This document shows, in pieces, positions 1 to 64,000 of a stretch of 64,000 nucleotides of DNA. Numbering within the stretch: position 1 is the stretch's first letter; each line of letters starts with the position of its first letter. A model generated the notes under the pieces. It saw only the letters and a program-made list of their open reading frames with translations, had not been told where the DNA came from and did not search any database. The position numbers were made by a program, and so were the translations under genes. This DNA is from Candidatus Altimarinota bacterium (GTDB lineage Bacteria > Patescibacteriota > Gracilibacteria > UM-FILTER-43-11): positions 186,001-250,000 of the forward strand of contig JANQKP010000001.1 in NCBI GenBank assembly GCA_028281045.1. The letters are read 5' to 3'.

Positions 1-2
1 AA

Positions 3-2726
3 TTAGCTGAACAAGCTTTAGACATAAGCTCAGAAGAAGATTCAGCATCTGTAGCTAGAAAAACCATTGAAGCTCTTGAAAAAGCAAATAATGTAACGGA
101 GGTTAAAGAAATTCTAAGCCAGAATTTAACTGAAGGTGAAAATCTAGAATATGTAAGCAATGGTGAGTTTGAAGCAGAATATCGCAAATACACTGCTACA
201 GGATTCATGGTTTTTGCAGAAAGTAGTGAGGGTCACTGGAAAATCATCATAGACAAGGATGCAATAGAAAATGATGAAAACTTCGAAAGAGTTAAAAATC
301 AACTCACCCATGAACTACTTCATCTTGAATTTGAAACAGATGAAACTCTGAAGCGTAAAACTTTAGATATGCTCAAGAAGGACACTCAGAAATGGGATGA
401 AATTCAAAGAGCCTTCTTTGCTGCAGTAAAGGGTAAATTCCCACCAGATTACAGAGGTCAAGGAAGACCAAGTCTTGAAGACTGGAAAGAGGAAGACATT
501 GCCAGTGAGCTTTATGCAATGCAAGACATATGGAGAGAGCCATATGATGAAAACAATAAGCATCCAATGAATATTCTTCGTGGACTTATTTTAACCACCC
601 CACTTGGAGTTATGGCTCATGGAGCAGAGGCCATGGCTTCCATGTTCCCTGAGGAACTTATGGGAATGGAGGATGAGTATGCAGAAGATAATCTTAGATG
701 GGAATATCATGGTGCCGAGGAAAATGAAGAAAATGCAGATGATGAAATGCCATCAGATGCTATTGGTGCAGACAGTGGAGGTGACGAAGACAATGTAGAA
801 GAAGGTAAGAAAACCCCTGAAGAGGTTATACGAGACAATCAAAAGATTGCGGAACATATTCAGAGACTTGAAACGAGTGAGCACAAAAAGCACCTGCCAG
901 GAGTAGCAGGTACGCTCGCTGGAATGAAGAAGTACAACGAAAACACACTTAAGCTTCTAAAGGGAAATATGACCCCAGGAGTACTGGCAGCGGCCGCAGC
1001 TCGTAATGAAAAAATTGAAGAAGATGTTAAGGGCATTGAACAGATGCTATCTGAAGCCAGTGAAAATGTGGGAAATGAACGCATCGATGGATTTAGAAAG
1101 CTAATGCTACGTACTTCATTCATGTCTATTGCAGACGTAATGGAGCTGTTTAAAGAATCTTACGAGTATATTGGTCGTCGTCATCAACGTCGTAAACAAG
1201 ATCATGCTGCCAGACTTGGAATGGCCCTGTTCAAGGGAACCACCTGGGAACATGAAGCTAGAGCTCGCCAACTGAAAGCGGAAGCCGAAGAGGTTTCTGA
1301 ATGGGAAGGGCGTCTAGAGAATCTGGATGCATGGCAACTTCAAGAAGTGGTCAAAAAAATGGCAACAGGGCCGTATCAATCTCCAGATCAACTTAAAGCC
1401 GTACTTAGAATCCTGGCGAAAAAAGGTCGTATTGATTGGAGAGATAAATACCTGTGGATCACCATCAATAAGCTTCAAAATGCTGTTCACCTTTCTCCTG
1501 AAGATGAAGTACTTCTTCATAATCCTACAATGCTTCGTACGAAGCTACATACCGCTATGGGTGAAATCTGGGATTATGATGAATTCCTTTCTCTTGAGCG
1601 TAACAACGAAAGTAGTTATCAAAGTGAAAAAGAAAAATATAATCCAATGCTAGATAAGATTCAGAGAAATCTTACCTATCATATGGATACCCTGCTTAAG
1701 AAATTTAGAAATGGAGAAAATGTAGACCCACAAGAATATGAAGCGGCTATTGAGTATGCAATCGTAAATGGTAAGTCAAATTCAGAAACAGCTATGTTCC
1801 ATATTATTGCAGGTATGGCCGAAGGTCTAATTGGTCCAGATCGTGGTCAGGCCCTAGATAAACATCTGAATAAATGGCCGGCAACACAATGGATCTTTGC
1901 CCAAAGTCCACCGTGGAGTCAGAAAGACTTCATGAAACTTTGTAATGATGAATTCAAAAAGGATTTTGACAAAGGCTCAGTAGGACCTCATTTCCAAAAC
2001 TGGTATTGGACCGTGCTCCAAAACGAACGTATGGTAATCGACCGTGTACGTAAATCCGTATCGGAACGTGATTGGGATCATGACTGGGGTCGTGCCATTG
2101 CACCACTTGGAGATGCGAATACAGCGAAGCGTTTCTTCTCAGGTAGATCCGGTCAAGCAGAGGCTAAAGATACTGGTGTGGCCAATGCCTATGTAGGAGC
2201 TCTTCAATGGCTAGAAGAAAATGCACGTAATCCTAAACGTATTGCACCACCAGAAGAATTTGCACGCCAAATTGCTTGGGTGGCTATGGCCGATGGAATC
2301 TTAGATAATACGGCATATACAGGCACGGGAGGAATAGCACTCACTCAACCTGTGCGTAAAAATGCGAGCATGCTTGGTGTAGTACCACGTGAATCTGGAG
2401 TAACTCATCATGAAGATTGGAACATGCAACAGTTCCGTAATAAAATGCATAGATTCCTTGAGCATATTGATCCTACTCTATTCAAACTACTTCGTACGGA
2501 GGTTCGTGTAGAAGATGATGCTAAAAAAACATGTAATGATGTAAAACAGCATATAGCGAAATACTATCCAGAACTTAATATGGAAGTTTCTAAAGCTAAG
2601 CATGTCGATGATATATTTGAAAAAATGGATGCGATTATCCAAGTTGTAGTTGCAAGTAGTGTAAGAAATGGAACCTTCCAAAATGCACTTCAATTCCTAG
2701 TAGCAGATATTGGCCAACTTAAGTAG
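3..2726 (+). CDS. Large protein with HELLH zinc-peptidase-like motif, 5' end outside the window
   Basis: The reading frame is open from base 3, so the true start lies upstream; the first in-frame ATG is at 207. An HExxH motif (HELLH, bases 309-323) follows a short hydrophobic stretch and is followed by LEFE, which looks like a zinc metallopeptidase active-site helix. The remaining 800 residues are rich in charged and helical sequence, with an acidic stretch around 660-810 and no membrane segment that I can see. The third zinc ligand is not assigned. The gene ends TAG and overlaps the end of convergent priA by 8 bp. I do not recognise the family; a peptidase role rests only on the motif. Confidence 0.75.
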   Translation, partial: LAEQALDISSEEDSASVARKTIEALEKANNVTEVKEILSQNLTEGENLEYVSNGEFEAEYRKYTATGFMVFAESSEGHWKIIIDKDAIENDENFERVKNQLTHELLHLEFETDETLKRKTLDMLKKDTQKWDEIQRAFFAAVKGKFPPDYRGQGRPSLEDWKEEDIASELYAMQDIWREPYDENNKHPMNILRGLILTTPLGVMAHGAEAMASMFPEELMGMEDEYAEDNLRWEYHGAEENEENADDEMPSDAIGADSGGDEDNVEEGKKTPEEVIRDNQKIAEHIQRLETSEHKKHLPGVAGTLAGMKKYNENTLKLLKGNMTPGVLAAAAARNEKIEEDVKGIEQMLSEASENVGNERIDGFRKLMLRTSFMSIADVMELFKESYEYIGRRHQRRKQDHAARLGMALFKGTTWEHEARARQLKAEAEEVSEWEGRLENLDAWQLQEVVKKMATGPYQSPDQLKAVLRILAKKGRIDWRDKYLWITINKLQNAVHLSPEDEVLLHNPTMLRTKLHTAMGEIWDYDEFLSLERNNESSYQSEKEKYNPMLDKIQRNLTYHMDTLLKKFRNGENVDPQEYEAAIEYAIVNGKSNSETAMFHIIAGMAEGLIGPDRGQALDKHLNKWPATQWIFAQSPPWSQKDFMKLCNDEFKKDFDKGSVGPHFQNWYWTVLQNERMVIDRVRKSVSERDWDHDWGRAIAPLGDANTAKRFFSGRSGQAEAKDTGVANAYVGALQWLEENARNPKRIAPPEEFARQIAWVAMADGILDNTAYTGTGGIALTQPVRKNASMLGVVPRESGVTHHEDWNMQQFRNKMHRFLEHIDPTLFKLLRTEVRVEDDAKKTCNDVKQHIAKYYPELNMEVSKAKHVDDIFEKMDAIIQVVVASSVRNGTFQNALQFLVADIGQLK

Positions 2727-4878
2727 TGTGAATCGGATCGATATCAATTCTCCATCCCTCAGGCACCTGCCAGCTTTGGAAAAGCTCTTGAGGCTCGTTT
2801 AAGCGAACCAGTAAATGGTGATGATAAGTATTATTCACTTTTGGAATCAAAGCCGGTGCCGATAAAATCTTCACCTCTGTTTTTTCTTTGAAGAGTCCTC
2901 GTAGTTTTTCTTCTTCTGTTTCAATCGCAGAAGATACTTTTTCTTGGCTATCTCCCACCAAAGTGAATTTCACCATGCGGCTAAACGGTGGGTAGTTTAG
3001 TTTTTTTCTAAATGAAAGTTCTTGCTCTATAAAATTCTGATACTCATAAGCCGCTGCAGATTTAATCGTAAAGTGATCTGGACTATACGTTTGCAGAATC
3101 ACTTCTCCAGGAAATTCCCCTCTTCCACAACGTCCAGCCACCTGAGTTACAATTTGAAAAAGTCTTTCATGACTTCTGAAGTCTGGAATATGCAGGCCAA
3201 CGTCAGCAAGCACCAGGCCAATCAGACTCACTTTTTCAAAGTCGAGGCCTTTGGCAATCATTTGCGTTCCCACAAGCACATCGTACTCGTGATTTAAGAA
3301 AGATTTATAAATTGGAGCAAAGCCTTGCTTGTCACTTGTGGTATCTCGATCCGCACGGATCACTCTAGCTTCCGGAAAAAGTTCTTTTACAGCGGCTTCT
3401 ACCTTTTGCGTTCCTACTCCGGTGTATTTAATGTGCGGACTTTGACAGCTTGGGCATAAAAGCACATTGTTTTTTTCAAAGTTACAGTAATGGCACTTTA
3501 GAATTTCTCCTTTGAAGCTTTTGTGGTGCTTCAAGGAGATATCACAACTTGGGCACATTTCAGTGTGGCCGCAGTCTCGGCAAATCACAGCGCTAGAAAG
3601 CCCCCGCTGATTCACAAAAAGAATCACCTGCTCTTTTTTATCAAGACGTTCTTTCATTTTTTGCTGAAGCGCTAAAGATAGCACTGAAAAGTTTCTTTTC
3701 TGGAACTCATCTCTAAGGTCTACAATTTCAATTGGCGGCAGTGGCGCCTTATTAATACGCTCTTTAAGTTCAACGTGGTCATAAATCCCCTCTTTGGCTT
3801 TGTAAAAAGTCTCCACACTTGGGGTGGCGCTTCCAAACACAAGGGTGACATCGCTAAGTGCTGTCATTTTTTCTGCAATATGGTGCGTTAAATAATACGG
3901 ACTCGTTTCTTGTTTATACGTCCACTCATGTTCTTCATCAACAATAATAAGTCCAAGCTCATCTAGGGGTGCAAAAATAGCACTCCGTGAACCAATAGCA
4001 AGCCTGGCGTAACCTGTTTTTACTTTCCACCATTCATGCAGCCTTTCGGTGTCATTTAACTTAGAATGGAATACAGCCATGTGCTCTCCAAAGGTGGCTT
4101 TAAAAGCCTCAATCATCTGAGGCGTTAAAGCAATTTCAGGCACAAGTAGAAGCGCCTGTTTTCCAGCCTGCACTTTTCCGGTAATAGCTCTTAAATACAC
4201 TTCGGTTTTTCCAGAACCAGTCACCCCCTGTAGAAGCACGGGTTTTTTAGCACTTGAAATAGAATCAAGAGCAGTGCTCTGATCTACTGTTAAATTCTTA
4301 TCAAAAGGAGTTAGTGGAAAAGTCTTATCTGCCTTTTCATAAAGCACGGTTTCTGTTTCTTGAAGGATTCCTTTTTTAACCAGAGATTGAATGGTGCTTA
4401 AACTCACTTCAGGCACATGCCTTTGAAGGGTTTCACGGCTTACGCCATTATTCGTTCTCATAAAATCCACAAGCAGCTTTTGCTTGTCTCCACGCAAGGC
4501 GGGATCTTGCTCTAAAAGGCTGTATTCAGTAATGGCAGGAGCCTTAAAGTTTCCTTCCCAAATTTTCTTAGGCACCATGAGCCGAAGGGCTCTGGCGATA
4601 GAAGTCTTGTAAGTAGCTGCAATATATTTACACAGCTCAATCGAAGGCAGCTCCAAAGAAACTGCTTCTTTTTTAGAGATTGCTCTAATTTTATCTTCAG
4701 AAAGTCCTTCAGGAGCAGTATCGGTTAGGTTTATCACCATTCCAGAAGCCGTGCGGTTTCTAAAGGGAACTGTAACGGCGTCCCCCACTTGAACAGGAGT
4801 ATTAGAATCCACCTTATAAGTTAAAGGATCGTCAAAGGCACCCGGTTTTTTAAACAAAATAATTTCTGCGTATTTCAT
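2719..4878 (-). CDS. priA: Primosomal protein N' (PriA), replication-restart helicase
   Basis: PriA is a 3'-5' superfamily 2 helicase that reloads the replisome at stalled forks. The 719-residue length is close to the usual ~730. Walker A GVTGSGKT lies at residues 218-225, the DEEH box at 314-317, and a motif III-like GSATPS near 349-354. Eight cysteines in four CxxC pairs (433/436, 442/445, 462/465, 475/478) form the two PriA zinc sites. The N-terminal 3'-DNA-binding domain (VGDAVTVPFRNR) is present. The start ATG is followed by MKYAEIILF. It is divergent from the membrane-protein gene at 4961 and convergent with the HELLH gene. Confidence 0.95.
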   Translation of the reverse strand: MKYAEIILFKKPGAFDDPLTYKVDSNTPVQVGDAVTVPFRNRTASGMVINLTDTAPEGLSEDKIRAISKKEAVSLELPSIELCKYIAATYKTSIARALRLMVPKKIWEGNFKAPAITEYSLLEQDPALRGDKQKLLVDFMRTNNGVSRETLQRHVPEVSLSTIQSLVKKGILQETETVLYEKADKTFPLTPFDKNLTVDQSTALDSISSAKKPVLLQGVTGSGKTEVYLRAITGKVQAGKQALLLVPEIALTPQMIEAFKATFGEHMAVFHSKLNDTERLHEWWKVKTGYARLAIGSRSAIFAPLDELGLIIVDEEHEWTYKQETSPYYLTHHIAEKMTALSDVTLVFGSATPSVETFYKAKEGIYDHVELKERINKAPLPPIEIVDLRDEFQKRNFSVLSLALQQKMKERLDKKEQVILFVNQRGLSSAVICRDCGHTEMCPSCDISLKHHKSFKGEILKCHYCNFEKNNVLLCPSCQSPHIKYTGVGTQKVEAAVKELFPEARVIRADRDTTSDKQGFAPIYKSFLNHEYDVLVGTQMIAKGLDFEKVSLIGLVLADVGLHIPDFRSHERLFQIVTQVAGRCGRGEFPGEVILQTYSPDHFTIKSAAAYEYQNFIEQELSFRKKLNYPPFSRMVKFTLVGDSQEKVSSAIETEEEKLRGLFKEKTEVKILSAPALIPKVNNTYHHHLLVRLNEPQELFQSWQVPEGWRIDIDPIHTT

Positions 4879-4906
4879 ATTGAGATTTCAAGTGTACCAA
4901 AGGGCT

Positions 4907-4934
4907 TTGCCCCCCACAATACCTATGATACAAT
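4907..4934 (+). promoter_or_regulatory. Promoter for the gene at 4961
   Basis: -35 TTGCCC (4907-4912), 16-bp spacer, -10 TACAAT (4929-4934). The predicted start of transcription near 4941 would leave a leader of about 20 nt. Confidence 0.5.
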
Positions 4935-4960
4935 CTTGACAAATAAGCATAAAAACATAA

Positions 4961-6229
4961 ATGAAATTTAGCTACACCGCGCTAAGTGCAGAGAATAAAC
5001 AGCTCAACGGGCTTCTAGAGGCCGCGGATTTAGAGGCGGCTAAAAATGAGCTCCACAAAATGGAAGTTTCTATTATTACGATTGAAGAAATTTCAAATGA
5101 GGAATATGCAAAAAGAAAAGAACAAGAAACAGCAGAAAAAGCAGCCCAAGGAATACAGACCTTTGAGTTTAAAGCAGTAGACCCTACGGGAAAAGAAGTA
5201 GATGGAACTATTGATGCTATCGATGATGAGGCCGCCTTTAAAAGACTGATTGCTGAATATAAATTCGACGTAAAAACCCTGGGTACTCCAGGGCAAGATG
5301 AAGTGGCCGCTGCCACAAGGCTCAAAGAACTTCGAGGTATTCTTGAAGGCAAAGGAGAAAAGACAGCCCCTGAAAAAGAAAAGGCAGAAGAAGAAACCAA
5401 GGTAGATGAGAAACAAATTGCCGAGATCGATAAGATCATCAAAAACACTAAGGAAATGATCGCCCAAGGCGAAGAACTCTTTTCTGCCGCACGTATGCAA
5501 GAAATCAATGCAGAGCTGGGCGAACTAGAGCGCGTGCGCACCAGTAATAACATCAAGCATATTACTGAAGTGAGTAAGCAGCTTTATAAGTTGATCAGTG
5601 AACCAGATGCGGCGCCAAAAGAAACCCTAGAAACAAAACCGGAGTATAAATCACTACTTGGAGAGATGTCAGAAACCAATATTGTGAAGTCTGATATGAA
5701 TCTTTATGAAAAAGCGATTGCAGATAAAAAGCTGCAATCTATTTTTGGTCAGATTTCAGGTAAGCTCAGCTTCTTGAAGAAAAAAGAAGCAGCTGCTGGA
5801 GCAGAAAAGGTAAGCCCTAAAGAAAAGTTAAAATCTCTATTCACTAAAAAACCTAAGCTTAAGGCTGAAGACATTATTGGAAAAAAAGAAGAGACCACAG
5901 AAAAGCAGGTGCAAAAAGCCGATAAAAAACCTTCGATGTGGACCAATTTCTTTGTAGAAGTCGATAGCTTCTTTGGATGGCTTCTTTGTTTTTACATTCT
6001 TTATTTCTTCCTCGCTGACTTTGCCTTAGAAAAACAAATTGGAATCCCTGGGGAATTCGCCTTAAAAACCCTTCAAACTCCCCTACTCATCAACATCACT
6101 TTATTCCTTCTGATGAGTCACCTGATTTTTAGAGTTAAAAACCTTCACTTTCAAAAAAATATTTTAGGTAGTCTATTCCTATTCTTCTTTGGCTACGGAA
6201 TCTACGCCTTTGTTATTGTTAATTTCTAA
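4961..6229 (+). CDS. Membrane protein with two GspF/PilC N-terminal-type repeats
   Basis: Residues 1-45 (FSYTALSAENKQLNGLLEA) and 67-107 (FEFKAVDPTGKEVDGTIDA) both follow the F-Y-x-A-x-(4)-G-x(4)-G-x-I-x-A pattern seen at the N terminus of type II secretion F/PilC proteins. A long Lys/Glu-rich, probably helical, cytoplasmic region follows (about 110-325). Three hydrophobic segments close the protein (about 335-357, 372-388, 396-422). The conserved PilC membrane domains are not visible, so this is not an ordinary PilC. No partner pilus ATPase is adjacent. The function is unknown; a scaffold or regulator at the inner membrane is only an inference. Confidence 0.7.
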   Translation: MKFSYTALSAENKQLNGLLEAADLEAAKNELHKMEVSIITIEEISNEEYAKRKEQETAEKAAQGIQTFEFKAVDPTGKEVDGTIDAIDDEAAFKRLIAEYKFDVKTLGTPGQDEVAAATRLKELRGILEGKGEKTAPEKEKAEEETKVDEKQIAEIDKIIKNTKEMIAQGEELFSAARMQEINAELGELERVRTSNNIKHITEVSKQLYKLISEPDAAPKETLETKPEYKSLLGEMSETNIVKSDMNLYEKAIADKKLQSIFGQISGKLSFLKKKEAAAGAEKVSPKEKLKSLFTKKPKLKAEDIIGKKEETTEKQVQKADKKPSMWTNFFVEVDSFFGWLLCFYILYFFLADFALEKQIGIPGEFALKTLQTPLLINITLFLLMSHLIFRVKNLHFQKNILGSLFLFFFGYGIYAFVIVNF

Positions 6230-6267
6230 CATTATAAAGATAGATCAAGCTAAGTTCTGCTAGGAGC

Positions 6268-6296
6268 TTGCCCCTATAGGGGCAGTTTGGTAGCAT
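6268..6296 (+). promoter_or_regulatory. Promoter overlapped by a 16-bp perfect palindrome (candidate operator)
   Basis: -35 TTGCCC (6268-6273), 17-bp spacer, -10 TAGCAT (6291-6296) preceded by TGG. The palindrome TGCCCCTATAGGGGCA (6269-6284) covers the -35 element and most of the spacer. No T-run follows it, so an operator is likelier than a terminator. Predicted leader for the gene at 6312 is under 12 nt. Confidence 0.5.
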
Positions 6297-6311
6297 AATA
6301 TCTGATAATAA

Positions 6312-7334
6312 ATGTCAAAAACGAAAAACAATCACCGGGGAGGAATTATCACATGGCTTGTACTTGTGATCGTTATCGCACTAGGAGCTTGGCTGCTATG
6401 GACATTTAGATTTGCTGCGGGGCCTTTAGAAGAGTTTGAAAAACCTGTGGTGCAAGAAGAAGTGAAAGAAGAGGAAGAAAAGAAGCCTGCTAAGAAATTT
6501 AAAGAGCCTAGCGCAGAAGAAAAAGTAGCCCTAGACGAAAAAGCCCTGCTCAACGCTCTTAAGTCAGCTTCACCGGAAGATTGTGACGCGATTCGTTGGA
6601 ACGATGAGCTGAAAACTGAATGTAAAGACACGGCCTACACAGCAGAAACTTTAAAATCTAAAGACAGCTCTGGGTGTAGCGCCATAGTAAACCCAGTGCT
6701 TAGACAAGAATGTTTAGACCAAATCGCTTATACGGCTGCGCTTGAAGGACGCAGCGTAGAAGCTTGCTCGGACATCGTAGATGCGGTGCTGAAACAACAG
6801 TGTATAGACCTTTTAAATGTAAGCATTGCTAAAACCGCTGAATCGGCAGATGAATGTGACGTGATTACCGATGAAACCGCCCGCGCTAAGTGTAAGGATG
6901 AATTCTATCTAACAGATAGTATTGAAAGCTTAGACGAGGGAAGCTGTGCCAATATTGAAGATGCTGCTTCTCAGACTCGTTGTGTGAATACCATTGCGCT
7001 TCAAAGAGCAAATTATGAAAATGCACAAACGATTAAAAGCAGAACGATTGTGAGCAATGAACAGCAGCTGCAAAACTGTAGTAATTTAGATGGATTACAA
7101 TCGAGCACTTGTGCTGACACAGCTAATTTCAACTTAGCCTTTGAAAAGAAGGATCTGACTTACTGTAATGCGATTTCAGATGCCAATAAAAAATCACAGT
7201 GTTTCATTGAGCAAGGAGCTAAAATCGATCAGTTCTACTTAGGACAAGCCACGGCTCAGAAAAATCCAGAGCTTTGCTCTAAAGTTTCAGATGCTCAAGC
7301 TCAAATTTTATGTCAACAATTTGCCAGCCAATAA
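6312..7334 (+). CDS. Membrane-anchored protein with eight Cys-pair repeats
   Basis: One membrane segment (residues 13-33) is followed by an acidic/Lys-rich linker (about 40-80) and then a repeat domain to the end. Cysteines fall in eight pairs: 91/104, 122/134, 152/164, 182/194, 212/224, 256/267, 285/297 and 322/334. Pairs two to five have an exact 30-residue period and C-x11-C spacing, with the loose pattern C-x2-I-x-D/N-x(6)-C. With this topology the repeats are probably extracytoplasmic and disulphide-bonded within each unit. The stop overlaps the next start by 1 bp (TAATG), so it is co-translated with the 1074-residue secreted protein. No family recognised. Confidence 0.8.
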   Translation: MSKTKNNHRGGIITWLVLVIVIALGAWLLWTFRFAAGPLEEFEKPVVQEEVKEEEEKKPAKKFKEPSAEEKVALDEKALLNALKSASPEDCDAIRWNDELKTECKDTAYTAETLKSKDSSGCSAIVNPVLRQECLDQIAYTAALEGRSVEACSDIVDAVLKQQCIDLLNVSIAKTAESADECDVITDETARAKCKDEFYLTDSIESLDEGSCANIEDAASQTRCVNTIALQRANYENAQTIKSRTIVSNEQQLQNCSNLDGLQSSTCADTANFNLAFEKKDLTYCNAISDANKKSQCFIEQGAKIDQFYLGQATAQKNPELCSKVSDAQAQILCQQFASQ

Positions 7335-10300
7335 TGAAGTTTAAATTTATCTCCATCATCGCTCTTGCTATCACCCTGATCATTCCAGGGCAAGCTCAAG
7401 CTAAACAGTTCATGACTGGAGAAGCTCAAGGTGAAACGATTATCGTCGATTTTGAGCCCGCAGGACTGGCGGATGAATTTAGAGCCTCTATTTACGAATA
7501 CTCAGACAACAACACCACACTGCCTTCTACGGTATGTGACACTTTAGGATGTCTTATGACTGGATTTGCCTGGAGTGAACTTGTAGGTTGGATTGTTTTA
7601 GATGGATACACATTGCAACAAGTGACCCCTGGATATCTCAACTCAGATTATCCTAAAGTCCTTTATAAATATAACGGGGCAGGTCGCTACCCTCTCACCG
7701 GATTCGTTTGGGCAGAACATGGGGGTTGGATTGCCCTTTCGGATGACACTGGTTCCCCTACTCCCGTAGGAACCACAACAGACACCACTTCCCAAGATAA
7801 TTCGGACTGGGGAGTTTGGGCTGAAATCACTGACCTAGGTGGTGGAACCATTGATGTACAACTGCGTGGATTTGCCTGGGGTGAAGACGTGGGTTGGATT
7901 AAGATGAGCTCCGAAGCCGGAGACAGTCCCACTTTTCAGTCAGAATCAGATTGGGACCCAGATTTAGAATCTCCAGAAATATTTGCTGTAGATGGAGCTT
8001 GGTTTGAAAACACCAGTTCTGGATACGTAATGAACTGGGAATACTTTGCTGATGATGGTGTGGCTGGAATCTTAAATACCAATCTTTCTGTAACAACTCC
8101 TAATCCAGAATGTGTGCCACCAGGGATCCTTGGTGAAGAAGTGATCACAGGCTCTTCAGCCATTCGCCTCATCATGCCACTGGTTGGGTTTGTCCAATGG
8201 ACCAATGTGGCCAATAAAGGATATTGTGAATTTGAAATAGAAGGAACTATTACCGATGCTGCAGGGCTTAGAACCTATATTGGAGATGGAACGGGAGCGC
8301 GCCCAGAAGACACCGTGATTGCCGATCCAATTACCATGTACACCATGGCAGGAACCCCTGCCACGATTGGCAGCAGCGATTTAACATTGCCAACCCCAGC
8401 GGTTGCCGATGGAACACATCTGGCCACTTTTGATTTAAATGTAGATGATCTTGGAACCAATAATGTGATTAGCATTCCTGCTGACGTCGTTGGAGGAGAT
8501 AGTCCAGGACGTGATGTGAATGTAGTTGTAGACATTAACAATACGGTTTACTACGATTCTGTGCTTTCAACAAATAGTGGTTCTTCAACGCCAATTGTGG
8601 CTGGAGACAGCAGTACTGGATTCCCTCTTAATGAAGGAATCACTCAAATTGATTACAGTGGTGCTATTCCGCTCACCTTTGACTTAGCAACAGAAACATA
8701 TCCACTGACCCTATCTTCATATGCTCCAACCGTAGGGTCTATGGGGCTAGATTCATTTGTGGTAGATCAATACACCGTTTCAATTACCGATGAAGCTCTT
8801 GGAGACGAAAGTACACATCCAGATTATGTAGCTGGTCCAGAACGCGCTGCGTTGACCACGAATTACCCTGCCTTTGCGGTGAATGAAGCCGTAGTGTTTA
8901 CCCCAGGAGTAACTGTAGGCAACGGGTCTATTAGCTCAGAAACGATCACCCCGGGAATTCCTTACGACATCGACTTTGAAGTAGAAAACAATAGTACAAG
9001 CAAAATCATTTCTAGCTTAGCGGTGAATAACGACTTGGTTTATAAAGGAGGTTCTGGATCTGGAGTGTTCTACATGGCCGCTTCAGACATTCACGAAACC
9101 TCTAGTGCTGATGCTGCGAGAGGTCGCTTAAATCCAGTAGGGATCACCAGTAGTTACGAGCTTTACGAAGGTGAATTCTTTAGTGGAACAGACTTCAGTG
9201 CCACTAATTCCATCTTCGATGGACTTCATACACCATACGCCGACTGGGAACTTAATATTGCCGGAGTTGCAGCTGATGGAGCCTACAACGTAGATGAATC
9301 CTTCAATGCCACAGACGATCGTATTGATCGTAGTGAAGAAGATAGCTTCAGCTCTGGAATTGCCATCACCACAGATCCTGCAAATCCTGAGTTCGTCAGC
9401 AAACAGATCAGCTTCATTCCTGCACATAACCCTCCAGGACCACTAGAAAATGTAACCTTTGAAGCAGAACAACAAATTGGATACCGCTACAACGATCAAC
9501 AGATCGTTACGGTTTACGAGCCTTCTGCGGACCTATTCCCACCAGCCACGGTTCAAGCCATTGGAGCGCAGTTCACAGGAACGGCTTCTGGAGAGCAGAT
9601 CTTTGAAACCGATAAAGAGTTTGATGTGATCGGAGGCGGAGCCACCGTGCAGCTTCAAGATCAGATCAGAAAAAACCTAGGAGCGCTAACGGTTGGACAA
9701 TCCCCTTGTACCGCGGCGGATAACTTTGTGATCACGAGTAATCAGCTACCAACCAATGGAAACTGTGTAGTAAACCTAGGAAACAATCAATACCTGGCTT
9801 ACTACGAAGGAACTCCAGATGAAATCACCATTTCACTGGATAACTCAGGATCAGACATCATTGTTCCAAATGATGCGCGTTACACCATTGCCATTCGCGG
9901 TGGAGGTAACCTAGAGATCAAAGACAATCTCGTTTACGGAAACGCGAATGCTTCTCTTGGATTCATTCTTCTTAAGAATGATGACCCGGCATATAACGAT
10001 CCAGGGAACATTGTTTCAGACACAGATCGTGGAGCCAACATCTTCATCAGTGCAGAGCCAACGAATATCATTGGCAATGTATACGCTGAAGGAGCCCTCA
10101 TCTCTTACGACTCCGTTGCCTCTAGCTTCTACTATGGAACCAATGCCATCAGCTCAACAGATCTAAAACATCAACTGTACTGGCAAGGAAGCATTGCTTC
10201 AAGCAACACCATTGGTGGAGCCTCTCGCACGCAACTGCCTGAAGGCAAAGGATGTGATGATGGATCAACCAACCTCGCTTGTGCGCAGCGCTTCGATCTA

Positions 10301-10558
10301 GACTTCTTAAGACGCTTTGCGGTAGTAAACAATGTTACTACCGATCCTTCAGTAAGATACAGTGGTGGTGGAACCTGTAATCCAACTTGTACCCCAGGGC
10401 CACTTCCATCGTCTATCACCGAATCTGGAGGAACCATTGATGTAAATAATTCAGATATAGACGCCTTCTTTATCGAAAAAGACGCTAAGCTCGATAATAA
10501 TCCACCTCCAGGGTTTGCGCTCAGTAGTGGAACGTCTACTTCGCAAGAAATTCGATAA
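7334..10558 (+). CDS. Large secreted protein with GFAWxExxGWI repeats
   Basis: The start is placed at the ATG at 7334, because MKFKFISIIALAITL...AQAKQ is then a clean Sec signal peptide of about 23 residues; an upstream in-frame ATG at 7310 lies inside the previous gene. The mature part is Thr/Ser/Gly/Asp-rich and beta-like. Three copies of GFAWSExVGWI occur at residues 77-87, 123-133 and 179-189, a motif I associate with surface proteins of CPR bacteria. A C-terminal region (about 800-1000) has beta-helix-like alternation. There is no sorting signal or C-terminal membrane anchor. It is translationally coupled to the Cys-repeat protein, suggesting a common surface structure (inference). Confidence 0.8.
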   Translation: MKFKFISIIALAITLIIPGQAQAKQFMTGEAQGETIIVDFEPAGLADEFRASIYEYSDNNTTLPSTVCDTLGCLMTGFAWSELVGWIVLDGYTLQQVTPGYLNSDYPKVLYKYNGAGRYPLTGFVWAEHGGWIALSDDTGSPTPVGTTTDTTSQDNSDWGVWAEITDLGGGTIDVQLRGFAWGEDVGWIKMSSEAGDSPTFQSESDWDPDLESPEIFAVDGAWFENTSSGYVMNWEYFADDGVAGILNTNLSVTTPNPECVPPGILGEEVITGSSAIRLIMPLVGFVQWTNVANKGYCEFEIEGTITDAAGLRTYIGDGTGARPEDTVIADPITMYTMAGTPATIGSSDLTLPTPAVADGTHLATFDLNVDDLGTNNVISIPADVVGGDSPGRDVNVVVDINNTVYYDSVLSTNSGSSTPIVAGDSSTGFPLNEGITQIDYSGAIPLTFDLATETYPLTLSSYAPTVGSMGLDSFVVDQYTVSITDEALGDESTHPDYVAGPERAALTTNYPAFAVNEAVVFTPGVTVGNGSISSETITPGIPYDIDFEVENNSTSKIISSLAVNNDLVYKGGSGSGVFYMAASDIHETSSADAARGRLNPVGITSSYELYEGEFFSGTDFSATNSIFDGLHTPYADWELNIAGVAADGAYNVDESFNATDDRIDRSEEDSFSSGIAITTDPANPEFVSKQISFIPAHNPPGPLENVTFEAEQQIGYRYNDQQIVTVYEPSADLFPPATVQAIGAQFTGTASGEQIFETDKEFDVIGGGATVQLQDQIRKNLGALTVGQSPCTAADNFVITSNQLPTNGNCVVNLGNNQYLAYYEGTPDEITISLDNSGSDIIVPNDARYTIAIRGGGNLEIKDNLVYGNANASLGFILLKNDDPAYNDPGNIVSDTDRGANIFISAEPTNIIGNVYAEGALISYDSVASSFYYGTNAISSTDLKHQLYWQGSIASSNTIGGASRTQLPEGKGCDDGSTNLACAQRFDLDFLRRFAVVNNVTTDPSVRYSGGGTCNPTCTPGPLPSSITESGGTIDVNNSDIDAFFIEKDAKLDNNPPPGFALSSGTSTSQEIR

Positions 10559-10566
10559 AAATCAAA

Positions 10567-10595
10567 TTGATTAGTTCGACCTAGCTCTATAGAAT
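10567..10595 (+). promoter_or_regulatory. Promoter for the Lgt-like gene
   Basis: -35 TTGATT (10567-10572), 17-bp spacer, -10 TAGAAT (10590-10595); leader of about 16 nt to the ATG at 10618. Confidence 0.55.
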
Positions 10596-10617
10596 CTTTT
10601 CGTCCCTTTCATACTTT

Positions 10618-11364
10618 ATGCTTGAAGTTTTATTTCAACTAGGCCCCCTAACGTTTCGTACGTTCAACCTTTTTCTAGCGATTGCCTTCGTGGTGACCAT
10701 GTATGTTCTAGTAAAACTCATCACACGTAGTAAGATGAATCTTCCTTTTCTGGTGCATCACTTCATATACCTTCTGATCTTCCCGCTGATCATTGGACGC
10801 ATCTTTTATGTCTTTGAGCATCTTTCAGCATTCATGCGCCATCCGCTAGATATTTTCTTTGTGTGGGACCTTAAATTCAGTACCTTTGGGGCCCTATACG
10901 GATTTATTGCCACCCTTTACTTCTATACGGATATGAACTCTGAAGATTTCTGGGAATGGTTTGATAACACCACATTGGCGGGTCTTGCCGGCCTTGTCTT
11001 TGTACACCTAGGGCATTTCTTCAATGGAAGTAATTACGGAAAACCAACAGAACTGCCTTTTGGGATCGCTTTCGATAACATCGCTATCCCCTTCACCAGC
11101 CCTATTCACCCCACGCAGCTTTACGCGGCGCTTCTTGCGCTTCTGGTGTATGGCATTGCCATGAAATACAACAAGCGTATTCATCTTTCAGGCATGGTTG
11201 CTACGCTCGCGCTTGTGATATACTCACTAGGCGCTTTCAGCCTTGAATTTCTTCATGGTCTAAGTAGTAGCTACATCAAGGGAAATTATCTTTTCATTGC
11301 CGCTACTGCCTTTGTCGCGTATATTCATACCTCGCATAAATCTCATCCACTTTCTAACAAATAA
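10618..11364 (+). CDS. Degenerate prolipoprotein diacylglyceryl transferase (Lgt)-like membrane protein
   Basis: Lgt moves diacylglycerol from phosphatidylglycerol to the lipobox cysteine. This 248-residue, multi-pass protein keeps several Lgt landmarks: GRIFYV, PLDIFFVWD, FGALYG, LGHFFNGSNYGK, HPTQLY and GAFSLEF. Lined up by eye with E. coli Lgt, the catalytic-site residues H103, R143, N146, E151 and R239 appear as F, H, H, S and a missing residue. It may be a diverged enzyme with a changed active site or a non-catalytic relative. A lipobox protein is encoded at 28790-29242, so some Lgt activity is expected in the cell. It is followed after 5 bp by a small membrane-protein gene. Confidence 0.7.
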   Translation: MLEVLFQLGPLTFRTFNLFLAIAFVVTMYVLVKLITRSKMNLPFLVHHFIYLLIFPLIIGRIFYVFEHLSAFMRHPLDIFFVWDLKFSTFGALYGFIATLYFYTDMNSEDFWEWFDNTTLAGLAGLVFVHLGHFFNGSNYGKPTELPFGIAFDNIAIPFTSPIHPTQLYAALLALLVYGIAMKYNKRIHLSGMVATLALVIYSLGAFSLEFLHGLSSSYIKGNYLFIAATAFVAYIHTSHKSHPLSNK

Positions 11365-11369
11365 AGAAA

Positions 11370-11729
11370 ATGACTGAATATCTTAATCTTATCGTTGATT
11401 TCATTAGCTCACCTTCGTTCAACTTGGTGCAAACCGTTGCCCTAGGTTACGTAGGACTACTTTGGCTTTCTATCATCATCTGGGTGACCAGAGATTCTAT
11501 TGAGCGTAGCGATAGTCTTTTATTCCAAGTCTTTTCTATTCTTTTAAACATCGCTTTTCCAGTGCTTGGAGTGCTTCTATATCTTATTATTCGCCCAAGC
11601 AAAACCACTTCAGAGCGTTACTTTGAAGAACTAGAGCACAAACTGCTTATGGAAAGTCTTCCAGCAGACAAAGAAGCCAAAAAAGCGACCAAAAAACCAA
11701 CCCGCGCGGCGAAAAAAGCAGCAAAATAA
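11370..11729 (+). CDS. Small two-TM membrane protein with Lys/Ala-rich tail
   Basis: There are two hydrophobic segments (residues about 20-41 and 50-70), the second followed by RPSKTTSERYFEE. This resembles the N-terminal two-helix module of phospholipase-D-like/PLDc_N proteins, without any nuclease domain. The last 20 residues are a Lys/Ala tail (AKKATKKPTRAAKKAAK). It starts 5 bp after the Lgt-like gene and shares its transcript; a terminator follows at 11758. Function unknown. Confidence 0.7.
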   Translation: MTEYLNLIVDFISSPSFNLVQTVALGYVGLLWLSIIIWVTRDSIERSDSLLFQVFSILLNIAFPVLGVLLYLIIRPSKTTSERYFEELEHKLLMESLPADKEAKKATKKPTRAAKKAAK

Positions 11730-11748
11730 GAAAAAAGGATTAGAATGC

Positions 11749-11777
11749 TTTGAAAGGCCTCGCTTCTATGTTAGAAT
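11749..11777 (+). promoter_or_regulatory. Promoter for the 11811 gene, embedded in the preceding terminator
   Basis: -35 TTTGAA (11749-11754), 17-bp spacer, -10 TAGAAT (11772-11777) with a TGT extension. The -10 sequence forms the apical part of the terminator hairpin. Confidence 0.45.
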
Positions 11778-11791
11778 CGACGAGGTTTTTT
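11758..11791 (+). terminator. Intrinsic terminator of the Lgt-like operon
   Basis: CCTCG (11758-11762) pairs with CGAGG (11781-11785). An inner TTCTA/TAGAA helix (11764-11768 / 11772-11776) extends the hairpin, which is followed by a run of T. Confidence 0.6.
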
Positions 11792-11810
11792 ACTCTATAA
11801 ACAACAATAA

Positions 11811-12221
11811 ATGTCCCGATTTTTTGACCTCAGTTATTACTTGCAGTCTCCGGCCATAGAAACTGGCTTCAGATTTACGAAATTTACTCTGTTTTTAATC
11901 ATTGTGCTTTTTGCTGCAAGTTTTGCCTTAGATTACTACCGTCGTAAGAAGATTCACGACAAGGTAACCAAGAAAATCCTGAAAAAATACCCCGCCAAGC
12001 TTCGCAATTATGGAATTGCGCTGCTTGTACTTTTCTATTTCATTGAAGTGCGCCTACCATACCTATCTTGGAGACTGTGGCTACTACTACTTTTCATCGC
12101 CTTCGTTATCAGCATGATCCGCGCCGTACGTGGATTTAAACCAGAATACAAAGCGCGCACCAGAAAGCTGGCGCATAACGCTAAAACCGATAAATACCTT
12201 CCTAAAAAGAAGAAAAAATAA
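11811..12221 (+). CDS. Small basic membrane protein
   Basis: 136 residues with hydrophobic segments at about 24-42, 68-83 and 90-106, separated by strongly basic loops (YYRRKKIHDKVTKKILKK) and ending in PKKKKK. The positive segments suggest they face the cytoplasm. No catalytic motif is visible and I do not recognise the family. It lies 3 bp upstream of the CorA gene and is very probably co-transcribed with it. Confidence 0.7.
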   Translation: MSRFFDLSYYLQSPAIETGFRFTKFTLFLIIVLFAASFALDYYRRKKIHDKVTKKILKKYPAKLRNYGIALLVLFYFIEVRLPYLSWRLWLLLLFIAFVISMIRAVRGFKPEYKARTRKLAHNAKTDKYLPKKKKK

Positions 12222-12224
12222 CCC

Positions 12225-13145
12225 ATGCAAACCACTAAGTTTAAATCATTGCAGTGGATCAATATAGAACGTCCTACCGAGGACGATATTCTAGTACTTA
12301 AAAAGAAGTACAAGTTCCATGAACTTGATTTAGAAGACTGTTTGTATGAGCTTCAACGCCCTAAGATCGATGAATACGATAAATACCTATTCATCACGCT
12401 TCATTTCCCAAACTACAACAAGCGTTATAAACGCTTCGATAGTGAGCAACTGAACATTTTCATTGGGCAGAATTACTTAATCACCCTGCATAGCGGTAAT
12501 TTAGATACGCTAAGCCGTATTATTGAGGGATGTAAGAGCTCACAGAAGAAACGCAAGGAATACATGGGCAAAGGGGCTGGATTCCTGCTTTATGAAATCC
12601 TTTCTGAGATCTTTGCCGGTATTTTCCCAGTGACGGATAAAATTCAACTCACCCTAAAACGGATTGAGCAAGAACTTTTCGAAAGCACACGTCTAAGAGA
12701 CCAACTTTTCGACATTATGGTGCTTAAAAAGAATATCATTACACTGAGAAACATCATTCTTCCACAGCGTACAGTAATTGCAGCCCTAGAGCATAAGCAA
12801 AAGAAATTCCTTCCAGAAGATCTAGAGCTTTACCTAGATGACGTGGTGGATCAGATTGAGGGGCTTTGGAACATTCTTTCAAATCAAAAAGAAGTGATCG
12901 AATCCCTAGAGGATACGAATGAATCCCTGCTATCGCACAATATTAATAATACAATGCGCACGCTTACGGTATTCTCGGTGATTATGCTTCCCCTCACCTT
13001 CTTAACAGGACTCTTTGGAATGAATGTAGGCCTGCCTTTTGCAGACGCCTTAACCATTCAGGAGCATTTCTGGAATATTATTGGAGCCATGCTTGTGCTT
13101 TCACTGACCATGGTGGGTATTTTCAAGTGGAAAAACTGGCTTTAG
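12225..13145 (+). CDS. corA: CorA-type magnesium/divalent cation channel
   Basis: CorA forms a pentameric Mg2+ channel in the inner membrane. The 306-residue protein has the soluble alpha/beta N-terminal domain, a long helical stalk (about 140-235), and two C-terminal membrane helices. The signature GMN sits at residues 265-267 between the helices. The C terminus is basic (KWKNWL), as usual in the family. The start follows ATAACCC with no Shine-Dalgarno sequence. It is last in an operon with the small membrane protein at 11811. Confidence 0.92.
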   Translation: MQTTKFKSLQWINIERPTEDDILVLKKKYKFHELDLEDCLYELQRPKIDEYDKYLFITLHFPNYNKRYKRFDSEQLNIFIGQNYLITLHSGNLDTLSRIIEGCKSSQKKRKEYMGKGAGFLLYEILSEIFAGIFPVTDKIQLTLKRIEQELFESTRLRDQLFDIMVLKKNIITLRNIILPQRTVIAALEHKQKKFLPEDLELYLDDVVDQIEGLWNILSNQKEVIESLEDTNESLLSHNINNTMRTLTVFSVIMLPLTFLTGLFGMNVGLPFADALTIQEHFWNIIGAMLVLSLTMVGIFKWKNWL

Positions 13146-13199
13146 TCTAAAAAAACTCAAGCATAACACGTAGATTATATAAATCTCACGTTTTTAGGC

Positions 13200-13228
13200 T
13201 TGCACGTTTAGCCTTTATCTGCTAAACT
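13200..13228 (+). promoter_or_regulatory. Promoter for rpsO(-pnp)
   Basis: -35 TTGCAC (13200-13205), 17-bp spacer, -10 TAAACT (13223-13228) with a TGC extension. It is the same class as the promoters at 50251 and 58300. Confidence 0.65.
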
Positions 13229-13260
13229 TTATCTTGTTGTCATTAATCATAACTAATTAA

Positions 13261-13590
13261 ATGAGTCCAGCTAAGAAAACAACTACTAAAAAAGCTACCA
13301 AAAAAACAACTGTAAAAGCAGTTGCTACTAAAAGAGTGGCTAAAAAAGATATCATTGGTAAACACCAGAAACACGCCAAAGATACTGGTAGTGCACAGGT
13401 TCAAATTGCGATCCTAACCGATCGTATTAACGAACTAACGGATCATTTAAAAGAACACACGAAAGACAACCATAGCCGTCGTGGTCTATTACTTATGGTA
13501 GGTAAACGCAGAAAACTCCTAAACTACCTTAAAAACAGTAAGCCTACGGTTTATGAGACAGTAATTAAAGAACTGTCACTACGTAAGTAA
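13261..13590 (+). CDS. rpsO: 30S ribosomal protein S15 with N-terminal Lys/Thr extension
   Basis: The S15 core runs from about residue 28 ([27 protein letters not shown]) through [21 protein letters not shown], the helix that contacts 16S rRNA. At 109 residues it is about 20 longer than typical S15. The extra is an N-terminal [15 protein letters not shown]-type basic tail. A terminator follows at 13597, and pnp comes next, the classical rpsO-pnp order. Confidence 0.95.
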
Positions 13591-13596
13591 TCAATT

Positions 13597-13625
13597 GCCC
13601 GCGATTTTTGCGGGCTTTTATTTAT
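13597..13625 (+). terminator. Intrinsic terminator between rpsO and pnp
   Basis: GCCCGC (13597-13602) pairs with GCGGGC (13610-13615), followed by TTTTATTTATT. Confidence 0.8.
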
Positions 13626-13642
13626 TCCCAAGGGTCTTGGTA

Positions 13643-13677
13643 TCAAATTATAGAGCATAAGGTGAACTATAATTTGA
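13643..13677 (+). promoter_or_regulatory. Perfect 11-bp stem-loop in the pnp leader
   Basis: TCAAATTATAG (13643-13653) pairs exactly with CTATAATTTGA (13667-13677) around a 13-nt loop, 45 nt before the pnp start. In E. coli a pnp-leader hairpin cut by RNase III mediates PNPase autoregulation; a similar role here is inference. The hairpin contains TATAAT on its 3' arm, so a promoter cannot be excluded. Confidence 0.5.
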
Positions 13678-13722
13678 GACTTAGATTCCAAGGGAGACAT
13701 TATCTCTTAATTCCCTATTATT

Positions 13723-15843
13723 ATGGAATCTAAAACTTTCTCTATGCCACTTAATGGCAAAGATCTAACGATCGAAGTTGGTAAACTAGCACAGCTAGCC
13801 AACGGATCTTGTACAGTACGCTACGGCGATACTGTTATTTTAGCAACGGCCACTATGAGCCGTGAAGCTCGCCCTGGGGTAGACTTCCTACCTCTTATGG
13901 TGAACTACCAAGAAAAGATGTACGCCTCTGGGCAAATCAAATCATCTCGTTTCATCAAGCGTGAAACTCGTCCTAGCGATGACAAAGTGCTTATGGCTCG
14001 TGTGATCGATAGAACCCTTCGTCCTCTTTTCCCTAAAGGGTTCCACAGAGACATCCAAGTGATGCTCACCACCCTTTCATACGACCGTGAAAATGAACAT
14101 GACATGGCTTCAGCCATCGCTGCTTCTGCTGCGCTAGCGATTTCAGATGCTCCATTTGAAGGACCAACCGCTACTGTGCGTGTAGGACTTATGGATGGAC
14201 AGCTAGTGCTCAATCCTCTTCATAACGATCGTGATAAATCTGACCTAGACCTAATCGTTTCAGCTCATCCTGAAGACATCATTATGATTGAAGCTGCAGC
14301 GAACGAAGTTCCAGAAGATAAGATGATCGAAGCAATTCAATTTGGTAAAAAGGCTGCTCAAGAAATCGCGGTATTCATTAAAGGAATTCAAGATGAAGTA
14401 GGTAAAGAAAAGATTGTATTCGAAGCAGAACCAGACAATGAGATCATTTGGAGCTACGTAGAAGAAAACTATGCTGAAAAAGTAATGGCTGCTCTATACG
14501 AGAAAACTGGTAAATTGGAGCGTTACAACTACATTCGTGAGCTAGCGAAAGAAGCTGAAGAAGCTCTAGCCGATAAAGTAGAAGACGAGGAAGATCTTAA
14601 GCAAGTATCCCCTGCTATGGGTAAACTTCTTAAGAAAACCGTTCGTAAAAACATTCTAGAAAACGATAAGCGTATTGGTGGGCGTAAAATGGATGAAATC
14701 CGTACCGTTACTACTGAAGTAGGACTACTCCCACGTACTCATGGTTCTGGACTATTCAACCGTGGAGAAACTCAAGGACTTACGACCTGTACCCTTGGAT
14801 CTCCTGGAGATGCACAAATTCTAGATGGAATTGAAGGTGAACAAACCAAATCATACTTCCATCATTACAATTTCCCACCATACTCTGTAGGAGAAACTTC
14901 TAACAGACTATTTACAGGGAATCGTGAGATTGGACATGGAGCGCTTGCAGAACGTGCGCTTATTCCAGTACTTCCTAAAAAAGAAGACTTCCCTTACACC
15001 ATTCGTACAGTAACAGAAATCCTAGCGTCTAACGGTTCATCTTCTATGGCCGCAACGTGTGGATCTACTCTTGCCCTTATGGATGCTGGGGTGCCTATCA
15101 CTAAACCAGTAGCAGGTATTGCTATGGGTCTTATGACAGACCATGACAATCCAGAAAACTACCGTGTTCTTACAGATCTTCAAGATGAAGAAGACATGGG
15201 TGGTGATATGGACTTTAAAGTAACCGGGACCAAAGATGGTATCACTGCCATCCAAATGGATACTAAACTTAAAGGAATTAAAGATGAGATCTTCGTAGAA
15301 GGTCTAGAACAAGCGAAAAAAGGACGTCTAGAGATTCTAGATGAAATGGCTAAAGCAATTGCTGCTCCACGTCCTGAGCTTAATAAATACGCTCCACAAC
15401 TGATCTCTATGCAAATCGACCCAGAGAAGATTCGCTTTGTGATTGGACCTGGAGGATCTGTGATCAACGATATCATCGATACTACCGGTATCGACTCCCT
15501 TGATATCGAAGACGACGGTAAGCTTGTAATCACTACGCCTAACGCTGAAGCTGGTAAAAAAGCTCAAGCATGGGTGGAAAGCATCGTAGCAGACCCAGAA
15601 GTGAACAAAGTATACGAAAACTCTAAAGTAACGAAAGTTCTTGAAGTTGGAGCTATTGTAGAATTCATGCCAGGTAAAGAAGGTATGGTTCACATCTCTG
15701 AACTCGATGAAAAACGTGTAGAAAAAGTAACCGATTACCTAAACGAAGGTGATATGTGTAACGTAAAACTTCTAGCGATCGATGAAAGAAACGGACGCTT
15801 CAAGCTTACGATTAAAGGTATTCCTCAACCGCCTAAGAAATAG
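13723..15843 (+). CDS. pnp: Polyribonucleotide nucleotidyltransferase (PNPase)
   Basis: PNPase degrades RNA 3' to 5' by phosphorolysis and is a degradosome enzyme. The 706 residues contain two RNase PH-like domains (first from about residue 5, second from about 320 with RTHGSGLFNRGETQ and GSSSMAATCG), then a KH domain (IGPGGSVINDI, near 570) and a C-terminal S1 domain (GKEGMVHISEL). No Shine-Dalgarno sequence precedes the ATG. Length and domain order match the bacterial family. A shared bidirectional terminator separates it from tsf. Confidence 0.97.
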   Translation: MESKTFSMPLNGKDLTIEVGKLAQLANGSCTVRYGDTVILATATMSREARPGVDFLPLMVNYQEKMYASGQIKSSRFIKRETRPSDDKVLMARVIDRTLRPLFPKGFHRDIQVMLTTLSYDRENEHDMASAIAASAALAISDAPFEGPTATVRVGLMDGQLVLNPLHNDRDKSDLDLIVSAHPEDIIMIEAAANEVPEDKMIEAIQFGKKAAQEIAVFIKGIQDEVGKEKIVFEAEPDNEIIWSYVEENYAEKVMAALYEKTGKLERYNYIRELAKEAEEALADKVEDEEDLKQVSPAMGKLLKKTVRKNILENDKRIGGRKMDEIRTVTTEVGLLPRTHGSGLFNRGETQGLTTCTLGSPGDAQILDGIEGEQTKSYFHHYNFPPYSVGETSNRLFTGNREIGHGALAERALIPVLPKKEDFPYTIRTVTEILASNGSSSMAATCGSTLALMDAGVPITKPVAGIAMGLMTDHDNPENYRVLTDLQDEEDMGGDMDFKVTGTKDGITAIQMDTKLKGIKDEIFVEGLEQAKKGRLEILDEMAKAIAAPRPELNKYAPQLISMQIDPEKIRFVIGPGGSVINDIIDTTGIDSLDIEDDGKLVITTPNAEAGKKAQAWVESIVADPEVNKVYENSKVTKVLEVGAIVEFMPGKEGMVHISELDEKRVEKVTDYLNEGDMCNVKLLAIDERNGRFKLTIKGIPQPPKK

Positions 15844-15861
15844 AGGAACAAGTTAAAAACT

Positions 15862-15892
15862 AAAAAACCCGCCAAGTTCTGGCGGGTTTTTT
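15862..15892. terminator. Bidirectional terminator between pnp and tsf
   Basis: A perfect 13-bp stem (15862-15874 / 15880-15892), core CCCGCCA/TGGCGGG, with A6 on one side and T6 on the other, so it can serve both convergent genes. Confidence 0.9.
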
Positions 15893-15909
15893 GATAGTCA
15901 AAATATTGA

Positions 15910-16677
15910 TTAGATAGAGAATCTTTTGAATTCTACTACTGTGTTTCCTTCTAGGAATTGTTCTACCGTTTGGTCTCCGTTCTTAACGAAGCTTTGCTTC
16001 ATAAGCGCGTGTTCTTCACGGAATTTCTTTTCTTTACCTTCCATGATCTTTGCTTGAATATCTTCAGGCTTACCTTCTTGAGCCAGTTGATCTTTCCAGA
16101 TTTCTCTTTCCTTCTCTACATCTTCTGCAGTGATTTCTTCTGGATTGATTACTTTAGGACCCATTGCAGCCACGTGCATAGCCACGTCAGTGGCTTTTTC
16201 TGCGTCTGCGGTACCTAGAGCTACTAGAACTCCGATTTTACCATTAGAGTGAACGTATTCCCCTACGCCTGCACCTTCTACTACTTCTACTTCGATATTC
16301 ATGTTTTCTCCAAGTTTACCGAAAAGTTCTTTAATAGGTTCTGCAGAAGATTCTAGAGCAGCAGTAGCTCCACCTTCTAGAGCAGCATCTGCTGCATCGT
16401 TGGCGATCTTTTGGAATTCTTCGTTTTTCGCTACGAAATCGGTTTCACAAGTAAGTTTTACAATAGCGGCCTTATCTCCAGCCACTTTTGTAATTACAAC
16501 TCCTTCAGAAGTTTCACGGTCTGCTTTCTTTGCTGCTTTAGCCGCTCCTGCTTTACGAAGGATTTCAATTGCTTTTTCTTCGTCACCACCTGCTTCTTCT
16601 AGGGCTTTTTTACAAACCATCATAGAAACACCGGTTCTTTGTCTAAGTTCATTAACTTGTTGTGCAGTAATTGCCAT
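15910..16677 (-). CDS. tsf: Elongation factor Ts
   Basis: EF-Ts is the nucleotide exchange factor for EF-Tu. The N-terminal UBA-like domain (VNELRQRTGVSMMVCKKALEEAGGD) and the signature TDFVAKNEEF (around residue 80) are clear. The 255-residue length is slightly shorter than E. coli (283). It lies downstream of rpsB, but a membrane-protein gene is inserted between the two. Confidence 0.96.
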   Translation of the reverse strand: MAITAQQVNELRQRTGVSMMVCKKALEEAGGDEEKAIEILRKAGAAKAAKKADRETSEGVVITKVAGDKAAIVKLTCETDFVAKNEEFQKIANDAADAALEGGATAALESSAEPIKELFGKLGENMNIEVEVVEGAGVGEYVHSNGKIGVLVALGTADAEKATDVAMHVAAMGPKVINPEEITAEDVEKEREIWKDQLAQEGKPEDIQAKIMEGKEKKFREEHALMKQSFVKNGDQTVEQFLEGNTVVEFKRFSI

Positions 16678-16704
16678 TTTTAATAAAAAATTAATTTATA
16701 AAAT

Positions 16705-17166
16705 TTATTTGTAAGTATCAGGTTGATAATCTTTGTCACTTTCCTCTTCCTCTTTCGTTTTCAGGCTAAGGGCTTTTTCTAGTTGGCATGACCAGTCGTA
16801 AATGAGTGGCATTTTCTTCCAACGTCCAGAAACAGCGGCATAACCTCCAAGTACAAAGTAGATGAATTGAGCGAGGATCGCGATATCAGCAATGATATCG
16901 AGAATAGCAAAGAGTTGAACTAGGAAGAAGACAATAGCAATGAGCATCCCCTGTTTCCCGTGGAAACGGCAGAACTCACTGTCTTTCTTCAAGTAAAAAG
17001 GAACAATGGCTAGAAAGCTCACGTATGAAAGCGCCGCAATGGTGCGTTCATGAAGCGTGGTCAGTTGATCCAGTCCTGGATCCTCTGTAGGCGCCTGAAC
17101 TTCAGCAGTAGGCTGAGCCTCCACTTCAGTTGTTTCCTCTACTGGATTAGTTCCTTCTTCGTTCAT
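16705..17166 (-). CDS. DUF4870/Tic20-like small membrane protein inserted between rpsB and tsf
   Basis: 153 residues: an acidic N terminus rich in Glu/Thr/Pro (1-35), then hydrophobic segments at about 43-60, 74-90 and 92-113 and a charged C-terminal tail. RFHGKQGMLIAIVFF matches the conserved R-x-H-x-x-Q turn of DUF4870/Tic20-like proteins. Its ATG overlaps the rpsB stop by 1 bp (TAATG), so it is translationally coupled. Function unknown. Confidence 0.75.
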   Translation of the reverse strand: MNEEGTNPVEETTEVEAQPTAEVQAPTEDPGLDQLTTLHERTIAALSYVSFLAIVPFYLKKDSEFCRFHGKQGMLIAIVFFLVQLFAILDIIADIAILAQFIYFVLGGYAAVSGRWKKMPLIYDWSCQLEKALSLKTKEEEESDKDYQPDTYK

Positions 17167-17846
17167 TATTTCTTCTTAGTAGAAACAGCTTCTTTCACAA
17201 GACCAAGAAGGTATCCAAGCGATTTAATCGCATCGTCATTTCCTGGAATTGGGTAATCCACTAGATCTGGATCTCCGTTACTATCTACGATAGCAACCAC
17301 TGGGATCTTAAGACGACGTGCTTCGGTTACCGCAATGTGGTCACGCACTATATCTACTACAAAGATCACATCTGGAGTTCCATCCATATCTTCTACCCCT
17401 GAAAGGGATACAGAAAGGTCTTGGATTTTTTTACGAAGTTGAGTTTGTTCTTTCTTGGTGTACTTCTCAAGTTCACCAGAAGCGTCATCTTCTTTAAGCT
17501 TCTTGAAGTAATCAATACGCTTTTTAATCGTTTTGTAATTCGTAAGAAGACCTGGGATCCAACGATCAGTCACAATAGGCTGATTCGCAGAATCTTTAAT
17601 GTCTTGTAGAAGCTTACGGCTTTGCGCCTTAGTTCCTACAAAAAGAATAGTCTTATTCGCTTTTGCAGCGTTATTAAGAAAATCTAAAGCAGTTACTAGC
17701 CTTTCAGCCGTTTGCTTAAGATCGAAAATATGCACTCCGTATTTCTTACCATGTAGGTACGGACGCATTTTAGGGTTCCAACGGTAGGTTGGGTGTCCAA
17801 AGTGCACAGCATTTTGAACCATTTCTTTTAGAGAAATATCTGTCAT
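17166..17846 (-). CDS. rpsB: 30S ribosomal protein S2
   Basis: Typical S2 motifs: AVHFGHPTYRWNPKMRPYLHGKKYGVHIFDLKQT at the start, FVGTKAQ, WIPGLLTN, PDVIFVVDI and the C-terminal IPVVAIVDSNGDPDLVDYPIPGNDDA. 226 residues, slightly shorter than E. coli. The ATG is preceded by AAGGAAAC, one of the few recognisable ribosome-binding sites here. First gene of the rpsB-DUF4870-tsf operon. Confidence 0.97.
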   Translation of the reverse strand: MTDISLKEMVQNAVHFGHPTYRWNPKMRPYLHGKKYGVHIFDLKQTAERLVTALDFLNNAAKANKTILFVGTKAQSRKLLQDIKDSANQPIVTDRWIPGLLTNYKTIKKRIDYFKKLKEDDASGELEKYTKKEQTQLRKKIQDLSVSLSGVEDMDGTPDVIFVVDIVRDHIAVTEARRLKIPVVAIVDSNGDPDLVDYPIPGNDDAIKSLGYLLGLVKEAVSTKKK

Positions 17847-17892
17847 GTTTCCTTGGGGTTAACGCTTTTAACTCGTCATTTCTTAGCCGTGA

Positions 17893-17907
17893 CCTACTTA
17901 CTGTAGG
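17893..17907 (-). promoter_or_regulatory. Stem-loop in the rpsB leader
   Basis: CCTAC/GTAGG with a 5-nt loop, 47-61 nt upstream of rpsB on the transcript. A TATATA-rich candidate -10 lies just upstream (about 17936-17945). S2 binding to leaders of rpsB-tsf operons is known; whether this hairpin takes part is unproven. Confidence 0.35.
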
Positions 17908-18017
17908 CAGGAAGCCAGATCGGAGATAAAAACTGTATATAATAATAAAGCTCAAAGATTTTAGCAGAGCGCCCTCTTGTGCGCAAGGGAAAAATGGCTA
18001 AAATAAAAGCTCTTTTT

Positions 18018-18028
18018 TATGTTAAACT
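18018..18028 (+). promoter_or_regulatory. Extended -10 promoter giving a leaderless glycosyltransferase mRNA
   Basis: TATGTTAAACT: -10 TAAACT (18023-18028) with a TGT extension and no good -35. The ATG at 18035 is exactly 7 nt past the -10, so the mRNA would begin at or next to the start codon. Confidence 0.45.
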
Positions 18029-18034
18029 GACTTT

Positions 18035-19048
18035 ATGCAAAACCCTAAGGTCACCATAGGAGTCATTCTCTTTACGGGGTGTGAAAAATACCTGAATTAT
18101 TCTATTCCAAGCCTTCTAAGTCAGGATTATGAAAATATTGAGCTCTTTTTGCGTGATCAGAGTCCAAATCACGAAGTATACACCTGGCTAGAGCAAAATA
18201 TGCCGGATGTTTTCGATAAAGCCACAGTGCAAAAAGGAGAAAATCGCATGCATAGTGGTGGACACAATGATTTAATCGCTCAAATGACAGGCGATTATTA
18301 CATTGTGGCCAGCAACGACATGCTGTACCCAAGCGATTTTGTCTCTAAAATCGTTTCTGAGCTAGAAAAACCAGAAAATGCCGAGTATGGCAGTGCTTCT
18401 CCAAAGCTCATGCAGTGGAATTTTGCGCTAGCAGAAACTGATTTAGAGAAATCGAAAACGAATATCATCGATAGCTGCGGCATTGCCCTTAAAAAGACAC
18501 ATCATTTCTACGATTTAGGGCAAACCGAAGAAGACAAGGGACAATACGACAACCTCATAGATATTTTTGGCGCCTCAGGAGCCCTAACGGTACTTAGAAA
18601 GTCAGCGATAGATCAAATTAAGTACGAAAATGAAATCTACGATGAGCTTCTGCACTATAAAAACGACGTAGAACTTGCCTACCGCATGCAATGGGCCGGA
18701 ATGAAATGCTTATTTTTACCAGACATCGTGGTCTATCACGATCGCCAGGTGGCTGGGGATGAAAATATGCTTAAAGCCCGCAAAAATATTTCAAACTGGG
18801 CCAAAGAAAGTTCTGTTCTTGGGCACCAAGTGACCTTGATGAAGAACTACAACAAGGGGTATTCCCCTCTTGTAAAACTAGAAACCAGCTTGTATCACCT
18901 AGCGAAGAAAGCCTTTATTACCATTAGAGAACCGAGCCTTTTAAAAATCTACAAAAAAGCTAAGGATTTAACGCCAGAAGTGAATAAAAAGAAGGAGAAG
19001 ATGCAAATAAAGGTAAAACCTGCTAGAATAGAAAGCCTCATGAGATAA
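18035..19048 (+). CDS. Family 2 glycosyltransferase (rhamnosyltransferase-like)
   Basis: The N terminus VTIGVILFTGCEKYLNYSIPSLLSQDYENIELFLRDQSP is the GT-A nucleotide-binding fold. YYIVASNDMLYPSDF holds the DXD-equivalent region (ND) near residue 90. GASGALTVLRKSA and DELLHYKNDVELAYRMQWAG match the acceptor-side D-D-VDL-R segment of GT2 enzymes. 337 residues, no membrane segment. With the following GT2 gene (3 bp apart) it probably builds a surface glycan; sugar and acceptor cannot be told. Confidence 0.85.
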   Translation: MQNPKVTIGVILFTGCEKYLNYSIPSLLSQDYENIELFLRDQSPNHEVYTWLEQNMPDVFDKATVQKGENRMHSGGHNDLIAQMTGDYYIVASNDMLYPSDFVSKIVSELEKPENAEYGSASPKLMQWNFALAETDLEKSKTNIIDSCGIALKKTHHFYDLGQTEEDKGQYDNLIDIFGASGALTVLRKSAIDQIKYENEIYDELLHYKNDVELAYRMQWAGMKCLFLPDIVVYHDRQVAGDENMLKARKNISNWAKESSVLGHQVTLMKNYNKGYSPLVKLETSLYHLAKKAFITIREPSLLKIYKKAKDLTPEVNKKKEKMQIKVKPARIESLMR

Positions 19049-19051
19049 CTT

Positions 19052-19888
19052 ATGAAAAAAGGAATTAAAGCCAGCATTGTTATTTTAGATTTTCTAAAAA
19101 GTAAACGCGTTTGCGAAAACGTGAAAAGTATCTTGGCTCAAGATCGTGACTTTGAAATTGAAGTGATTGTCGTAGACAACTCTTGCAATGAAGAAAACGC
19201 AGAAAAACTCATGGAACTTAAAAAGTATCCAGAGGTTTATGTGCAAATCAACAAGGAAAATGTAGGTTACGTACGTGGAAACAACCAAGGAGCACATCGC
19301 GCCAATGGTGAATACATTCTTATTGTAAATCCAGACATTGTTTGGCGTAAATCAGACACGCTTAAAAAACTAGTGGCTTACATGGATAAAAATCCAGAGG
19401 TTGGGATTGCAGGACCAAAGCAAATCAACGATGACGATGGCTCTGTTGCCATGACCGTACGCGCTTTTCCAAAGCTAACCATGCAAGTAGCGCGCCGTAC
19501 ATTTCTTCGTAAATTGCCCATCTTAAAAAAGAAGGTAGCTTACGACGAAATGCAGCACTTAGATTATGAAAAAGAACAAGATGTCGATTGGCTTCAAAGT
19601 TCTTTCTGGATTGTGCGTAATTCCCTTTGGAAAAAATGGGGAGGACTAAATAAGAACTACTTCTTATTTATGTCAGACCCAGACCTTTGCTTCCGCTGTT
19701 GGGAAGAAGGGTTTAAAGTTAAATATTATCCAAAGGCCGTAGTTTATGCCGATGGCATTCGCCTTAGCCAAGGAGGTTTTGGGGACTTCTTCAAGAAATG
19801 GACCATGCGCCAACACCTGAAAGACTCTATTGCCTACAAAAAGAAACATCTTCTTAAAAAGAATCCAAGAAAAGCATGCAAATCATAA
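19052..19888 (+). CDS. Family 2 glycosyltransferase
   Basis: 278 residues. The GT-A start has ASIVILDFLKSKRVCENVKSIL and VIVVDNSCNEENAEKL. GYVRGNNQGAHRANGEYILIVNPDIVW carries the DXD-like NPDI motif (around residue 96), and FLFMSDPDLCFRCWEEGFKVKYYP is the typical D-D-LC-R segment. It follows the first GT2 by 3 bp and overlaps the GNAT gene by 13 bp, so the three form one operon. Confidence 0.87.
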   Translation: MKKGIKASIVILDFLKSKRVCENVKSILAQDRDFEIEVIVVDNSCNEENAEKLMELKKYPEVYVQINKENVGYVRGNNQGAHRANGEYILIVNPDIVWRKSDTLKKLVAYMDKNPEVGIAGPKQINDDDGSVAMTVRAFPKLTMQVARRTFLRKLPILKKKVAYDEMQHLDYEKEQDVDWLQSSFWIVRNSLWKKWGGLNKNYFLFMSDPDLCFRCWEEGFKVKYYPKAVVYADGIRLSQGGFGDFFKKWTMRQHLKDSIAYKKKHLLKKNPRKACKS

Positions 19889-20409
19889 GAGCAAGCAGGG
19901 ACTTATATCAAAAATACCGAGAAGATATACTCGATATCTTTTTAGACGTGATTAGCATGGAAATGTACTCGCAATACGTTGACCCTGAAGTGGAATCTGC
20001 TTATCACGACGACATGTTCGAAAAAGGCTATTATCTCCTCGCCCTAGAGGACGATAAACTCATTGGTTATATTGCTGCCTATCCCCTAGCCGAGGAACCA
20101 CTACTACCCAATGAAATCAAGGAAAAGTATCAACCTGAAAGATGTGATTACCTTTCTGAAATGCACATTAAAGCAGACCGCCGTAGGCAAGGCATTGGAA
20201 CCAAGCTCATGGAAGCTTACCTAAAAGGAGTCGATCATGATGCTTATGACCACGCCGTAGTTCGCGCCTGGACTGTGGAAGGTGGAGCAGGACCTTTTTA
20301 CAAACGCTTTGGCTTTGAAGACGACGCCATAATTGATCAAGTCAAAACAACCAAAGACGGAAAAGGAAAAAGAACCATACAAAAACAGTATTTCTTTAAG
20401 AAATTATAA
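19876..20409 (+). CDS. GNAT family N-acetyltransferase
   Basis: 177 residues. The acetyl-CoA-binding motif A is seen as MHIKADRRRQGIGTKLMEAYL (R-x-x-G-x-G/T, around residue 95-105), and the C-terminal GAGPFYKRFGFEDD is the usual GNAT motif B. The substrate is unknown. Its start lies inside the GT2 gene (13-bp overlap), so acetylation of a sugar or glycan precursor is a reasonable but unproven guess. Confidence 0.85.
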   Translation: MQIIRASRDLYQKYREDILDIFLDVISMEMYSQYVDPEVESAYHDDMFEKGYYLLALEDDKLIGYIAAYPLAEEPLLPNEIKEKYQPERCDYLSEMHIKADRRRQGIGTKLMEAYLKGVDHDAYDHAVVRAWTVEGGAGPFYKRFGFEDDAIIDQVKTTKDGKGKRTIQKQYFFKKL

Positions 20410-20445
20410 AAAAAGCCCGCACCTAGTAGAAACCAGGATTGGGCT
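20408..20445 (-). terminator. Intrinsic terminator of the PpnP-like gene
   Basis: Read on the minus strand, AGCCC (20441-20445) pairs with GGGCT (20414-20418), with an internal CCT/AGG pairing, followed by T7 (20408-20414). It touches the stop of the convergent GNAT gene. Confidence 0.7.
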
Positions 20446-20478
20446 GAAATGTGGTAGAAGTGGGCCACAAAAAATGGC

Positions 20479-20802
20479 TTATTTGCCATAGTCACAACGA
20501 TAGTCTACCTCTTCATCAGCGGTTTCGAACTCAATGGTTTCACCCTTGTGGATCGTGAAGGTGTTTTCACCTTCGTTAGAATAAGGTTGCCCTTTGTAGA
20601 TCAGAGTGCCACTTCGAATGGTAAAGTGCTCATCCATCTTTGCCTCCCCAAAATTGAATTTAGTCTTGGGGACGAGTATGCCCTTGCTGTAGGACATTTT
20701 GTCGGGATCATCATAAACGACCCAAACACTGGCACAATCGGCATCAACCTCATTGTGAACCAACTGACCGTCAGCCGAATATCGTTTTGTAAAAAGCTTC
20801 AA
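20479..20802 (-). CDS. PpnP-like nucleoside phosphorylase cupin (DUF1255 type), TTG start
   Basis: PpnP phosphorolyses purine and pyrimidine nucleosides. By eye the C-terminal half aligns well with E. coli PpnP: KFNFGEAKMDEHFTIRSGTL, then HKGETIEFETADEEVDYRCDY. At 107 residues it is near the family's 94. The start is a TTG at 20802, chosen because AAGGAGG lies 6 nt upstream on the minus strand, one of only two strong Shine-Dalgarno sequences in the window. Codon use (many GTC, GCC, GAT) differs from neighbours. It is a single-gene unit bounded by a hairpin upstream and a terminator downstream. Confidence 0.65.
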   Translation of the reverse strand: MKLFTKRYSADGQLVHNEVDADCASVWVVYDDPDKMSYSKGILVPKTKFNFGEAKMDEHFTIRSGTLIYKGQPYSNEGENTFTIHKGETIEFETADEEVDYRCDYGK

Positions 20803-20820
20803 TTTGAGCCTCCTTCAAAA

Positions 20821-20842
20821 TCCAATGCGACATTGCATTGGA
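20821..20842 (-). terminator. Hairpin between rmlA-like gene and PpnP-like gene
   Basis: TCCAATGC/GCATTGGA perfect 8-bp stem with a 6-nt loop. On the minus strand it is followed by TTTTG, so it may terminate the sugar nucleotidyltransferase transcript or act in the PpnP leader. Confidence 0.5.
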
Positions 20843-20860
20843 TTGTTATTTAACCTCAAT

Positions 20861-21661
20861 CTAGGCCTTCTTGTCAACTTGTTTGCGACTCACTCTTTTA
20901 GCACGAAGCTTATTTATTTTCACCTTAAGATCTGCTTTGTTCATGTCTAGACCTAGCTTATGCGCACGCATAATGGTTGAAGCTTCATAAAGGCTTTCAA
21001 TGGTTCCAGCATCCATCCAGTGTCCTTCAATTATATCTACTTTAAGCTCTCCCATTTCACGGTAGGTGTTCGCAATATCTACAATTTCATATTCACCACG
21101 TGCTGATTTCTTTAAATTCTTTGCAATATTAACCACGCGGTTGTCGTAAAGGTAGAAGCCAACTTGAGCATAGTTCGATTTTGGCTTAGCTGGTTTTTCT
21201 TCAATAGAAATAACGTGGTCTTGTTCATCGAATTCAATCACTCCAAAGCGTTCTGGGTCAGAAACTTGCTTCGCAAACACTTGCCCACCCGATTTAAAGT
21301 TCTTAATACTGCTTGTGAAATCATGGGTGAAGATATTGTCTCCAAGTACTAGGGCTACAGGATCATCTCCGATGAATTCTTCTCCCAGCATATAGGCTTG
21401 AGCGAGCCCCTCTGGATTATCTTGCACCTCAAAGGCAAAACGAGCTCCAAATTTAGAACCTGAACCTAGAAGTTTTAGGAAATCTCCTGCATTTTCTGGG
21501 GCTACAATAATAAGAATATCCTTAATACCTGCATTCACTAGAGTTTGAATGGGATAATAGATCATAGGTTGATCGTAAACAGGCAGAAGCTGCTTACTGG
21601 TTACCTCAGTAAGGGGTCTTAGTCTCGTTGCTTTTCCTCCAGCAAGGATAATTCCTTTCAT
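20861..21661 (-). CDS. rmlA: Glucose-1-phosphate thymidylyltransferase-like sugar nucleotidyltransferase
   Basis: MKGIILAGGKATRLRPLTEVTSKQLLPVYDQPMIYYPI is the RmlA signature (GGxGTRLxPxT, K-Q-L-x-P-V-Y-D-x-P). ALVLGDNIF carries the metal-binding Asp, and SIEEKPAKPKSNYAQVGFYLYD follows as in RmlA. 266 residues against about 290 usual. It supplies dTDP-glucose for rhamnose-type sugars, which fits the glycosyltransferases on the other strand. No other rml gene is in the window. Confidence 0.88.
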   Translation of the reverse strand: MKGIILAGGKATRLRPLTEVTSKQLLPVYDQPMIYYPIQTLVNAGIKDILIIVAPENAGDFLKLLGSGSKFGARFAFEVQDNPEGLAQAYMLGEEFIGDDPVALVLGDNIFTHDFTSSIKNFKSGGQVFAKQVSDPERFGVIEFDEQDHVISIEEKPAKPKSNYAQVGFYLYDNRVVNIAKNLKKSARGEYEIVDIANTYREMGELKVDIIEGHWMDAGTIESLYEASTIMRAHKLGLDMNKADLKVKINKLRAKRVSRKQVDKKA

Positions 21662-21692
21662 AAATCAAAATTAGTGGCTTATCTTAGCCATT

Positions 21693-22964
21693 TTAGTCCT
21701 CTTTGTAAAGTGCTTTTACCTTTTTAACTACATCTTTAAGCGGCACATTTTCCCCTTCGGCCTCAGGGCGCAGTTTCCATTCAACAGAATCGGATTCTAG
21801 AGTGCGTTTTGAAACCACAAGCCTAAGTGGCATTCCCATAAGATCTGCATCAGCAAATTTAGCCCCTGGGCGTTCATCGCGGTCATCAAAGAACACTTCA
21901 ATCCCCTCTTTTTCTAGATCTTTGTAGAGTTTTTCGGCTTCTTTCTCGGCGTTTTCATCTCCTTTCACTACAATAAGGTGAACAAAGTAAGGCGAAACGT
22001 TTTTAGGCCAAATGATTCCTCTTTCATCATGGAATACTTCTACCAGAGATCCCATCAGGCGTGTGTTTCCAATTCCATAACAACCCATGATCACCGGTTT
22101 TGTTGTTCCATCTTCGTCCGTGAACTTAAATCCAAATGGTTCTGAATATTTCGTCTTTAATTTGAAGATATTCCCCACTTCAATTCCGTTTTTCTCGGTG
22201 AGATTCTTGTTTCCACACTCTGGGCAGCTGTCTTGATCTTCAATGATCTCTTTATTTACGGCTACCACACATTTATCACAGGTATAAATAAGGTCTTCCC
22301 CTACTCCAGCAGCAATCTGATATTCGTGAGAATATTTACTAAAGGTTCCTCCAGAAGCGAACGTTAAGTAAGTATCTTCTGGTTTAAATCCAACACGTTT
22401 AAACACATTGGTGTAAGCAACTTTAGCTTTTTCATAAAATTCATCCAGCTCCTCTTCGGTTTTATCGAAAGAATAAAGGTCTTTCATTCCAAATTCGCGT
22501 CCACGAAGGATTCCAGATTTCGCACGAAGCTCATTTCTGAACTTGGTTTGAATCTGATAAACGCTCATAGGCAGGTCTTTGTATGAAAATACATGATCTT
22601 GCACCAGTGGCGTTACTACTTCTTCATGAGTGGCTCCAAGCGCATATTCTTTTCCCCCAGCAGCAGGAAGTTTGAAAAGTACATCTAGTCCATCCCAACG
22701 TCCGGTTTTCATCCAATTTTCTTTAGGGCTCAGGGCTGGCATAAGAATCTCTTGCCCTCCAATAGCATTCATCTCTTCGCGAATGATGTTATCGATTTTG
22801 CGAAGCACACGTAGGCCCAGAGGTAAGTAGCTATACACCCCTGCCATTTCACGGTGAATGAATCCCCCTTGTTCCAGGTAACGTGCATTGGCACTGTCTG
22901 CGTCTGCAGGGACATTTTTGGTGGTTTTAGTGTAAAGCTGCGAGTATCTCATAAGTTTTATCAT
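21693..22964 (-). CDS. proS: Prolyl-tRNA synthetase, short form without the editing insertion
   Basis: Class II synthetase motifs are visible: YLPLGLRVLRKIDNIIREEMNAIGGQEILMPAL (motif 1), TKFRNELRAKSGILRGREFGMKDLYSFD (motif 2), and GCYGIGNTRLMGSLVEVFHDERGIIWP (motif 3), then an anticodon-binding domain. At 423 residues it lacks the ~180-residue INS editing domain of E. coli-type ProRS. A small CxxC...CxxC element (CDKC, CPEC; around residues 230-253) sits where an insertion is expected. The start could be MRYSQLY (22952) instead of 22964. Confidence 0.92.
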   Translation of the reverse strand: MIKLMRYSQLYTKTTKNVPADADSANARYLEQGGFIHREMAGVYSYLPLGLRVLRKIDNIIREEMNAIGGQEILMPALSPKENWMKTGRWDGLDVLFKLPAAGGKEYALGATHEEVVTPLVQDHVFSYKDLPMSVYQIQTKFRNELRAKSGILRGREFGMKDLYSFDKTEEELDEFYEKAKVAYTNVFKRVGFKPEDTYLTFASGGTFSKYSHEYQIAAGVGEDLIYTCDKCVVAVNKEIIEDQDSCPECGNKNLTEKNGIEVGNIFKLKTKYSEPFGFKFTDEDGTTKPVIMGCYGIGNTRLMGSLVEVFHDERGIIWPKNVSPYFVHLIVVKGDENAEKEAEKLYKDLEKEGIEVFFDDRDERPGAKFADADLMGMPLRLVVSKRTLESDSVEWKLRPEAEGENVPLKDVVKKVKALYKED

Positions 22965-22991
22965 TCCTAAGCATATTACAGAATTTCACCA

Positions 22992-23020
22992 TTGTGGTAA
23001 AGCGTCACCTCTGGTACATT
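22992..23020 (+). promoter_or_regulatory. Promoter for the pilin-like gene operon
   Basis: -35 TTGTGG (22992-22997), 17-bp spacer, -10 TACATT (23015-23020) with a TGG extension. It supports the start at 23039 rather than the in-frame ATG at 22994, which would be upstream of the promoter. Confidence 0.55.
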
Positions 23021-23038
23021 AGAAACAACGAAAACAAT

Positions 23039-23467
23039 ATGAAATTTCTTAAAAAAATAAAATTAATCATCGCAGTAGCAATTGTGGGCCTTAATCTTGC
23101 GAGCGCAGGAGTGGCTTTTGCCCAAACGCGTAATTTTGATATTCCAACGGCACTACCCGTGTCCGATGAAAATATTGGAGGAACCGGAGACGCCTGTGTG
23201 GGCCTAGCGACCATGATTAGAACGGGAAATATTACCTTAAGAAGTATTCCGTGTTTCATTAAGTTCTTTTCACAAACCCTGGTAGGTCTTGCCGGAACCC
23301 TTTCTGTTCTCTTCATTATGATAGGAGGATACCGCTACGTGATTGGAGAAGATGAAATCAACCAGGGACAAGCGAAAAAAACCATCACTTACGCCATCAT
23401 TGGCCTTGTGGTATCATTACTCGCCTGGGTCATCATTGGCCTCGCCCTTCAAGTATCAACCGAATAA
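23039..23467 (+). CDS. TrbC/VirB2-like pilin or small secretion-channel subunit
   Basis: 142 residues. MKFLKKIKLIIAVAIVGL...AFAQ is a signal peptide. It is followed by a short Cys-containing extracytoplasmic part and two hydrophobic helices (about 83-101 and 116-137) separated by a short polar loop (GEDEINQGQAKKT). This two-helix layout is that of VirB2/TrbC-type pilins and their CPR relatives. It lies about 15 kb from the T4SS-like cluster, so a link is by inference. It is followed 13 bp later by the AI-2E-type permease. Confidence 0.65.
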   Translation: MKFLKKIKLIIAVAIVGLNLASAGVAFAQTRNFDIPTALPVSDENIGGTGDACVGLATMIRTGNITLRSIPCFIKFFSQTLVGLAGTLSVLFIMIGGYRYVIGEDEINQGQAKKTITYAIIGLVVSLLAWVIIGLALQVSTE

Positions 23468-23480
23468 TTAACCCATTAAA

Positions 23481-24722
23481 ATGGCAAATTCTCAAAAAGG
23501 ATTCTTAAAAATCTCTCAGAAAAAGATCAAAGATCTTAAGAAGAGACTACAAAAACTGAGCAAAAAAGAAGAGGCTCTAGAAAAAGAAGAAAAAGCGCTT
23601 CTAAAGCAGCTCAATAAACCTCAACAAGAGGTAAAGGTAGTCCTTTCAGTGGAATCTGTATTTAAATCTGCCTTTGCTATTTTAGCGGTAGTGGCTCTGG
23701 TATATCTACTGGTATTCATCAAGGACATTATTATCATCTTCTTGGTGGCTCTATTCCTATCGGCAGCGTTTAATCCAGCGGTAGACAAACTAGAGGGCTA
23801 TAAAATACCAAGGGCGCTGGGCATTATTATTATGTACACCATTGTACTTGGGGTTTTAATCACGATGTTCACTAGCCTCATTCCGATCATTGCTGAGCAA
23901 ATCACAACCATTGCGATCTCGATCAGCAATCTAATCACCAACCTAGTGAATGAACCGGCTTCAGACGGATTTATTCTCAAATACTTCTCTCCTTATATTA
24001 ATCAATTTGTAGAAAACGTAGATCAGAGCCAACTGATTTCAGGAGCGACAGACGCCCTGAAAGAAGTAGGGTCTCAACTGACCGGATTCGCAGGTAATGC
24101 CATTGGAGCCATCTTTGCGATCTTCAATGGACTATTCAATCTAGTCCTTGTTCTGATCATCACTTTCTTTATGATTCTAAATAAGCAAAATACAAGCGAT
24201 TTCTTCCACAGCCTATTCCCGCATAAGTATTCGGCTTATATTTCGCTTAAAACCAAGCAAATCAGCATTAGAATTGGTGAATGGATCCGTGGGCAAATCA
24301 TTCTAGCCTTTGCTATGGCGATTCTCGTATGGATCATCTTCACCATCATTGGCCTAGACTTTGCCATTACCCTAGCGATGGTTGCTGCCATTGGTGAATT
24401 CCTACCGTATCTTGGGCCGCTGATCACTTTCTTCTCAGCGTTACTTATTGCGATCAACCAAGACCCACTACTAGTACTATGGCTGTTCCCAGCGTACGCC
24501 GTGATTCAATTCCTAGAAGGAAACATTATGGTGCCACTGATCATTGGTAAATCAGTAGGACTTAATCCAATTGTGATTCTATTTGCCTTACTATCTGGGG
24601 CAACCCTTGGGGTACAACTTGGAGGATCTCCAGCCCTTGGGCTAGTAGGCATGATCATTGCCGTACCTGTGGCTAATATTATTTCAATCTTCGTAGAAGA
24701 CTACACCGAAAAGAATAAATAA
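23481..24722 (+). CDS. AI-2E family permease
   Basis: 413 residues. A Lys/Glu-rich coiled coil (about 5-50) precedes the membrane domain, which is an unusual extension. The family core follows: paired N-terminal helices (SVFKSAFAILAVVALVYLLVFIKDIIIIFLVALFLSAAFNP), a periplasmic region, and the C-terminal FLPYLGPLITFFSALLIAI and QFLEGNIMVPLIIGKSVGLNPIVI signature segments. Family members include transporters and Na+/H+ antiporters; the substrate is unknown here. Its stop overlaps the queE start (TAATG). Confidence 0.87.
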   Translation: MANSQKGFLKISQKKIKDLKKRLQKLSKKEEALEKEEKALLKQLNKPQQEVKVVLSVESVFKSAFAILAVVALVYLLVFIKDIIIIFLVALFLSAAFNPAVDKLEGYKIPRALGIIIMYTIVLGVLITMFTSLIPIIAEQITTIAISISNLITNLVNEPASDGFILKYFSPYINQFVENVDQSQLISGATDALKEVGSQLTGFAGNAIGAIFAIFNGLFNLVLVLIITFFMILNKQNTSDFFHSLFPHKYSAYISLKTKQISIRIGEWIRGQIILAFAMAILVWIIFTIIGLDFAITLAMVAAIGEFLPYLGPLITFFSALLIAINQDPLLVLWLFPAYAVIQFLEGNIMVPLIIGKSVGLNPIVILFALLSGATLGVQLGGSPALGLVGMIIAVPVANIISIFVEDYTEKNK

Positions 24723-25369
24723 TGAAACTCCTCGGAAACGAAGTTTTTTATTCCATCCAAGGCGAAGGCAAGAACGTGGGCAAGCCCAGTATTTTTGTAC
24801 GCCTGGGAGGCTGCAATTTAAAGTGCACCTGGTGCGATAGCAAATTCACCTGGGACAAAGACGTCGAAGACAACGAAGTGTGGGATGAAGACGCTTTAAT
24901 TGAAGAAATAAAGAAGTATAACTGCCAGCATTTGGTCATCACCGGAGGTGAGCCTTTTTTGCAACAAGATAAAATCAAAAGCTTTATGGAAAAGCTTCCA
25001 GGTTATACGGCCGAAATAGAAACCAATGGAAGCCTAGAAAATGAAATAGATGAGGTGCTAGATCAGATTAACTGTAGTCCTAAGACCAGAAACAGTGGAA
25101 ACGACCCTTACGACTTAAAAATACTTCCAGATAACCCTAAAGTGGTTTATAAATTTGTCATTCAAAAGAAAGAAGACCTGGAAGAGATAGAAGAATATAT
25201 AGAAAAGTATAATCTACCCAAAGAACGCATCTATTTAATGCCAGAAGGCGTAACACGTGAAGCCATGAAAGAGCGTAGCCCGTGGGTTATTGAAATCTGC
25301 AAAGAAAAAGGTTACAATTTCAGCCCAAGATTACATGTAATGCTTTATGGCGACCGACGTAAAACCTAA
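24722..25369 (+). CDS. queE: 7-carboxy-7-deazaguanine synthase (QueE)
   Basis: QueE is a radical SAM enzyme that contracts CPH4 to CDG in the queuosine/7-deazaguanine pathway. The cluster ligands C31-x3-C35-x2-C38 are in GGCNLKCTWCDSKFTWD, and VITGGEPFLQ and EIETNGSL match the family. 215 residues, as usual. The gene overlaps the preceding stop by 1 bp and queC by 23 bp, so queE-queC-queF are one transcript. Confidence 0.94.
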   Translation: MKLLGNEVFYSIQGEGKNVGKPSIFVRLGGCNLKCTWCDSKFTWDKDVEDNEVWDEDALIEEIKKYNCQHLVITGGEPFLQQDKIKSFMEKLPGYTAEIETNGSLENEIDEVLDQINCSPKTRNSGNDPYDLKILPDNPKVVYKFVIQKKEDLEEIEEYIEKYNLPKERIYLMPEGVTREAMKERSPWVIEICKEKGYNFSPRLHVMLYGDRRKT

Positions 25370-26018
25370 TAGCGCACTTGTGCTGCACAGTGGGGGCCAA
25401 GATTCCACCACTTGTTTAGCCTGGGCCCTAGATAAATATGACGATGTTAAAGTCGTTTCTTTCGATTACGGTCAACGCCATAAGATTGAAATAGAATCTG
25501 CAAAAAAAATTGCAGATCATTTAAATCTAGAGCACAAAGTCATTGAAATAGACTTATTTAAAGAGCTTACAAACAATGCCTTAGTGAACCATAGCGCAGA
25601 AGTCGCCGAAGGAGCAGATGGAGAGCTGCCTACCACCTTTGTAGATGGGAGAAACATTGTGTTTCTAACCACGGCCGCTATTTACGCAAAGCAAATGGGT
25701 ATTCCCAATATTGTAACCGGAGTATGCCAAACGGATTATTCTGGTTACCCAGACTGTAGAGATGAATTTATTAAATCTTTAAATGAAACTTTAAAGCTAG
25801 GCATGGAATTTCCTTTCGAAATTCACACGCCGCTTATGTTTTTAACCAAGGCAGAAACGGTAAAACTGATTGATGAACTTGGAAAACTAGATTTAATGAA
25901 GTACACTCACACCTGCTACGAGGGTAAATCCCCTGCTTGTGGGAAATGCCCAGCGTGTAAACTTAGACTTAAAGGCTTTGAGGAAGCCGGAACACAAGAT
26001 CCAATAGATTATGAGTAA
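25347..26018 (+). CDS. queC: 7-cyano-7-deazaguanine synthase (QueC)
   Basis: QueC converts CDG to preQ0 with ATP and ammonia. The PP-loop SGGQDST is at residues 15-21, FDYGQRH near 41, and the zinc site at the end in CYEGKSPACGKCPACKLR (four Cys). 223 residues, full length. Overlaps queE by 23 bp and queF by 8 bp. Confidence 0.95.
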   Translation: MATDVKPNSALVLHSGGQDSTTCLAWALDKYDDVKVVSFDYGQRHKIEIESAKKIADHLNLEHKVIEIDLFKELTNNALVNHSAEVAEGADGELPTTFVDGRNIVFLTTAAIYAKQMGIPNIVTGVCQTDYSGYPDCRDEFIKSLNETLKLGMEFPFEIHTPLMFLTKAETVKLIDELGKLDLMKYTHTCYEGKSPACGKCPACKLRLKGFEEAGTQDPIDYE

Positions 26019-26430
26019 CAAACTCTACAAAGAAGGAGAAGATTATGATCAGATAGATTTATCTGAGCTTAGAAAACACCTGAAAGAGGTGCAACCACTC
26101 GAATCTTTCTCTTTTGAAGAAGTTTCTGAAGGAGAACATTGGATTTCTATCTCATCTCCAGAGTTCACCGCCATTTGTCCGTTTAGCGATTATCCAGATT
26201 TTGGAACCGTGACCATTAAATACGTTCCCAAAGATAAATGTTTAGAGCTTAAGAGCTTTAAGCTTTATATCAACGCGTTCCGCGACATTAAAATCTTTCA
26301 CGAAGCCGCTACCGAAGTGATCTTTGCAGACTTCTTAGAGGCCGTAGACCCAGAAAAGGCTCATATCATCTTTGATATGAACGTGCGTGGGAACGTAAAA
26401 ACCATTTGCGAGAAAAAATTTAACTGCTAG
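26011..26430 (+). CDS. queF: NADPH-dependent 7-cyano-7-deazaguanine reductase (QueF)
   Basis: QueF reduces preQ0 to preQ1. The catalytic Cys56 lies in SPEFTAICPFSDYPDFG, the QueF signature LELKSFKLYINAF is at residues 78-90, and F96-H97-E98 is the conserved partner region. At 139 residues it is the short, unimodular form. No queD or folE is seen in the window, so earlier steps must be encoded elsewhere or preQ precursors salvaged. The gene ends convergently with the unknown gene at 26427 (4-bp overlap). Confidence 0.92.
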   Translation: MSNKLYKEGEDYDQIDLSELRKHLKEVQPLESFSFEEVSEGEHWISISSPEFTAICPFSDYPDFGTVTIKYVPKDKCLELKSFKLYINAFRDIKIFHEAATEVIFADFLEAVDPEKAHIIFDMNVRGNVKTICEKKFNC

Positions 26431-26807
26431 GCCGCCTTTTCATCCGCTTTTGGTAAAGCCGCATCTGGGTCTCTAAAGTCACACTCCTCTGAAGAGCGTA
26501 GGCAATTTTCACAATTTACTCGAACACTATTGGCAAAGGTAACACCCCTTAAAGAATCCACTGCTGGTACATCTAAAGTGGCATACCCAAGTGCCTTAGT
26601 AAGCACTTCTGCCTGAGCAGGATTCATGCAGATATCTGGATTAATGAGCTGCTGAGACTGATCCAAGCTTGTCAGTCTTTTTTCTAGTGAGGATCCAATC
26701 CCACCGCTTTTTTCTATTGCATCATCATGCTTTTTAATCCAGGCTTTGGCTTGCTCAAGCACTTCAGAGATATGCACTCCACGAACGGATTCTATGCCTT
26801 TTTTCAT
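26427..26807 (-). CDS. Unknown 126-residue protein with C-terminal CxxC
   Basis: No family recognised. The N-terminal half is helical and charged (HISEVLEQAKAWIKKHDDAIEKSGG), and the C-terminal half contains CENC followed by a third Cys (SSEECDF), perhaps a small metal site. No signal peptide or membrane segment. It has its own near-consensus promoter and lies just downstream of the ECF sigma gene. Confidence 0.65.
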   Translation of the reverse strand: MKKGIESVRGVHISEVLEQAKAWIKKHDDAIEKSGGIGSSLEKRLTSLDQSQQLINPDICMNPAQAEVLTKALGYATLDVPAVDSLRGVTFANSVRVNCENCLRSSEECDFRDPDAALPKADEKAA

Positions 26808-26833
26808 CTTAAAAAATTAGTATCAAGAAAATT

Positions 26834-26861
26834 ATTATAATTAAAAGGGGTGACTTGTCAA
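26834..26861 (-). promoter_or_regulatory. Consensus promoter for the 126-residue gene
   Basis: -35 TTGACA (26856-26861), 16-bp spacer, -10 TATAAT (26834-26839), both perfect matches to the sigma-70 consensus. Confidence 0.75.
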
Positions 26862-26883
26862 ATATCCAAGCAAGCTCACCAGC

Positions 26884-27555
26884 CTAGGCATATTGAGCTG
26901 CTTCATCAACACTCCTTTGATCGTAGGCATCTAAGGCCTTTTCAAGCTTGGTTCTTGCTCGATGAATTCTGGATTTAAGGGTGCCAATAGGCACTCCTAG
27001 GGCTTCTGCCACTTCCGCATAATCATGGTTACCCCCTTCATAAGCTAATAGAGCCTCCGCGTAGCCAGGGCGCAATTTGCCCATAGCTTCATCAAGGAAT
27101 TCTTTTGTTTGAGCCACTATAGCGATCATTTCAGGAGTGGTGCTATCGATGATTTCTTCAGCCCCATCAATTTGCGTTGGCATTTCTGCGTTTCCTGCTT
27201 TTAAATCCTCTATAAACGCCTCCCCTTTTTTTAATTGAGAGCGGTGCAAGTTTATACACAGGTTTTTGGCAATTTGAAATAGCCAAGTACTGAACTTAGC
27301 ATCCCCACGAAAGCTATTGATTCCACGATACGCCTTAAGGAAGGCTTCTTGCACAACTTCTTCGGCAATAGCCTCTCTATAAGTAAACCTCAAACAAAAG
27401 TTAACAAGAGGCCTTTGATACTTTTTGAAAAGCTCTGTAAAAGCACTGCGGTCTCCCTCACGAATACGTGAAACAAGAACATCATCACTTTCGAAGTGAT
27501 CGTATTCTACTGTCGAGACCCTTGCGTGGGATTCTGGTTGGGCACCTGAGTACAT
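26884..27555 (-). CDS. ECF-type RNA polymerase sigma factor
   Basis: 223 residues. Region 2 is seen as AFTELFKKYQRPLVNFCLRFTYREAIAEEVVQEAFLKAYRGINSFRGDAKFSTWLFQIAKN (about residues 35-100), with the conserved W-L-x-x-I-A-x-N. Region 4 is GYAEALLAYEGGNHDYAEVAEALGVPIGTLKSRIHRARTKLEKAL (about 165-210), with the usual helix-turn-helix. No anti-sigma gene with a membrane segment is adjacent. The leader ends TTAACCCTCCTCT before the ATG, i.e. the complement of a Shine-Dalgarno sequence. Confidence 0.93.
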   Translation of the reverse strand: MYSGAQPESHARVSTVEYDHFESDDVLVSRIREGDRSAFTELFKKYQRPLVNFCLRFTYREAIAEEVVQEAFLKAYRGINSFRGDAKFSTWLFQIAKNLCINLHRSQLKKGEAFIEDLKAGNAEMPTQIDGAEEIIDSTTPEMIAIVAQTKEFLDEAMGKLRPGYAEALLAYEGGNHDYAEVAEALGVPIGTLKSRIHRARTKLEKALDAYDQRSVDEAAQYA

Positions 27556-27609
27556 AGAGGAGGGTTAAGGCTACTCTGTATCTTCCCCTATTTGCTTTTT
27601 AAAGTCAAA

Positions 27610-28737
27610 TTAGGCTTGGAAAACTCTCATGAGTTCTTTCACTGCATTTTTCCAGCTAAACTCTTTAGCCCGAGCAAATCCTTTCTCTATAAGGTCTGCC
27701 CTTAGGGTTTCATCGCGATACATATCATGCATCGCCTCTTTAATCTGATCTAAATCATTAGGGTTTACTAAGTAAGCGGCCTCCCCTGCCACTTCTTTAG
27801 TCGCGGTAGCATCACTGGTGATCACTGGGGCTCCACATTGCATGGCTTCAAGTATAGGTAGGCCAAAGCCTTCGTATAAACTTGGGTAAACAAAAGCAAG
27901 CGCATGCTGATAAAGCAGCGCTTTATCTTCTTCACGTACAAATCCGGTCATAATAATGTCCGGATGATCTTCTAAATTCATACCCTTAAAGATTTTAGGA
28001 TACTCCTGGCCAGCAATGACCAGTTTTACTTCACTTTGCACATCCTTTTTCCAGCGTAAAAAGGCTTTTATAGTGCCTTTTATGTTCTTTCTCGCCTCAA
28101 GCGTAGAAAGACATAGGAAATACTCTTTAGGTAGTCTGTATTCTTTAGCAATAACATCAAAGAGTTTTGAAATAGCAATAGGCTGCAAGTGTTCTGAAGC
28201 CGCCTCGTAAATATAGCTCACGCGTTTTTCGTGTACGCCGTATTCTTCTATAAGCTGCTGACATGTGAACTTGCTCACCGCAATAATATGGTGCGCCTCT
28301 TCGGCTTCTTTTCTAGGCCGAAGTATCTTATGCCAAAGCCGGGTTCTTTTATTAAAAGAATGGCTAAAGTCTTCAAAGGAAAGATCGTGAAAGGTCATAA
28401 TCTTTTTAAAGCCTTTAGAAACTGGGGTTGGTCTTGGGTCTGGCACCCAAATAAGGTCTATACCCTCCCCTATTAATTTATCTACTTTTGGCCATCTTAG
28501 TAGGCTAAAAAAGAGATTCAGTAATTTATTAGGAATTCTAGTGTGTTTTACTGTGACATTAGAGTAATGCTTGGTGTATTTAGAAAAGTCTACTTCTTTG
28601 TGACCGCTATACCATAAAACGAAGTGGTCGTTTTTGGTGTCGCGCTTAAAAAGCTCCTTAAGCATGCTATCAATATACATCTCTACACCGCTGATTTTTC
28701 CAGACATTAGAGGTCTAACGTCTATAGCTATTTTCAT
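27610..28737 (-). CDS. Family 4 (GT-B) glycosyltransferase
   Basis: 375 residues. The start MKIAIDVRPLMSGKISGVEMYIDSML is typical of GT4 mannosyl/galactosyl transferases. The C-terminal nucleotide-sugar site includes FVYPSLYEGFGLPILEAMQCGAPVITSDATATKEVAGEAAYLV with the E-x7-E motif. It probably acts in cell-surface glycan synthesis. It is separate from the GT2 pair at 18-20 kb. A TGATATAAT extended -10 lies about 20 nt upstream on the minus strand. Confidence 0.9.
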   Translation of the reverse strand: MKIAIDVRPLMSGKISGVEMYIDSMLKELFKRDTKNDHFVLWYSGHKEVDFSKYTKHYSNVTVKHTRIPNKLLNLFFSLLRWPKVDKLIGEGIDLIWVPDPRPTPVSKGFKKIMTFHDLSFEDFSHSFNKRTRLWHKILRPRKEAEEAHHIIAVSKFTCQQLIEEYGVHEKRVSYIYEAASEHLQPIAISKLFDVIAKEYRLPKEYFLCLSTLEARKNIKGTIKAFLRWKKDVQSEVKLVIAGQEYPKIFKGMNLEDHPDIIMTGFVREEDKALLYQHALAFVYPSLYEGFGLPILEAMQCGAPVITSDATATKEVAGEAAYLVNPNDLDQIKEAMHDMYRDETLRADLIEKGFARAKEFSWKNAVKELMRVFQA

Positions 28738-28789
28738 ATGTATTTTCTTTTCTCCATTATATCAGATAGCGGAGGAGAAAACACATATG

Positions 28790-29242
28790 TTATTTACAGT
28801 CGTATAAATCGCAGTCTACATCATCGGTGCCAGTCACTTTTTCAAAGCACTCGTCTGTATCTGGCTGATCTATGGTTCCACTAATTCTTGACTTACCCAT
28901 TAGAAGTGCACAAGCTGTTCTAATGCTTTGCATAGCTGAATTAACTCCTCTCACTCCCTCATGAAAATCGTCACCTGGCTCAACAGCTTCAATAGCCATA
29001 CCAAGCGATGTCGCTAAATTAGTTCTAACAGAAATAAATTCAGCAGCCTCTTCAGGCTTAAAATCAATTTCTTTCAGTAAATCAACAGTTTCAAGGGCAC
29101 TAAGATTTAGCTCTGATTTTGAGGGCTCTACAGAAGCTTGATGAGCTGCCTTGGGGGCAGGAGCCTCATTAGAGCAAGCTGATACCAAAAGTGGAAGAGC
29201 AGCCACTTGCACAAATTTACCAAGAGTATTCATTCCTTTCAT
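28790..29242 (-). CDS. Small predicted lipoprotein
   Basis: The signal peptide KFVQVAALPLLVSAC ends in a lipobox (LVSA-C, Cys about residue 23) followed by SNEAPAPK, so the mature protein should be lipidated and membrane-tethered. The remaining about 125 residues are acidic with several Cys near the end (DVDCDLYDCK). The family is not recognised. Two start codons (29242 and 29233) are possible. It has a perfect consensus promoter. Its existence implies an active Lgt in this cell. Confidence 0.75.
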   Translation of the reverse strand: MKGMNTLGKFVQVAALPLLVSACSNEAPAPKAAHQASVEPSKSELNLSALETVDLLKEIDFKPEEAAEFISVRTNLATSLGMAIEAVEPGDDFHEGVRGVNSAMQSIRTACALLMGKSRISGTIDQPDTDECFEKVTGTDDVDCDLYDCK

Positions 29243-29268
29243 AATATTGGGAGTTAATTAAGAAAACT

Positions 29269-29297
29269 ATTATATAATTATATTTAAATATTGTCAA
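29269..29297 (-). promoter_or_regulatory. Perfect consensus promoter for the lipoprotein gene
   Basis: -35 TTGACA (29292-29297), 17-bp spacer, -10 TATAAT (29269-29274). Both hexamers and the spacing are ideal. Confidence 0.8.
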
Positions 29298-29330
29298 TAA
29301 TGAATTATAGATTTTAAATTAGCCTACTTT

Positions 29331-29339
29331 TGCTATAAT
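29331..29339 (+). promoter_or_regulatory. Extended -10 promoter for tRNA-Arg
   Basis: TGCTATAAT immediately upstream of the tRNA, placing the start of transcription about 5 nt before the mature 5' end; the -35 is poor. Confidence 0.6.
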
Positions 29340-29350
29340 CCTTTTTGCAT

Positions 29351-29427
29351 GCCCGAGTAGCTCAGTGGATTAGAGCACTGGTCTTCGGAACCAGGTGTCG
29401 GGGGTTCGAATCCCTCCTCGGGCACCA
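29351..29427 (+). tRNA. tRNA-Arg (anticodon UCG), CCA encoded
   Basis: GCCCGAG/CTCGGGC acceptor stem, anticodon stem CTGGT/ACCAG around loop CTTCGGA (anticodon TCG, reading CGA), T-arm with GGTTCGAATCC, discriminator A and genomic CCA. All arms pair well. Confidence 0.95.
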
Positions 29428-29435
29428 TCAAAAAA

Positions 29436-29457
29436 GCAGCCCGTAGGCTGCCTTTTT
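29436..29457. terminator. Terminator between tRNA-Arg and secF
   Basis: GCAGCC (29436-29441) pairs with GGCTGC (29446-29451) around CGTA, with A-run upstream and T5 downstream, so it can work in both directions. Confidence 0.8.
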
Positions 29458-29471
29458 AGTTTTAAATCGGT

Positions 29472-30362
29472 TTAAGCATTGGCTTTGCTTTGCCATGCCG
29501 TAAGCAGTGGTGAAGCCAGGAAAATACTTGAGTAAGTTCCTACCCAAATACCAATGATTAGCGCAAAGATGAATACTCCAAGAGACTCTGCTCCAAGGTA
29601 GTAAAGCGCCGCTAGTGTAATCAGGGTAGATACTGAAGTGTTGATCGAACGCATAAGCGTTTGATTAAGACTTTTATCTGCTACGTCTGAGAAAGAATCT
29701 TGTCTGCTTTGCGTTTTAAGATTCTCACGAATACGATCGAATACTACAATAGTATCGTGAACTGAGAACCCCATAATCGTAAGTAGTGCCGTAATAAAGA
29801 AAGCATCTACTTCAAATCCAAGAATCGCGAAGATTCCAAGGGTAATAATAATGTCATGGGCTAGCGCTGCAATCGCGCAGAATCCAAAGCGCCATGCAGA
29901 AACGCGCTTAGGCACGTGACGGAAAGCGTAAGCAATGAAAAGCACAATAGCTACAAGGGCAATCCCTAGGGCTACAATGGCTTTTTGCTTCAGGGTTTCT
30001 CCAATTTTAGGACCAATGGTCGTAAAACGAATTTCTTCAAAGGCTCCTAGCTCAGCTTCGATAGAAGCTTTTAGGCCATCGTAAGTATCCCCTGGCAGGT
30101 CTTTTCCTTGAATCAGGAAAGTTCCTTCACCTGTTAGAGTCATTTGACTTAGGTAATCTGGCTGAGCGGCTTCAATCACCTCAGTCACTTCAGCAATCTC
30201 AGTGATCTCTTCGTTTTCAAATTGAAGTTCCATCAGCGTTCCTCCGGTAAAGTCGATTCCAAGCTTGATTCCGTTGTTAAACAGAGCTCCAAGAGAAATC
30301 GCTACAGCAATCGTAGAGAGTAAGAACCAGAGTTTTGTATACTTAATAAATTTAAAGTTCAT
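29472..30362 (-). CDS. secF: Protein translocase subunit SecF
   Basis: SecF works with SecD to use the proton gradient in protein export. The N-terminal membrane helix is followed by GIKLGIDFTGGTLMELQF, the SecF signature. The periplasmic domain (about 45-125) and five further helices follow, with ITLGIFAILGFEVDAFFITALLTIMGFSVHDTIVVFDRIREN. 296 residues, normal. secD is not adjacent; gyrB lies 60 bp upstream on the same strand. Confidence 0.95.
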   Translation of the reverse strand: MNFKFIKYTKLWFLLSTIAVAISLGALFNNGIKLGIDFTGGTLMELQFENEEITEIAEVTEVIEAAQPDYLSQMTLTGEGTFLIQGKDLPGDTYDGLKASIEAELGAFEEIRFTTIGPKIGETLKQKAIVALGIALVAIVLFIAYAFRHVPKRVSAWRFGFCAIAALAHDIIITLGIFAILGFEVDAFFITALLTIMGFSVHDTIVVFDRIRENLKTQSRQDSFSDVADKSLNQTLMRSINTSVSTLITLAALYYLGAESLGVFIFALIIGIWVGTYSSIFLASPLLTAWQSKANA

Positions 30363-30422
30363 GATTATTTACAGTTGTTAAAAGAGGTTAAATTCTATGA
30401 CTAGAATTGCAATTAGGCAAGA

Positions 30423-32465
<2,043 letters not shown>

Positions 32466-32476
32466 TTACCTAATCC

Positions 32477-32505
32477 ATATTACGTGAATTAGGGTTGCCC
32501 TGCAA
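32477..32505 (-). promoter_or_regulatory. Promoter for gyrB(-secF)
   Basis: -35 TTGCAG (32500-32505), 17-bp spacer, -10 TAATAT (32477-32482) on the minus strand. Confidence 0.55.
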
Positions 32506-32546
32506 GGGTGAAATTTAACTTTTTTGGTTAGAAAACGGGGTTAAAG

Positions 32547-35500
32547 TCAAGACTCAATTGTTTCACAACCAATCCTTAAATCTACATCCTCAAAACTAGT
32601 GTCTCCGACAGTAGACCTCTTGAAAAGATCGGCAACAGCTTCACCAGAAACATATGTACACTCCTGAACAAGCCCAATGAGGTCTTTATAAATCGAACTA
32701 GCCTGCTCCTCACCAGTTGCAATTTCATCGTCTGTAAAACCATCATCTACGAGTTGTTGCCTATAAGAGTCCGTATATTCAGCGCCATTATCTAATGTCT
32801 CTAGGCTAACTAAACAACCCTCTGTCGTTTTAGAAAGCACCTCAACATTATAAGTTGCATATGTAATGAACTCTTCTCCTGAAGTAGACTGCGTCACTAT
32901 CTTTGCTTTAACCGGTGCACATTTACTTGCCTCCGCAGCAAAACAATCGATGTCATCCACACAATCTAGAACAGTGGCCTCCGTAATGTCTAATGATTCT
33001 GGAATAAGAGAACTATTGTTATCCTGCTCCCCTACAATGATCTTAAATTCATCAAAGGTCATGACTTCAGAGAAGGCATCCGTTCCTTGAATTTGTATAT
33101 TTTCAAGACGGTTTCCAGGAATATCAATTTCAAAGTCATACGCCTGACTCTTCGCAATATAATTGCGCACTGGAATTGTATTGTATGGGTATTCTAGCTC
33201 TATCAGTTCAAGTGGAACGCTTACTCCATTACCACTTAAGAATTGCTCAACACGTAGTGGAGCAATAGCGGTAAAGTAATCTTCTGCTTTTACATTGGCT
33301 TGTGATAGCAAATCACTTGTTACCGTGGCAAAGGTTTTAGTTTTAAGGTTATAAGTTCCCGAGAATTCTAAAGCTAGTGGAGTAAACTCTGCACTTGCAA
33401 TCGTTACTACATCCACTCCGCTTCCTGCAAAAGAAAGATCATCTTCAGTCACTTGAATGAAATTGTTTTCAAGGTCTTGAATCGCTTGGCCAAATCCTTG
33501 TTGCTGAAGCGCGTTAAGCGCAATAGCATTAAACACAGTGCTTGGCAGCACGCTCGCCGAATAAATACCAGGAACAGTGGCCGTTTGCCCAACAAGTGAA
33601 ATACTAGAAGCAAGCTTGGTATTTAGATCATATTCAAATGAAACGGTTACGCTGTCATCTGAACTTGGATCTAAAACTTGAGATTCTAGAATCTTGAATT
33701 TAGTAAGCGTTGCAGGATCAAGTACATCAATAGAATTATTCCCTGGAACTAGAATGTTGTATTGCTCTAGCTCTTTTACAATCAGTTGTTTCGCTAGATC
33801 TTGAGCCACCACTTGAGCACGCTGAGTCTGCTCATTTCCTTCTTCAAGTAAGAATGAAATGTCTGCATCTTGGGTGCTGGTAGCAACTGTTTCTTCTCTA
33901 CTAAGCACAGCAGCCACAAAGTCATCTAAGGTATAAGCCCCAGCAAAAGGTTTATCTTCTATATATATGTCTGTTAAACCGTTGGTGGCAAAGTCGTACA
34001 TTGCATCAAATACAATGGCTCTTCCATCAGACCCGCGGTCAATCAGGCGTGCGTTTTCAATTTCAAATTCAAACGCATTAGAACTGCTTTCGGTAATATT
34101 AGATTCTTGCACTGCAATTCTAGAAGCAATGAAGCGGGTCGCTACTTCCTCTAGAGTTGGCATAAACTGTGCAGGGGCTTCATCTACCTCTCCAATATCT
34201 AAGAATTCACTTAGATTAGAAGAAAGCATTTCATCTCTTGTTTTAGTACTAATAAAGGTTCTAAAGTCGGTTTCATCAATTGGAAGCGCAGCTCCTCTTA
34301 GAGATTCTTCAGCAAACTCGATGCGCTGTGCGATCAGCTTCGCTTCTTCTAAGAAAATAGTTTTAGCCGCAACGCGGTCTGAAAGCTCTTCTATATTAAG
34401 GCTTTCATAACTTGTTTTAAGGTAGCTCTTCGTTTCTGGGTATAGGAACTGAGCTAGAAGTTGTTTCGCCATATTCAGGCGTCCTTGCGTTACCGCTAGG
34501 AAAGCTTCCTGATTCCCTGCCAAAGTATCTAGAATCACCTGAGTCGCTCCATCATAATGAGCTAGCAGAGCTGAATCTAAAACATCTGCATGCGCAAACA
34601 TAATACTTTCAAGTAAACGTACTTGAAGCAGGTATTCATCGAAGCTATTTGCAAGTAACCCTTTATTCCAAGCCGTTTGCCATGCTTCTATAATAGAGCT
34701 GGCTGCTTCGGCTTGTGAAGTTCTAAGATGGAAATCAATGTCAGCAAAATAACTACGCAAATGCTCTGGCTGCTCTCTATTAAATAGAGCATCTCTTAAG
34801 AACTCTTTCGTCATGTAAGCTGGTGTATCTTCAGTCACATTGAAGATCACATTGAACTGTCTTGCATAAAGTAGATCTAGCGCTGGATCATTTTCAAATC
34901 CTGCAGCGAGTTCTTTAATCTCATCAATCAATGTGGTTGCTAGCGCTGTATCACGGTTTTCGTGTACCGCTCCTAAAAGGTATTTAAGGCGCGTATCAAT
35001 GCGCGCCAGATTAAGTTCGCGCCTTTTGGCCGGCACTAGCGTTAATTTGGCTCTTAGGCCAAATACACGCTCTCTAATGCTAAAGGCATTGGCGGTAAAC
35101 AAATAATCTGCATTGGCAATGAATCTTTCTTCATCGTTTCTGGTGTTTTGTTTTACCCACTCATCAGAAAGTACGGTTTGAGGTAGCCCTGCCAGTTTCA
35201 GCTCTTTTTTAAGCTTAGAATACTCTAGGCGTTCATATTCCTTAGAAAGCTGCGTGTCTGCATAAGTCACTTGGCTTTTAAACGGAATCACAAATTCAGT
35301 CAGTAGTTCACTGTCTTCATTTTTTAGATCTAGGTCTACGTAGCCTCTCACCGCCATGATACGGTTTAAAGGCGCATTGTAAGAATAACTTCCAATGGCT
35401 CCTGCAAATAGAGCATCAGACTGCGGGGTGCTAATTTCCACGGTATCGACCGCATTCACCCACACAGAACCTTGCTTTAGCTCAAAATCTAGGCGAGTCA

Positions 35501-35843
35501 CCAGATTTTCTTCTAGTTCCACCGTAGTATTTTCATCCAGTCTTAGCACATTTCCACCTAGTTCAATTTCAGCAAAGGTAGAAGGTCCTGTTTTTACAGT
35601 AGAACCTGCAATAATAGGATCCCCACTTCTGGCGATAGAAAAATCATCGCTATATGGAGACTTCACTTCAACATCTTGGCTTTCAGCAAAAACAATTTGC
35701 GGCGTTACCGGTTGAGGCGTGCTTTCAAGCCCAAGCAGAGCCACCCCATAATAAGCCACATTAATCACGAGGAATAATGCACTTAAAACCAGTACTTTCA
35801 CTGAGAAATGGTAGGCCGAGTTATTGTTTTCGTTTTTTTCCAT
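32547..35843 (-). CDS. Giant FecR-like envelope protein; the only UGA-terminated gene
   Basis: 1098 residues. A short cytoplasmic start is followed by one membrane helix (about 14-38). Next comes a FecR-like domain (about 60-175: AGSTVKTGPSTFAEIELGGNVLRLDENTTVEL ... GSVWVNAVDTVEISTPQSDALFAGAIGSY). The rest is a very long, mainly helical, acidic extracytoplasmic region of no known family, with Cys pairs near the C terminus. It ends TGA, with an in-frame TAA two codons later. FecR domains elsewhere sense or bind ligands or sigma regulators; the function here is unknown. Confidence 0.8.
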   Translation of the reverse strand: MEKNENNNSAYHFSVKVLVLSALFLVINVAYYGVALLGLESTPQPVTPQIVFAESQDVEVKSPYSDDFSIARSGDPIIAGSTVKTGPSTFAEIELGGNVLRLDENTTVELEENLVTRLDFELKQGSVWVNAVDTVEISTPQSDALFAGAIGSYSYNAPLNRIMAVRGYVDLDLKNEDSELLTEFVIPFKSQVTYADTQLSKEYERLEYSKLKKELKLAGLPQTVLSDEWVKQNTRNDEERFIANADYLFTANAFSIRERVFGLRAKLTLVPAKRRELNLARIDTRLKYLLGAVHENRDTALATTLIDEIKELAAGFENDPALDLLYARQFNVIFNVTEDTPAYMTKEFLRDALFNREQPEHLRSYFADIDFHLRTSQAEAASSIIEAWQTAWNKGLLANSFDEYLLQVRLLESIMFAHADVLDSALLAHYDGATQVILDTLAGNQEAFLAVTQGRLNMAKQLLAQFLYPETKSYLKTSYESLNIEELSDRVAAKTIFLEEAKLIAQRIEFAEESLRGAALPIDETDFRTFISTKTRDEMLSSNLSEFLDIGEVDEAPAQFMPTLEEVATRFIASRIAVQESNITESSSNAFEFEIENARLIDRGSDGRAIVFDAMYDFATNGLTDIYIEDKPFAGAYTLDDFVAAVLSREETVATSTQDADISFLLEEGNEQTQRAQVVAQDLAKQLIVKELEQYNILVPGNNSIDVLDPATLTKFKILESQVLDPSSDDSVTVSFEYDLNTKLASSISLVGQTATVPGIYSASVLPSTVFNAIALNALQQQGFGQAIQDLENNFIQVTEDDLSFAGSGVDVVTIASAEFTPLALEFSGTYNLKTKTFATVTSDLLSQANVKAEDYFTAIAPLRVEQFLSGNGVSVPLELIELEYPYNTIPVRNYIAKSQAYDFEIDIPGNRLENIQIQGTDAFSEVMTFDEFKIIVGEQDNNSSLIPESLDITEATVLDCVDDIDCFAAEASKCAPVKAKIVTQSTSGEEFITYATYNVEVLSKTTEGCLVSLETLDNGAEYTDSYRQQLVDDGFTDDEIATGEEQASSIYKDLIGLVQECTYVSGEAVADLFKRSTVGDTSFEDVDLRIGCETIES

Positions 35844-35860
35844 TTATTTTGTATCTAAAT

Positions 35861-35889
35861 ATTATACCAAAATTAGCGTAAAAAATCAA
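35861..35889 (-). promoter_or_regulatory. Promoter for the FecR-like gene
   Basis: -35 TTGATT (35884-35889), 17-bp spacer, -10 TATAAT (35861-35866) with a TGG extension. The layout and flanks closely match the promoter at 50150-50178. Confidence 0.7.
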
Positions 35890-36030
35890 TGGTCATTTGC
35901 CCCGAATTTAAGAGTCCTTTTTTCATTGTTTTTGGCCCTTAGACCGTTGACTTTTCGCCAAAAATTCGTATATTTTAGTAAAACAGCTCGAATTTGGCTT
36001 ATTAAAGCTAAAAACAGCTGTTTCTTATTA

Positions 36031-36058
36031 TTGACAAATATTATATTTGTATTATAAT
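36031..36058 (+). promoter_or_regulatory. Consensus promoter for the transglycosylase gene
   Basis: -35 TTGACA (36031-36036), 16-bp spacer, -10 TATAAT (36053-36058). The leader to the ATG is about 135 nt, long for this window. Confidence 0.75.
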
Positions 36059-36161
36059 ATAATAACCTGTTCTTTTACATATCGTTCGTTGCTCGACCTT
36101 TGTTTTTTATCGATGAAGTTGCCCCTTTTTTAGGAGGCTTGCCTCTCTTAAAAAACATAAA

Positions 36162-36170
36162 GTTCCGGGT
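36162..36170 (+). repeat. 9-bp inverted repeat flanking the transglycosylase gene (left copy)
   Basis: GTTCCGGGT here and its exact complement ACCCGGAAC at 37210-37218 enclose the gene. No target-site duplication was found. It may be chance or part of a cassette boundary. Confidence 0.35.
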
Positions 36171-36181
36171 AACGAAAACAA

Positions 36182-36198
36182 CTGACAAAGGAGGTCAG
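36182..36198 (+). promoter_or_regulatory. Strong Shine-Dalgarno sequence in a small hairpin
   Basis: AAAGGAGG ends 7 nt before the ATG at 36201. It sits in the loop of CTGAC (36182-36186) paired with GTCAG (36194-36198), so access by ribosomes could be structure-dependent. Confidence 0.5.
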
Positions 36199-36200
36199 CT

Positions 36201-37202
36201 ATGAATGGTCAAAGCACCATTGAGCCGCTGACCACAAGTCAGCGCATTTCTATCATCGTCTTATCTATAATCGCTGTCATTGCCATCTACTGGCGCTACT
36301 TCGACAGTAAACTGCCGAAAGAGCCCTTTGAGGTCAAAGACATGGTTTCTAAGACGATGAAGGTGACAGGCGACCCTTCGTGGGGACCCTGGGTACACCG
36401 AATCACTCCGCTAGACAAAGTGGAATATGATCCAGAAACGGTCGACTGGGGCATTGTGCCAACCCCTAGGTCGAATCAAGATACAAAGACCATGGAAGAG
36501 GCGGCTAAAATTGCCGATCCTTACCATGATTACGTCCGCGGTATCGCTCTGGGTGAGCGCGCAGGAAACCCCAGTCGTGCAGAGTTTGTTGGGATACGCC
36601 CCATACACAAGCTTTATGACCACGAAGGGAATTACGTTTCCTCGCATGAGTTTATTTTTGCGCTCGTTAGCACCATGGCCTATTTGGAGTCTGGAGACGA
36701 TTGTTCTGCAATCGGACCACCTCCTATCGTGCAACGAATCATAACTGGTGATTTCAAGTCCAGGTACTACGGTACCTTGGCTATGGGATGCTTCCAGTTT
36801 ATGCCAGCAAATTGGACCGCTTGGTCCAATCAGCTCTACGGCTTTGTCTTGCTTCCCGATCTAGAAAATCAGAACATGCTTGCGGTTGAATTGGTCGACA
36901 ACATGAGTCGCTACCTTTCAATAGTCCAAGGCTTTAATACCACGGACATCACGCGCTGCATTGCCCAAGTCTGGTACTCGGGCAAATGTTCTCTAGAATG
37001 GGTTCCTCTTGAGCAATCCTGCGATGTGCACCGGTATGAGGTGGATTACCTCAATTATATCGAGGCCGAGTATGGAATGCGCATGGAGCCACTAAAAACG
37101 CTTAAAACCAGTGTGAAAACCTGTGGTACCGTTGGAAAAGTTAAAGACGGTGCCTCAAAAGCGCTTGAAGTCGGCAAGCAAATCATCAACATTTTAAAGT
37201 AA
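36201..37202 (+). CDS. Membrane-anchored lytic-transglycosylase/lysozyme-like protein
   Basis: 333 residues. A signal-anchor helix (about 16-31) is followed by a linker and an SLT-like core. This has a candidate catalytic Glu163 in TMAYLESGDD, then GTLAMGCFQFMPANWTAWSNQLYG (G-x-FQ-x-MP, residues 191-214) and NMSRYLSIVQGF...CIAQVWYSGKC. It would cut peptidoglycan on the outer face of the membrane, as VirB1-type proteins do for secretion systems. It has its own consensus promoter, strong Shine-Dalgarno sequence and terminator, and uses GTC and other codons rare in its neighbours, suggesting separate origin. Confidence 0.7.
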   Translation: MNGQSTIEPLTTSQRISIIVLSIIAVIAIYWRYFDSKLPKEPFEVKDMVSKTMKVTGDPSWGPWVHRITPLDKVEYDPETVDWGIVPTPRSNQDTKTMEEAAKIADPYHDYVRGIALGERAGNPSRAEFVGIRPIHKLYDHEGNYVSSHEFIFALVSTMAYLESGDDCSAIGPPPIVQRIITGDFKSRYYGTLAMGCFQFMPANWTAWSNQLYGFVLLPDLENQNMLAVELVDNMSRYLSIVQGFNTTDITRCIAQVWYSGKCSLEWVPLEQSCDVHRYEVDYLNYIEAEYGMRMEPLKTLKTSVKTCGTVGKVKDGASKALEVGKQIINILK

Positions 37203-37214
37203 GGAGAAAACCCG

Positions 37215-37257
37215 GAACAACCCCTCTGCGAGCGTATACGCAGAGGGTTGTTCTTTG
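37215..37257 (+). terminator. Strong hairpin terminator of the transglycosylase gene
   Basis: GAACAACCCCTCTGCG pairs with CGCAGAGGGTTGTTC (one bulged C) around an 8-nt loop, followed by CTTTGTG. The stem is strong but the T-run is short. Confidence 0.65.
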
Positions 37258-37300
37258 TGCCCAAATTAATGAACACAATTTTTATACATGAACAAATTTT

Positions 37301-38371
37301 TTACTCATTTAATTGAGCCAATTTTTTGGACTGATCTTCGAGCGTGATTTTATCGATAATATCAACTATATTTCCATCCATAATTCCAGGGAGATTATTC
37401 CAACTTTCTTTGATGCGATGATCGGTCACTCTGTCCTGTGGAAAATTGTATGTTCTGATCTTTTCAGAGCGGTCTCCAGTTCCGATTTGAGAAGATCTCA
37501 TATCCCCTCTTTCTTTGGCTCTTTTTTCTTCTTCCATTTGATACAGTCTCGCACGTAAAACGCCCATGGCTTTGTTCTTATTTTTAAGCTGCGATTTTTC
37601 ATCCTGACAGCTCACCACAGTTCCCGTTGGAACATGGGTAATACGCACGGCAGAATCTGTGGTATTTACACTTTGTCCTCCATTTCCAGAAGAGCGATAA
37701 ACATCAATTCTAAGGTCGTTAGGGTCTATTTTTACATCCACTTCTTCCGCCTCAGGTAAAACTGCCACGGTGGCTGCAGAAGTATGAATACGCCCTTGGC
37801 TTTCTGTCGCTGGAATACGCTGAACGCGATGCGTTCCAGACTCGTATTTCAGCTTAGAATAAGCCCCTACGCCTTCAATTTTGAAGATCATTTCTTTTAC
37901 TCCACCAGCATCAGCATCGTTTTTTTCAATAAGTTCAGTGCCATAACCCTGATTTTCTGCATATCTCATATAAAGGCGGCCAAGTTCTGCCGCAAAAAGA
38001 GCGGCTTCTTCTCCCCCGGCCCCAGCGCGGACTTCAATGATCACATTCTTATCATCGTTAGGGTCTTTAGGTAAAAGCGCTACTTTTAGCTCATCTTCGA
38101 GTTTTTCTACGGTTTTTTTGGCTTCTGAAAGCTCTTCTTTAGCCATCTCAATCATTTCTTCGTCTTTTTCTGTTTTCAGCATTTCTTCAGAGTCTTCAAT
38201 CGCCTTTAAGGCGCTTTCGTAAGCGGTAATTAGCTCTACTACAGATCTCAGCTGAGCCTCTTTTTGGGCCAGCTTTTTATAGGCATTAGGATTTGCCGCG
38301 ACATTAGGGTCGCTCATTTTCTCTTGAATATCCTTGTATTCTTCTTTGATTTTCAGAAGCTTATCAAGCAT
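37301..38371 (-). CDS. prfA: Peptide chain release factor 1
   Basis: RF1 reads UAA and UAG. The tripeptide PAT (residues 187-189, in [24 protein letters not shown]) is the RF1-type codon-recognition motif, not the SPF of RF2. The peptidyl-tRNA hydrolysis motif GGQ is at 231-233 ([20 protein letters not shown]). 356 residues, full length. The methyltransferase that modifies GGQ (prmC) is about 13 kb away instead of adjacent. The gene fits the almost complete use of UAA/UAG stops in this window. Confidence 0.96.
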
Positions 38372-38395
38372 TGAAATTTGTAGTAGATAAAGCTA

Positions 38396-38424
38396 TTGAA
38401 TTTTAGCCGAAAATTTGCTATAAT
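38396..38424 (+). promoter_or_regulatory. Promoter of the T4SS-like gene cluster
   Basis: -35 TTGAAT (38396-38401), 17-bp spacer, -10 TATAAT (38419-38424) with a TGC extension. Leader of about 18 nt to 38449. Confidence 0.7.
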
Positions 38425-38448
38425 AAAAGGATTAATAAAAATAAAAAA

Positions 38449-38946
38449 ATGGCTCAAGAAAACGAAAATCAAGAAAGTAATGGGGTACTGCTTAAATGGC
38501 ACTCTCCAGAATTCCTTCCTCACCCCAGAGAAAAACGTTGGCTTATGCTGGCTTCAGTGGTGCTGATTGGCCTCATTGCCTACGCTATTTTTACAGGATC
38601 TGCCACCATGGCGATTGTGTTTATTCTGCTAGCAGGAATGTATTACTTAACTCATAATCAAGAACCTAAGCTTTTCGATGTAGCCATTACAGAACTTGGG
38701 ATTTATGTAGGAGAAACCTTTTACGCCTATAACAATATTGGGGCCTTTTGGATTGTATACCATCCCCCATTTGTGAGCGTGCTTTATCTGAAAATAGGAA
38801 GTAAGAATGCTAAAACCATTCGCATTGAACTCAATGAACAAAACCCAGTAGAAGTAAGAAAGTTACTGGCTAAAGAAGTACCTGAAATTGAAGACCAAGA
38901 AGAAAGTGCAACAGACATGCTTATTCGTTTAATGAGACTGCAGTAA
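38449..38946 (+). CDS. Two-helix membrane protein, first gene of the T4SS-like cluster
   Basis: 165 residues: a polar N terminus with LLKWHSPEFLPHPREKRW, two closely spaced membrane helices (about 31-46 and 49-66), then a compact beta-rich cytoplasmic domain (ITELGIYVGETFYAYNNIGAFWIVYHPP...SVLYLKI). This arrangement resembles small PrgI/DUF5673-like proteins often found next to secretion ATPases in CPR genomes. The next gene starts directly at its stop (TAAATG). Confidence 0.65.
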   Translation: MAQENENQESNGVLLKWHSPEFLPHPREKRWLMLASVVLIGLIAYAIFTGSATMAIVFILLAGMYYLTHNQEPKLFDVAITELGIYVGETFYAYNNIGAFWIVYHPPFVSVLYLKIGSKNAKTIRIELNEQNPVEVRKLLAKEVPEIEDQEESATDMLIRLMRLQ

Positions 38947-40851
38947 ATGCTAAACCCAATGTTTAAATCATGGGGATTTAAAGAAAACAGACTGATCTTT
39001 ATGGCTGGAACCACTCCTGAAGTGGCTTCAGAAGCAGAGAAAAGTCTAGAACTTAAAGTAGATACAACTACTTTGCTTAAGCCAGAGGAGCTTTGGGCTA
39101 AAATTGATGAAACCCACTCCCCTTCTAATTTTGAAAAATCTCTTCAAGGCCTAAAAGACAACAAAGAACTTTGGAAATACAACACGAGTGAAGCAGGAAA
39201 AGACGCTGCCCTAAAAGCAACGGCAGAAAGATACACAGCCAGCTATAAAGCGCTTAAGACGCAGTATGATTTGAATATTGAAGTGATTAAGATTGAGCAT
39301 GATGAAGTGGTGGAAGCGATCAATAGATACACCAAAGAAAGTCTAAGTGCTCTAAAATCTGAAATTGAAAAAATGGAGGTAGAAGCTCCAAAAGATTTCT
39401 CTGAAATGATTCGAGAGGTGCGAAGTGGTGGAGACGCTCATGAAATTCTCGACAAGGCTCTTGAATCTGGAGACGTGAGCGAAAGTGATTTTGACTTTGC
39501 GATCAGCGTCACGCTTTCAAGCATGATGGATGATATTGCAAAGAGAGGAAAACAAGACGACTTTGTGGGAGCGATGGAAATGAAAACAGGAGAAGAACTA
39601 GACTTTGAATCGGCAAAAGCCGTTATGAAAGAACAGATTTCTAGTCTTGTTTCAGGGTTACCTGAAACCAGCTCTAAAGAAATCTTCGATCTTTTCATTG
39701 CAATGGCTGAAGCCACCAACAAAGGACGCTCTGAATACATCAAGGATAAGGCTAATGTTCCAGATCCTATGAGAAGCCTAGTGGTACAAAGCCGCGAAGA
39801 GCTGCTTTCTAATCAGATAGAACCTCTAAATGAAAGTGACCGCATTGTATTTGCGTTCTTAAACGCTAGTTTCGAAGCTCAAAAAACAATGTTCCTCATG
39901 AAGCCTGAAGTGAAAGAAGATCTATTCAATGCTATTTCGCATATGAATACGAATTACCCTTCTCAGATCAACAGAAGGCTAAACCGTAAAAAAGCAGATG
40001 CGATTAGAACGGCTAGAGGAACCACAGCGGGTCCAACTGCATTTGATCGTAATGCAAAAATCATGGCCACTCTTGCCCTTGCAAGCGAAGCCAAGTGGAC
40101 CATAGATCAATTTGCTAAAACTCCAGAATTCAATGGAATCGATCAAGAGCTTAAGAAAACTAAAGCTAAAAAATACCGTAAAGGTGAACTGGCTCTAGCG
40201 AGTGGAAAACTCCTAAAAGCACCAAGAACACTGTATAGCAGCGCTGAACTTGGAGGCTTCAACGGATACGACATTGCCCTTGGACTTGGTAAAGGTCTAA
40301 CCATCTTCACGGTGGCCAGTAACTTACTGAATTCACGTGGAGACGAAAACAAGAGTTTCTTAGAAAACATGATTGAAAATCCTGCGCTGATCACCGGAGG
40401 TGCTCTGTGGTATGGGATCGATAAACTCCAAGATAACCCTGAACTTAGAAACTACCTGCGTGAAGACGCTTTTGGAAAAGAAAGAGTGATGACCATTGTG
40501 TCACTTCGCTCTATGTCAGATGCCCTTAAACCAGTACTTGGAAGAGAAGAGGGACCAAAGAAACTGAAATCGTTTATCAACGATTCAGACGAATTCGATG
40601 TAATGGAACACCTGAACAAGCAGAAGGTGAAAAACATGCTGAAAAAAGCTACTAAAGCTAACTCTAAAGCTCCACGCATTACCACAGAAATGCTGATGAG
40701 TGCCGTAGGAGAAAAAGGAAAAGAAGAAGTGGGAGATCTAGAGAGCGATACAGAAAGTGACTACGTTCGCTATCTGTTCTACAAAAAGTTCTTAACGAAG
40801 AATCGCTCTATTCCAAACCTAGAAGGACACTGTAAACAATTCGATCACTAA
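38947..40851 (+). CDS. Unknown helical protein of the T4SS-like cluster
   Basis: 634 residues with no clear signal peptide, strongly helical and charged. A hydrophobic stretch at about 438-455 (YDIALGLGKGLTIFTVASNLL) and another near 475 may associate with membrane. The start at 38947 abuts the preceding stop; MAGTTPEVA at 39001 is an alternative start. It overlaps the next start by 1 bp. Family not recognised; position suggests a structural or regulatory part of the secretion-like system. Confidence 0.65.
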   Translation: MLNPMFKSWGFKENRLIFMAGTTPEVASEAEKSLELKVDTTTLLKPEELWAKIDETHSPSNFEKSLQGLKDNKELWKYNTSEAGKDAALKATAERYTASYKALKTQYDLNIEVIKIEHDEVVEAINRYTKESLSALKSEIEKMEVEAPKDFSEMIREVRSGGDAHEILDKALESGDVSESDFDFAISVTLSSMMDDIAKRGKQDDFVGAMEMKTGEELDFESAKAVMKEQISSLVSGLPETSSKEIFDLFIAMAEATNKGRSEYIKDKANVPDPMRSLVVQSREELLSNQIEPLNESDRIVFAFLNASFEAQKTMFLMKPEVKEDLFNAISHMNTNYPSQINRRLNRKKADAIRTARGTTAGPTAFDRNAKIMATLALASEAKWTIDQFAKTPEFNGIDQELKKTKAKKYRKGELALASGKLLKAPRTLYSSAELGGFNGYDIALGLGKGLTIFTVASNLLNSRGDENKSFLENMIENPALITGGALWYGIDKLQDNPELRNYLREDAFGKERVMTIVSLRSMSDALKPVLGREEGPKKLKSFINDSDEFDVMEHLNKQKVKNMLKKATKANSKAPRITTEMLMSAVGEKGKEEVGDLESDTESDYVRYLFYKKFLTKNRSIPNLEGHCKQFDH

Positions 40852-41399
40852 TGGCAGACAGAGAAGAAAACCTTAGGGGGCTAGAAGGCATGGGTGAAGA
40901 AGCTCAAGAAGCCAACCAATTCCTTAGAGATGAGGAGCTGGCTAAAGCCAAGATAGCAAAAGAAAAAATCGCTGCTAAAAAAGCAGCAGATGCAGCTAAT
41001 GTAACCGCACAAACCATTGCCGAAGCAGGTGCTATCGCTGCCGGGATCTCTGGATCACAACTGCCAGCCCAAGGCGTAGCAGAAGTGCAAGAGCCAGGCG
41101 AAGGACAAGATACAGAGGCAGAAGTAGTAGAAACACCAGCCCAAGCAGGAGCTACAGAAACTCAGACAGAAGAAAAAAAGACCGTAGCTCAAGCAGCGCC
41201 AAAAAGAGTAGATCAAAGTGGAAAAGAGAAAAAAAGAAGCCGCGTAGAAAGAGCAAAAGAAAGAAAAGAAAATAGAGCGCAGCGAAGATCTGGAATTAAA
41301 GACAGCGTAAAAGCCAACTTAAAAACAAAGGCCATGAAAACCATTGCTTGGAGCACTGGTGGAGGCCTAGGACTCATGTCCTTCATTGCAAATTTATAA
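40851..41399 (+). CDS. Low-complexity Ala/Glu/Lys-rich protein of the T4SS-like cluster
   Basis: 182 residues: a helical N-terminal Ala/Lys/Glu stretch, an acidic Glu/Thr/Ala-rich middle (about 75-115), a very basic segment (KEKKRSRVERAKERKENRAQRR, about 130-150) and a short hydrophobic end (GGGLGLMSFIANL). No family recognised. Coupled to the preceding gene by a TAATG overlap; the next start lies 29 bp downstream. Confidence 0.6.
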   Translation: MADREENLRGLEGMGEEAQEANQFLRDEELAKAKIAKEKIAAKKAADAANVTAQTIAEAGAIAAGISGSQLPAQGVAEVQEPGEGQDTEAEVVETPAQAGATETQTEEKKTVAQAAPKRVDQSGKEKKRSRVERAKERKENRAQRRSGIKDSVKANLKTKAMKTIAWSTGGGLGLMSFIANL

Positions 41400-41428
41400 A
41401 CAAACATTCAAACGTAAACAACCATACA

Positions 41429-43270
41429 ATGCAATTTATTAAAAAGACCTTAAAGAACGTCATTCTAGTAGCACTGGCCCTCAGTGTATTCTCGCTTAGC
41501 ACCCCAACGGTGATGCAAGGCGCGTGGACGACTGTGCCTACAGCCTACGCCCAGGAAGCGGGAGGCGATGCAACGACTACAGACCCACAACAAACGTTTG
41601 AATTTAAAGACCTTGTAGAAACCACGGCTAAGATTTCTACATATACGAATCGTATTTTTAATCCGGTTATTTTCTTCCTGTCGTCTCAGATTGGAAACTT
41701 CTTAAACAACGATTACATCTACGCTGGAAACATGGGAGAAATGCTACAGAAGATCTGGGTGGTTTCTCGTAACATTGTGAATATTGCGTTTGTGCTCATC
41801 CTACTATTCCTAGCGGTAAGGCATATTTTCTCAGGAGATGAATCGAATTCAGACCTTAAGAAATTACTGCCTAAATTTGTTATTCTGCTCATTGCTGTAA
41901 ACTTCACTTGGCTAGGAACTCGTATTGTTCTAGATGCCGCTAGCATCTCAACCAATGTGATGTTCCAGATCCCAGCAGCCATCTCAAGTCCCCCACTCAA
42001 TAACTGTGAGGTACAAGAAGATGGAACCAAGGGGTCTTGTCGCCAAACGCACGTGTATTACCCAGCAGGAGCAACTAAAACCATCAACTACGATGATGCT
42101 TCATGTCCTAGGGATAAGTTAAGACAACTGGCTGCTTTAGATAAAGCAGGTACCAAAGATGCAAAAGTAGAAGGGGCCGAAGACCTAAAAGACAAAGTGG
42201 TGATGTGTTGGGATACCATGGACATTAAAACCCTGAAAGCGAATAATGCTTCGCTTTACCTCACCTATAGCATTGCCCGTGTGCAAAACCTAACCAAAGC
42301 CGGTGGAATCTCTGTAGATAAAATTGCTGTGGGAGCTGTAGTAGCCTTTGTAGTGCAAATCATCTACGTGATCGCCTTTGCAGCCTTATGGTTAGCCCTC
42401 ATCTTCCGTGTGGCCGCGCTGTGGCTATTCATTGCCTTCTCACCATTCTTGGTGCTGACCTACTTCCTTAAAGACCTAGGTCAAAGCGGAGCCTTAGATC
42501 AGCTCAGCTTTGGAGAATTTGCCCGTTGGGCCTTTGCTCCAACGCTGGTGGCTGGAGTATTTAGTATTGGATTCCTGATGCTTACTGCAGGACAAGCCAG
42601 CACCGAGCTATTCATTGGACAAAGTGAAGTAGACTTTAGCGCTGGAAGCGTAGAAAGTGCTATTACTGAAGTAGAATCTCTATTCGCAGGAATGAGCACT
42701 GTACAAGAATTCATCTGGCTCCTCATGACCGTTGGAATCATTTGGGTAGGAACCTTTGTGGTGCTTAGCAAACTTAAAGGAGTTGGATTCATCTTCGATA
42801 AAGTTAACCAATACGGTAGAAGATTTGCCGGTGAGGTGGCTAGATCTCCTACATGGGCTCCAATTATGCCTGTGATTGATTCATCAGGTAAAATCACCCG
42901 TGGATCTTACGCCGGTAATGTGGGACCTCTTGGAAAACTTCAACAACTTAGAAGTGATTACACGAAAGGTAGATCAGATGCTGGAACACGTATGTCGAAT
43001 GCCATTGCTACAAACAATACTAATGCCACCTGGCAAAATGGTCTTATAGCTGCCGCTGAAAGAAGTGCTGATGAAGCCATTAAGCACATGAAGCTAAGCT
43101 ACAAAGACATCATGCATGATGATGGAACCACCTTCCGTCAACTGATGAAAGACCTGCAGCATATTGATGCCGGTAAACGTGATGAAATCACTGAGAAGAT
43201 CATCGAACAAGGAAGACTATGGGAAAGAAACAACCGCACAGTAAAACCTGGAGAATCTGAAGCTAGCTAG
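41429..43270 (+). CDS. VirB6/TrbL-like polytopic membrane protein
   Basis: The start is placed at 41429 because MQFIKKTLKNVILVALALSVFSL...TAYAQE is a signal peptide; the in-frame ATG at 41348 lies inside the previous gene. 613 residues with about six further helices, including FVVQIIYVIAFAALWLALIFRVAALWLFIAFSPFLVLTYF and FIWLLMTVGIIWVGTFVVL, the pattern of VirB6/TrbL inner-membrane channel proteins. A large Cys-containing extracytoplasmic loop lies at about 190-265 and a cytoplasmic tail of about 140 residues follows the last helix. It ends 8 bp inside the convergent ATPase gene. Confidence 0.75.
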   Translation: MQFIKKTLKNVILVALALSVFSLSTPTVMQGAWTTVPTAYAQEAGGDATTTDPQQTFEFKDLVETTAKISTYTNRIFNPVIFFLSSQIGNFLNNDYIYAGNMGEMLQKIWVVSRNIVNIAFVLILLFLAVRHIFSGDESNSDLKKLLPKFVILLIAVNFTWLGTRIVLDAASISTNVMFQIPAAISSPPLNNCEVQEDGTKGSCRQTHVYYPAGATKTINYDDASCPRDKLRQLAALDKAGTKDAKVEGAEDLKDKVVMCWDTMDIKTLKANNASLYLTYSIARVQNLTKAGGISVDKIAVGAVVAFVVQIIYVIAFAALWLALIFRVAALWLFIAFSPFLVLTYFLKDLGQSGALDQLSFGEFARWAFAPTLVAGVFSIGFLMLTAGQASTELFIGQSEVDFSAGSVESAITEVESLFAGMSTVQEFIWLLMTVGIIWVGTFVVLSKLKGVGFIFDKVNQYGRRFAGEVARSPTWAPIMPVIDSSGKITRGSYAGNVGPLGKLQQLRSDYTKGRSDAGTRMSNAIATNNTNATWQNGLIAAAERSADEAIKHMKLSYKDIMHDDGTTFRQLMKDLQHIDAGKRDEITEKIIEQGRLWERNNRTVKPGESEAS

Positions 43271-45875
43271 CCGGAGCTGGAGGCACTGCGCCTCCTTCCG
43301 GTGCAGCTGGAGACTGAAGCCCCTCTGGGGCTTTGGTCTCTTTAGTGTCTGCCCCTGCGGCCTTTTTAATATTACTCATTCCTACGCGTCTAAAGATCTC
43401 TCTTTCTACAAAGTGTTTTTCACGAGCAAACTTAAGGCGACTCAGTTGGCGGAATGCTTCCGCTGCTTCTACGTCTCCTTTGTTAGGATCGTAAACGGTA
43501 GACATACTAAATCCACGCGAAGTGGCATTATCGATATTCAATTTAATATAAGCCTGATAGTTCGCGATATTGATCAGGTCTTGTTCAGAGAATACTGGGG
43601 CAAACTCTTTAGCCATGTACTCGGCATCTTGCGCTCCAATCTTGAAACACATCATAGACCCCACATTCCCAAATACGGCGTCGCGAATGGTGGTGTCTTC
43701 AGCCGTTCCTTTTCCACCCCCTTTAAGCTTCGTGATCTGTGAAATATATTGATGAGCAATAATAAGTCCTAGGCGGTACTTACGTGCCTCAGAAAGAATA
43801 GAGGCAAAAGAATCGGTTACGAAGTTTTGGAACTCATCCACATATAGATAGAAGTCTTCACGATCTTCTTCTTCAATGTCTACACGACTCATCGCGGCCA
43901 TTTGAAGCTTCGCTACCATCACCATACCTAGAAGCTGCGCGTTAAGGTCTCCAAGTTTCCCTTTAGAAAGATTACAAAGGAGAATACTCTTTTCATCCAT
44001 CACTTTTCTAAAGTCGAAACCAGACTTGGTCTGCCCAATGATATTTCTAATTTGGGCATTGGTCACAAATGGTCCAAACTTCGCCGAGAAGTATGGGATC
44101 ATTTCTTGTTTCTCGCGGGCTCCTGTAGCGGCCATCTCTTTTTCCCAGAAGGCTTTTACTACAGGGTTTTTCACTTTAGAAGCCTTAAAGCGTTGCCAAG
44201 AGTCATCGGTGAATAGGCGTGGTAGATCAATTAGAGTTGCCCCGGCTTCATCATCTTCCATCAGGGTCAGACAACCATTACGGAAGTAGTGTTGTAGACG
44301 TGGTCCCATAATCTCTTCTCCGAACATCTTAATGAAAATCGCTAGAGCCTCTTGAGACATGAACTCTTTCTCATCTTGAGTATAAGCCTCTAGTATATTC
44401 AGCCCCATTGGGCGCTCCAAATCTCCCGGATCAAAGATGATCACATCATCGGCTCTATTACGTGGCACATGAGGCAGCACATTCTCTACCAGATCTCCAT
44501 GCGGATCGATCAGAGCCATTCCATCTCCTGCGGCTAAATCTTGGCGCATCATAGTACTTAAAATCGTAGACTTCCCTGTCCCCGATTTCCCAATGATATA
44601 AAAGTGGCGACGTCTATCGTCTCTTTTAATATGAATTTTTTCGGTGTCTCCACGGTAAATATTATTTCCAAGGAAAAGTCCTTCCGTTGGTGTATTGGCA
44701 GGGGCCGGAGCAATCTTAAACTCTTGCCATTTGATCACCGGAAGCTTGTTATAAGCAATGTGTGGGAAATGATACAGCGAAGCAATTTCTTCTGCTCCTA
44801 GAATCATCTTAGAAGGATGAAAGAAGCGCTGTATCCACTGCACTTTAATATCTCTTAGAATAAATCCTTTCAGAAGAGACTTTTGGAAGAAGTATTTAAT
44901 CTTAGCAAAACCGTTATTATTCGGCGCCGTATACTGCGCCGTAGAACTCCGGATTTCTTCTGCAATTTGTTTCGCTCTGTACATGTTACGAGCAGAAGCC
45001 ACAATACGAATCACAGCCTCAAAACCAACTTTCGTATTCTTGGTTTCCATGAGCTTCACCTGCTCATCCATGAGCGGCGTAGTACGGGTCATACCTGTAT
45101 TGGTATCTAAGTTCTCTGTAAACTTTTCATTTTCAGCTCCTTGTAAAAGGATGCGAATGGCGCTGCCCAAGAAAGCAAAAATATTTAAGTAGCTCCAGAA
45201 AGATTTCTTAGCTTTTTTCCCCTGGAAAAGATCTTCTGCGACCTTGCGTCCTTTTTCTTGCCAACCATCTCCAACAGGACGCAGCATGATCTGAATCGCC
45301 GCCCCTTCATCATCTTCAATTTTAGAAAAAGTATTAGCAATATTATTCAACGGATCTGAACCTAGGAACTGATACGTACGAATGGGATACATTGAAGGCT
45401 TTGCGGTTCTTACATAGCGCCCAAACGATTTATATCCTTGGCGGAAAATATTGTAGTCCTCGACTTGTTCCACAAACACATCCGGATAAAACGAAGTGAT
45501 TTGTTTATCCATCAGGCTTTTTAGGTTTCTTGGTACCACCACAAAGAACTGCAGTGATCCATCAAGCACCACGTACTCGAAAGAGAAGAAGTCTTGTCCA
45601 ATGATTCTGTTCTTAACATCCGAGGTATAAACCGAGTGAAGCGACTCATAGAAGTGAGTCATCACATCAATCACTTCTTTGAACGATTTTCCAGAAGAAT
45701 ACTGCTCACTTTCTTTCTCTTTATCTTCTTTAGAATCCTTAATAGGAACCGAAATACGTAAAAAGACCATATTTAGGCTTCTTTCAAGGTTGCGGTGAGA
45801 TCTAATACGCCACCACACAAGCCCCAAGATCAGGGCAATTCCGATGATGACAGTAAGGATCTGGAGAAAGACCAT
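43263..45875 (-). CDS. VirD4/TraD-like type IV secretion ATPase (coupling-protein type)
   Basis: 870 residues. An N-terminal membrane helix (about 3-23) is followed by a family-specific region (about 30-400) and then a FtsK/HerA-type ATPase. Walker A GKSGTGKS is at residues 429-436, then ALIDPHGDLVENVL, and Walker B YLYVDEFQNF near 670. FNVGSMMCFKIGAQDAEYMAKEFAP matches the TraG/TraD C-terminal motor region. The last about 40 residues are Ala/Pro/Gly-rich. Such proteins hand DNA or protein to type IV channels. It faces the VirB6-like gene and has no relaxase nearby. Confidence 0.85.
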   Translation of the reverse strand: MVFLQILTVIIGIALILGLVWWRIRSHRNLERSLNMVFLRISVPIKDSKEDKEKESEQYSSGKSFKEVIDVMTHFYESLHSVYTSDVKNRIIGQDFFSFEYVVLDGSLQFFVVVPRNLKSLMDKQITSFYPDVFVEQVEDYNIFRQGYKSFGRYVRTAKPSMYPIRTYQFLGSDPLNNIANTFSKIEDDEGAAIQIMLRPVGDGWQEKGRKVAEDLFQGKKAKKSFWSYLNIFAFLGSAIRILLQGAENEKFTENLDTNTGMTRTTPLMDEQVKLMETKNTKVGFEAVIRIVASARNMYRAKQIAEEIRSSTAQYTAPNNNGFAKIKYFFQKSLLKGFILRDIKVQWIQRFFHPSKMILGAEEIASLYHFPHIAYNKLPVIKWQEFKIAPAPANTPTEGLFLGNNIYRGDTEKIHIKRDDRRRHFYIIGKSGTGKSTILSTMMRQDLAAGDGMALIDPHGDLVENVLPHVPRNRADDVIIFDPGDLERPMGLNILEAYTQDEKEFMSQEALAIFIKMFGEEIMGPRLQHYFRNGCLTLMEDDEAGATLIDLPRLFTDDSWQRFKASKVKNPVVKAFWEKEMAATGAREKQEMIPYFSAKFGPFVTNAQIRNIIGQTKSGFDFRKVMDEKSILLCNLSKGKLGDLNAQLLGMVMVAKLQMAAMSRVDIEEEDREDFYLYVDEFQNFVTDSFASILSEARKYRLGLIIAHQYISQITKLKGGGKGTAEDTTIRDAVFGNVGSMMCFKIGAQDAEYMAKEFAPVFSEQDLINIANYQAYIKLNIDNATSRGFSMSTVYDPNKGDVEAAEAFRQLSRLKFAREKHFVEREIFRRVGMSNIKKAAGADTKETKAPEGLQSPAAPEGGAVPPAPAS

Positions 45876-45911
45876 TTATTTTTCTTTAAGTTTCAAATTT
45901 AAGTATATACG

Positions 45912-45929
45912 AAAAAGCCCTGGTGGAGC
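45912..45929 (-). terminator. Weak terminator after the 199-residue gene
   Basis: On the minus strand GCTCC-ACCA-GGGC (one bulged base) is followed by T5. Short stem, so uncertain. Confidence 0.35.
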
Positions 45930-45959
45930 AAAAGAATATCCTTAAAAAATGGAGGTCTT

Positions 45960-46559
45960 TTAAATATCCAGTTCTGTCTCTATATCAAGGGCACTATCTC
46001 CCTTGTCTCCGTCGAACTTAGGAAGTACCGCTTCAATAGCTCCCCAATCACTGTCTTCATTCGCTGGAATAATAAGGGTGACCTCATCTCCAACCGCAGC
46101 GCGGAAGTAGGTTACAGAAGCAAGAAGTACGTTATAAGCCTTGTCGTTCGCAAGTACTTGGTATTTACCATCGGCATGCACAAGTGGTCCAACCACTGGC
46201 TTACGTTCTACTGGTCCAATTTGTTTATAAAGGAATTTACCTTCGTCGGTAATCGTTAGTTTAAGTACATCTCCTGGGATCAGTTTAGATTTACTCGCGT
46301 AATTCGCTGGGACTGGGTAAACCGAACCTTTGTTATCAAGCATGTTTTGTCCATCAAACACCCCTTCAATCACGCGGCCTTCTGGAGTAGCCCCAAGGCC
46401 ACCGGCCTTACTTACGTAAGAAGTAGGGTCAACGTTGGTTGGAGTAGGAATACCTGAAACTCCCCCAAACATCATTTTAGCCTGAGAAAGAGCTGCTTCT
46501 GCTGTTGAGATAAGCTCCTTTAATTTTTCTAAATTTTCTTGTTCAGCGGTGTCTGACAT
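45960..46559 (-). CDS. Conserved-looking CPR hypothetical protein
   Basis: 199 residues. A helical N terminus (1-35) and a Gly/Pro linker precede a small beta domain with EGVFDGQNMLDNKGSVYPVPANYASKSKLIPGDVLKLTI and FLYKQIGPVERK. This looks like a beta-barrel that is common in CPR genomes but has no assigned function that I know. No signal peptide. Lies between the PfkB kinase and the T4SS-like ATPase, all on the minus strand. Confidence 0.65.
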   Translation of the reverse strand: MSDTAEQENLEKLKELISTAEAALSQAKMMFGGVSGIPTPTNVDPTSYVSKAGGLGATPEGRVIEGVFDGQNMLDNKGSVYPVPANYASKSKLIPGDVLKLTITDEGKFLYKQIGPVERKPVVGPLVHADGKYQVLANDKAYNVLLASVTYFRAAVGDEVTLIIPANEDSDWGAIEAVLPKFDGDKGDSALDIETELDI

Positions 46560-46598
46560 TTTGTTTTTGTGTTAATTGATACGTTTTTTATTTTTGTT

Positions 46599-47678
46599 TT
46601 ATAGCTTAGAAGAAGTGATGCAAAGGTCTGTGGCCTTAGAGCGCTTCATAAGCTCCCCTTTTTGGAGTAAGCCTGCTTGGGCACCGAAGTGTCCTACAAC
46701 CGAACTCGCGTTGAGCGTACCATAGGTGAGAGCCTGCTTCAAGCTTTTTTGTAAAACGAGTGCAGTAACAAACCCAGTGGCAAAAGCATCCCCTGCCCCT
46801 AGGCTATCTACACGCTTGCTATTTTCCACAGGACAGAAGTAATGTCTTTTACCGTCTGTGGCTTGTGAACCATTGATTCCATCGGTGATCACAACGTTTT
46901 TTACCCCGGTTTCTACAAGGGCATGCATGATCTGCGTCACATCATTGGCATAAGGTGGAAGTAACCCTGGCTTCGCATGAATATGACACAGACGCTTTTC
47001 GCGTCTTACACGGGCCTGATCATAAGGAAGCCCTGTAAACTTAGAAGCTTCTTCTTTATTTAAGAAAAGAACTTCTGTGCGCTTTAGCATTTCTTTCCAT
47101 TTTTTAAACCCCTGTAAAAACTGTTCATGTCCTGGGTTCCAGGCCAGTTTAATTTTAGGGTGTTTTTTAAGCAGCTTTAAAATCGCTGCAGGAATCCCGC
47201 TCTTTTCATTGGCTAAATGTCCTAGGTAAATCCAATCGGCTTCAGCCATTTCATCCAAAGGTAAATCTTTAGCCGTTAAATACTGGTTCGCTCCTGGGTA
47301 AGCCATCACGGTGCGATCTCCATCGAAGATATTCATAATAATAGAGAAAGCTGTTTTTTCACGCTTTGTTTTAGCAACGAAGTCCGTGTTTACTTTTTCT
47401 TTTTCTAAATTCTCACATACCTTTTCTCCATACATTTCTCCAATCTTGGTGACTGGATAAGCCTGAAAGCCCATGCGAGAAAAGCCAACGGCTAAATTCG
47501 CTGCACCTCCTCCGTAGGTTTCATGCACTTCTTTGGTACGTACTTTAGCGCCGTATTCTAGGCAAAGGTATTTCTCCTCTTCTCCTTCGTTTTTTAGCTT
47601 CATCACTTCCTGTTCTTCAGGACGCACGAAGATATCAAACGTAGCGCTTCCAATGGTGAAGATTTTAATCTCTTTCAT
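46599..47678 (-). CDS. PfkB/ribokinase-family carbohydrate or nucleoside kinase
   Basis: 359 residues. The N-terminal GSATFDIFVRPE and YGGGAANLAVGFSRMGF, plus the C-terminal DSLGAGDAFATGF (291-303, with the catalytic Asp of GAGD), identify the PfkB family. The substrate (sugar, nucleoside or adenosine-like) cannot be read off. It lies 3 bp downstream of the Ig/FN3 surface-protein gene on the same strand, probably one transcript. Confidence 0.9.
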   Translation of the reverse strand: MKEIKIFTIGSATFDIFVRPEEQEVMKLKNEGEEEKYLCLEYGAKVRTKEVHETYGGGAANLAVGFSRMGFQAYPVTKIGEMYGEKVCENLEKEKVNTDFVAKTKREKTAFSIIMNIFDGDRTVMAYPGANQYLTAKDLPLDEMAEADWIYLGHLANEKSGIPAAILKLLKKHPKIKLAWNPGHEQFLQGFKKWKEMLKRTEVLFLNKEEASKFTGLPYDQARVRREKRLCHIHAKPGLLPPYANDVTQIMHALVETGVKNVVITDGINGSQATDGKRHYFCPVENSKRVDSLGAGDAFATGFVTALVLQKSLKQALTYGTLNASSVVGHFGAQAGLLQKGELMKRSKATDLCITSSKL

Positions 47679-47680
47679 GT

Positions 47681-50122
47681 TTAGCTCAGTACCTTTTTCT
47701 TATGATGATAAAAGAAGTGAGCAAACACAAGCGAAATGATTAGCACCCAAATCGCTTCCGGTCCGGTTTCATCGGTTTGAGGAAGATTTGAAAGTTGCTG
47801 ATCTAAGATGTTGTTATTAAAGTCTCCAGTAAATACAGGAGCGGTTGGCGTTGGAATCGTTACCAGTGGGCTATCTGGAGCAGAAGCGTAAATCCCTTCT
47901 CCACCAGGAATCACAGCCACATTATTAGAGAAGTTTGAAATCTCTTGTCCGTTGATATCCAGCGCTACCACGGCAAAGTGGTAAGGTAATCCGTTAATAA
48001 GATCGTTTACATTTACCGTAGTCGCGTTATTCGCGGTCACAATAAAGTCACTGTATTGTCCTTCTGCAGTTCCAAAGTAAACTTTGTAGAAGAACGCACG
48101 GGCTCCAGCAAATGGAGTCCAAGATAAGGTCACTCCCCCATTTTGAGACACCGCTTGAAGCTGCTGTGTATTAATTGGAGTTGGAGTGGCTACGACTGGT
48201 GCCTCCGGAGTCACCGCAAGGGTTGTACTACGTACAGCACTTTCAAGTCCATTTACATCTACCGCGGTCACCGCGAAGAAGTACTGAACGTCGTTATTTA
48301 AATCTGTAATGGTTGCTGTGGTACGGTTTCCATCAGCTTCTAAGAAATCTGAAAGATTATCAAAGGCAGCGCCATAATAAACGCGATATTTATCAATCGC
48401 GGTATTATGCGTTACCGCGTTCCACACAAGGGTTACTTCTGAGTCTGCAGAAGCTGCATTTACTCCAGTCACTTGAGCCGGAGAAACAGCGGCTTGAGTT
48501 TGTACAAGCAGTGAACCTTGGTTTAGTTTTTCAGTTTTATTTGAAAGGGCATCGATTAGAATCAGGTCTACCGGGAAAGTTCCGGCTGTATTTGGAACAG
48601 AGAACGTTCCTTCATACGTTCCAGGAATGCTTTCAATCAGAACTTCTTCTACACCTTGAATGCGTACTTTAGCTTCAGAAAGATTTGGTTCTGATTCTGC
48701 CGTAATCGTCACGCGATCTCCTGGCAGAAGTGTTCCATCTGGAGTGATTTCAAACTGATTCACTACAGGAGCAATAGTATCGATATTAACCGTAATCGAT
48801 TTACTCACTTCTCCTTGGTCACTCATCACATAAAGGGTATGAGGTCCACTAGAAAGCCCTTGAGCTTGGTAAGTAAAGAATCCATCTCCGTCGGTTTCAG
48901 TGTCTCCAATTTTGGTATCGTTATCGAATACTTTCAGATTAATGAAAGCATCTCCTTTACCGGTAATCACCACAGAAGAGTTAGCGAGTTCTGCTCCATC
49001 TCCTGGAGTTTTAATTTCAAGATCATCAGACGTTGGTGAAGTCACCACCGCTTGTTCTGGCACTACTTCTAGGTTGTGTTCTCCAGAAATCTTGAAGTCG
49101 TTCTTATCAAAAATCTGCACCACTTGGTTTCCTAGCTTAGAAAACTGAAGTGCTAGATTAAATGTGAATTCTCCTTGATCAGAAGCTTTAAACGTATATT
49201 CTCCATTACTTGGAAGAACAGCGTTTTCATCTTCTGGAATAGAGATCAGAATGCTTCCGGTATAGTTCTTGGCCGTGTTTCCATCTGTATCTACCGCTCT
49301 TACAGTCATGGTTAGCTCATCGCTCACTTTTACCGTAGAAGGTAGATCTGTAATTTCAAAACGATCCACAGGACCTGGAATCACATCTATTTGTCCTTGT
49401 CCGATATCTGCCTTAAACAGATTCGCCCCAAGAAGACTCGTAATAGATTCTTCTTTCGCAGGTGCCATAAACACCACTTCGTTTCTATCAGTCAGTACTT
49501 TACCAGCGGTAAGGTCAAAAGCAGTTAGCGTTGAAATTCCTGGGAACTTAGAAGTGATCTTAAAGTTCGCACGTCCATCCGTATCCGTTTTACCATCGGC
49601 AAGTGGTGTAATATCATCTTCACCACGTGAAGAGATCAGTTTCACCTGATGATCTGAAATAGGATTACGATATGCATCGTAAAGCGTCACCGTTGCAAAA
49701 GTCTTTTCATTTCCATCAGCATCTACAATTTCTTCCGTTACGGTAATTAGAGACTGAGTTTCAGAAACTTCATCGGCAAAAACCATGAAAGCAGATGAAG
49801 GAGAAACTTCGTCACTACCTGGGAAAGTAGCACTAACGGTGTAACGACCAGCGACTTTAGTCTGATGTCCAAAAAGATCTGCGGCAGCAATACCTTCAAG
49901 GTCTGCTTCTGCAGGAATACGGATCACAGAACCGTCTGCTTTTTCTACAAGAAAAGTCAGGCTCTGATTCGGGTTAAGGAGTGAGGTTGAAAGCTCAGTC
50001 GCAAATCCAGCTACGGTATCTTTACCGTAAGCACGGATCGGTAGGTCTGCCATTGCACTAGGAAGTGCGGCTCCTAAGAGAGTCGAAATTCCAACCGTTA
50101 GAGATAAAATCTTTTTGAACAT
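47681..50122 (-). CDS. Surface protein with Ig-like and FN3 domains and an LPxT-like C-terminal anchor
   Basis: 813 residues. Signal peptide MFKKILSLTVGISTLLGAALPSAMA; several Ig/invasin-like beta domains (about 95-470), an Ig-like adhesion segment (about 375-540), then two fibronectin type III domains (about 550-640 and 660-740). The end has LPQTDETGPE (780-789), a hydrophobic helix (AIWVLIISLVFAHFFY) and KKK, the layout of a sortase sorting signal, although LPxTD departs from LPxTG. No sortase gene lies in the window. Probably an adhesin or cell-surface scaffold. Confidence 0.8.
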   Translation of the reverse strand: MFKKILSLTVGISTLLGAALPSAMADLPIRAYGKDTVAGFATELSTSLLNPNQSLTFLVEKADGSVIRIPAEADLEGIAAADLFGHQTKVAGRYTVSATFPGSDEVSPSSAFMVFADEVSETQSLITVTEEIVDADGNEKTFATVTLYDAYRNPISDHQVKLISSRGEDDITPLADGKTDTDGRANFKITSKFPGISTLTAFDLTAGKVLTDRNEVVFMAPAKEESITSLLGANLFKADIGQGQIDVIPGPVDRFEITDLPSTVKVSDELTMTVRAVDTDGNTAKNYTGSILISIPEDENAVLPSNGEYTFKASDQGEFTFNLALQFSKLGNQVVQIFDKNDFKISGEHNLEVVPEQAVVTSPTSDDLEIKTPGDGAELANSSVVITGKGDAFINLKVFDNDTKIGDTETDGDGFFTYQAQGLSSGPHTLYVMSDQGEVSKSITVNIDTIAPVVNQFEITPDGTLLPGDRVTITAESEPNLSEAKVRIQGVEEVLIESIPGTYEGTFSVPNTAGTFPVDLILIDALSNKTEKLNQGSLLVQTQAAVSPAQVTGVNAASADSEVTLVWNAVTHNTAIDKYRVYYGAAFDNLSDFLEADGNRTTATITDLNNDVQYFFAVTAVDVNGLESAVRSTTLAVTPEAPVVATPTPINTQQLQAVSQNGGVTLSWTPFAGARAFFYKVYFGTAEGQYSDFIVTANNATTVNVNDLINGLPYHFAVVALDINGQEISNFSNNVAVIPGGEGIYASAPDSPLVTIPTPTAPVFTGDFNNNILDQQLSNLPQTDETGPEAIWVLIISLVFAHFFYHHKKKVLS

Positions 50123-50149
50123 GGTTTTTGTTTTTATTTAAATCATATT

Positions 50150-50178
50150 ATTATACCAAAAATGGGCCCAAAATTCAA
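50150..50178 (-). promoter_or_regulatory. Promoter for the Ig/FN3 surface-protein gene
   Basis: -35 TTGAAT (50173-50178), 17-bp spacer, -10 TATAAT (50150-50155) with a TGG extension. It shares the CCATTGA and TTTTGGTATAAT segments with 35861-35889. Confidence 0.7.
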
Positions 50179-50250
50179 TGGTTATGGGCTGTATTAAGCT
50201 ACAAAACAGGCTTATGTCAATTCCTTTTAAAAAGCGTTAAAAACTCTTTA

Positions 50251-50279
50251 TTGCACAAAAATTGTACTCATGTTAAACT
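50251..50279 (+). promoter_or_regulatory. Promoter for the 133-residue gene
   Basis: -35 TTGCAC (50251-50256), 17-bp spacer, -10 TAAACT (50274-50279) with a TGT extension; identical hexamers to the rpsO promoter. Confidence 0.65.
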
Positions 50280-50318
50280 AGGGCACGAAAAACAAAAATA
50301 AAACTAACATCATATATC

Positions 50319-50720
50319 ATGCCATTAGGATCATCTCCTTCTTCAAACGATCAAGACCTGTTCATTGGAACCACTTTTGCCATTGGTCAAGATCAGCCCC
50401 ACCTCCAAGCCCTATTTGAAGCTAAAGCTCCCGGATATCGGGAAGAGCCTCAGTCTTTAGTCTTATCTGAAGACGATGTTAGAGGATGGCTACAATCAGG
50501 GGCTAAAATTGGTGAAATTGAAGCGCTGCTAACAGAAGGATTCCTCTTGGATGCCTCTTATAACGTAGATAAAACCCGCGCTCGCCTAGCTCAAATCGCA
50601 CTAGGATTAAATGGAGATGCGCAAATGGGTGGCATCGCTCTCACTATCGATGAAGAAAGCCTGGGAGGCTATGTTCCAGTTCACGAAAGCGATATTGGAG
50701 AAGCTACTTTAACAGGATAA
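50319..50720 (+). CDS. Unknown 133-residue soluble protein
   Basis: No signal peptide, membrane segment or known motif. The sequence is acidic and probably helical (SEDDVRGWLQSGAKIGEIEALLTEGFLL). The start ATG follows a good promoter by about 33 nt with no Shine-Dalgarno sequence. Its 3' end overlaps convergent prmC by 17 bp. Confidence 0.6.
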   Translation: MPLGSSPSSNDQDLFIGTTFAIGQDQPHLQALFEAKAPGYREEPQSLVLSEDDVRGWLQSGAKIGEIEALLTEGFLLDASYNVDKTRARLAQIALGLNGDAQMGGIALTIDEESLGGYVPVHESDIGEATLTG

Positions 50721-51540
50721 TTCTCGCCTGACCCGTTGCAGATATCTGCCCAACCACCTTGTAATCTGCAAGGTGCCTCTCTAATTTTTCTACTTGAAAT
50801 TCAAAGAGCTCAAACGCTGCCATATCAGGCTTAAGCGTCTTGAGTTCTTTTAGCAATTCTTTATATAAATCCATTCCATCGTCACCCCCATACAAGGCAA
50901 CATCTGGTTCATAATCAGTGGAAGGATGAAGTTCAAACTGCCTTGGAATGTAAGGAAGGTTGGCCGTAAGGATAATAATTTCATCCTTTTTAGGCTTCAA
51001 ATCCACTTTTTCAAGCAGATTAGACTGAATGAACTCAATTCGACTTGAAACCCCATGTTTTTTTGCGTTGAATTTAGCTATTTTAAGCGCTTTTTTGGAA
51101 ATATCTATACCAATACCCCTCACCTTCTTACATTGGCTTAAAACCGCAATAGGAATACACCCAGAACCAGTTCCTATATCTACTAGAGTAACTTTCTTAT
51201 TTTTATAGTCTTCTTTTATGGCTCTTACCACTTCTTCTACTAGAAGCTCTGTGTCTGGGCGTGGAATAAGCACATGCTTACTGACCTTAAAATCTAAGAA
51301 GTAAAACTCCTTATGACCCGTTATATAAGCTACTGGAACGCCTGATTTTCGCTTAAGAATAAGCTTTTTGTATCTATGCAAAGGCCAAAAAGAAACGTGA
51401 TTATTATCATGAGTCAAAAGAAAGGTGGCCTCTTTCTTAAGCACATGCGCTAAAAGCACCTCCGCGTCTAAACGTGGAGATGAGCTGGAGGATCTGGACA
51501 AGGTTTCTGTTCCCCACTCCAGGAGCTCTTTAATTAGCAT
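50704..51540 (-). CDS. prmC: Release factor glutamine methyltransferase (PrmC)
   Basis: PrmC methylates the Gln of the GGQ motif in release factors. 278 residues: an N-terminal helical bundle, then the SAM-binding motif DIGTGSG (121-127) and NLPY (194-197), the N-x-P-Y catalytic motif with Leu for the usual Pro. FYFLDFKVSKHVLIPRPDTELLVE is the conserved substrate-side segment. Its probable target RF1 is encoded at 37301-38371. Confidence 0.93.
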   Translation of the reverse strand: MLIKELLEWGTETLSRSSSSSPRLDAEVLLAHVLKKEATFLLTHDNNHVSFWPLHRYKKLILKRKSGVPVAYITGHKEFYFLDFKVSKHVLIPRPDTELLVEEVVRAIKEDYKNKKVTLVDIGTGSGCIPIAVLSQCKKVRGIGIDISKKALKIAKFNAKKHGVSSRIEFIQSNLLEKVDLKPKKDEIIILTANLPYIPRQFELHPSTDYEPDVALYGGDDGMDLYKELLKELKTLKPDMAAFELFEFQVEKLERHLADYKVVGQISATGQARIILLK

Positions 51541-51542
51541 AA

Positions 51543-52370
51543 TTATTGTTGTTCAGTATCTTCTGATACGTGGTTAGCCAGCTCAACCATAAGTGGTCCA
51601 AGCTGATCAATATTCTTAGAAACAGGTTGTTTTTCAGAAACCACACGACCAATGTCCATACGAGTTGTACCGTTAGTCGCTGGGCGACCATCAGCCATCT
51701 CACCTCCGTCTGGATTGATCAGGTGAAGGAATTTCCAATCATCACCCTCTTTATAGGCAATGAAAACTCTTCTTTCATCATATAGATAATCAGGAATAGC
51801 AAGTCCCTCTGTAGAACCTACCCCTTGAACATAATGTACACGAGCTTGATCTAGATCAACAATGTGTTGATTAGGACATGAAAGCACCATTAGATCGCTT
51901 GCCCCTTGTTCAAGTAGATAATTTAGTCTAAAAGTCAGGTTTTTTTCACGAGCTGCATAAACTTGAGCTTGTTCATATTTAGCCTGATCCTCTAGTAGTT
52001 CAGCCACTTCAGGACGAGCTAAAAAGTCATCTCTTTCCTGCTTAATTCTATCAACTTTTTGAGTTAATTCCGCATACTCACTTGATTGTCTTACACCAGG
52101 CTGATCATGATTAGCATCTACAAAAGCCTGAACCTCTTGGCGAGCTGCAGCAATTCTAGAAGCAAAATGCTTTTGCCAATTTATAACATCTTTCCCTAAA
52201 TCTCCTGAGGCAACCATGGGCTCAACCACAGGACTATCGTCCCTCAAATTAGGGAACTGAAGTAAGTCACCTCCATCTTCACCATTTAAAGGTAAGGCAT
52301 ATTGGCGTCTTTCAGGAGTATCTCTATCTGAATCAAAGATATTCGCTGTGTTTGCATCGGGGTTTGACAT
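51543..52370 (-). CDS. Unknown 275-residue cytoplasmic protein
   Basis: The first about 65 residues are polar and probably disordered. A coiled-coil-prone stretch follows (about 65-150), then a small mixed domain with LMVLSCPNQHIVDLDQARVHYV. No known family or targeting signal. It has a perfect consensus promoter inside the 3' end of the upstream gene. It ends 3 bp before prmC starts, so it may be co-transcribed with prmC. Confidence 0.6.
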   Translation of the reverse strand: MSNPDANTANIFDSDRDTPERRQYALPLNGEDGGDLLQFPNLRDDSPVVEPMVASGDLGKDVINWQKHFASRIAAARQEVQAFVDANHDQPGVRQSSEYAELTQKVDRIKQERDDFLARPEVAELLEDQAKYEQAQVYAAREKNLTFRLNYLLEQGASDLMVLSCPNQHIVDLDQARVHYVQGVGSTEGLAIPDYLYDERRVFIAYKEGDDWKFLHLINPDGGEMADGRPATNGTTRMDIGRVVSEKQPVSKNIDQLGPLMVELANHVSEDTEQQ

Positions 52371-52396
52371 AGGGCATAAATTATTGTATCGTATAT

Positions 52397-52425
52397 ATTA
52401 TACGTCTAATTTAGCTTGCTGTCAA
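52397..52425 (-). promoter_or_regulatory. Perfect consensus promoter for the 275-residue gene (and prmC)
   Basis: -35 TTGACA (52420-52425), 17-bp spacer, -10 TATAAT (52397-52402) on the minus strand, overlapping the stop region of the 3D-domain gene. Confidence 0.75.
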
Positions 52426-53886
52426 GTCCTTGGCCCCAAATAAATTATTCAAAATTCGGCGTGTTTTAGGCCCTACTCTACCCGCTCCTGTGTCATATTC
52501 ACTGGCAATAATGCCATTTTCGAGCTGGAATTTAAGCAGTGCTTTCTTGGTTTTTTGGCCAAAGTAAGCCGTATTTAGGCCTTTTGGCAGGTATCCTTTT
52601 TCTATTAAAAGATCCTGTAATTTCTTCACTTCTTGGCCGCTATCGTAGATATCCATATTAGCTAAAATTTGGGGTTTTATAGGCTCTCCTTCCACAGGAA
52701 GTGAGGCAAATTCTATGGTGCGAGAAGCTCCTTCTTCTAGAGCGAGTTCTTCTAAGCTAGGCAAGGCCTTATTAGAGGGGGTCCAAGCCTGTTTTTCCAT
52801 AGGGAAATCGTTCATCACGGTAATGCGCTTATTGATCGCATTTTGAAGCGTGTCATGGGTCTTTTTACCGTAGAATCCGGCTCCTTTATCCCATTCGCTT
52901 TTAATCACCCCATGATCTAATTGAAAGTCGTAAACCGCGTCTATGGTAATCGCATCATATTTTCCATGAATTTCACCTCTGTAATACCCCATTTCCCACA
53001 GCATTTGTTGCAAGGTTTCTACCTCGTCCCCAGAACTGCGCTTTCCAAGTCCAGAAGCAAGTAAAGTTCTATTTTGCTCTAGACGCTTAATTTCTTTGCG
53101 TACGACCTTATTATAGTCTTCAAGTAGCACTTTGAGTTTTGCCCTTGTTTTAGGGCCAAAGTGGCCTGCCCCAGCGCTATTTGCACTAGAAATCACGCCT
53201 TCTGAGGTCTGGAATAAAACCAGAGAATCTTTGGTGATTTTCCCAAAGGTTCCAGTAATTGGTCCATTATAATACCCTAGGCTCGTCAAAGCCTCTTGAA
53301 GGGCTTTGATGTCTTTCTTGGCTGAACCCGTTGAAATGTCTTTTTTAAAGACTTGTGGATTCTGAATTCTTCTATTTAATAACTTGGCTGGCATTTGACT
53401 AGAAACCCAGCTGTAATCTAGGCCAGGTTCTACTTGATGCGGATTCCAAAAAACCTCCCCTTCTACCAGGCGAGCTCCCCAGTTTAGGGCTCTAGCTAGC
53501 CCTTCTTCACCGTGCCCCATCCAAACATCAATACGGTCATAATTTTTACGAGCGAGTATAGCGCCTCCACGATCATGCACCTCCCCTACTCCAAGCCCTG
53601 GAATCCTGACACGGGTTCCAAACGGGTAGCTTTTAGGGGCAGCAATCATTCCAACGTAAACCTCGGTACCATCGGCCCCATTGGTTCCACGTCCATTTAA
53701 AATAATATCTGCCTGGTAAGAACCACGAATATAAACCGATTGATTCGGCAGCGGCGAATAGTAGGCGGTAACAAGAATCATCTGCTTTTGACCTGGCACC
53801 TTAGAAATATTGGCCATGGCTTGTGGAACCATAGACATAAGAGTCATCAAAGTAGCCAGTAATGTGCTTTTTATTTTTATTTTCAT
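52411..53886 (-). CDS. Secreted 3D-domain protein with three peptidoglycan-binding modules
   Basis: 491 residues with a signal peptide (1-25). The 3D (MltA-like double-psi barrel) domain spans about 35-145 with the three Asp at D105, D117 and D120 (GEVHDRGGAI, YDRIDVWMGHG). Three PG_binding_1 modules follow, near 191-255, 285-350 and 412-480. Each has a GYY/GYL motif and a second GAGxxGxKT unit. It is probably a wall-associated murein hydrolase or wall-binding protein. Confidence 0.87.
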   Translation of the reverse strand: MKIKIKSTLLATLMTLMSMVPQAMANISKVPGQKQMILVTAYYSPLPNQSVYIRGSYQADIILNGRGTNGADGTEVYVGMIAAPKSYPFGTRVRIPGLGVGEVHDRGGAILARKNYDRIDVWMGHGEEGLARALNWGARLVEGEVFWNPHQVEPGLDYSWVSSQMPAKLLNRRIQNPQVFKKDISTGSAKKDIKALQEALTSLGYYNGPITGTFGKITKDSLVLFQTSEGVISSANSAGAGHFGPKTRAKLKVLLEDYNKVVRKEIKRLEQNRTLLASGLGKRSSGDEVETLQQMLWEMGYYRGEIHGKYDAITIDAVYDFQLDHGVIKSEWDKGAGFYGKKTHDTLQNAINKRITVMNDFPMEKQAWTPSNKALPSLEELALEEGASRTIEFASLPVEGEPIKPQILANMDIYDSGQEVKKLQDLLIEKGYLPKGLNTAYFGQKTKKALLKFQLENGIIASEYDTGAGRVGPKTRRILNNLFGAKDLTAS

Positions 53887-53892
53887 GTTTTA

Positions 53893-53943
53893 AGCCTTCC
53901 CCAAGGCTAGGTGCATTGTACCTTAAAAGCCCTAAAAAAGCAA
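53893..53943 (-). promoter_or_regulatory. Promoter and start-proximal hairpin of the 3D-domain gene
   Basis: -35 TTGCTT (53938-53943), 17-bp spacer, -10 TACAAT (53915-53920). The transcript then forms AGCCTT-GGGG-AAGGCT (53893-53908) ending 6 nt before the ATG, with the purine-rich ribosome-binding region in the loop and 3' arm. Confidence 0.6.
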
Positions 53944-54018
53944 ACGATGTGAACAAAAAAATAATACATATTATTTATGCATTATTTTACCTATATATTG
54001 AACAAATTTTTTGTACAA

Positions 54019-55059
54019 CTATTTTGGACTCTTTGTGAGCTGCTCCACCTTTCCTTTTTCGTTGATATAAACCATATCTTCAATGCGCACTCCACCAAGG
54101 TGATCTAAATAAATCCCAGGCTCTATAGTAAACACCATACCAGGCTGTATTTTTTCTTTACTGCGCCCGCCTACGTGTGGAGCTTCGTGCACCTCAAGGC
54201 CAACGCCGTGGCCCGTGCTGTGTCCAAAGCGATCTCCGTATCCAGCTTCTATAATAATGTCTCTGGCGACTTTATCTATATCACCACAAGTCTTCCCTAC
54301 TTTTATAGCTTTAATGGCCTCTGTGTTCGCCTTAAGCACAATGTCATAAAGCTCCTGCTCTTTCTTGCTTGGCTTGCTTAAATAAATCATACGGGTCATG
54401 TCCGTAGCATATCCTTTATAGGTAATTCCCATATCTAAAAGAATAGGCTCCCCTTTCTTGAGCTTATTTTTAGGCTGTTTTATATGGTGTACATCCGCGG
54501 TGTCTTTTCCAAAACAAATGATTGCTGGAAAAGAAAAGTCATCTGCCCCAAGCTTTCTAGCGATAGAAAGTAGGTTCCATTCCATTTCATCTTCGGTTTG
54601 CCCTACTTTTACGGTCTTTTTAAATTGAGCCAGAAGCTTATCGGTCATCTTGCAGGCCTCTTTCATAATCTTAATCTCTTCTTTGTCTTTAATGATTCTT
54701 TGAGCTTCTACCACTCCAGAAACATCCACTAGTTTTATTCCTTTTAAGGCTTTTTTATAACGCTTTAGATCTCCTGCGGAGATATCTTCTTCTTCAATCC
54801 CCAGGTTTTTTACTTTTCCAATCAGTTTTTTAAGCCCTTGAGTCTGGTCGTAAATCTCAACGCCACGGGGCAATTGTTTTTTACCACTACGGAAATATCT
54901 AAAATCTGTGACCAGGTAAGCTTTTTTAGGCGTCACAAAAAGGCGCCCATTACTTCCTACAAAGTTAGATAAGTAACGAACATTATAAGGATTAGAAATT
55001 AAGGCAGCTCCCACTTTCTTAGAGCGGAGAGCAGCCTGTAATTTTTTAATTCTTTTCAT
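54019..55059 (-). CDS. pepP: M24 family Xaa-Pro aminopeptidase
   Basis: 346 residues, the short PepQ/PepP form: a creatinase-like N-terminal domain (1-125) and a pita-bread catalytic domain. Metal ligands can be placed in ILLDMGITYKGYATDMTRM (two Asp), HSTGHGVGLEVHE (His), TIEPGIY (Glu) and the final VRIEDM (Glu). It removes N-terminal residues before proline and probably serves peptide recycling. Stop TAG; the preceding small gene ends 3 bp upstream of its start. Confidence 0.92.
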   Translation of the reverse strand: MKRIKKLQAALRSKKVGAALISNPYNVRYLSNFVGSNGRLFVTPKKAYLVTDFRYFRSGKKQLPRGVEIYDQTQGLKKLIGKVKNLGIEEEDISAGDLKRYKKALKGIKLVDVSGVVEAQRIIKDKEEIKIMKEACKMTDKLLAQFKKTVKVGQTEDEMEWNLLSIARKLGADDFSFPAIICFGKDTADVHHIKQPKNKLKKGEPILLDMGITYKGYATDMTRMIYLSKPSKKEQELYDIVLKANTEAIKAIKVGKTCGDIDKVARDIIIEAGYGDRFGHSTGHGVGLEVHEAPHVGGRSKEKIQPGMVFTIEPGIYLDHLGGVRIEDMVYINEKGKVEQLTKSPK

Positions 55060-55062
55060 AGA

Positions 55063-55371
55063 TTAGTAAACGTCGTTTCCTTCTGAGATTTCTTCCCAAG
55101 CGGCCTCCATCACCTGCTGACGATACGCCTGAATAAAAGGTGCCCATCCCTCCAGCTGAGCTTCTGCCATGGCCTGTTGATCCTCTAGGCTAGGAATAGG
55201 ACCTCTTTCAACAACAGCAAGAACTCTTTGGCGACTATCGTGAGGCAGTGACACAAGAATGTCAGCGATGCTAATTTCTTGTGGCGATAAACCAAGAACT
55301 GCTGCCTTTTCATGCATTCTCTTTTGTTCTTGTTCAAATTCGGTGTCGGTATACGTCAATACGCTTGTCAT
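55063..55371 (-). CDS. Unknown 102-residue acidic protein
   Basis: Soluble, acidic and helical (Glu/Gln-rich), without motifs I know. It is transcribed with the M24 peptidase gene, which starts 3 bp after its stop. The leader contains TTAGCCCTCT, the C-rich element seen before several other genes here. Confidence 0.6.
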   Translation of the reverse strand: MTSVLTYTDTEFEQEQKRMHEKAAVLGLSPQEISIADILVSLPHDSRQRVLAVVERGPIPSLEDQQAMAEAQLEGWAPFIQAYRQQVMEAAWEEISEGNDVY

Positions 55372-55450
55372 TTTTTAATTTTTTAGAGGGCTAAAATAAC
55401 TTCACGTATATAAATTTACCTTAGAAAAACGGAAAGTCAACTTCAATAAG

Positions 55451-55479
55451 TTGGCAAAAATGCGGTCTTTATATAGACT
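55451..55479 (+). promoter_or_regulatory. Promoter of purC-purE-purB
   Basis: -35 TTGGCA (55451-55456), 17-bp spacer, -10 TAGACT (55474-55479). Leader of about 26 nt containing TTAACCCCTC just before the start. Confidence 0.6.
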
Positions 55480-55511
55480 CAAATTACTTCATTTTTAACC
55501 CCTCATAAAAA

Positions 55512-56486
55512 ATGGCTAATCACGATTTAATTGCACAAAATCTTAAGAATACCCTAACTGATGCCGGCTCTTTTACTGGTGTAAACCACGTATATAAAGG
55601 AAAGGTACGTGACATGTATGAAAAAGACGGTAAAAAGATTTTCATTACGACAGATCGCCAAAGTGCTTTCGATCGTGTGCTTGCTGCTGTTCCATTTAAA
55701 GGAGCGGTACTCAACCAATTCTCTGAGTTCTGGTTCAATCAAATCGAAGACATCATTCCAAATCATATGATTGCTCTTCCAGATCCAAATGTGATGGTAG
55801 CTAAACCAGTAAAAATCTTCCCAGTAGAAGTAGTGGTGCGTGGTTACATCACAGGAACCACAAGTACTTCAGCTTGGACTAACTATGAAAAGGGTGAACG
55901 TCTTTTCTGTGGAGTTCAGCTTCCAGAAGGAATAGTGAAGAATCAGAAATTCGATGAACCAATCATTACTCCAACCACAAAAGACGAAGAGCATGATGAA
56001 AAAATCTCTAGAGAAGAAATCATTGCTCAAGGTCTTGTACCAGAAGAAAAATACGAAATCATTGAAAAGGCAGCGCTGGCTATTTTCAAACGCGGACAAG
56101 AGATCGCTGCTGAAAAAGGATTCATTCTTGTGGACACTAAATATGAATTCGGCGAAGACGAAGATGGAAACATCATCATCGCTGACGAAGTGCACACTCC
56201 AGACTCATCTCGCTTCTGGGTAGCCGACTCTTATGAAGAACGCTTCGCAGCGGGGCAAGAACCAGAAAGCTTCGATAAAGAATTCCTACGCCTATGGTTT
56301 AAAGAAAACTGTGACCCATACAATGATGAAACCCTGCCTGAAGCACCAGAAGAACTCATCATTAAACTTTCTGGTAAATACATTGATATTTACGAAACGA
56401 TTACCGGACAAGAATTCAACTACGATGCGGATAAAAATGTCGTAGAACGTATTCAAGAAAATTTAGATAGCTATTTTTCTAGCTAG
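55512..56486 (+). CDS. purC: SAICAR synthetase (PurC)
   Basis: PurC joins aspartate to CAIR with ATP. YKGKVRDMYEKDGKKIFITTDRQSAFDRVLAAVPFKGAVLNQFSEFWF at the start, VVVRGYITGTTSTSAW (signature R-G-Y-x-x-G), and EVHTPDSSRFW (E-x-x-T-x-D-S-S-R-x-W) near 235 are all present. The 324 residues are longer than E. coli (237), like the yeast ADE1-type enzyme. First gene of the purine cluster; the leader has no Shine-Dalgarno sequence. Confidence 0.95.
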   Translation: MANHDLIAQNLKNTLTDAGSFTGVNHVYKGKVRDMYEKDGKKIFITTDRQSAFDRVLAAVPFKGAVLNQFSEFWFNQIEDIIPNHMIALPDPNVMVAKPVKIFPVEVVVRGYITGTTSTSAWTNYEKGERLFCGVQLPEGIVKNQKFDEPIITPTTKDEEHDEKISREEIIAQGLVPEEKYEIIEKAALAIFKRGQEIAAEKGFILVDTKYEFGEDEDGNIIIADEVHTPDSSRFWVADSYEERFAAGQEPESFDKEFLRLWFKENCDPYNDETLPEAPEELIIKLSGKYIDIYETITGQEFNYDADKNVVERIQENLDSYFSS

Positions 56487-56526
56487 TTGTTAAACTATTT
56501 TTACTTCCTAAACTTAACTAAACATC

Positions 56527-56976
56527 ATGAAAGTTGTTTTCTTACTAGGATCTAAAGTCGATCAAGATCACGCCGCCAAGATGGTGGACCTAATCGAGCC
56601 TTTTGGCGTTGAAACAGAAGTTTATGTAGCTTCTGCTCACAAAGTTCCAGAACTTGTAATGGACATTGTGAATGATTACGACGGCAAAGACGAAGAAATT
56701 GTTTACATCACTTGTGCAGGACGCTCAAACGGGCTTTCTGGAGTGGTTGGAGCTATTTCTAAAAACCCTGTTATTGCCTGCCCACCATTCAAAGACAAGG
56801 CAGACTACCTGGTGAATATCCATTCTTCTACCATGTACCCAAGTAATACACCAGCTATGGTAGTGGTGGACCCTCAAAATGCAGCGCATGCTGCGCTTCG
56901 CATCCTTGGACTTGTAAATAAAGATCTTCAAAAGAAGGTTGAGCAACATATTCAAGACGTTAAAGACGCATTCTAA
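56527..56976 (+). CDS. purE: PurE-family AIR carboxylase, apparently class II
   Basis: 149 residues. The substrate-binding SAHK (residues 38-41) and AGRSNGL around residue 65 agree with class II PurE (direct CO2-using AIR carboxylase, as in animal PAICS). Class I enzymes have SAHRTP and AGAAAHLPG. ACPP and the C-terminal NAAHAALRIL also fit. If class II, no PurK is needed; none is present here. Its stop overlaps the purB start (TAATG). Confidence 0.88.
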   Translation: MKVVFLLGSKVDQDHAAKMVDLIEPFGVETEVYVASAHKVPELVMDIVNDYDGKDEEIVYITCAGRSNGLSGVVGAISKNPVIACPPFKDKADYLVNIHSSTMYPSNTPAMVVVDPQNAAHAALRILGLVNKDLQKKVEQHIQDVKDAF

Positions 56977-58316
56977 TGATCACCGCGCTTTCACCACTGG
57001 ATGGCCGCTACGGCTCAAAAGTTTCAGAGTTATCTGAATACTACAGTGAGGCCGCGCTTATTAAATATAGAGTGATCGTAGAAATAGAATTCTTTAAGGC
57101 CTTGGCAATGGAGCCAGGCATTAAAGAGCTCCCTAAACTTTCTGCGAAAGAAACGGCGCTTCTCGATAAAATCATTGCGAATTTTGATGAGAAGGAAGCT
57201 CAAAAAGTAAAAGATATTGAAAAAACCACGAATCACGATGTGAAAGCCGTGGAATACTACATCAAGGACAAACTCAAAGGTTCTTCCCTTAAGAAGCACC
57301 TGGAGTTTGTGCATTTTGCTTGTACCTCAGAAGACATCAATAATCTCGCTTACGGGCTTATGCTCAGCGAAGGCGTGCAAAACATTGTGCTGCCTACCAT
57401 GGAAGAACTACTGGCTGAAGTAAAAGGACTCGCCAAGAAATGGAAGAAGACTCCCCTGCTCTCTTTAACGCATGGGCAGCCCGCTACGCCAACCACCGTT
57501 GGAAAAGAGTTTCTTATTTACGAAAAACGCTTAGAGCGCCAAATTAAAATGCTTAAAAAGCAGGAATATCTTGGAAAGATCAATGGAGCGACTGGAAACT
57601 TTAATGCTCACATAAGTGCTTACCCTAAAGTGAATTGGCCAAAGCTTTCTGAAAGCTTCATTAAAAAGTTAGGACTAACGCCAAATAAATACACGTATCA
57701 AATTGAACCTCACGATTATCAATCAGAGCTTTACGATACTGTAGCTCGTTTCAATACCGTCCTAATCGATCTTAATCGCGACATTTGGGCTTACATCTCT
57801 CGTGGAGTATTTAAGCAAAAAGTCATTAAAGGTGAGGTGGGTTCAAGTACTATGCCTCACAAAGTAAACCCTATCGATTTCGAAAACTCCGAAGGAAACC
57901 TAGGACTAGCGAACGCTGTTTTAAGACATCTTTCAGAAAAACTCCCTATCTCAAGACTGCAAAGAGACCTTACAGACTCTACCGTGCAAAGAAACATTGG
58001 AACCTCATTCGGTTACAGCCTTCTAGGTTATAAAAGCACCATGAAGGGGCTTTCTAAACTAGAATTAAATAAAGCCATTGCCGAAAAAGAACTCGATGAA
58101 AACTGGGCCTTACTTGCAGAACCCATTCAAACTGTAATGCGTAAGCATGGCGTACCAAATGCTTACGAAAAACTGAAAGAGCTTACTCGTGGAAAGAGTA
58201 TAGACCAGAAGTCAGTACAGGCCTTTGTTGAAACCCTTAAAATTCCAAAAGAAGATAAAGACGCACTGCTAAAACTCACCCCGGCCAAGTACATCGGTCT
58301 TGCCGATAAAATGTAG
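56976..58316 (+). CDS. purB: Adenylosuccinate lyase (PurB)
   Basis: PurB splits SAICAR to AICAR and adenylosuccinate to AMP. 446 residues, E. coli type. MITALSPLDGRYGSKVSELSEYYSE at the start, FVHFACTSEDINNLAY, SLTHGQPATPTTVGKE, and the fumarase-superfamily loop GSSTMPHKVNPIDFENSEGN with the catalytic Ser are all clear. Translationally coupled to purE. Its 3' end carries the promoter of the next, regulated operon. Confidence 0.96.
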   Translation: MITALSPLDGRYGSKVSELSEYYSEAALIKYRVIVEIEFFKALAMEPGIKELPKLSAKETALLDKIIANFDEKEAQKVKDIEKTTNHDVKAVEYYIKDKLKGSSLKKHLEFVHFACTSEDINNLAYGLMLSEGVQNIVLPTMEELLAEVKGLAKKWKKTPLLSLTHGQPATPTTVGKEFLIYEKRLERQIKMLKKQEYLGKINGATGNFNAHISAYPKVNWPKLSESFIKKLGLTPNKYTYQIEPHDYQSELYDTVARFNTVLIDLNRDIWAYISRGVFKQKVIKGEVGSSTMPHKVNPIDFENSEGNLGLANAVLRHLSEKLPISRLQRDLTDSTVQRNIGTSFGYSLLGYKSTMKGLSKLELNKAIAEKELDENWALLAEPIQTVMRKHGVPNAYEKLKELTRGKSIDQKSVQAFVETLKIPKEDKDALLKLTPAKYIGLADKM

Positions 58317-58328
58317 CTTTGCTAAACT
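58300..58328 (+). promoter_or_regulatory. Promoter of the leader peptide-leuA/cimA operon
   Basis: -35 TTGCCG (58300-58305), 17-bp spacer, -10 TAAACT (58323-58328) with a TGC extension. Lies across the purB stop. The predicted start of transcription (about 58335) is only 2-3 nt before the leader-peptide ATG. Confidence 0.65.
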
Positions 58329-58337
58329 AAAGATGAA

Positions 58338-58388
58338 ATGAAAACTTTTGCTACTCAAATTATTACAACTATTATTATTCCGGCTTAA
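58338..58388 (+). CDS. Ile/Thr-rich attenuation leader peptide MKTFATQIITTIIIPA
   Basis: A 16-codon ORF, too short for usual gene finding, with 5 Ile and 4 Thr, including ACA-ACT-ATT-ATT-ATT. It ends TAA at 58386-58388, 2 nt before GGCGG, which can pair with the 5' arm of the terminator at 58431. This is the layout of ilv/thr-type leader peptides: ribosomes stalled at scarce Ile (or Thr) codons leave GGCGG free to form an antiterminator, whereas ribosomes reaching the stop cover it. An upstream ATG at 58333 is closed after two codons. It would be translated from an almost leaderless mRNA. Confidence 0.75.
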   Translation: MKTFATQIITTIIIPA

Positions 58389-58390
58389 AA

Positions 58391-58455
58391 GGCGGCGCTG
58401 TTGCATAGTTGAAAATAATCATGTAGACTCATCCGCCAAACAAGGCGGATTTTTT
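58391..58455 (+). promoter_or_regulatory. Transcription attenuator: antiterminator strand and terminator
   Basis: Terminator hairpin ATCCGCC (58431-58437), loop AAACAA, GGCGGAT (58444-58450), then T5 (58451-58455). The upstream strand GGCGG (58391-58395) can take the CCGCC arm (58433-58437) to form an alternative antiterminator. Only 29 nt separate the T-run from the ATG at 58485. Confidence 0.75.
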
Positions 58456-58484
58456 ATTGTTAAAAATCCATAACCTAAATAAAG

Positions 58485-60212
58485 ATGTCCCAACCCAATA
58501 AAAATCCTTCTACAGCGAAGGAGTACTATCAAAATCAAGGATCAGACTACGTTCGCGTTAGCGATGTTTCTAATCGAGACGGTGAACAAGGTGCTTTTTG
58601 TAACATGGAGCCCGATGAAAAAATCAGGGTAGCCAAACTCTTAGATAAAGCACGGGTAGATATCCAGGAAGTAGGAACTTCTGCAGATACGATTGAAATC
58701 GATACAATTAGTCGTGCTAGTGAAGAAACCTCATGGTCGACCATGGCTGCCTTTGCGCGCAACGCTAATCTAGCCCTAAGTGAAGATAAAGCCTTCAGAG
58801 ATATTGAGGGGGCCATCAAGTCTGTTGAACCACTTATTGGAACGGGAAGAGCAAGAATTCACCTGCTTTCTAGAACCTCAGAAGGGCTAAGGGCCCCAAA
58901 AGGGATTTCCGAAAAACAGGCTTACGATAACACCATTGCTGGAGTTCGTTTTGCGGCTCAAGAAATGATCGATGCGGGACATGATCCAGATTTACAGGTT
59001 TACTACGAAGGAGGCGCAGAAACAGAGCCTGAATTTCTTCATGGCCTCATCTTTGATTCAACAAAGGCTTACGAAGAAATCCTTGAAAAGAATGGAAAGA
59101 AAGGAGAATACACTCACAATATTCCTTCAACACGTGGTAGACGCCACCACCGCGACTATTTCGAATGCATTAGAGGTGCCATAGACGCCACCGAAAGATC
59201 TTATCAAGATTATTACAACAGAGCCCTTGGAAAACACATTATATTCGCTGCCCATACTCACAATGACAGAGGTCTGGCAGTAGCTGCTGCTCTTGAAGGA
59301 ATCGATGCAGGCGCAAGACAAGTGGATGGATCTATTATGGGGATTGGAGAACGCCTAGGAAACGCTGATATCATTCAGGTCGTACTCAATCTATATTACG
59401 AAGAACGTGAAGAGTTCAAAAAGACCTTCGGATTCCTCATACAATATTCTTATCCTCTAGCGCTGGAAATCGCTACCATTTTAGGAATTGAAATTCCTAT
59501 TCGCCTCCCATTCTTAGGAGAGGTGGCTTGTGCCACAGAGGCTGGAATTCATGCTGAGATTTACCAAGCTTACCTTTGGGTAAACCAAGAAGAGCTGGGA
59601 TGTCCTGATTATGACAAGATCATTGTTGGAAAACGCATGGGGAAACATGGGATTGCCCAAAAACTACTTCAGGCAGGATTGATGTATGCCGGACCAGAAG
59701 TAACGGGAATATTCGCCCAAGACTTACGTGCGAATATCACTAGAAAAATGGGAGCTGATCAAATCATCAAAGATTTTATTATGCCTAGCCGTGAAGTCGC
59801 AGAAACCTTGGTTGAAAGCTACCCAGAAAGAGCAATACAACTTGCCTCATACGAAGGGGTTGAAAAATTACCAGAGGGAGGTGGAGACCCTATTACCCAT
59901 TACTCATTCGATTTGAAAATGGGAGATGAAAAAGCCTCTATTAAAAATGAAACTCACGATACCCTTATTGGAACCTTGGCTCATGCCATTAAAGATCTGA
60001 CAGGGTTAGAACTTGAAGTCGTAGATTACAGCGCAAAAAATGTAGAAGGAGAATCCTCAGGAAACGCCACAGTGGTTTCTATGATGCGCCTTAAATGTAA
60101 TGGCGAAGAGCGCATTGCCATTGGTGTGGCCCCAAATCAAAATCTGGCGAATATTTACGCTTTTAGAAATGCAGCCTGTCTTTTCTTAGAAGAAAACACA
60201 CATGCTAATTAG
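58485..60212 (+). CDS. 2-isopropylmalate/citramalate synthase family enzyme
   Basis: These enzymes condense acetyl-CoA with a 2-oxoacid. The 575 residues have a DRE-TIM barrel with SNRDGEQ (first-strand R-D-G-E-Q), HTHNDRGLAVAAALEGIDAGARQVDGSIMGIGERLGNAD (metal-binding H-x-H-N-D, then G-x-G-E-R-x-G-N), and EAGIHAE. A LeuA-type allosteric dimer domain closes it (about 490-570, DTLIGTLAHAIKDLTGLELEVVDYS). The family includes LeuA (leucine) and CimA (isoleucine). The Ile-rich leader peptide upstream favours CimA, but the sequence is divergent and I cannot decide. No other branched-chain pathway gene is in the window. Confidence 0.8.
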   Translation: MSQPNKNPSTAKEYYQNQGSDYVRVSDVSNRDGEQGAFCNMEPDEKIRVAKLLDKARVDIQEVGTSADTIEIDTISRASEETSWSTMAAFARNANLALSEDKAFRDIEGAIKSVEPLIGTGRARIHLLSRTSEGLRAPKGISEKQAYDNTIAGVRFAAQEMIDAGHDPDLQVYYEGGAETEPEFLHGLIFDSTKAYEEILEKNGKKGEYTHNIPSTRGRRHHRDYFECIRGAIDATERSYQDYYNRALGKHIIFAAHTHNDRGLAVAAALEGIDAGARQVDGSIMGIGERLGNADIIQVVLNLYYEEREEFKKTFGFLIQYSYPLALEIATILGIEIPIRLPFLGEVACATEAGIHAEIYQAYLWVNQEELGCPDYDKIIVGKRMGKHGIAQKLLQAGLMYAGPEVTGIFAQDLRANITRKMGADQIIKDFIMPSREVAETLVESYPERAIQLASYEGVEKLPEGGGDPITHYSFDLKMGDEKASIKNETHDTLIGTLAHAIKDLTGLELEVVDYSAKNVEGESSGNATVVSMMRLKCNGEERIAIGVAPNQNLANIYAFRNAACLFLEENTHAN

Positions 60213-60227
60213 CCTATTTGAAAAATG

Positions 60228-60265
60228 AAAAAGTTTCGGTACTATGGAGGTACTGAAACTTTTTT
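60228..60265 (+). terminator. Terminator after the isopropylmalate/citramalate synthase gene
   Basis: A 15-bp stem (60228-60242 / 60250-60264, one G-U pair, core GTTTCGGTAC/GTACTGAAAC) followed by a T-run. Transcription of the EamA gene beyond would need read-through or its own promoter. Confidence 0.8.
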
Positions 60266-60277
60266 AAATCAAAACAA

Positions 60278-61222
60278 ATGAAAAGAGCAATGAAAGGAAA
60301 TTTGTACGCACTCTCTGCTGTGATTCTGTTTTCAACGTATGCGATTTTCAATAAGCTACTACTAGAATACTTCCCTCCAATGACTCTAGCTACTATTGGG
60401 CAAATTGGAAGCCTTATTGCACTGCTTATTCTTTTTGGGGCTATTCCTGAATTTGAAAAAATAGAAAAGCAGAAATGGTCTGTGCTATTGGCTATTTTAG
60501 TGGTTGCCCTGCTTTCTATGGTGATCGGTCCCCTGCTTATTCTTACAGGGCTAGAAAAAACCACAGCCACCAACGTTGTACTTATTTCTAAACTCAGTAC
60601 GGTATTCTCTGGAATGATTGCCGCCCTATGGCTTAAAGAAAAAATCTCTAGTAATCAGATCTATGGGATTTTAGTGATGTTCTTTGGTATTGCAATCCTT
60701 GCCACCGAAGGATTTAAAACCGGCTTCATGCCAGGAGAGGGAGACTTATTCATTGCAGGGTCTGCTTTTGCCTGGGCCTTAAATGACAATATCTTCAAAA
60801 AATACCTTCATAAGGTGTCTCCAGAAATGATTCTTATTTCTATTAATCTGATCGCCAGTATTATTCTTTTATTTGTGGTGCCTTCTATTTTGGGCATCAC
60901 TCATGACTTCACCGCACTAGGAGATCCAAGGGCACTTAAGATTCTAGCCAGCTACATTACCTTTGTGGTGATTATTGCTCAGTTCTTGTGGTATGAGGCG
61001 CTAGACAACACCAAAGGTGGTAGAGCCTCTACTATGATGCTCCTAACGCCTATTCTAGCCGTGATCATGGCGGTGATTTTCTTAGAAGAATCTCTAGACC
61101 CTACTCATTTCTTCAGTGGACTATTTATTATTGGCGGGCTTATTCTTACGGTGCTTCATCATCAGAAGCATAAACACCATCGTAAACATCAACATATTAA
61201 GCATCACTGGATGCATCACTAA
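60278..61222 (+). CDS. EamA/DMT family transporter with histidine-rich tail
   Basis: 314 residues with ten predicted helices in two EamA repeats (repeat 1 about 5-130, repeat 2 about 145-290). LEKTTATNVVLISKLSTVFSGMIAALWLKEKI and ALDNTKGGRASTMMLLTPILAVIMAVIFLEESL are the paired signature ends. Many relatives export amino acids or metabolites. The last 22 residues hold 11 His, an unusual tail that could bind metal or sit free in the cytoplasm. Position after the branched-chain gene is suggestive only. Confidence 0.87.
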   Translation: MKRAMKGNLYALSAVILFSTYAIFNKLLLEYFPPMTLATIGQIGSLIALLILFGAIPEFEKIEKQKWSVLLAILVVALLSMVIGPLLILTGLEKTTATNVVLISKLSTVFSGMIAALWLKEKISSNQIYGILVMFFGIAILATEGFKTGFMPGEGDLFIAGSAFAWALNDNIFKKYLHKVSPEMILISINLIASIILLFVVPSILGITHDFTALGDPRALKILASYITFVVIIAQFLWYEALDNTKGGRASTMMLLTPILAVIMAVIFLEESLDPTHFFSGLFIIGGLILTVLHHQKHKHHRKHQHIKHHWMHH

Positions 61223-61228
61223 AACATT

Positions 61229-61786
61229 ATGATTATTGGACTAACAGGATCTATGGGCGCCGGTAAAGGCGAAGCCACCAGAGTCTTAAAAGACCTTGGT
61301 TTTGATTACATCACCCTTTCACAAATGGTACGCGAAGAAGCACGCAAGCAAGGCGTACCTGAAGAGCGCGAGCAGCTTATGAAAATTGGAAACGGTATGC
61401 GCGCCGCCGAAGGCGCTGGTGTACTGGCTAAGCGTGCCCTAGAAAAAATCGCAGAAAGCGATAATAAAAACTGGGTGGTAGACGGCATACGAAACCCTGC
61501 GGAAATCGATGAACTTAAAAAAGGTGAAAAAGTGCACGTACTAGGACTACATGCCGATAAAGAAATTCTTATAGAAAGAATCTTAAAACGAAATAGAGAT
61601 AGTGACCCCAACGACAGAGAAGGCATCATCCACCGCATTGAACGTGAGTGGGGCAAGAACGAAGCCGAAGACGGACAACAAATGGAACGCTGTATGCAAA
61701 AGGTAGATCTTGTCATAGAAAACGAAGGCACACTAGAAGAACTAGACGAAAAAATAATTGCCTTCTATAATGAAGCCCTGAATTAA
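61229..61786 (+). CDS. P-loop NMP/dNMP kinase-like protein
   Basis: 185 residues. The P-loop GSMGAGKGE (7-15) and the layout (VVDGIRNPAEID, LKRNRDSDPND) resemble AAA_18/dephospho-CoA-kinase-like nucleoside monophosphate kinases. The GKGE ending of the P-loop (Gly for Thr/Ser) is unusual. It is followed 6 bp later by dCMP deaminase, so a deoxynucleotide role is likely by context. Confidence 0.7.
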   Translation: MIIGLTGSMGAGKGEATRVLKDLGFDYITLSQMVREEARKQGVPEEREQLMKIGNGMRAAEGAGVLAKRALEKIAESDNKNWVVDGIRNPAEIDELKKGEKVHVLGLHADKEILIERILKRNRDSDPNDREGIIHRIEREWGKNEAEDGQQMERCMQKVDLVIENEGTLEELDEKIIAFYNEALN

Positions 61787-61792
61787 ACTCTT

Positions 61793-62254
61793 ATGGCAGA
61801 ATTTAAAAGACCAACCAAAGACGAATACTTCATGAATATCGCTAAAGTGGTTTCATCGCGTGGTACGTGTGAGAAATTACAAGTGGGCGCTATTTTGGTT
61901 CGCGATGGATCTATTATCTCCACTGGATACAATGGTTCTCCTGTAGGAGAAGGTCACTGTTATGAAGTAGGTCACAACGAAGTGGCTGGTCACTGTCAAA
62001 GAGCTGTACATGCAGAACATAACGCCATACTGCAAGCAGCGAAGCATGGGAACAGCACCAAAGGGGCAACGCTTTATATCACTCACTTCCCTTGTAACCA
62101 TTGTCTTAAGGCCATCCGCAACGCAGGGATTGAAGAAATTGTTTACGATACTCCATACAAGTCTAAAGAAAACTTCATCTCACTAGACTTATTCCAAATG
62201 AGACAGGTTTCTATTAACTTGCCTCAAAACAGTAACATTAAAGTTAAAGATTAG
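61793..62254 (+). CDS. dCMP deaminase (ComEB-like)
   Basis: Deaminates dCMP to dUMP for dTMP synthesis. 153 residues. Zinc ligands are H73 in HAE (with catalytic E75) and C101/C104 in P-C-N-H-C. GYNGSPVGEGHCYEVGHNEVAGHCQRAVHAEHNAIL is the dCMP-deaminase insertion with extra Cys/His for a second zinc. The last 4 bp overlap the convergent unknown gene. Confidence 0.92.
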   Translation: MAEFKRPTKDEYFMNIAKVVSSRGTCEKLQVGAILVRDGSIISTGYNGSPVGEGHCYEVGHNEVAGHCQRAVHAEHNAILQAAKHGNSTKGATLYITHFPCNHCLKAIRNAGIEEIVYDTPYKSKENFISLDLFQMRQVSINLPQNSNIKVKD

Positions 62255-62469
62255 GCTGCCTTTTCTGTGATTGTCATACCAAACTTCTCTAAAAGCGAGA
62301 AGGCTTCTTCTCTTAGGCGAGCCACAACGGTTACCTTGTGAGCTTCTTCTTGAACATTTATAGAATCTATTGCTCTTGAGTTTTCAAAAACAATGCCAGC
62401 AGCAGATTTCCAGGTCCACTTGGAGTCTTTATTCCAATGAATTTCGTAAGTAGAACATTCTACTGACAT
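62251..62469 (-). CDS. Unknown 72-residue protein
   Basis: Small soluble protein without known motif: TYEIHWNKDSKWTWKSAAGIVF looks like a short beta hairpin, followed by a helix. Its leader has TTAACCCCTCCCAC directly before the ATG, and an extended -10 (TGCTATAAT) about 25 nt upstream, both of which support it as a real gene. Confidence 0.55.
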   Translation of the reverse strand: MSVECSTYEIHWNKDSKWTWKSAAGIVFENSRAIDSINVQEEAHKVTVVARLREEAFSLLEKFGMTITEKAA

Positions 62470-62493
62470 GTGGGAGGGGTTAATTTATTTCTT

Positions 62494-62502
62494 ATTATAG
62501 CA
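62494..62502 (-). promoter_or_regulatory. Extended -10 promoter for the 72-residue gene
   Basis: TGCTATAAT on the minus strand; -35 poor. It overlaps the stop of the 289-residue gene upstream. Confidence 0.55.
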
Positions 62503-62506
62503 AATG

Positions 62507-63376
62507 CTAGCCCATATGCTCTTCAAGCAGGCTGTAGTATAGCTTTTCAATTTCTTCACCATTGTTCATAACAGTATCGAAACCTGGACTGGCAATCTCA
62601 TATTTACCATCACCAAGATTGCGAATAGTAATTTTAATCTCGGTTCCATATGCTAGCGTAATCGCGTCTTCATCCTCATTGTATTCAACGCGCATCGCGT
62701 CTTCCCCATAGGCAGCATGAGCCACTATAACCTTTTTAACCAGAGGAATGCCTCCAATGATCTTTGGAGCTATAAATAAGGCCTGGTACATAGGGCAGCT
62801 TGAGTGTCCATTTGACCATTCATTGGTCACAACTTCCTCAAATATTTCGTGATAAGCCCATGTAAGCTTGTCGTTATCCATACTTCCGTTGACAGGAGGC
62901 TTATTATCCTTAAGCGCCCTTACATAGTAAGTAATTTCACCATCTTCGTGCATGTTCAGCTCTATTCCATATTCACCGTATTCAAGCCATATGACATTCT
63001 GGAAACGATTTTCAACATAAAAGTGAGGATAACCCTTTTCGCGAAAAGGGAATTTATCATGAAGGAGTTCGGCTCCTTCATCTAAGTCACTTTGAACAGC
63101 AGTTAAGGCCCTGTCTAAACTAGCAGTAATTTTCTTTTCGAAATTAGAAGGTCTAAGTTGAAGCCCAAGTTCTTCAAGCTCACCCCTCACATCAGACACT
63201 AGCGTTTCTGGGCGTGCCTTTGCCTTAATCAAACGCCTCTCTGAGTCACTAATAACGGTTTTAAACACTTCACTATCGTTCAACTTCAAACGCCGGATTT
63301 TCATCCTAGCTTGTTGGATATCAACGCCTTTCTTTGATGCTATTTCAACAGGCTCATAGCCTTCAAGCAGTGCCAT
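62507..63376 (-). CDS. Unknown 289-residue protein with helix-turn-helix-like N terminus
   Basis: The start LLEGYEPVEIASKKGVDIQQARMKIRRLKL looks like a short HTH (repeat-type E-I-A-x-K-x-G-V-D). The middle is helical, and residues about 110-280 form a mixed beta-rich domain (FYVENRFQNVIWLEYGEYGIELNMHEDGEITYYVRALK). No known family or membrane segment. It has a near-consensus promoter and the C-rich leader ATAACCCTCCT. Confidence 0.6.
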   Translation of the reverse strand: MALLEGYEPVEIASKKGVDIQQARMKIRRLKLNDSEVFKTVISDSERRLIKAKARPETLVSDVRGELEELGLQLRPSNFEKKITASLDRALTAVQSDLDEGAELLHDKFPFREKGYPHFYVENRFQNVIWLEYGEYGIELNMHEDGEITYYVRALKDNKPPVNGSMDNDKLTWAYHEIFEEVVTNEWSNGHSSCPMYQALFIAPKIIGGIPLVKKVIVAHAAYGEDAMRVEYNEDEDAITLAYGTEIKITIRNLGDGKYEIASPGFDTVMNNGEEIEKLYYSLLEEHMG

Positions 63377-63401
63377 CTATTTAGGAGGGTTATTAGACCA
63401 A

Positions 63402-63429
63402 ATAATATCATATTTATATAAAGTGTCAA
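63402..63429 (-). promoter_or_regulatory. Near-consensus promoter for the 289-residue gene
   Basis: -35 TTGACA (63424-63429), 16-bp spacer, -10 TATTAT (63402-63407), divergent from and nearly abutting the ileS promoter. Confidence 0.7.
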
Positions 63430-63434
63430 TTTTC

Positions 63435-63463
63435 TTGTTCTATAGCGAAACCTTGTGTAGAAT
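63435..63463 (+). promoter_or_regulatory. Promoter of the ileS T-box transcript
   Basis: -35 TTGTTC (63435-63440), 17-bp spacer, -10 TAGAAT (63458-63463). Confidence 0.65.
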
Positions 63464-63466
63464 GAA

Positions 63467-63611
63467 GTCACTGCATTTGAGCCTGCTATCAACAGGTGAC
63501 GCAGGAGGAAGAAAGGCTTAAGCTGATTAGACCCTCACCCCAAATCAAGTAAATGTCTAGGTGGTACCGTCTTATTTAAGACCCGAGACACTCAATTTAT
63601 TCCCTGAGTGT
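63467..63611 (+). promoter_or_regulatory. T-box riboswitch upstream of ileS, short form
   Basis: The conserved T-box core TGGTACC (63562-63568) lies as a bulge between two antiterminator helices: TCTAGG (63556-63561) with CCGAGA (63583-63588), and GTCTTA (63569-63574) with TAAGAC (63577-63582). A compact stem I is GTCACTG (63467-63473) with CAGGTGAC (63493-63500), and an ATC triplet (Ile codon, 63488-63490) lies in its loop as candidate specifier. Uncharged tRNA-Ile pairing with the bulge would favour the antiterminator. Only about 90 nt lie between the predicted start of transcription and the T-box. Confidence 0.88.
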
Positions 63612-63615
63612 TTTT
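63585..63615 (+). terminator. T-box-controlled terminator before ileS
   Basis: ACACTCA (63588-63594) pairs with TGAGTGT (63605-63611), extendable to 63585 with G-U pairs, followed by T5. The 5' arm overlaps the antiterminator strand 63583-63588, so the two structures exclude each other. Confidence 0.85.
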
Positions 63616-63621
63616 AATTTC

Positions 63622-64000
63622 ATGTTCAACGAAGTTGACCCAAAACAAAGTTTTCCTAAATTAGAAGAAGGACTTCTGAAATATTGGAAAGAGAATAAAA
63701 CTTTTGAAAAGTCTGTCGAAAATAGATCTGACGATTATATTTTTTACGATGGACCTCCATTTGCCACCGGACTCCCCCACTATGGCCACCTGCTTGCAGG
63801 AACCATTAAGGATGTAGTCCCTAGATACTGGACCATGCGTGGAAAACGCATTGAAAGGCGTTGGGGATGGGATTGTCATGGGCTTCCTGTAGAAAACGAA
63901 GTAGAAAAAGAGCTCGATCTAGGAAGCAAAGGAGATATTGAAGAATTTGGAGTGGATAAATTCAACGAAGCCTGTCGCAGCGTTGTTCTTCGCTACGCCG
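63622..64000 (+). CDS. ileS: Isoleucyl-tRNA synthetase, 3' end outside the window
   Basis: The frame is open from the ATG at 63622 to the window end (126 codons). [33 protein letters not shown] contains the class I HIGH-type motif HYGH (53-56), and [22 protein letters not shown] is the next conserved IleRS segment. The identity is confirmed by the T-box upstream. Confidence 0.95.

Follow-up and report, generated by a model that had tools for sequence, protein, structure and literature searches.

What kind of RNA stands in front of the isoleucyl-tRNA synthetase gene at the end of this window, by which we mean the whole 64,000-nt stretch of DNA analysed, and what might it do? The gene, ileS, begins with an ATG at 63622 on the forward strand and fills 63622-64000 before running past the window end; in the genome it is a 1212-aa open frame. 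The part inside the window matches NCBIfam TIGR00392 best, and the full frame scores above the cut-off of that family. The answer proposed here, to which we give a probability of about 85%, is that ileS is regulated by a minimal transcriptional T-box riboswitch of the ultrashort stem I type.

The leader is 121 nt long (63469-63589, +). The antiterminator, the TGGTACC bulge and the overlapping terminator that had been picked out in the sequence-only reading are all present, base for base. Read from 63467 to 63616 (+), the RNA is GUCACUGC AUUUGA GCCUG CUAUCAA CAGGU GAC GCAG ... GUCUAGG UGGUACC GUCUUAUUUAAGAC CCGAGAC ACUCA ... UGAGUGUUUUU. Its first element is a stem I of 34 nt (63471-63504, +), seen in the fold and in the covariation of both its helices among relatives. 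A basal helix CUGC/GCAG (63471-63474 with 63501-63504) is followed by a GA/GA pair of motifs (63479-63480 and 63498-63499) and by an upper helix GCCUG/CAGGU (63481-63485 with 63493-63497), which is closed by the 7-nt terminal loop CUAUCAA (63486-63492). The specifier codon AUC (63488-63490) sits in this terminal loop and not in an internal one. Stem II (63505-63536, +) comprises a helix GAGG/CCUC, an internal loop made of AAGAAA (63509-63514) and GAUUAGAC (63525-63532), and a small apical hairpin GGC-UUAA-GCU; it is found in the fold and in the family-model match described below, its helix covaries in relatives, and the pattern GAAGAA ... UAGA(A/C) is conserved among them. Judged by sequence motif only, the GA/GA element of stem I is K-turn-like and the internal loop of stem II is S-turn-like.

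What follows stem II is shorter than might be expected from the relatives. The linker ACCCC-AAAUCAAG-UAAAU (63537-63554, +) occupies the site of stem IIA/B, which is an F-box hairpin in relatives, and of stem III, and in the window it contains neither. Next comes an antiterminator of the AGGUGGUACC type (63555-63589, +), found by fold and family-model match and with helices that covary in relatives: helix A1, GUCUAGG/CCGAGAC (63555-63561 with 63583-63589), and helix A2 (63569-63582), with the T-box bulge UGGUACC (63562-63568) between them. The intrinsic terminator (63585-63615, +) pairs GAGACACUCA (63585-63594) with UGAGUGUUUU (63605-63614) around a 10-nt loop and carries a U-tract at 63611-63615. 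It shares five bases only, 63585-63589, with helix A1, and its outer pairs are A-U and G-U. A simple terminator scanner missed it because of the 10-nt loop.

When the whole leader is folded, the structure of lowest energy contains stem I, stem II, the A2 hairpin and the terminator. The isolated terminator has a folding energy of -10.4 kcal/mol (z = -5.1 relative to shuffles) and the isolated antiterminator region forms A1 and A2 at -6.5 kcal/mol, so that the terminator would be the default state when no tRNA is bound. The remaining parts of the leader have ordinary single-sequence stability, with z near 0; thus, the case for a T-box rests on comparison rather than on energy.

Where does this RNA begin? 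A putative promoter, with a -35 element TTGTTC (63435-63440, +), a 17-nt spacer and a -10 element TAGAAT (63458-63463), ends just ahead of the leader and would place the transcription start near 63470. In the window the match is weak (8/12, under the threshold of the promoter scanner); in relatives, promoter-like sites occupy the corresponding position and score above shuffles, and most of the high-scoring ones end 4-16 nt ahead of stem I. On the other strand, a divergent gene without an NCBIfam family match (62507-63376, -) starts at 63376. A standard long stem I, transcribed from a start well upstream, had been named as the finding that would speak against a short T-box; given the positions of these promoter-like sites, the window site ending at 63463 and the divergent gene from 63376, such a start is unlikely, and a long stem I upstream was rejected. 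The divergent gene appears to be served by a promoter-like site of its own, a strong one (TTGACA-16-TATTAT, 63402-63429, -).

The fit to T-box models, proposed as a check in the sequence-only reading, came out in two halves. Rfam RF00230, in both scan modes, gave no match to the window leader even at E <= 10; yet, in the 192 genomes of the class that were scanned this model never exceeds its cut-off, and among relatives it gives only weak matches, mostly to other, longer leaders. A covariance model of the family itself fits strongly. It was built from seven relatives, with the window copy left out and one insertion removed from one sequence (L008), on a plain MAFFT alignment to which the structure was assigned by eye. 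This model matches 63469-63589 with 79.6 bits and an E-value, rough as all those of the model are, of 9.1e-23, and this is its sole match in the 64 kb at E <= 10. It also matches 88 of 288 genomes of the class, with 1-3 matches per genome, and 74 of 380 genomes of the phylum (Patescibacteria); these leaders are related to one another, so the counts are not independent events. Among 80 ileS loci scanned, none from Spirochaetota, Lentisphaerae or further phyla matched at E <= 1, and the six that did match are Patescibacteria records, save one (L230) from an unnamed bacterium.

Comparative folding in related genomes supports the same structure: stem I, stem II, A1 and A2 covary, and the terminators of relatives overlap A1 as well. 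In the seven-sequence alignment 96% of the positions assigned as pairs are paired, and versions of the structure slid along the alignment all score far lower. Two-sided changes occur at 19 of 34 pairs in these seven sequences and at 31 of 34 in 70 leaders, the latter in an alignment fitted to the model and its structure; none of 500 shuffles was as high. Could the elements nonetheless be chance palindromes beside a plain terminator, with no T-box at all? The silence of the Rfam model and the ordinary single-sequence energies outside the terminator are what one would then see. However, the covariance match, the covariation and the joint change of codon, bulge base and gene have already refuted a chance fold, which now keeps next to no credibility.

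That joint change is the strongest evidence for a T-box, as only a T-box would be expected to link all three. Leaders of ileS, ilvA and thrC combine AUC with UGGU, and leaders of aspS combine AAC, rarely GAC, with UGGC. Outside the class, GUC is found in valS leaders, with UGGC in one GUC leader (L269), and a single serS leader has UCC with UGGC; valS and serS were named by eye from the sequence and not by a family search. With AUC the bulge base is U in 79 leaders, A in two and G in one, the two A counts coming from a regular expression that took an upstream TGGAATC in leaders that both read GGTGGTA; with AAC or GAC it is C in 27 leaders and U in one. For 20 AUC leaders the first gene was not recognized and the target was initially scored as 'other', and in 17 of them ileS lies further downstream on the same strand. 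The tRNA genes agree. In the genome of the window, tRNA-Ile has the anticodon GAU and the discriminator A (A73), and tRNA-Asn and tRNA-Asp have the discriminator G; thus, bulge base and discriminator are complementary, U with A for Ile and C with G for Asn and Asp. The specifier AUC at 63488-63490, which had been offered as uncertain, is firm through this comparison, since the codon covaries with the downstream gene.

Some of the targets are of interest in their own right. Several AUC leaders precede ilvA, encoding threonine dehydratase (L075, L088, L096, L113), and others a thrC-like gene for a threonine synthase-like protein (L034, L074, L143). The aspS leaders (L058, L072, L073, L076, L077, L079 and others) mostly carry the Asn codon AAC and rarely the Asp codon GAC, which suggests that the AspRS behind the AAC leaders is controlled by the charging of tRNA-Asn. 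A codon for Asn before aspS is explicable if AspRS also forms Asp-tRNA-Asn, which is then amidated to Asn-tRNA-Asn. All of the main specifiers, AUC, AAC, GAC, GUC and UCC, end in C. This agrees with a prediction of the S-turn model; a C-ending specifier is to be expected where G34 is preferred (PMC7583486).

Another question is at which level such a leader acts. The sequence-only reading had proposed a T-box before ileS in which an ultrashort stem I is coupled to a terminator, and the comparative evidence bears this out. Within 75 nt after the leader, a hairpin of -6 kcal/mol or lower followed by a U-tract is present in 108 of 152 leaders (71%), compared with 9, 16 and 12 when the sequences were dinucleotide-shuffled three times; at -5 kcal/mol or lower, 99 of 110 terminators begin inside A1, in its last 8 nt. 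The recognized gene mostly starts about 20-1280 nt after the end of the terminator. Excess, overlap and distance together fit termination and not the blocking of ribosome entry. No clear terminator is seen in about 40 of the 152 leaders, many of them outside the class, and these could act on translation. Might the window leader do so too? In a translational T-box of the actinobacterial sort, the hairpin before the ileS start codon would block ribosome entry, and a tRNA-stabilized antiterminator, there an antisequestrator, would free the site. The ultrashort stem I T-boxes described so far do act on translation (PMC7583486, PMC1262725), the window hairpin ends only ~8 nt before the ATG, and some leaders outside the class, as just seen, lack a clear terminator. 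Even so, we consider this mechanism improbable for the window: the ATG at 63622 has no Shine-Dalgarno sequence in front of it and the hairpin sequesters none, a U-tract follows the hairpin, strong hairpins with U-tracts prevail in the leaders at large and nearly always overlap A1, and hundreds of bases or even entire genes may separate them from the gene start.

A transcriptional T-box is thus preferred, and the main doubt is whether its minimal form in the window still works. Most relatives keep a IIA-like hairpin with an F-box-like CCGUCA or CCGUUA, and in the alignment its first pair is occupied in 66 of 70 rows; the hairpin is gone in the window copy and in two other leaders (L003 and L025). 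Stem III, for its part, is absent from the leaders generally: in 105 of 113, a conserved YRAG is separated by only 9-11 nt from the bases that directly precede the bulge. In the ileS T-box of N. farcinica, deletion of stem IIA/B causes a ~1,200-fold loss in tRNA binding, and the IIA/B pseudoknot is described as required for that binding and stem III as indispensable for the domain that senses aminoacylation (PMC7583486). Having neither stem, the window copy may be weak or degenerate. A decaying T-box that no longer senses tRNA, with a terminator setting a low, constant level of ileS, is unlikely, if slightly less so than control of translation. It would account for the loss of an F-box hairpin that roughly 66 of 70 aligned relatives keep, and one relative does look like a deletion remnant with stem I joined to the terminator. 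Against decay, the window copy has kept the specifier, its loop, the S-turn, UGGUACC, helices A1 and A2 and the terminator in an intact, paired form, and the two other leaders without the IIA hairpin are otherwise intact. The remnant itself (L004, in genome G015) lies just upstream of ileS; it is T-box-like with an internal deletion, so that the start of stem I (AAAGCGTCTGAGTCCCGCC) runs directly into CCCGAGGC and the terminator, and it would leave an unregulated terminator.

If the window leader is a working transcriptional T-box, its action can be sketched as follows. The RNA would begin near 63470. In the read-through state helix A1 would be held together, keeping 63585-63589 from the terminator, and transcription would proceed into ileS. 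With charged tRNA-Ile, the contact with the tRNA 3' end would fail, the terminator at 63585-63615 would form and transcription would stop. That the leader binds tRNA and senses its charging, that termination takes place in the cell, and that the RNA starts where proposed are all inferences.

How does this leader compare with known T-boxes? The closest likeness is to the short and ultrashort ileS T-boxes of Actinobacteria (N. farcinica, M. tuberculosis, M. smegmatis; 'class II' in TBDB), a likeness drawn from published descriptions, as the scan of 80 ileS loci included no actinobacterial leader. Both have ileS as target, both lack the elbow-binding distal part of stem I, and both have a K-turn at its base and a stem II S-turn containing AGA, the two turns being read here from motifs (PMC7583486). 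The specifier ending in C is also shared (PMC7583486), and the F-box CCGUCA reappears in relatives of the window leader (PMC7583486, PMC10651847). In contrast to the actinobacterial T-boxes, a terminator with a U-tract takes the place of the Shine-Dalgarno sequestrator, stem III is usually missing, with IIA/B missing too in the window copy, the leaders also precede valS, aspS, serS, ilvA and thrC, and the host belongs to the Patescibacteria. With the canonical transcriptional T-boxes (RF00230, 'class I', Firmicutes) the leader has in common the UGGNACC bulge, the competition of antiterminator and terminator, here a predicted one, and the logic of the specifier; unlike them, it lacks a long stem I, an internal specifier loop and the elbow contact (IDTM). 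The same class of Patescibacteria also contains T-boxes before argG (L333, L334) and thrS (L062, L065) with the same kind of bulge and with terminators. These differ in a clearly longer stem I, and RF00230 finds them weakly, with E-values from 2.6e-7 to 3e-18, below its cut-off. Leaders of glyS in the class (L066, L070, L148) show a different short form with UGGAACC, likewise below the Rfam cut-off.

What is new, then, is the combination of an ultrashort stem I, a terminator, a missing stem III and a host among the Patescibacteria; by the available sequence tests it is a kind of T-box. Short stem I has been assigned to translational T-boxes, the elbow-binding part being considered essential in transcriptional ones since binding must be fast (PMC7583486). 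TBDB used its short-stem-I model on Actinobacteria and on truncated class I hits (PMC7778990), so that Patescibacteria have perhaps never been scanned with such a model. No report of T-boxes in Patescibacteria (CPR) was found in the open literature, which is not proof that none exists. Our reading, somewhat favoured by the evidence, is that transcription-terminating T-boxes occur throughout this phylum and decode tRNA with no elbow contact or stem III, using only a hairpin loop of 7 nt, stem II and the 3' end of the tRNA. Of the 112 terminal loops called, 87 have 7 nt and 25 have 6 nt, and in 104 the base 3' of the codon is A. The window copy, also lacking IIA/B, would then be among the smallest natural T-boxes, at ~147 nt from start to terminator.

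If this is true, co-transcriptional sensing of tRNA would not require elbow binding. With so many short natural T-boxes coupled to terminators, the elbow-contact rule can be tested directly, and the argG and thrS T-boxes with long stem I are available for comparison in the same clade. T-box regulation would be extended to Patescibacteria (CPR) by a class that the Rfam model misses, and for uncultured bacteria, targets matched by codon (Ile, Val, Asn/Asp, Ser) would become available.

The surroundings of the locus add a few observations. The genome has 1.2 Mb, and its class includes genomes that read through TGA. At 61229-62254 in the window, two adjacent genes encode a small nucleotide-kinase-like protein and a ComEB-like dCMP deaminase; they match different halves of an anti-phage dCTP deaminase model, weakly and below its cut-off. 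Further upstream, at 58485-60212 (+), lies a gene for a 575-aa member of the isopropylmalate/homocitrate synthase superfamily, which falls under all curated cut-offs.
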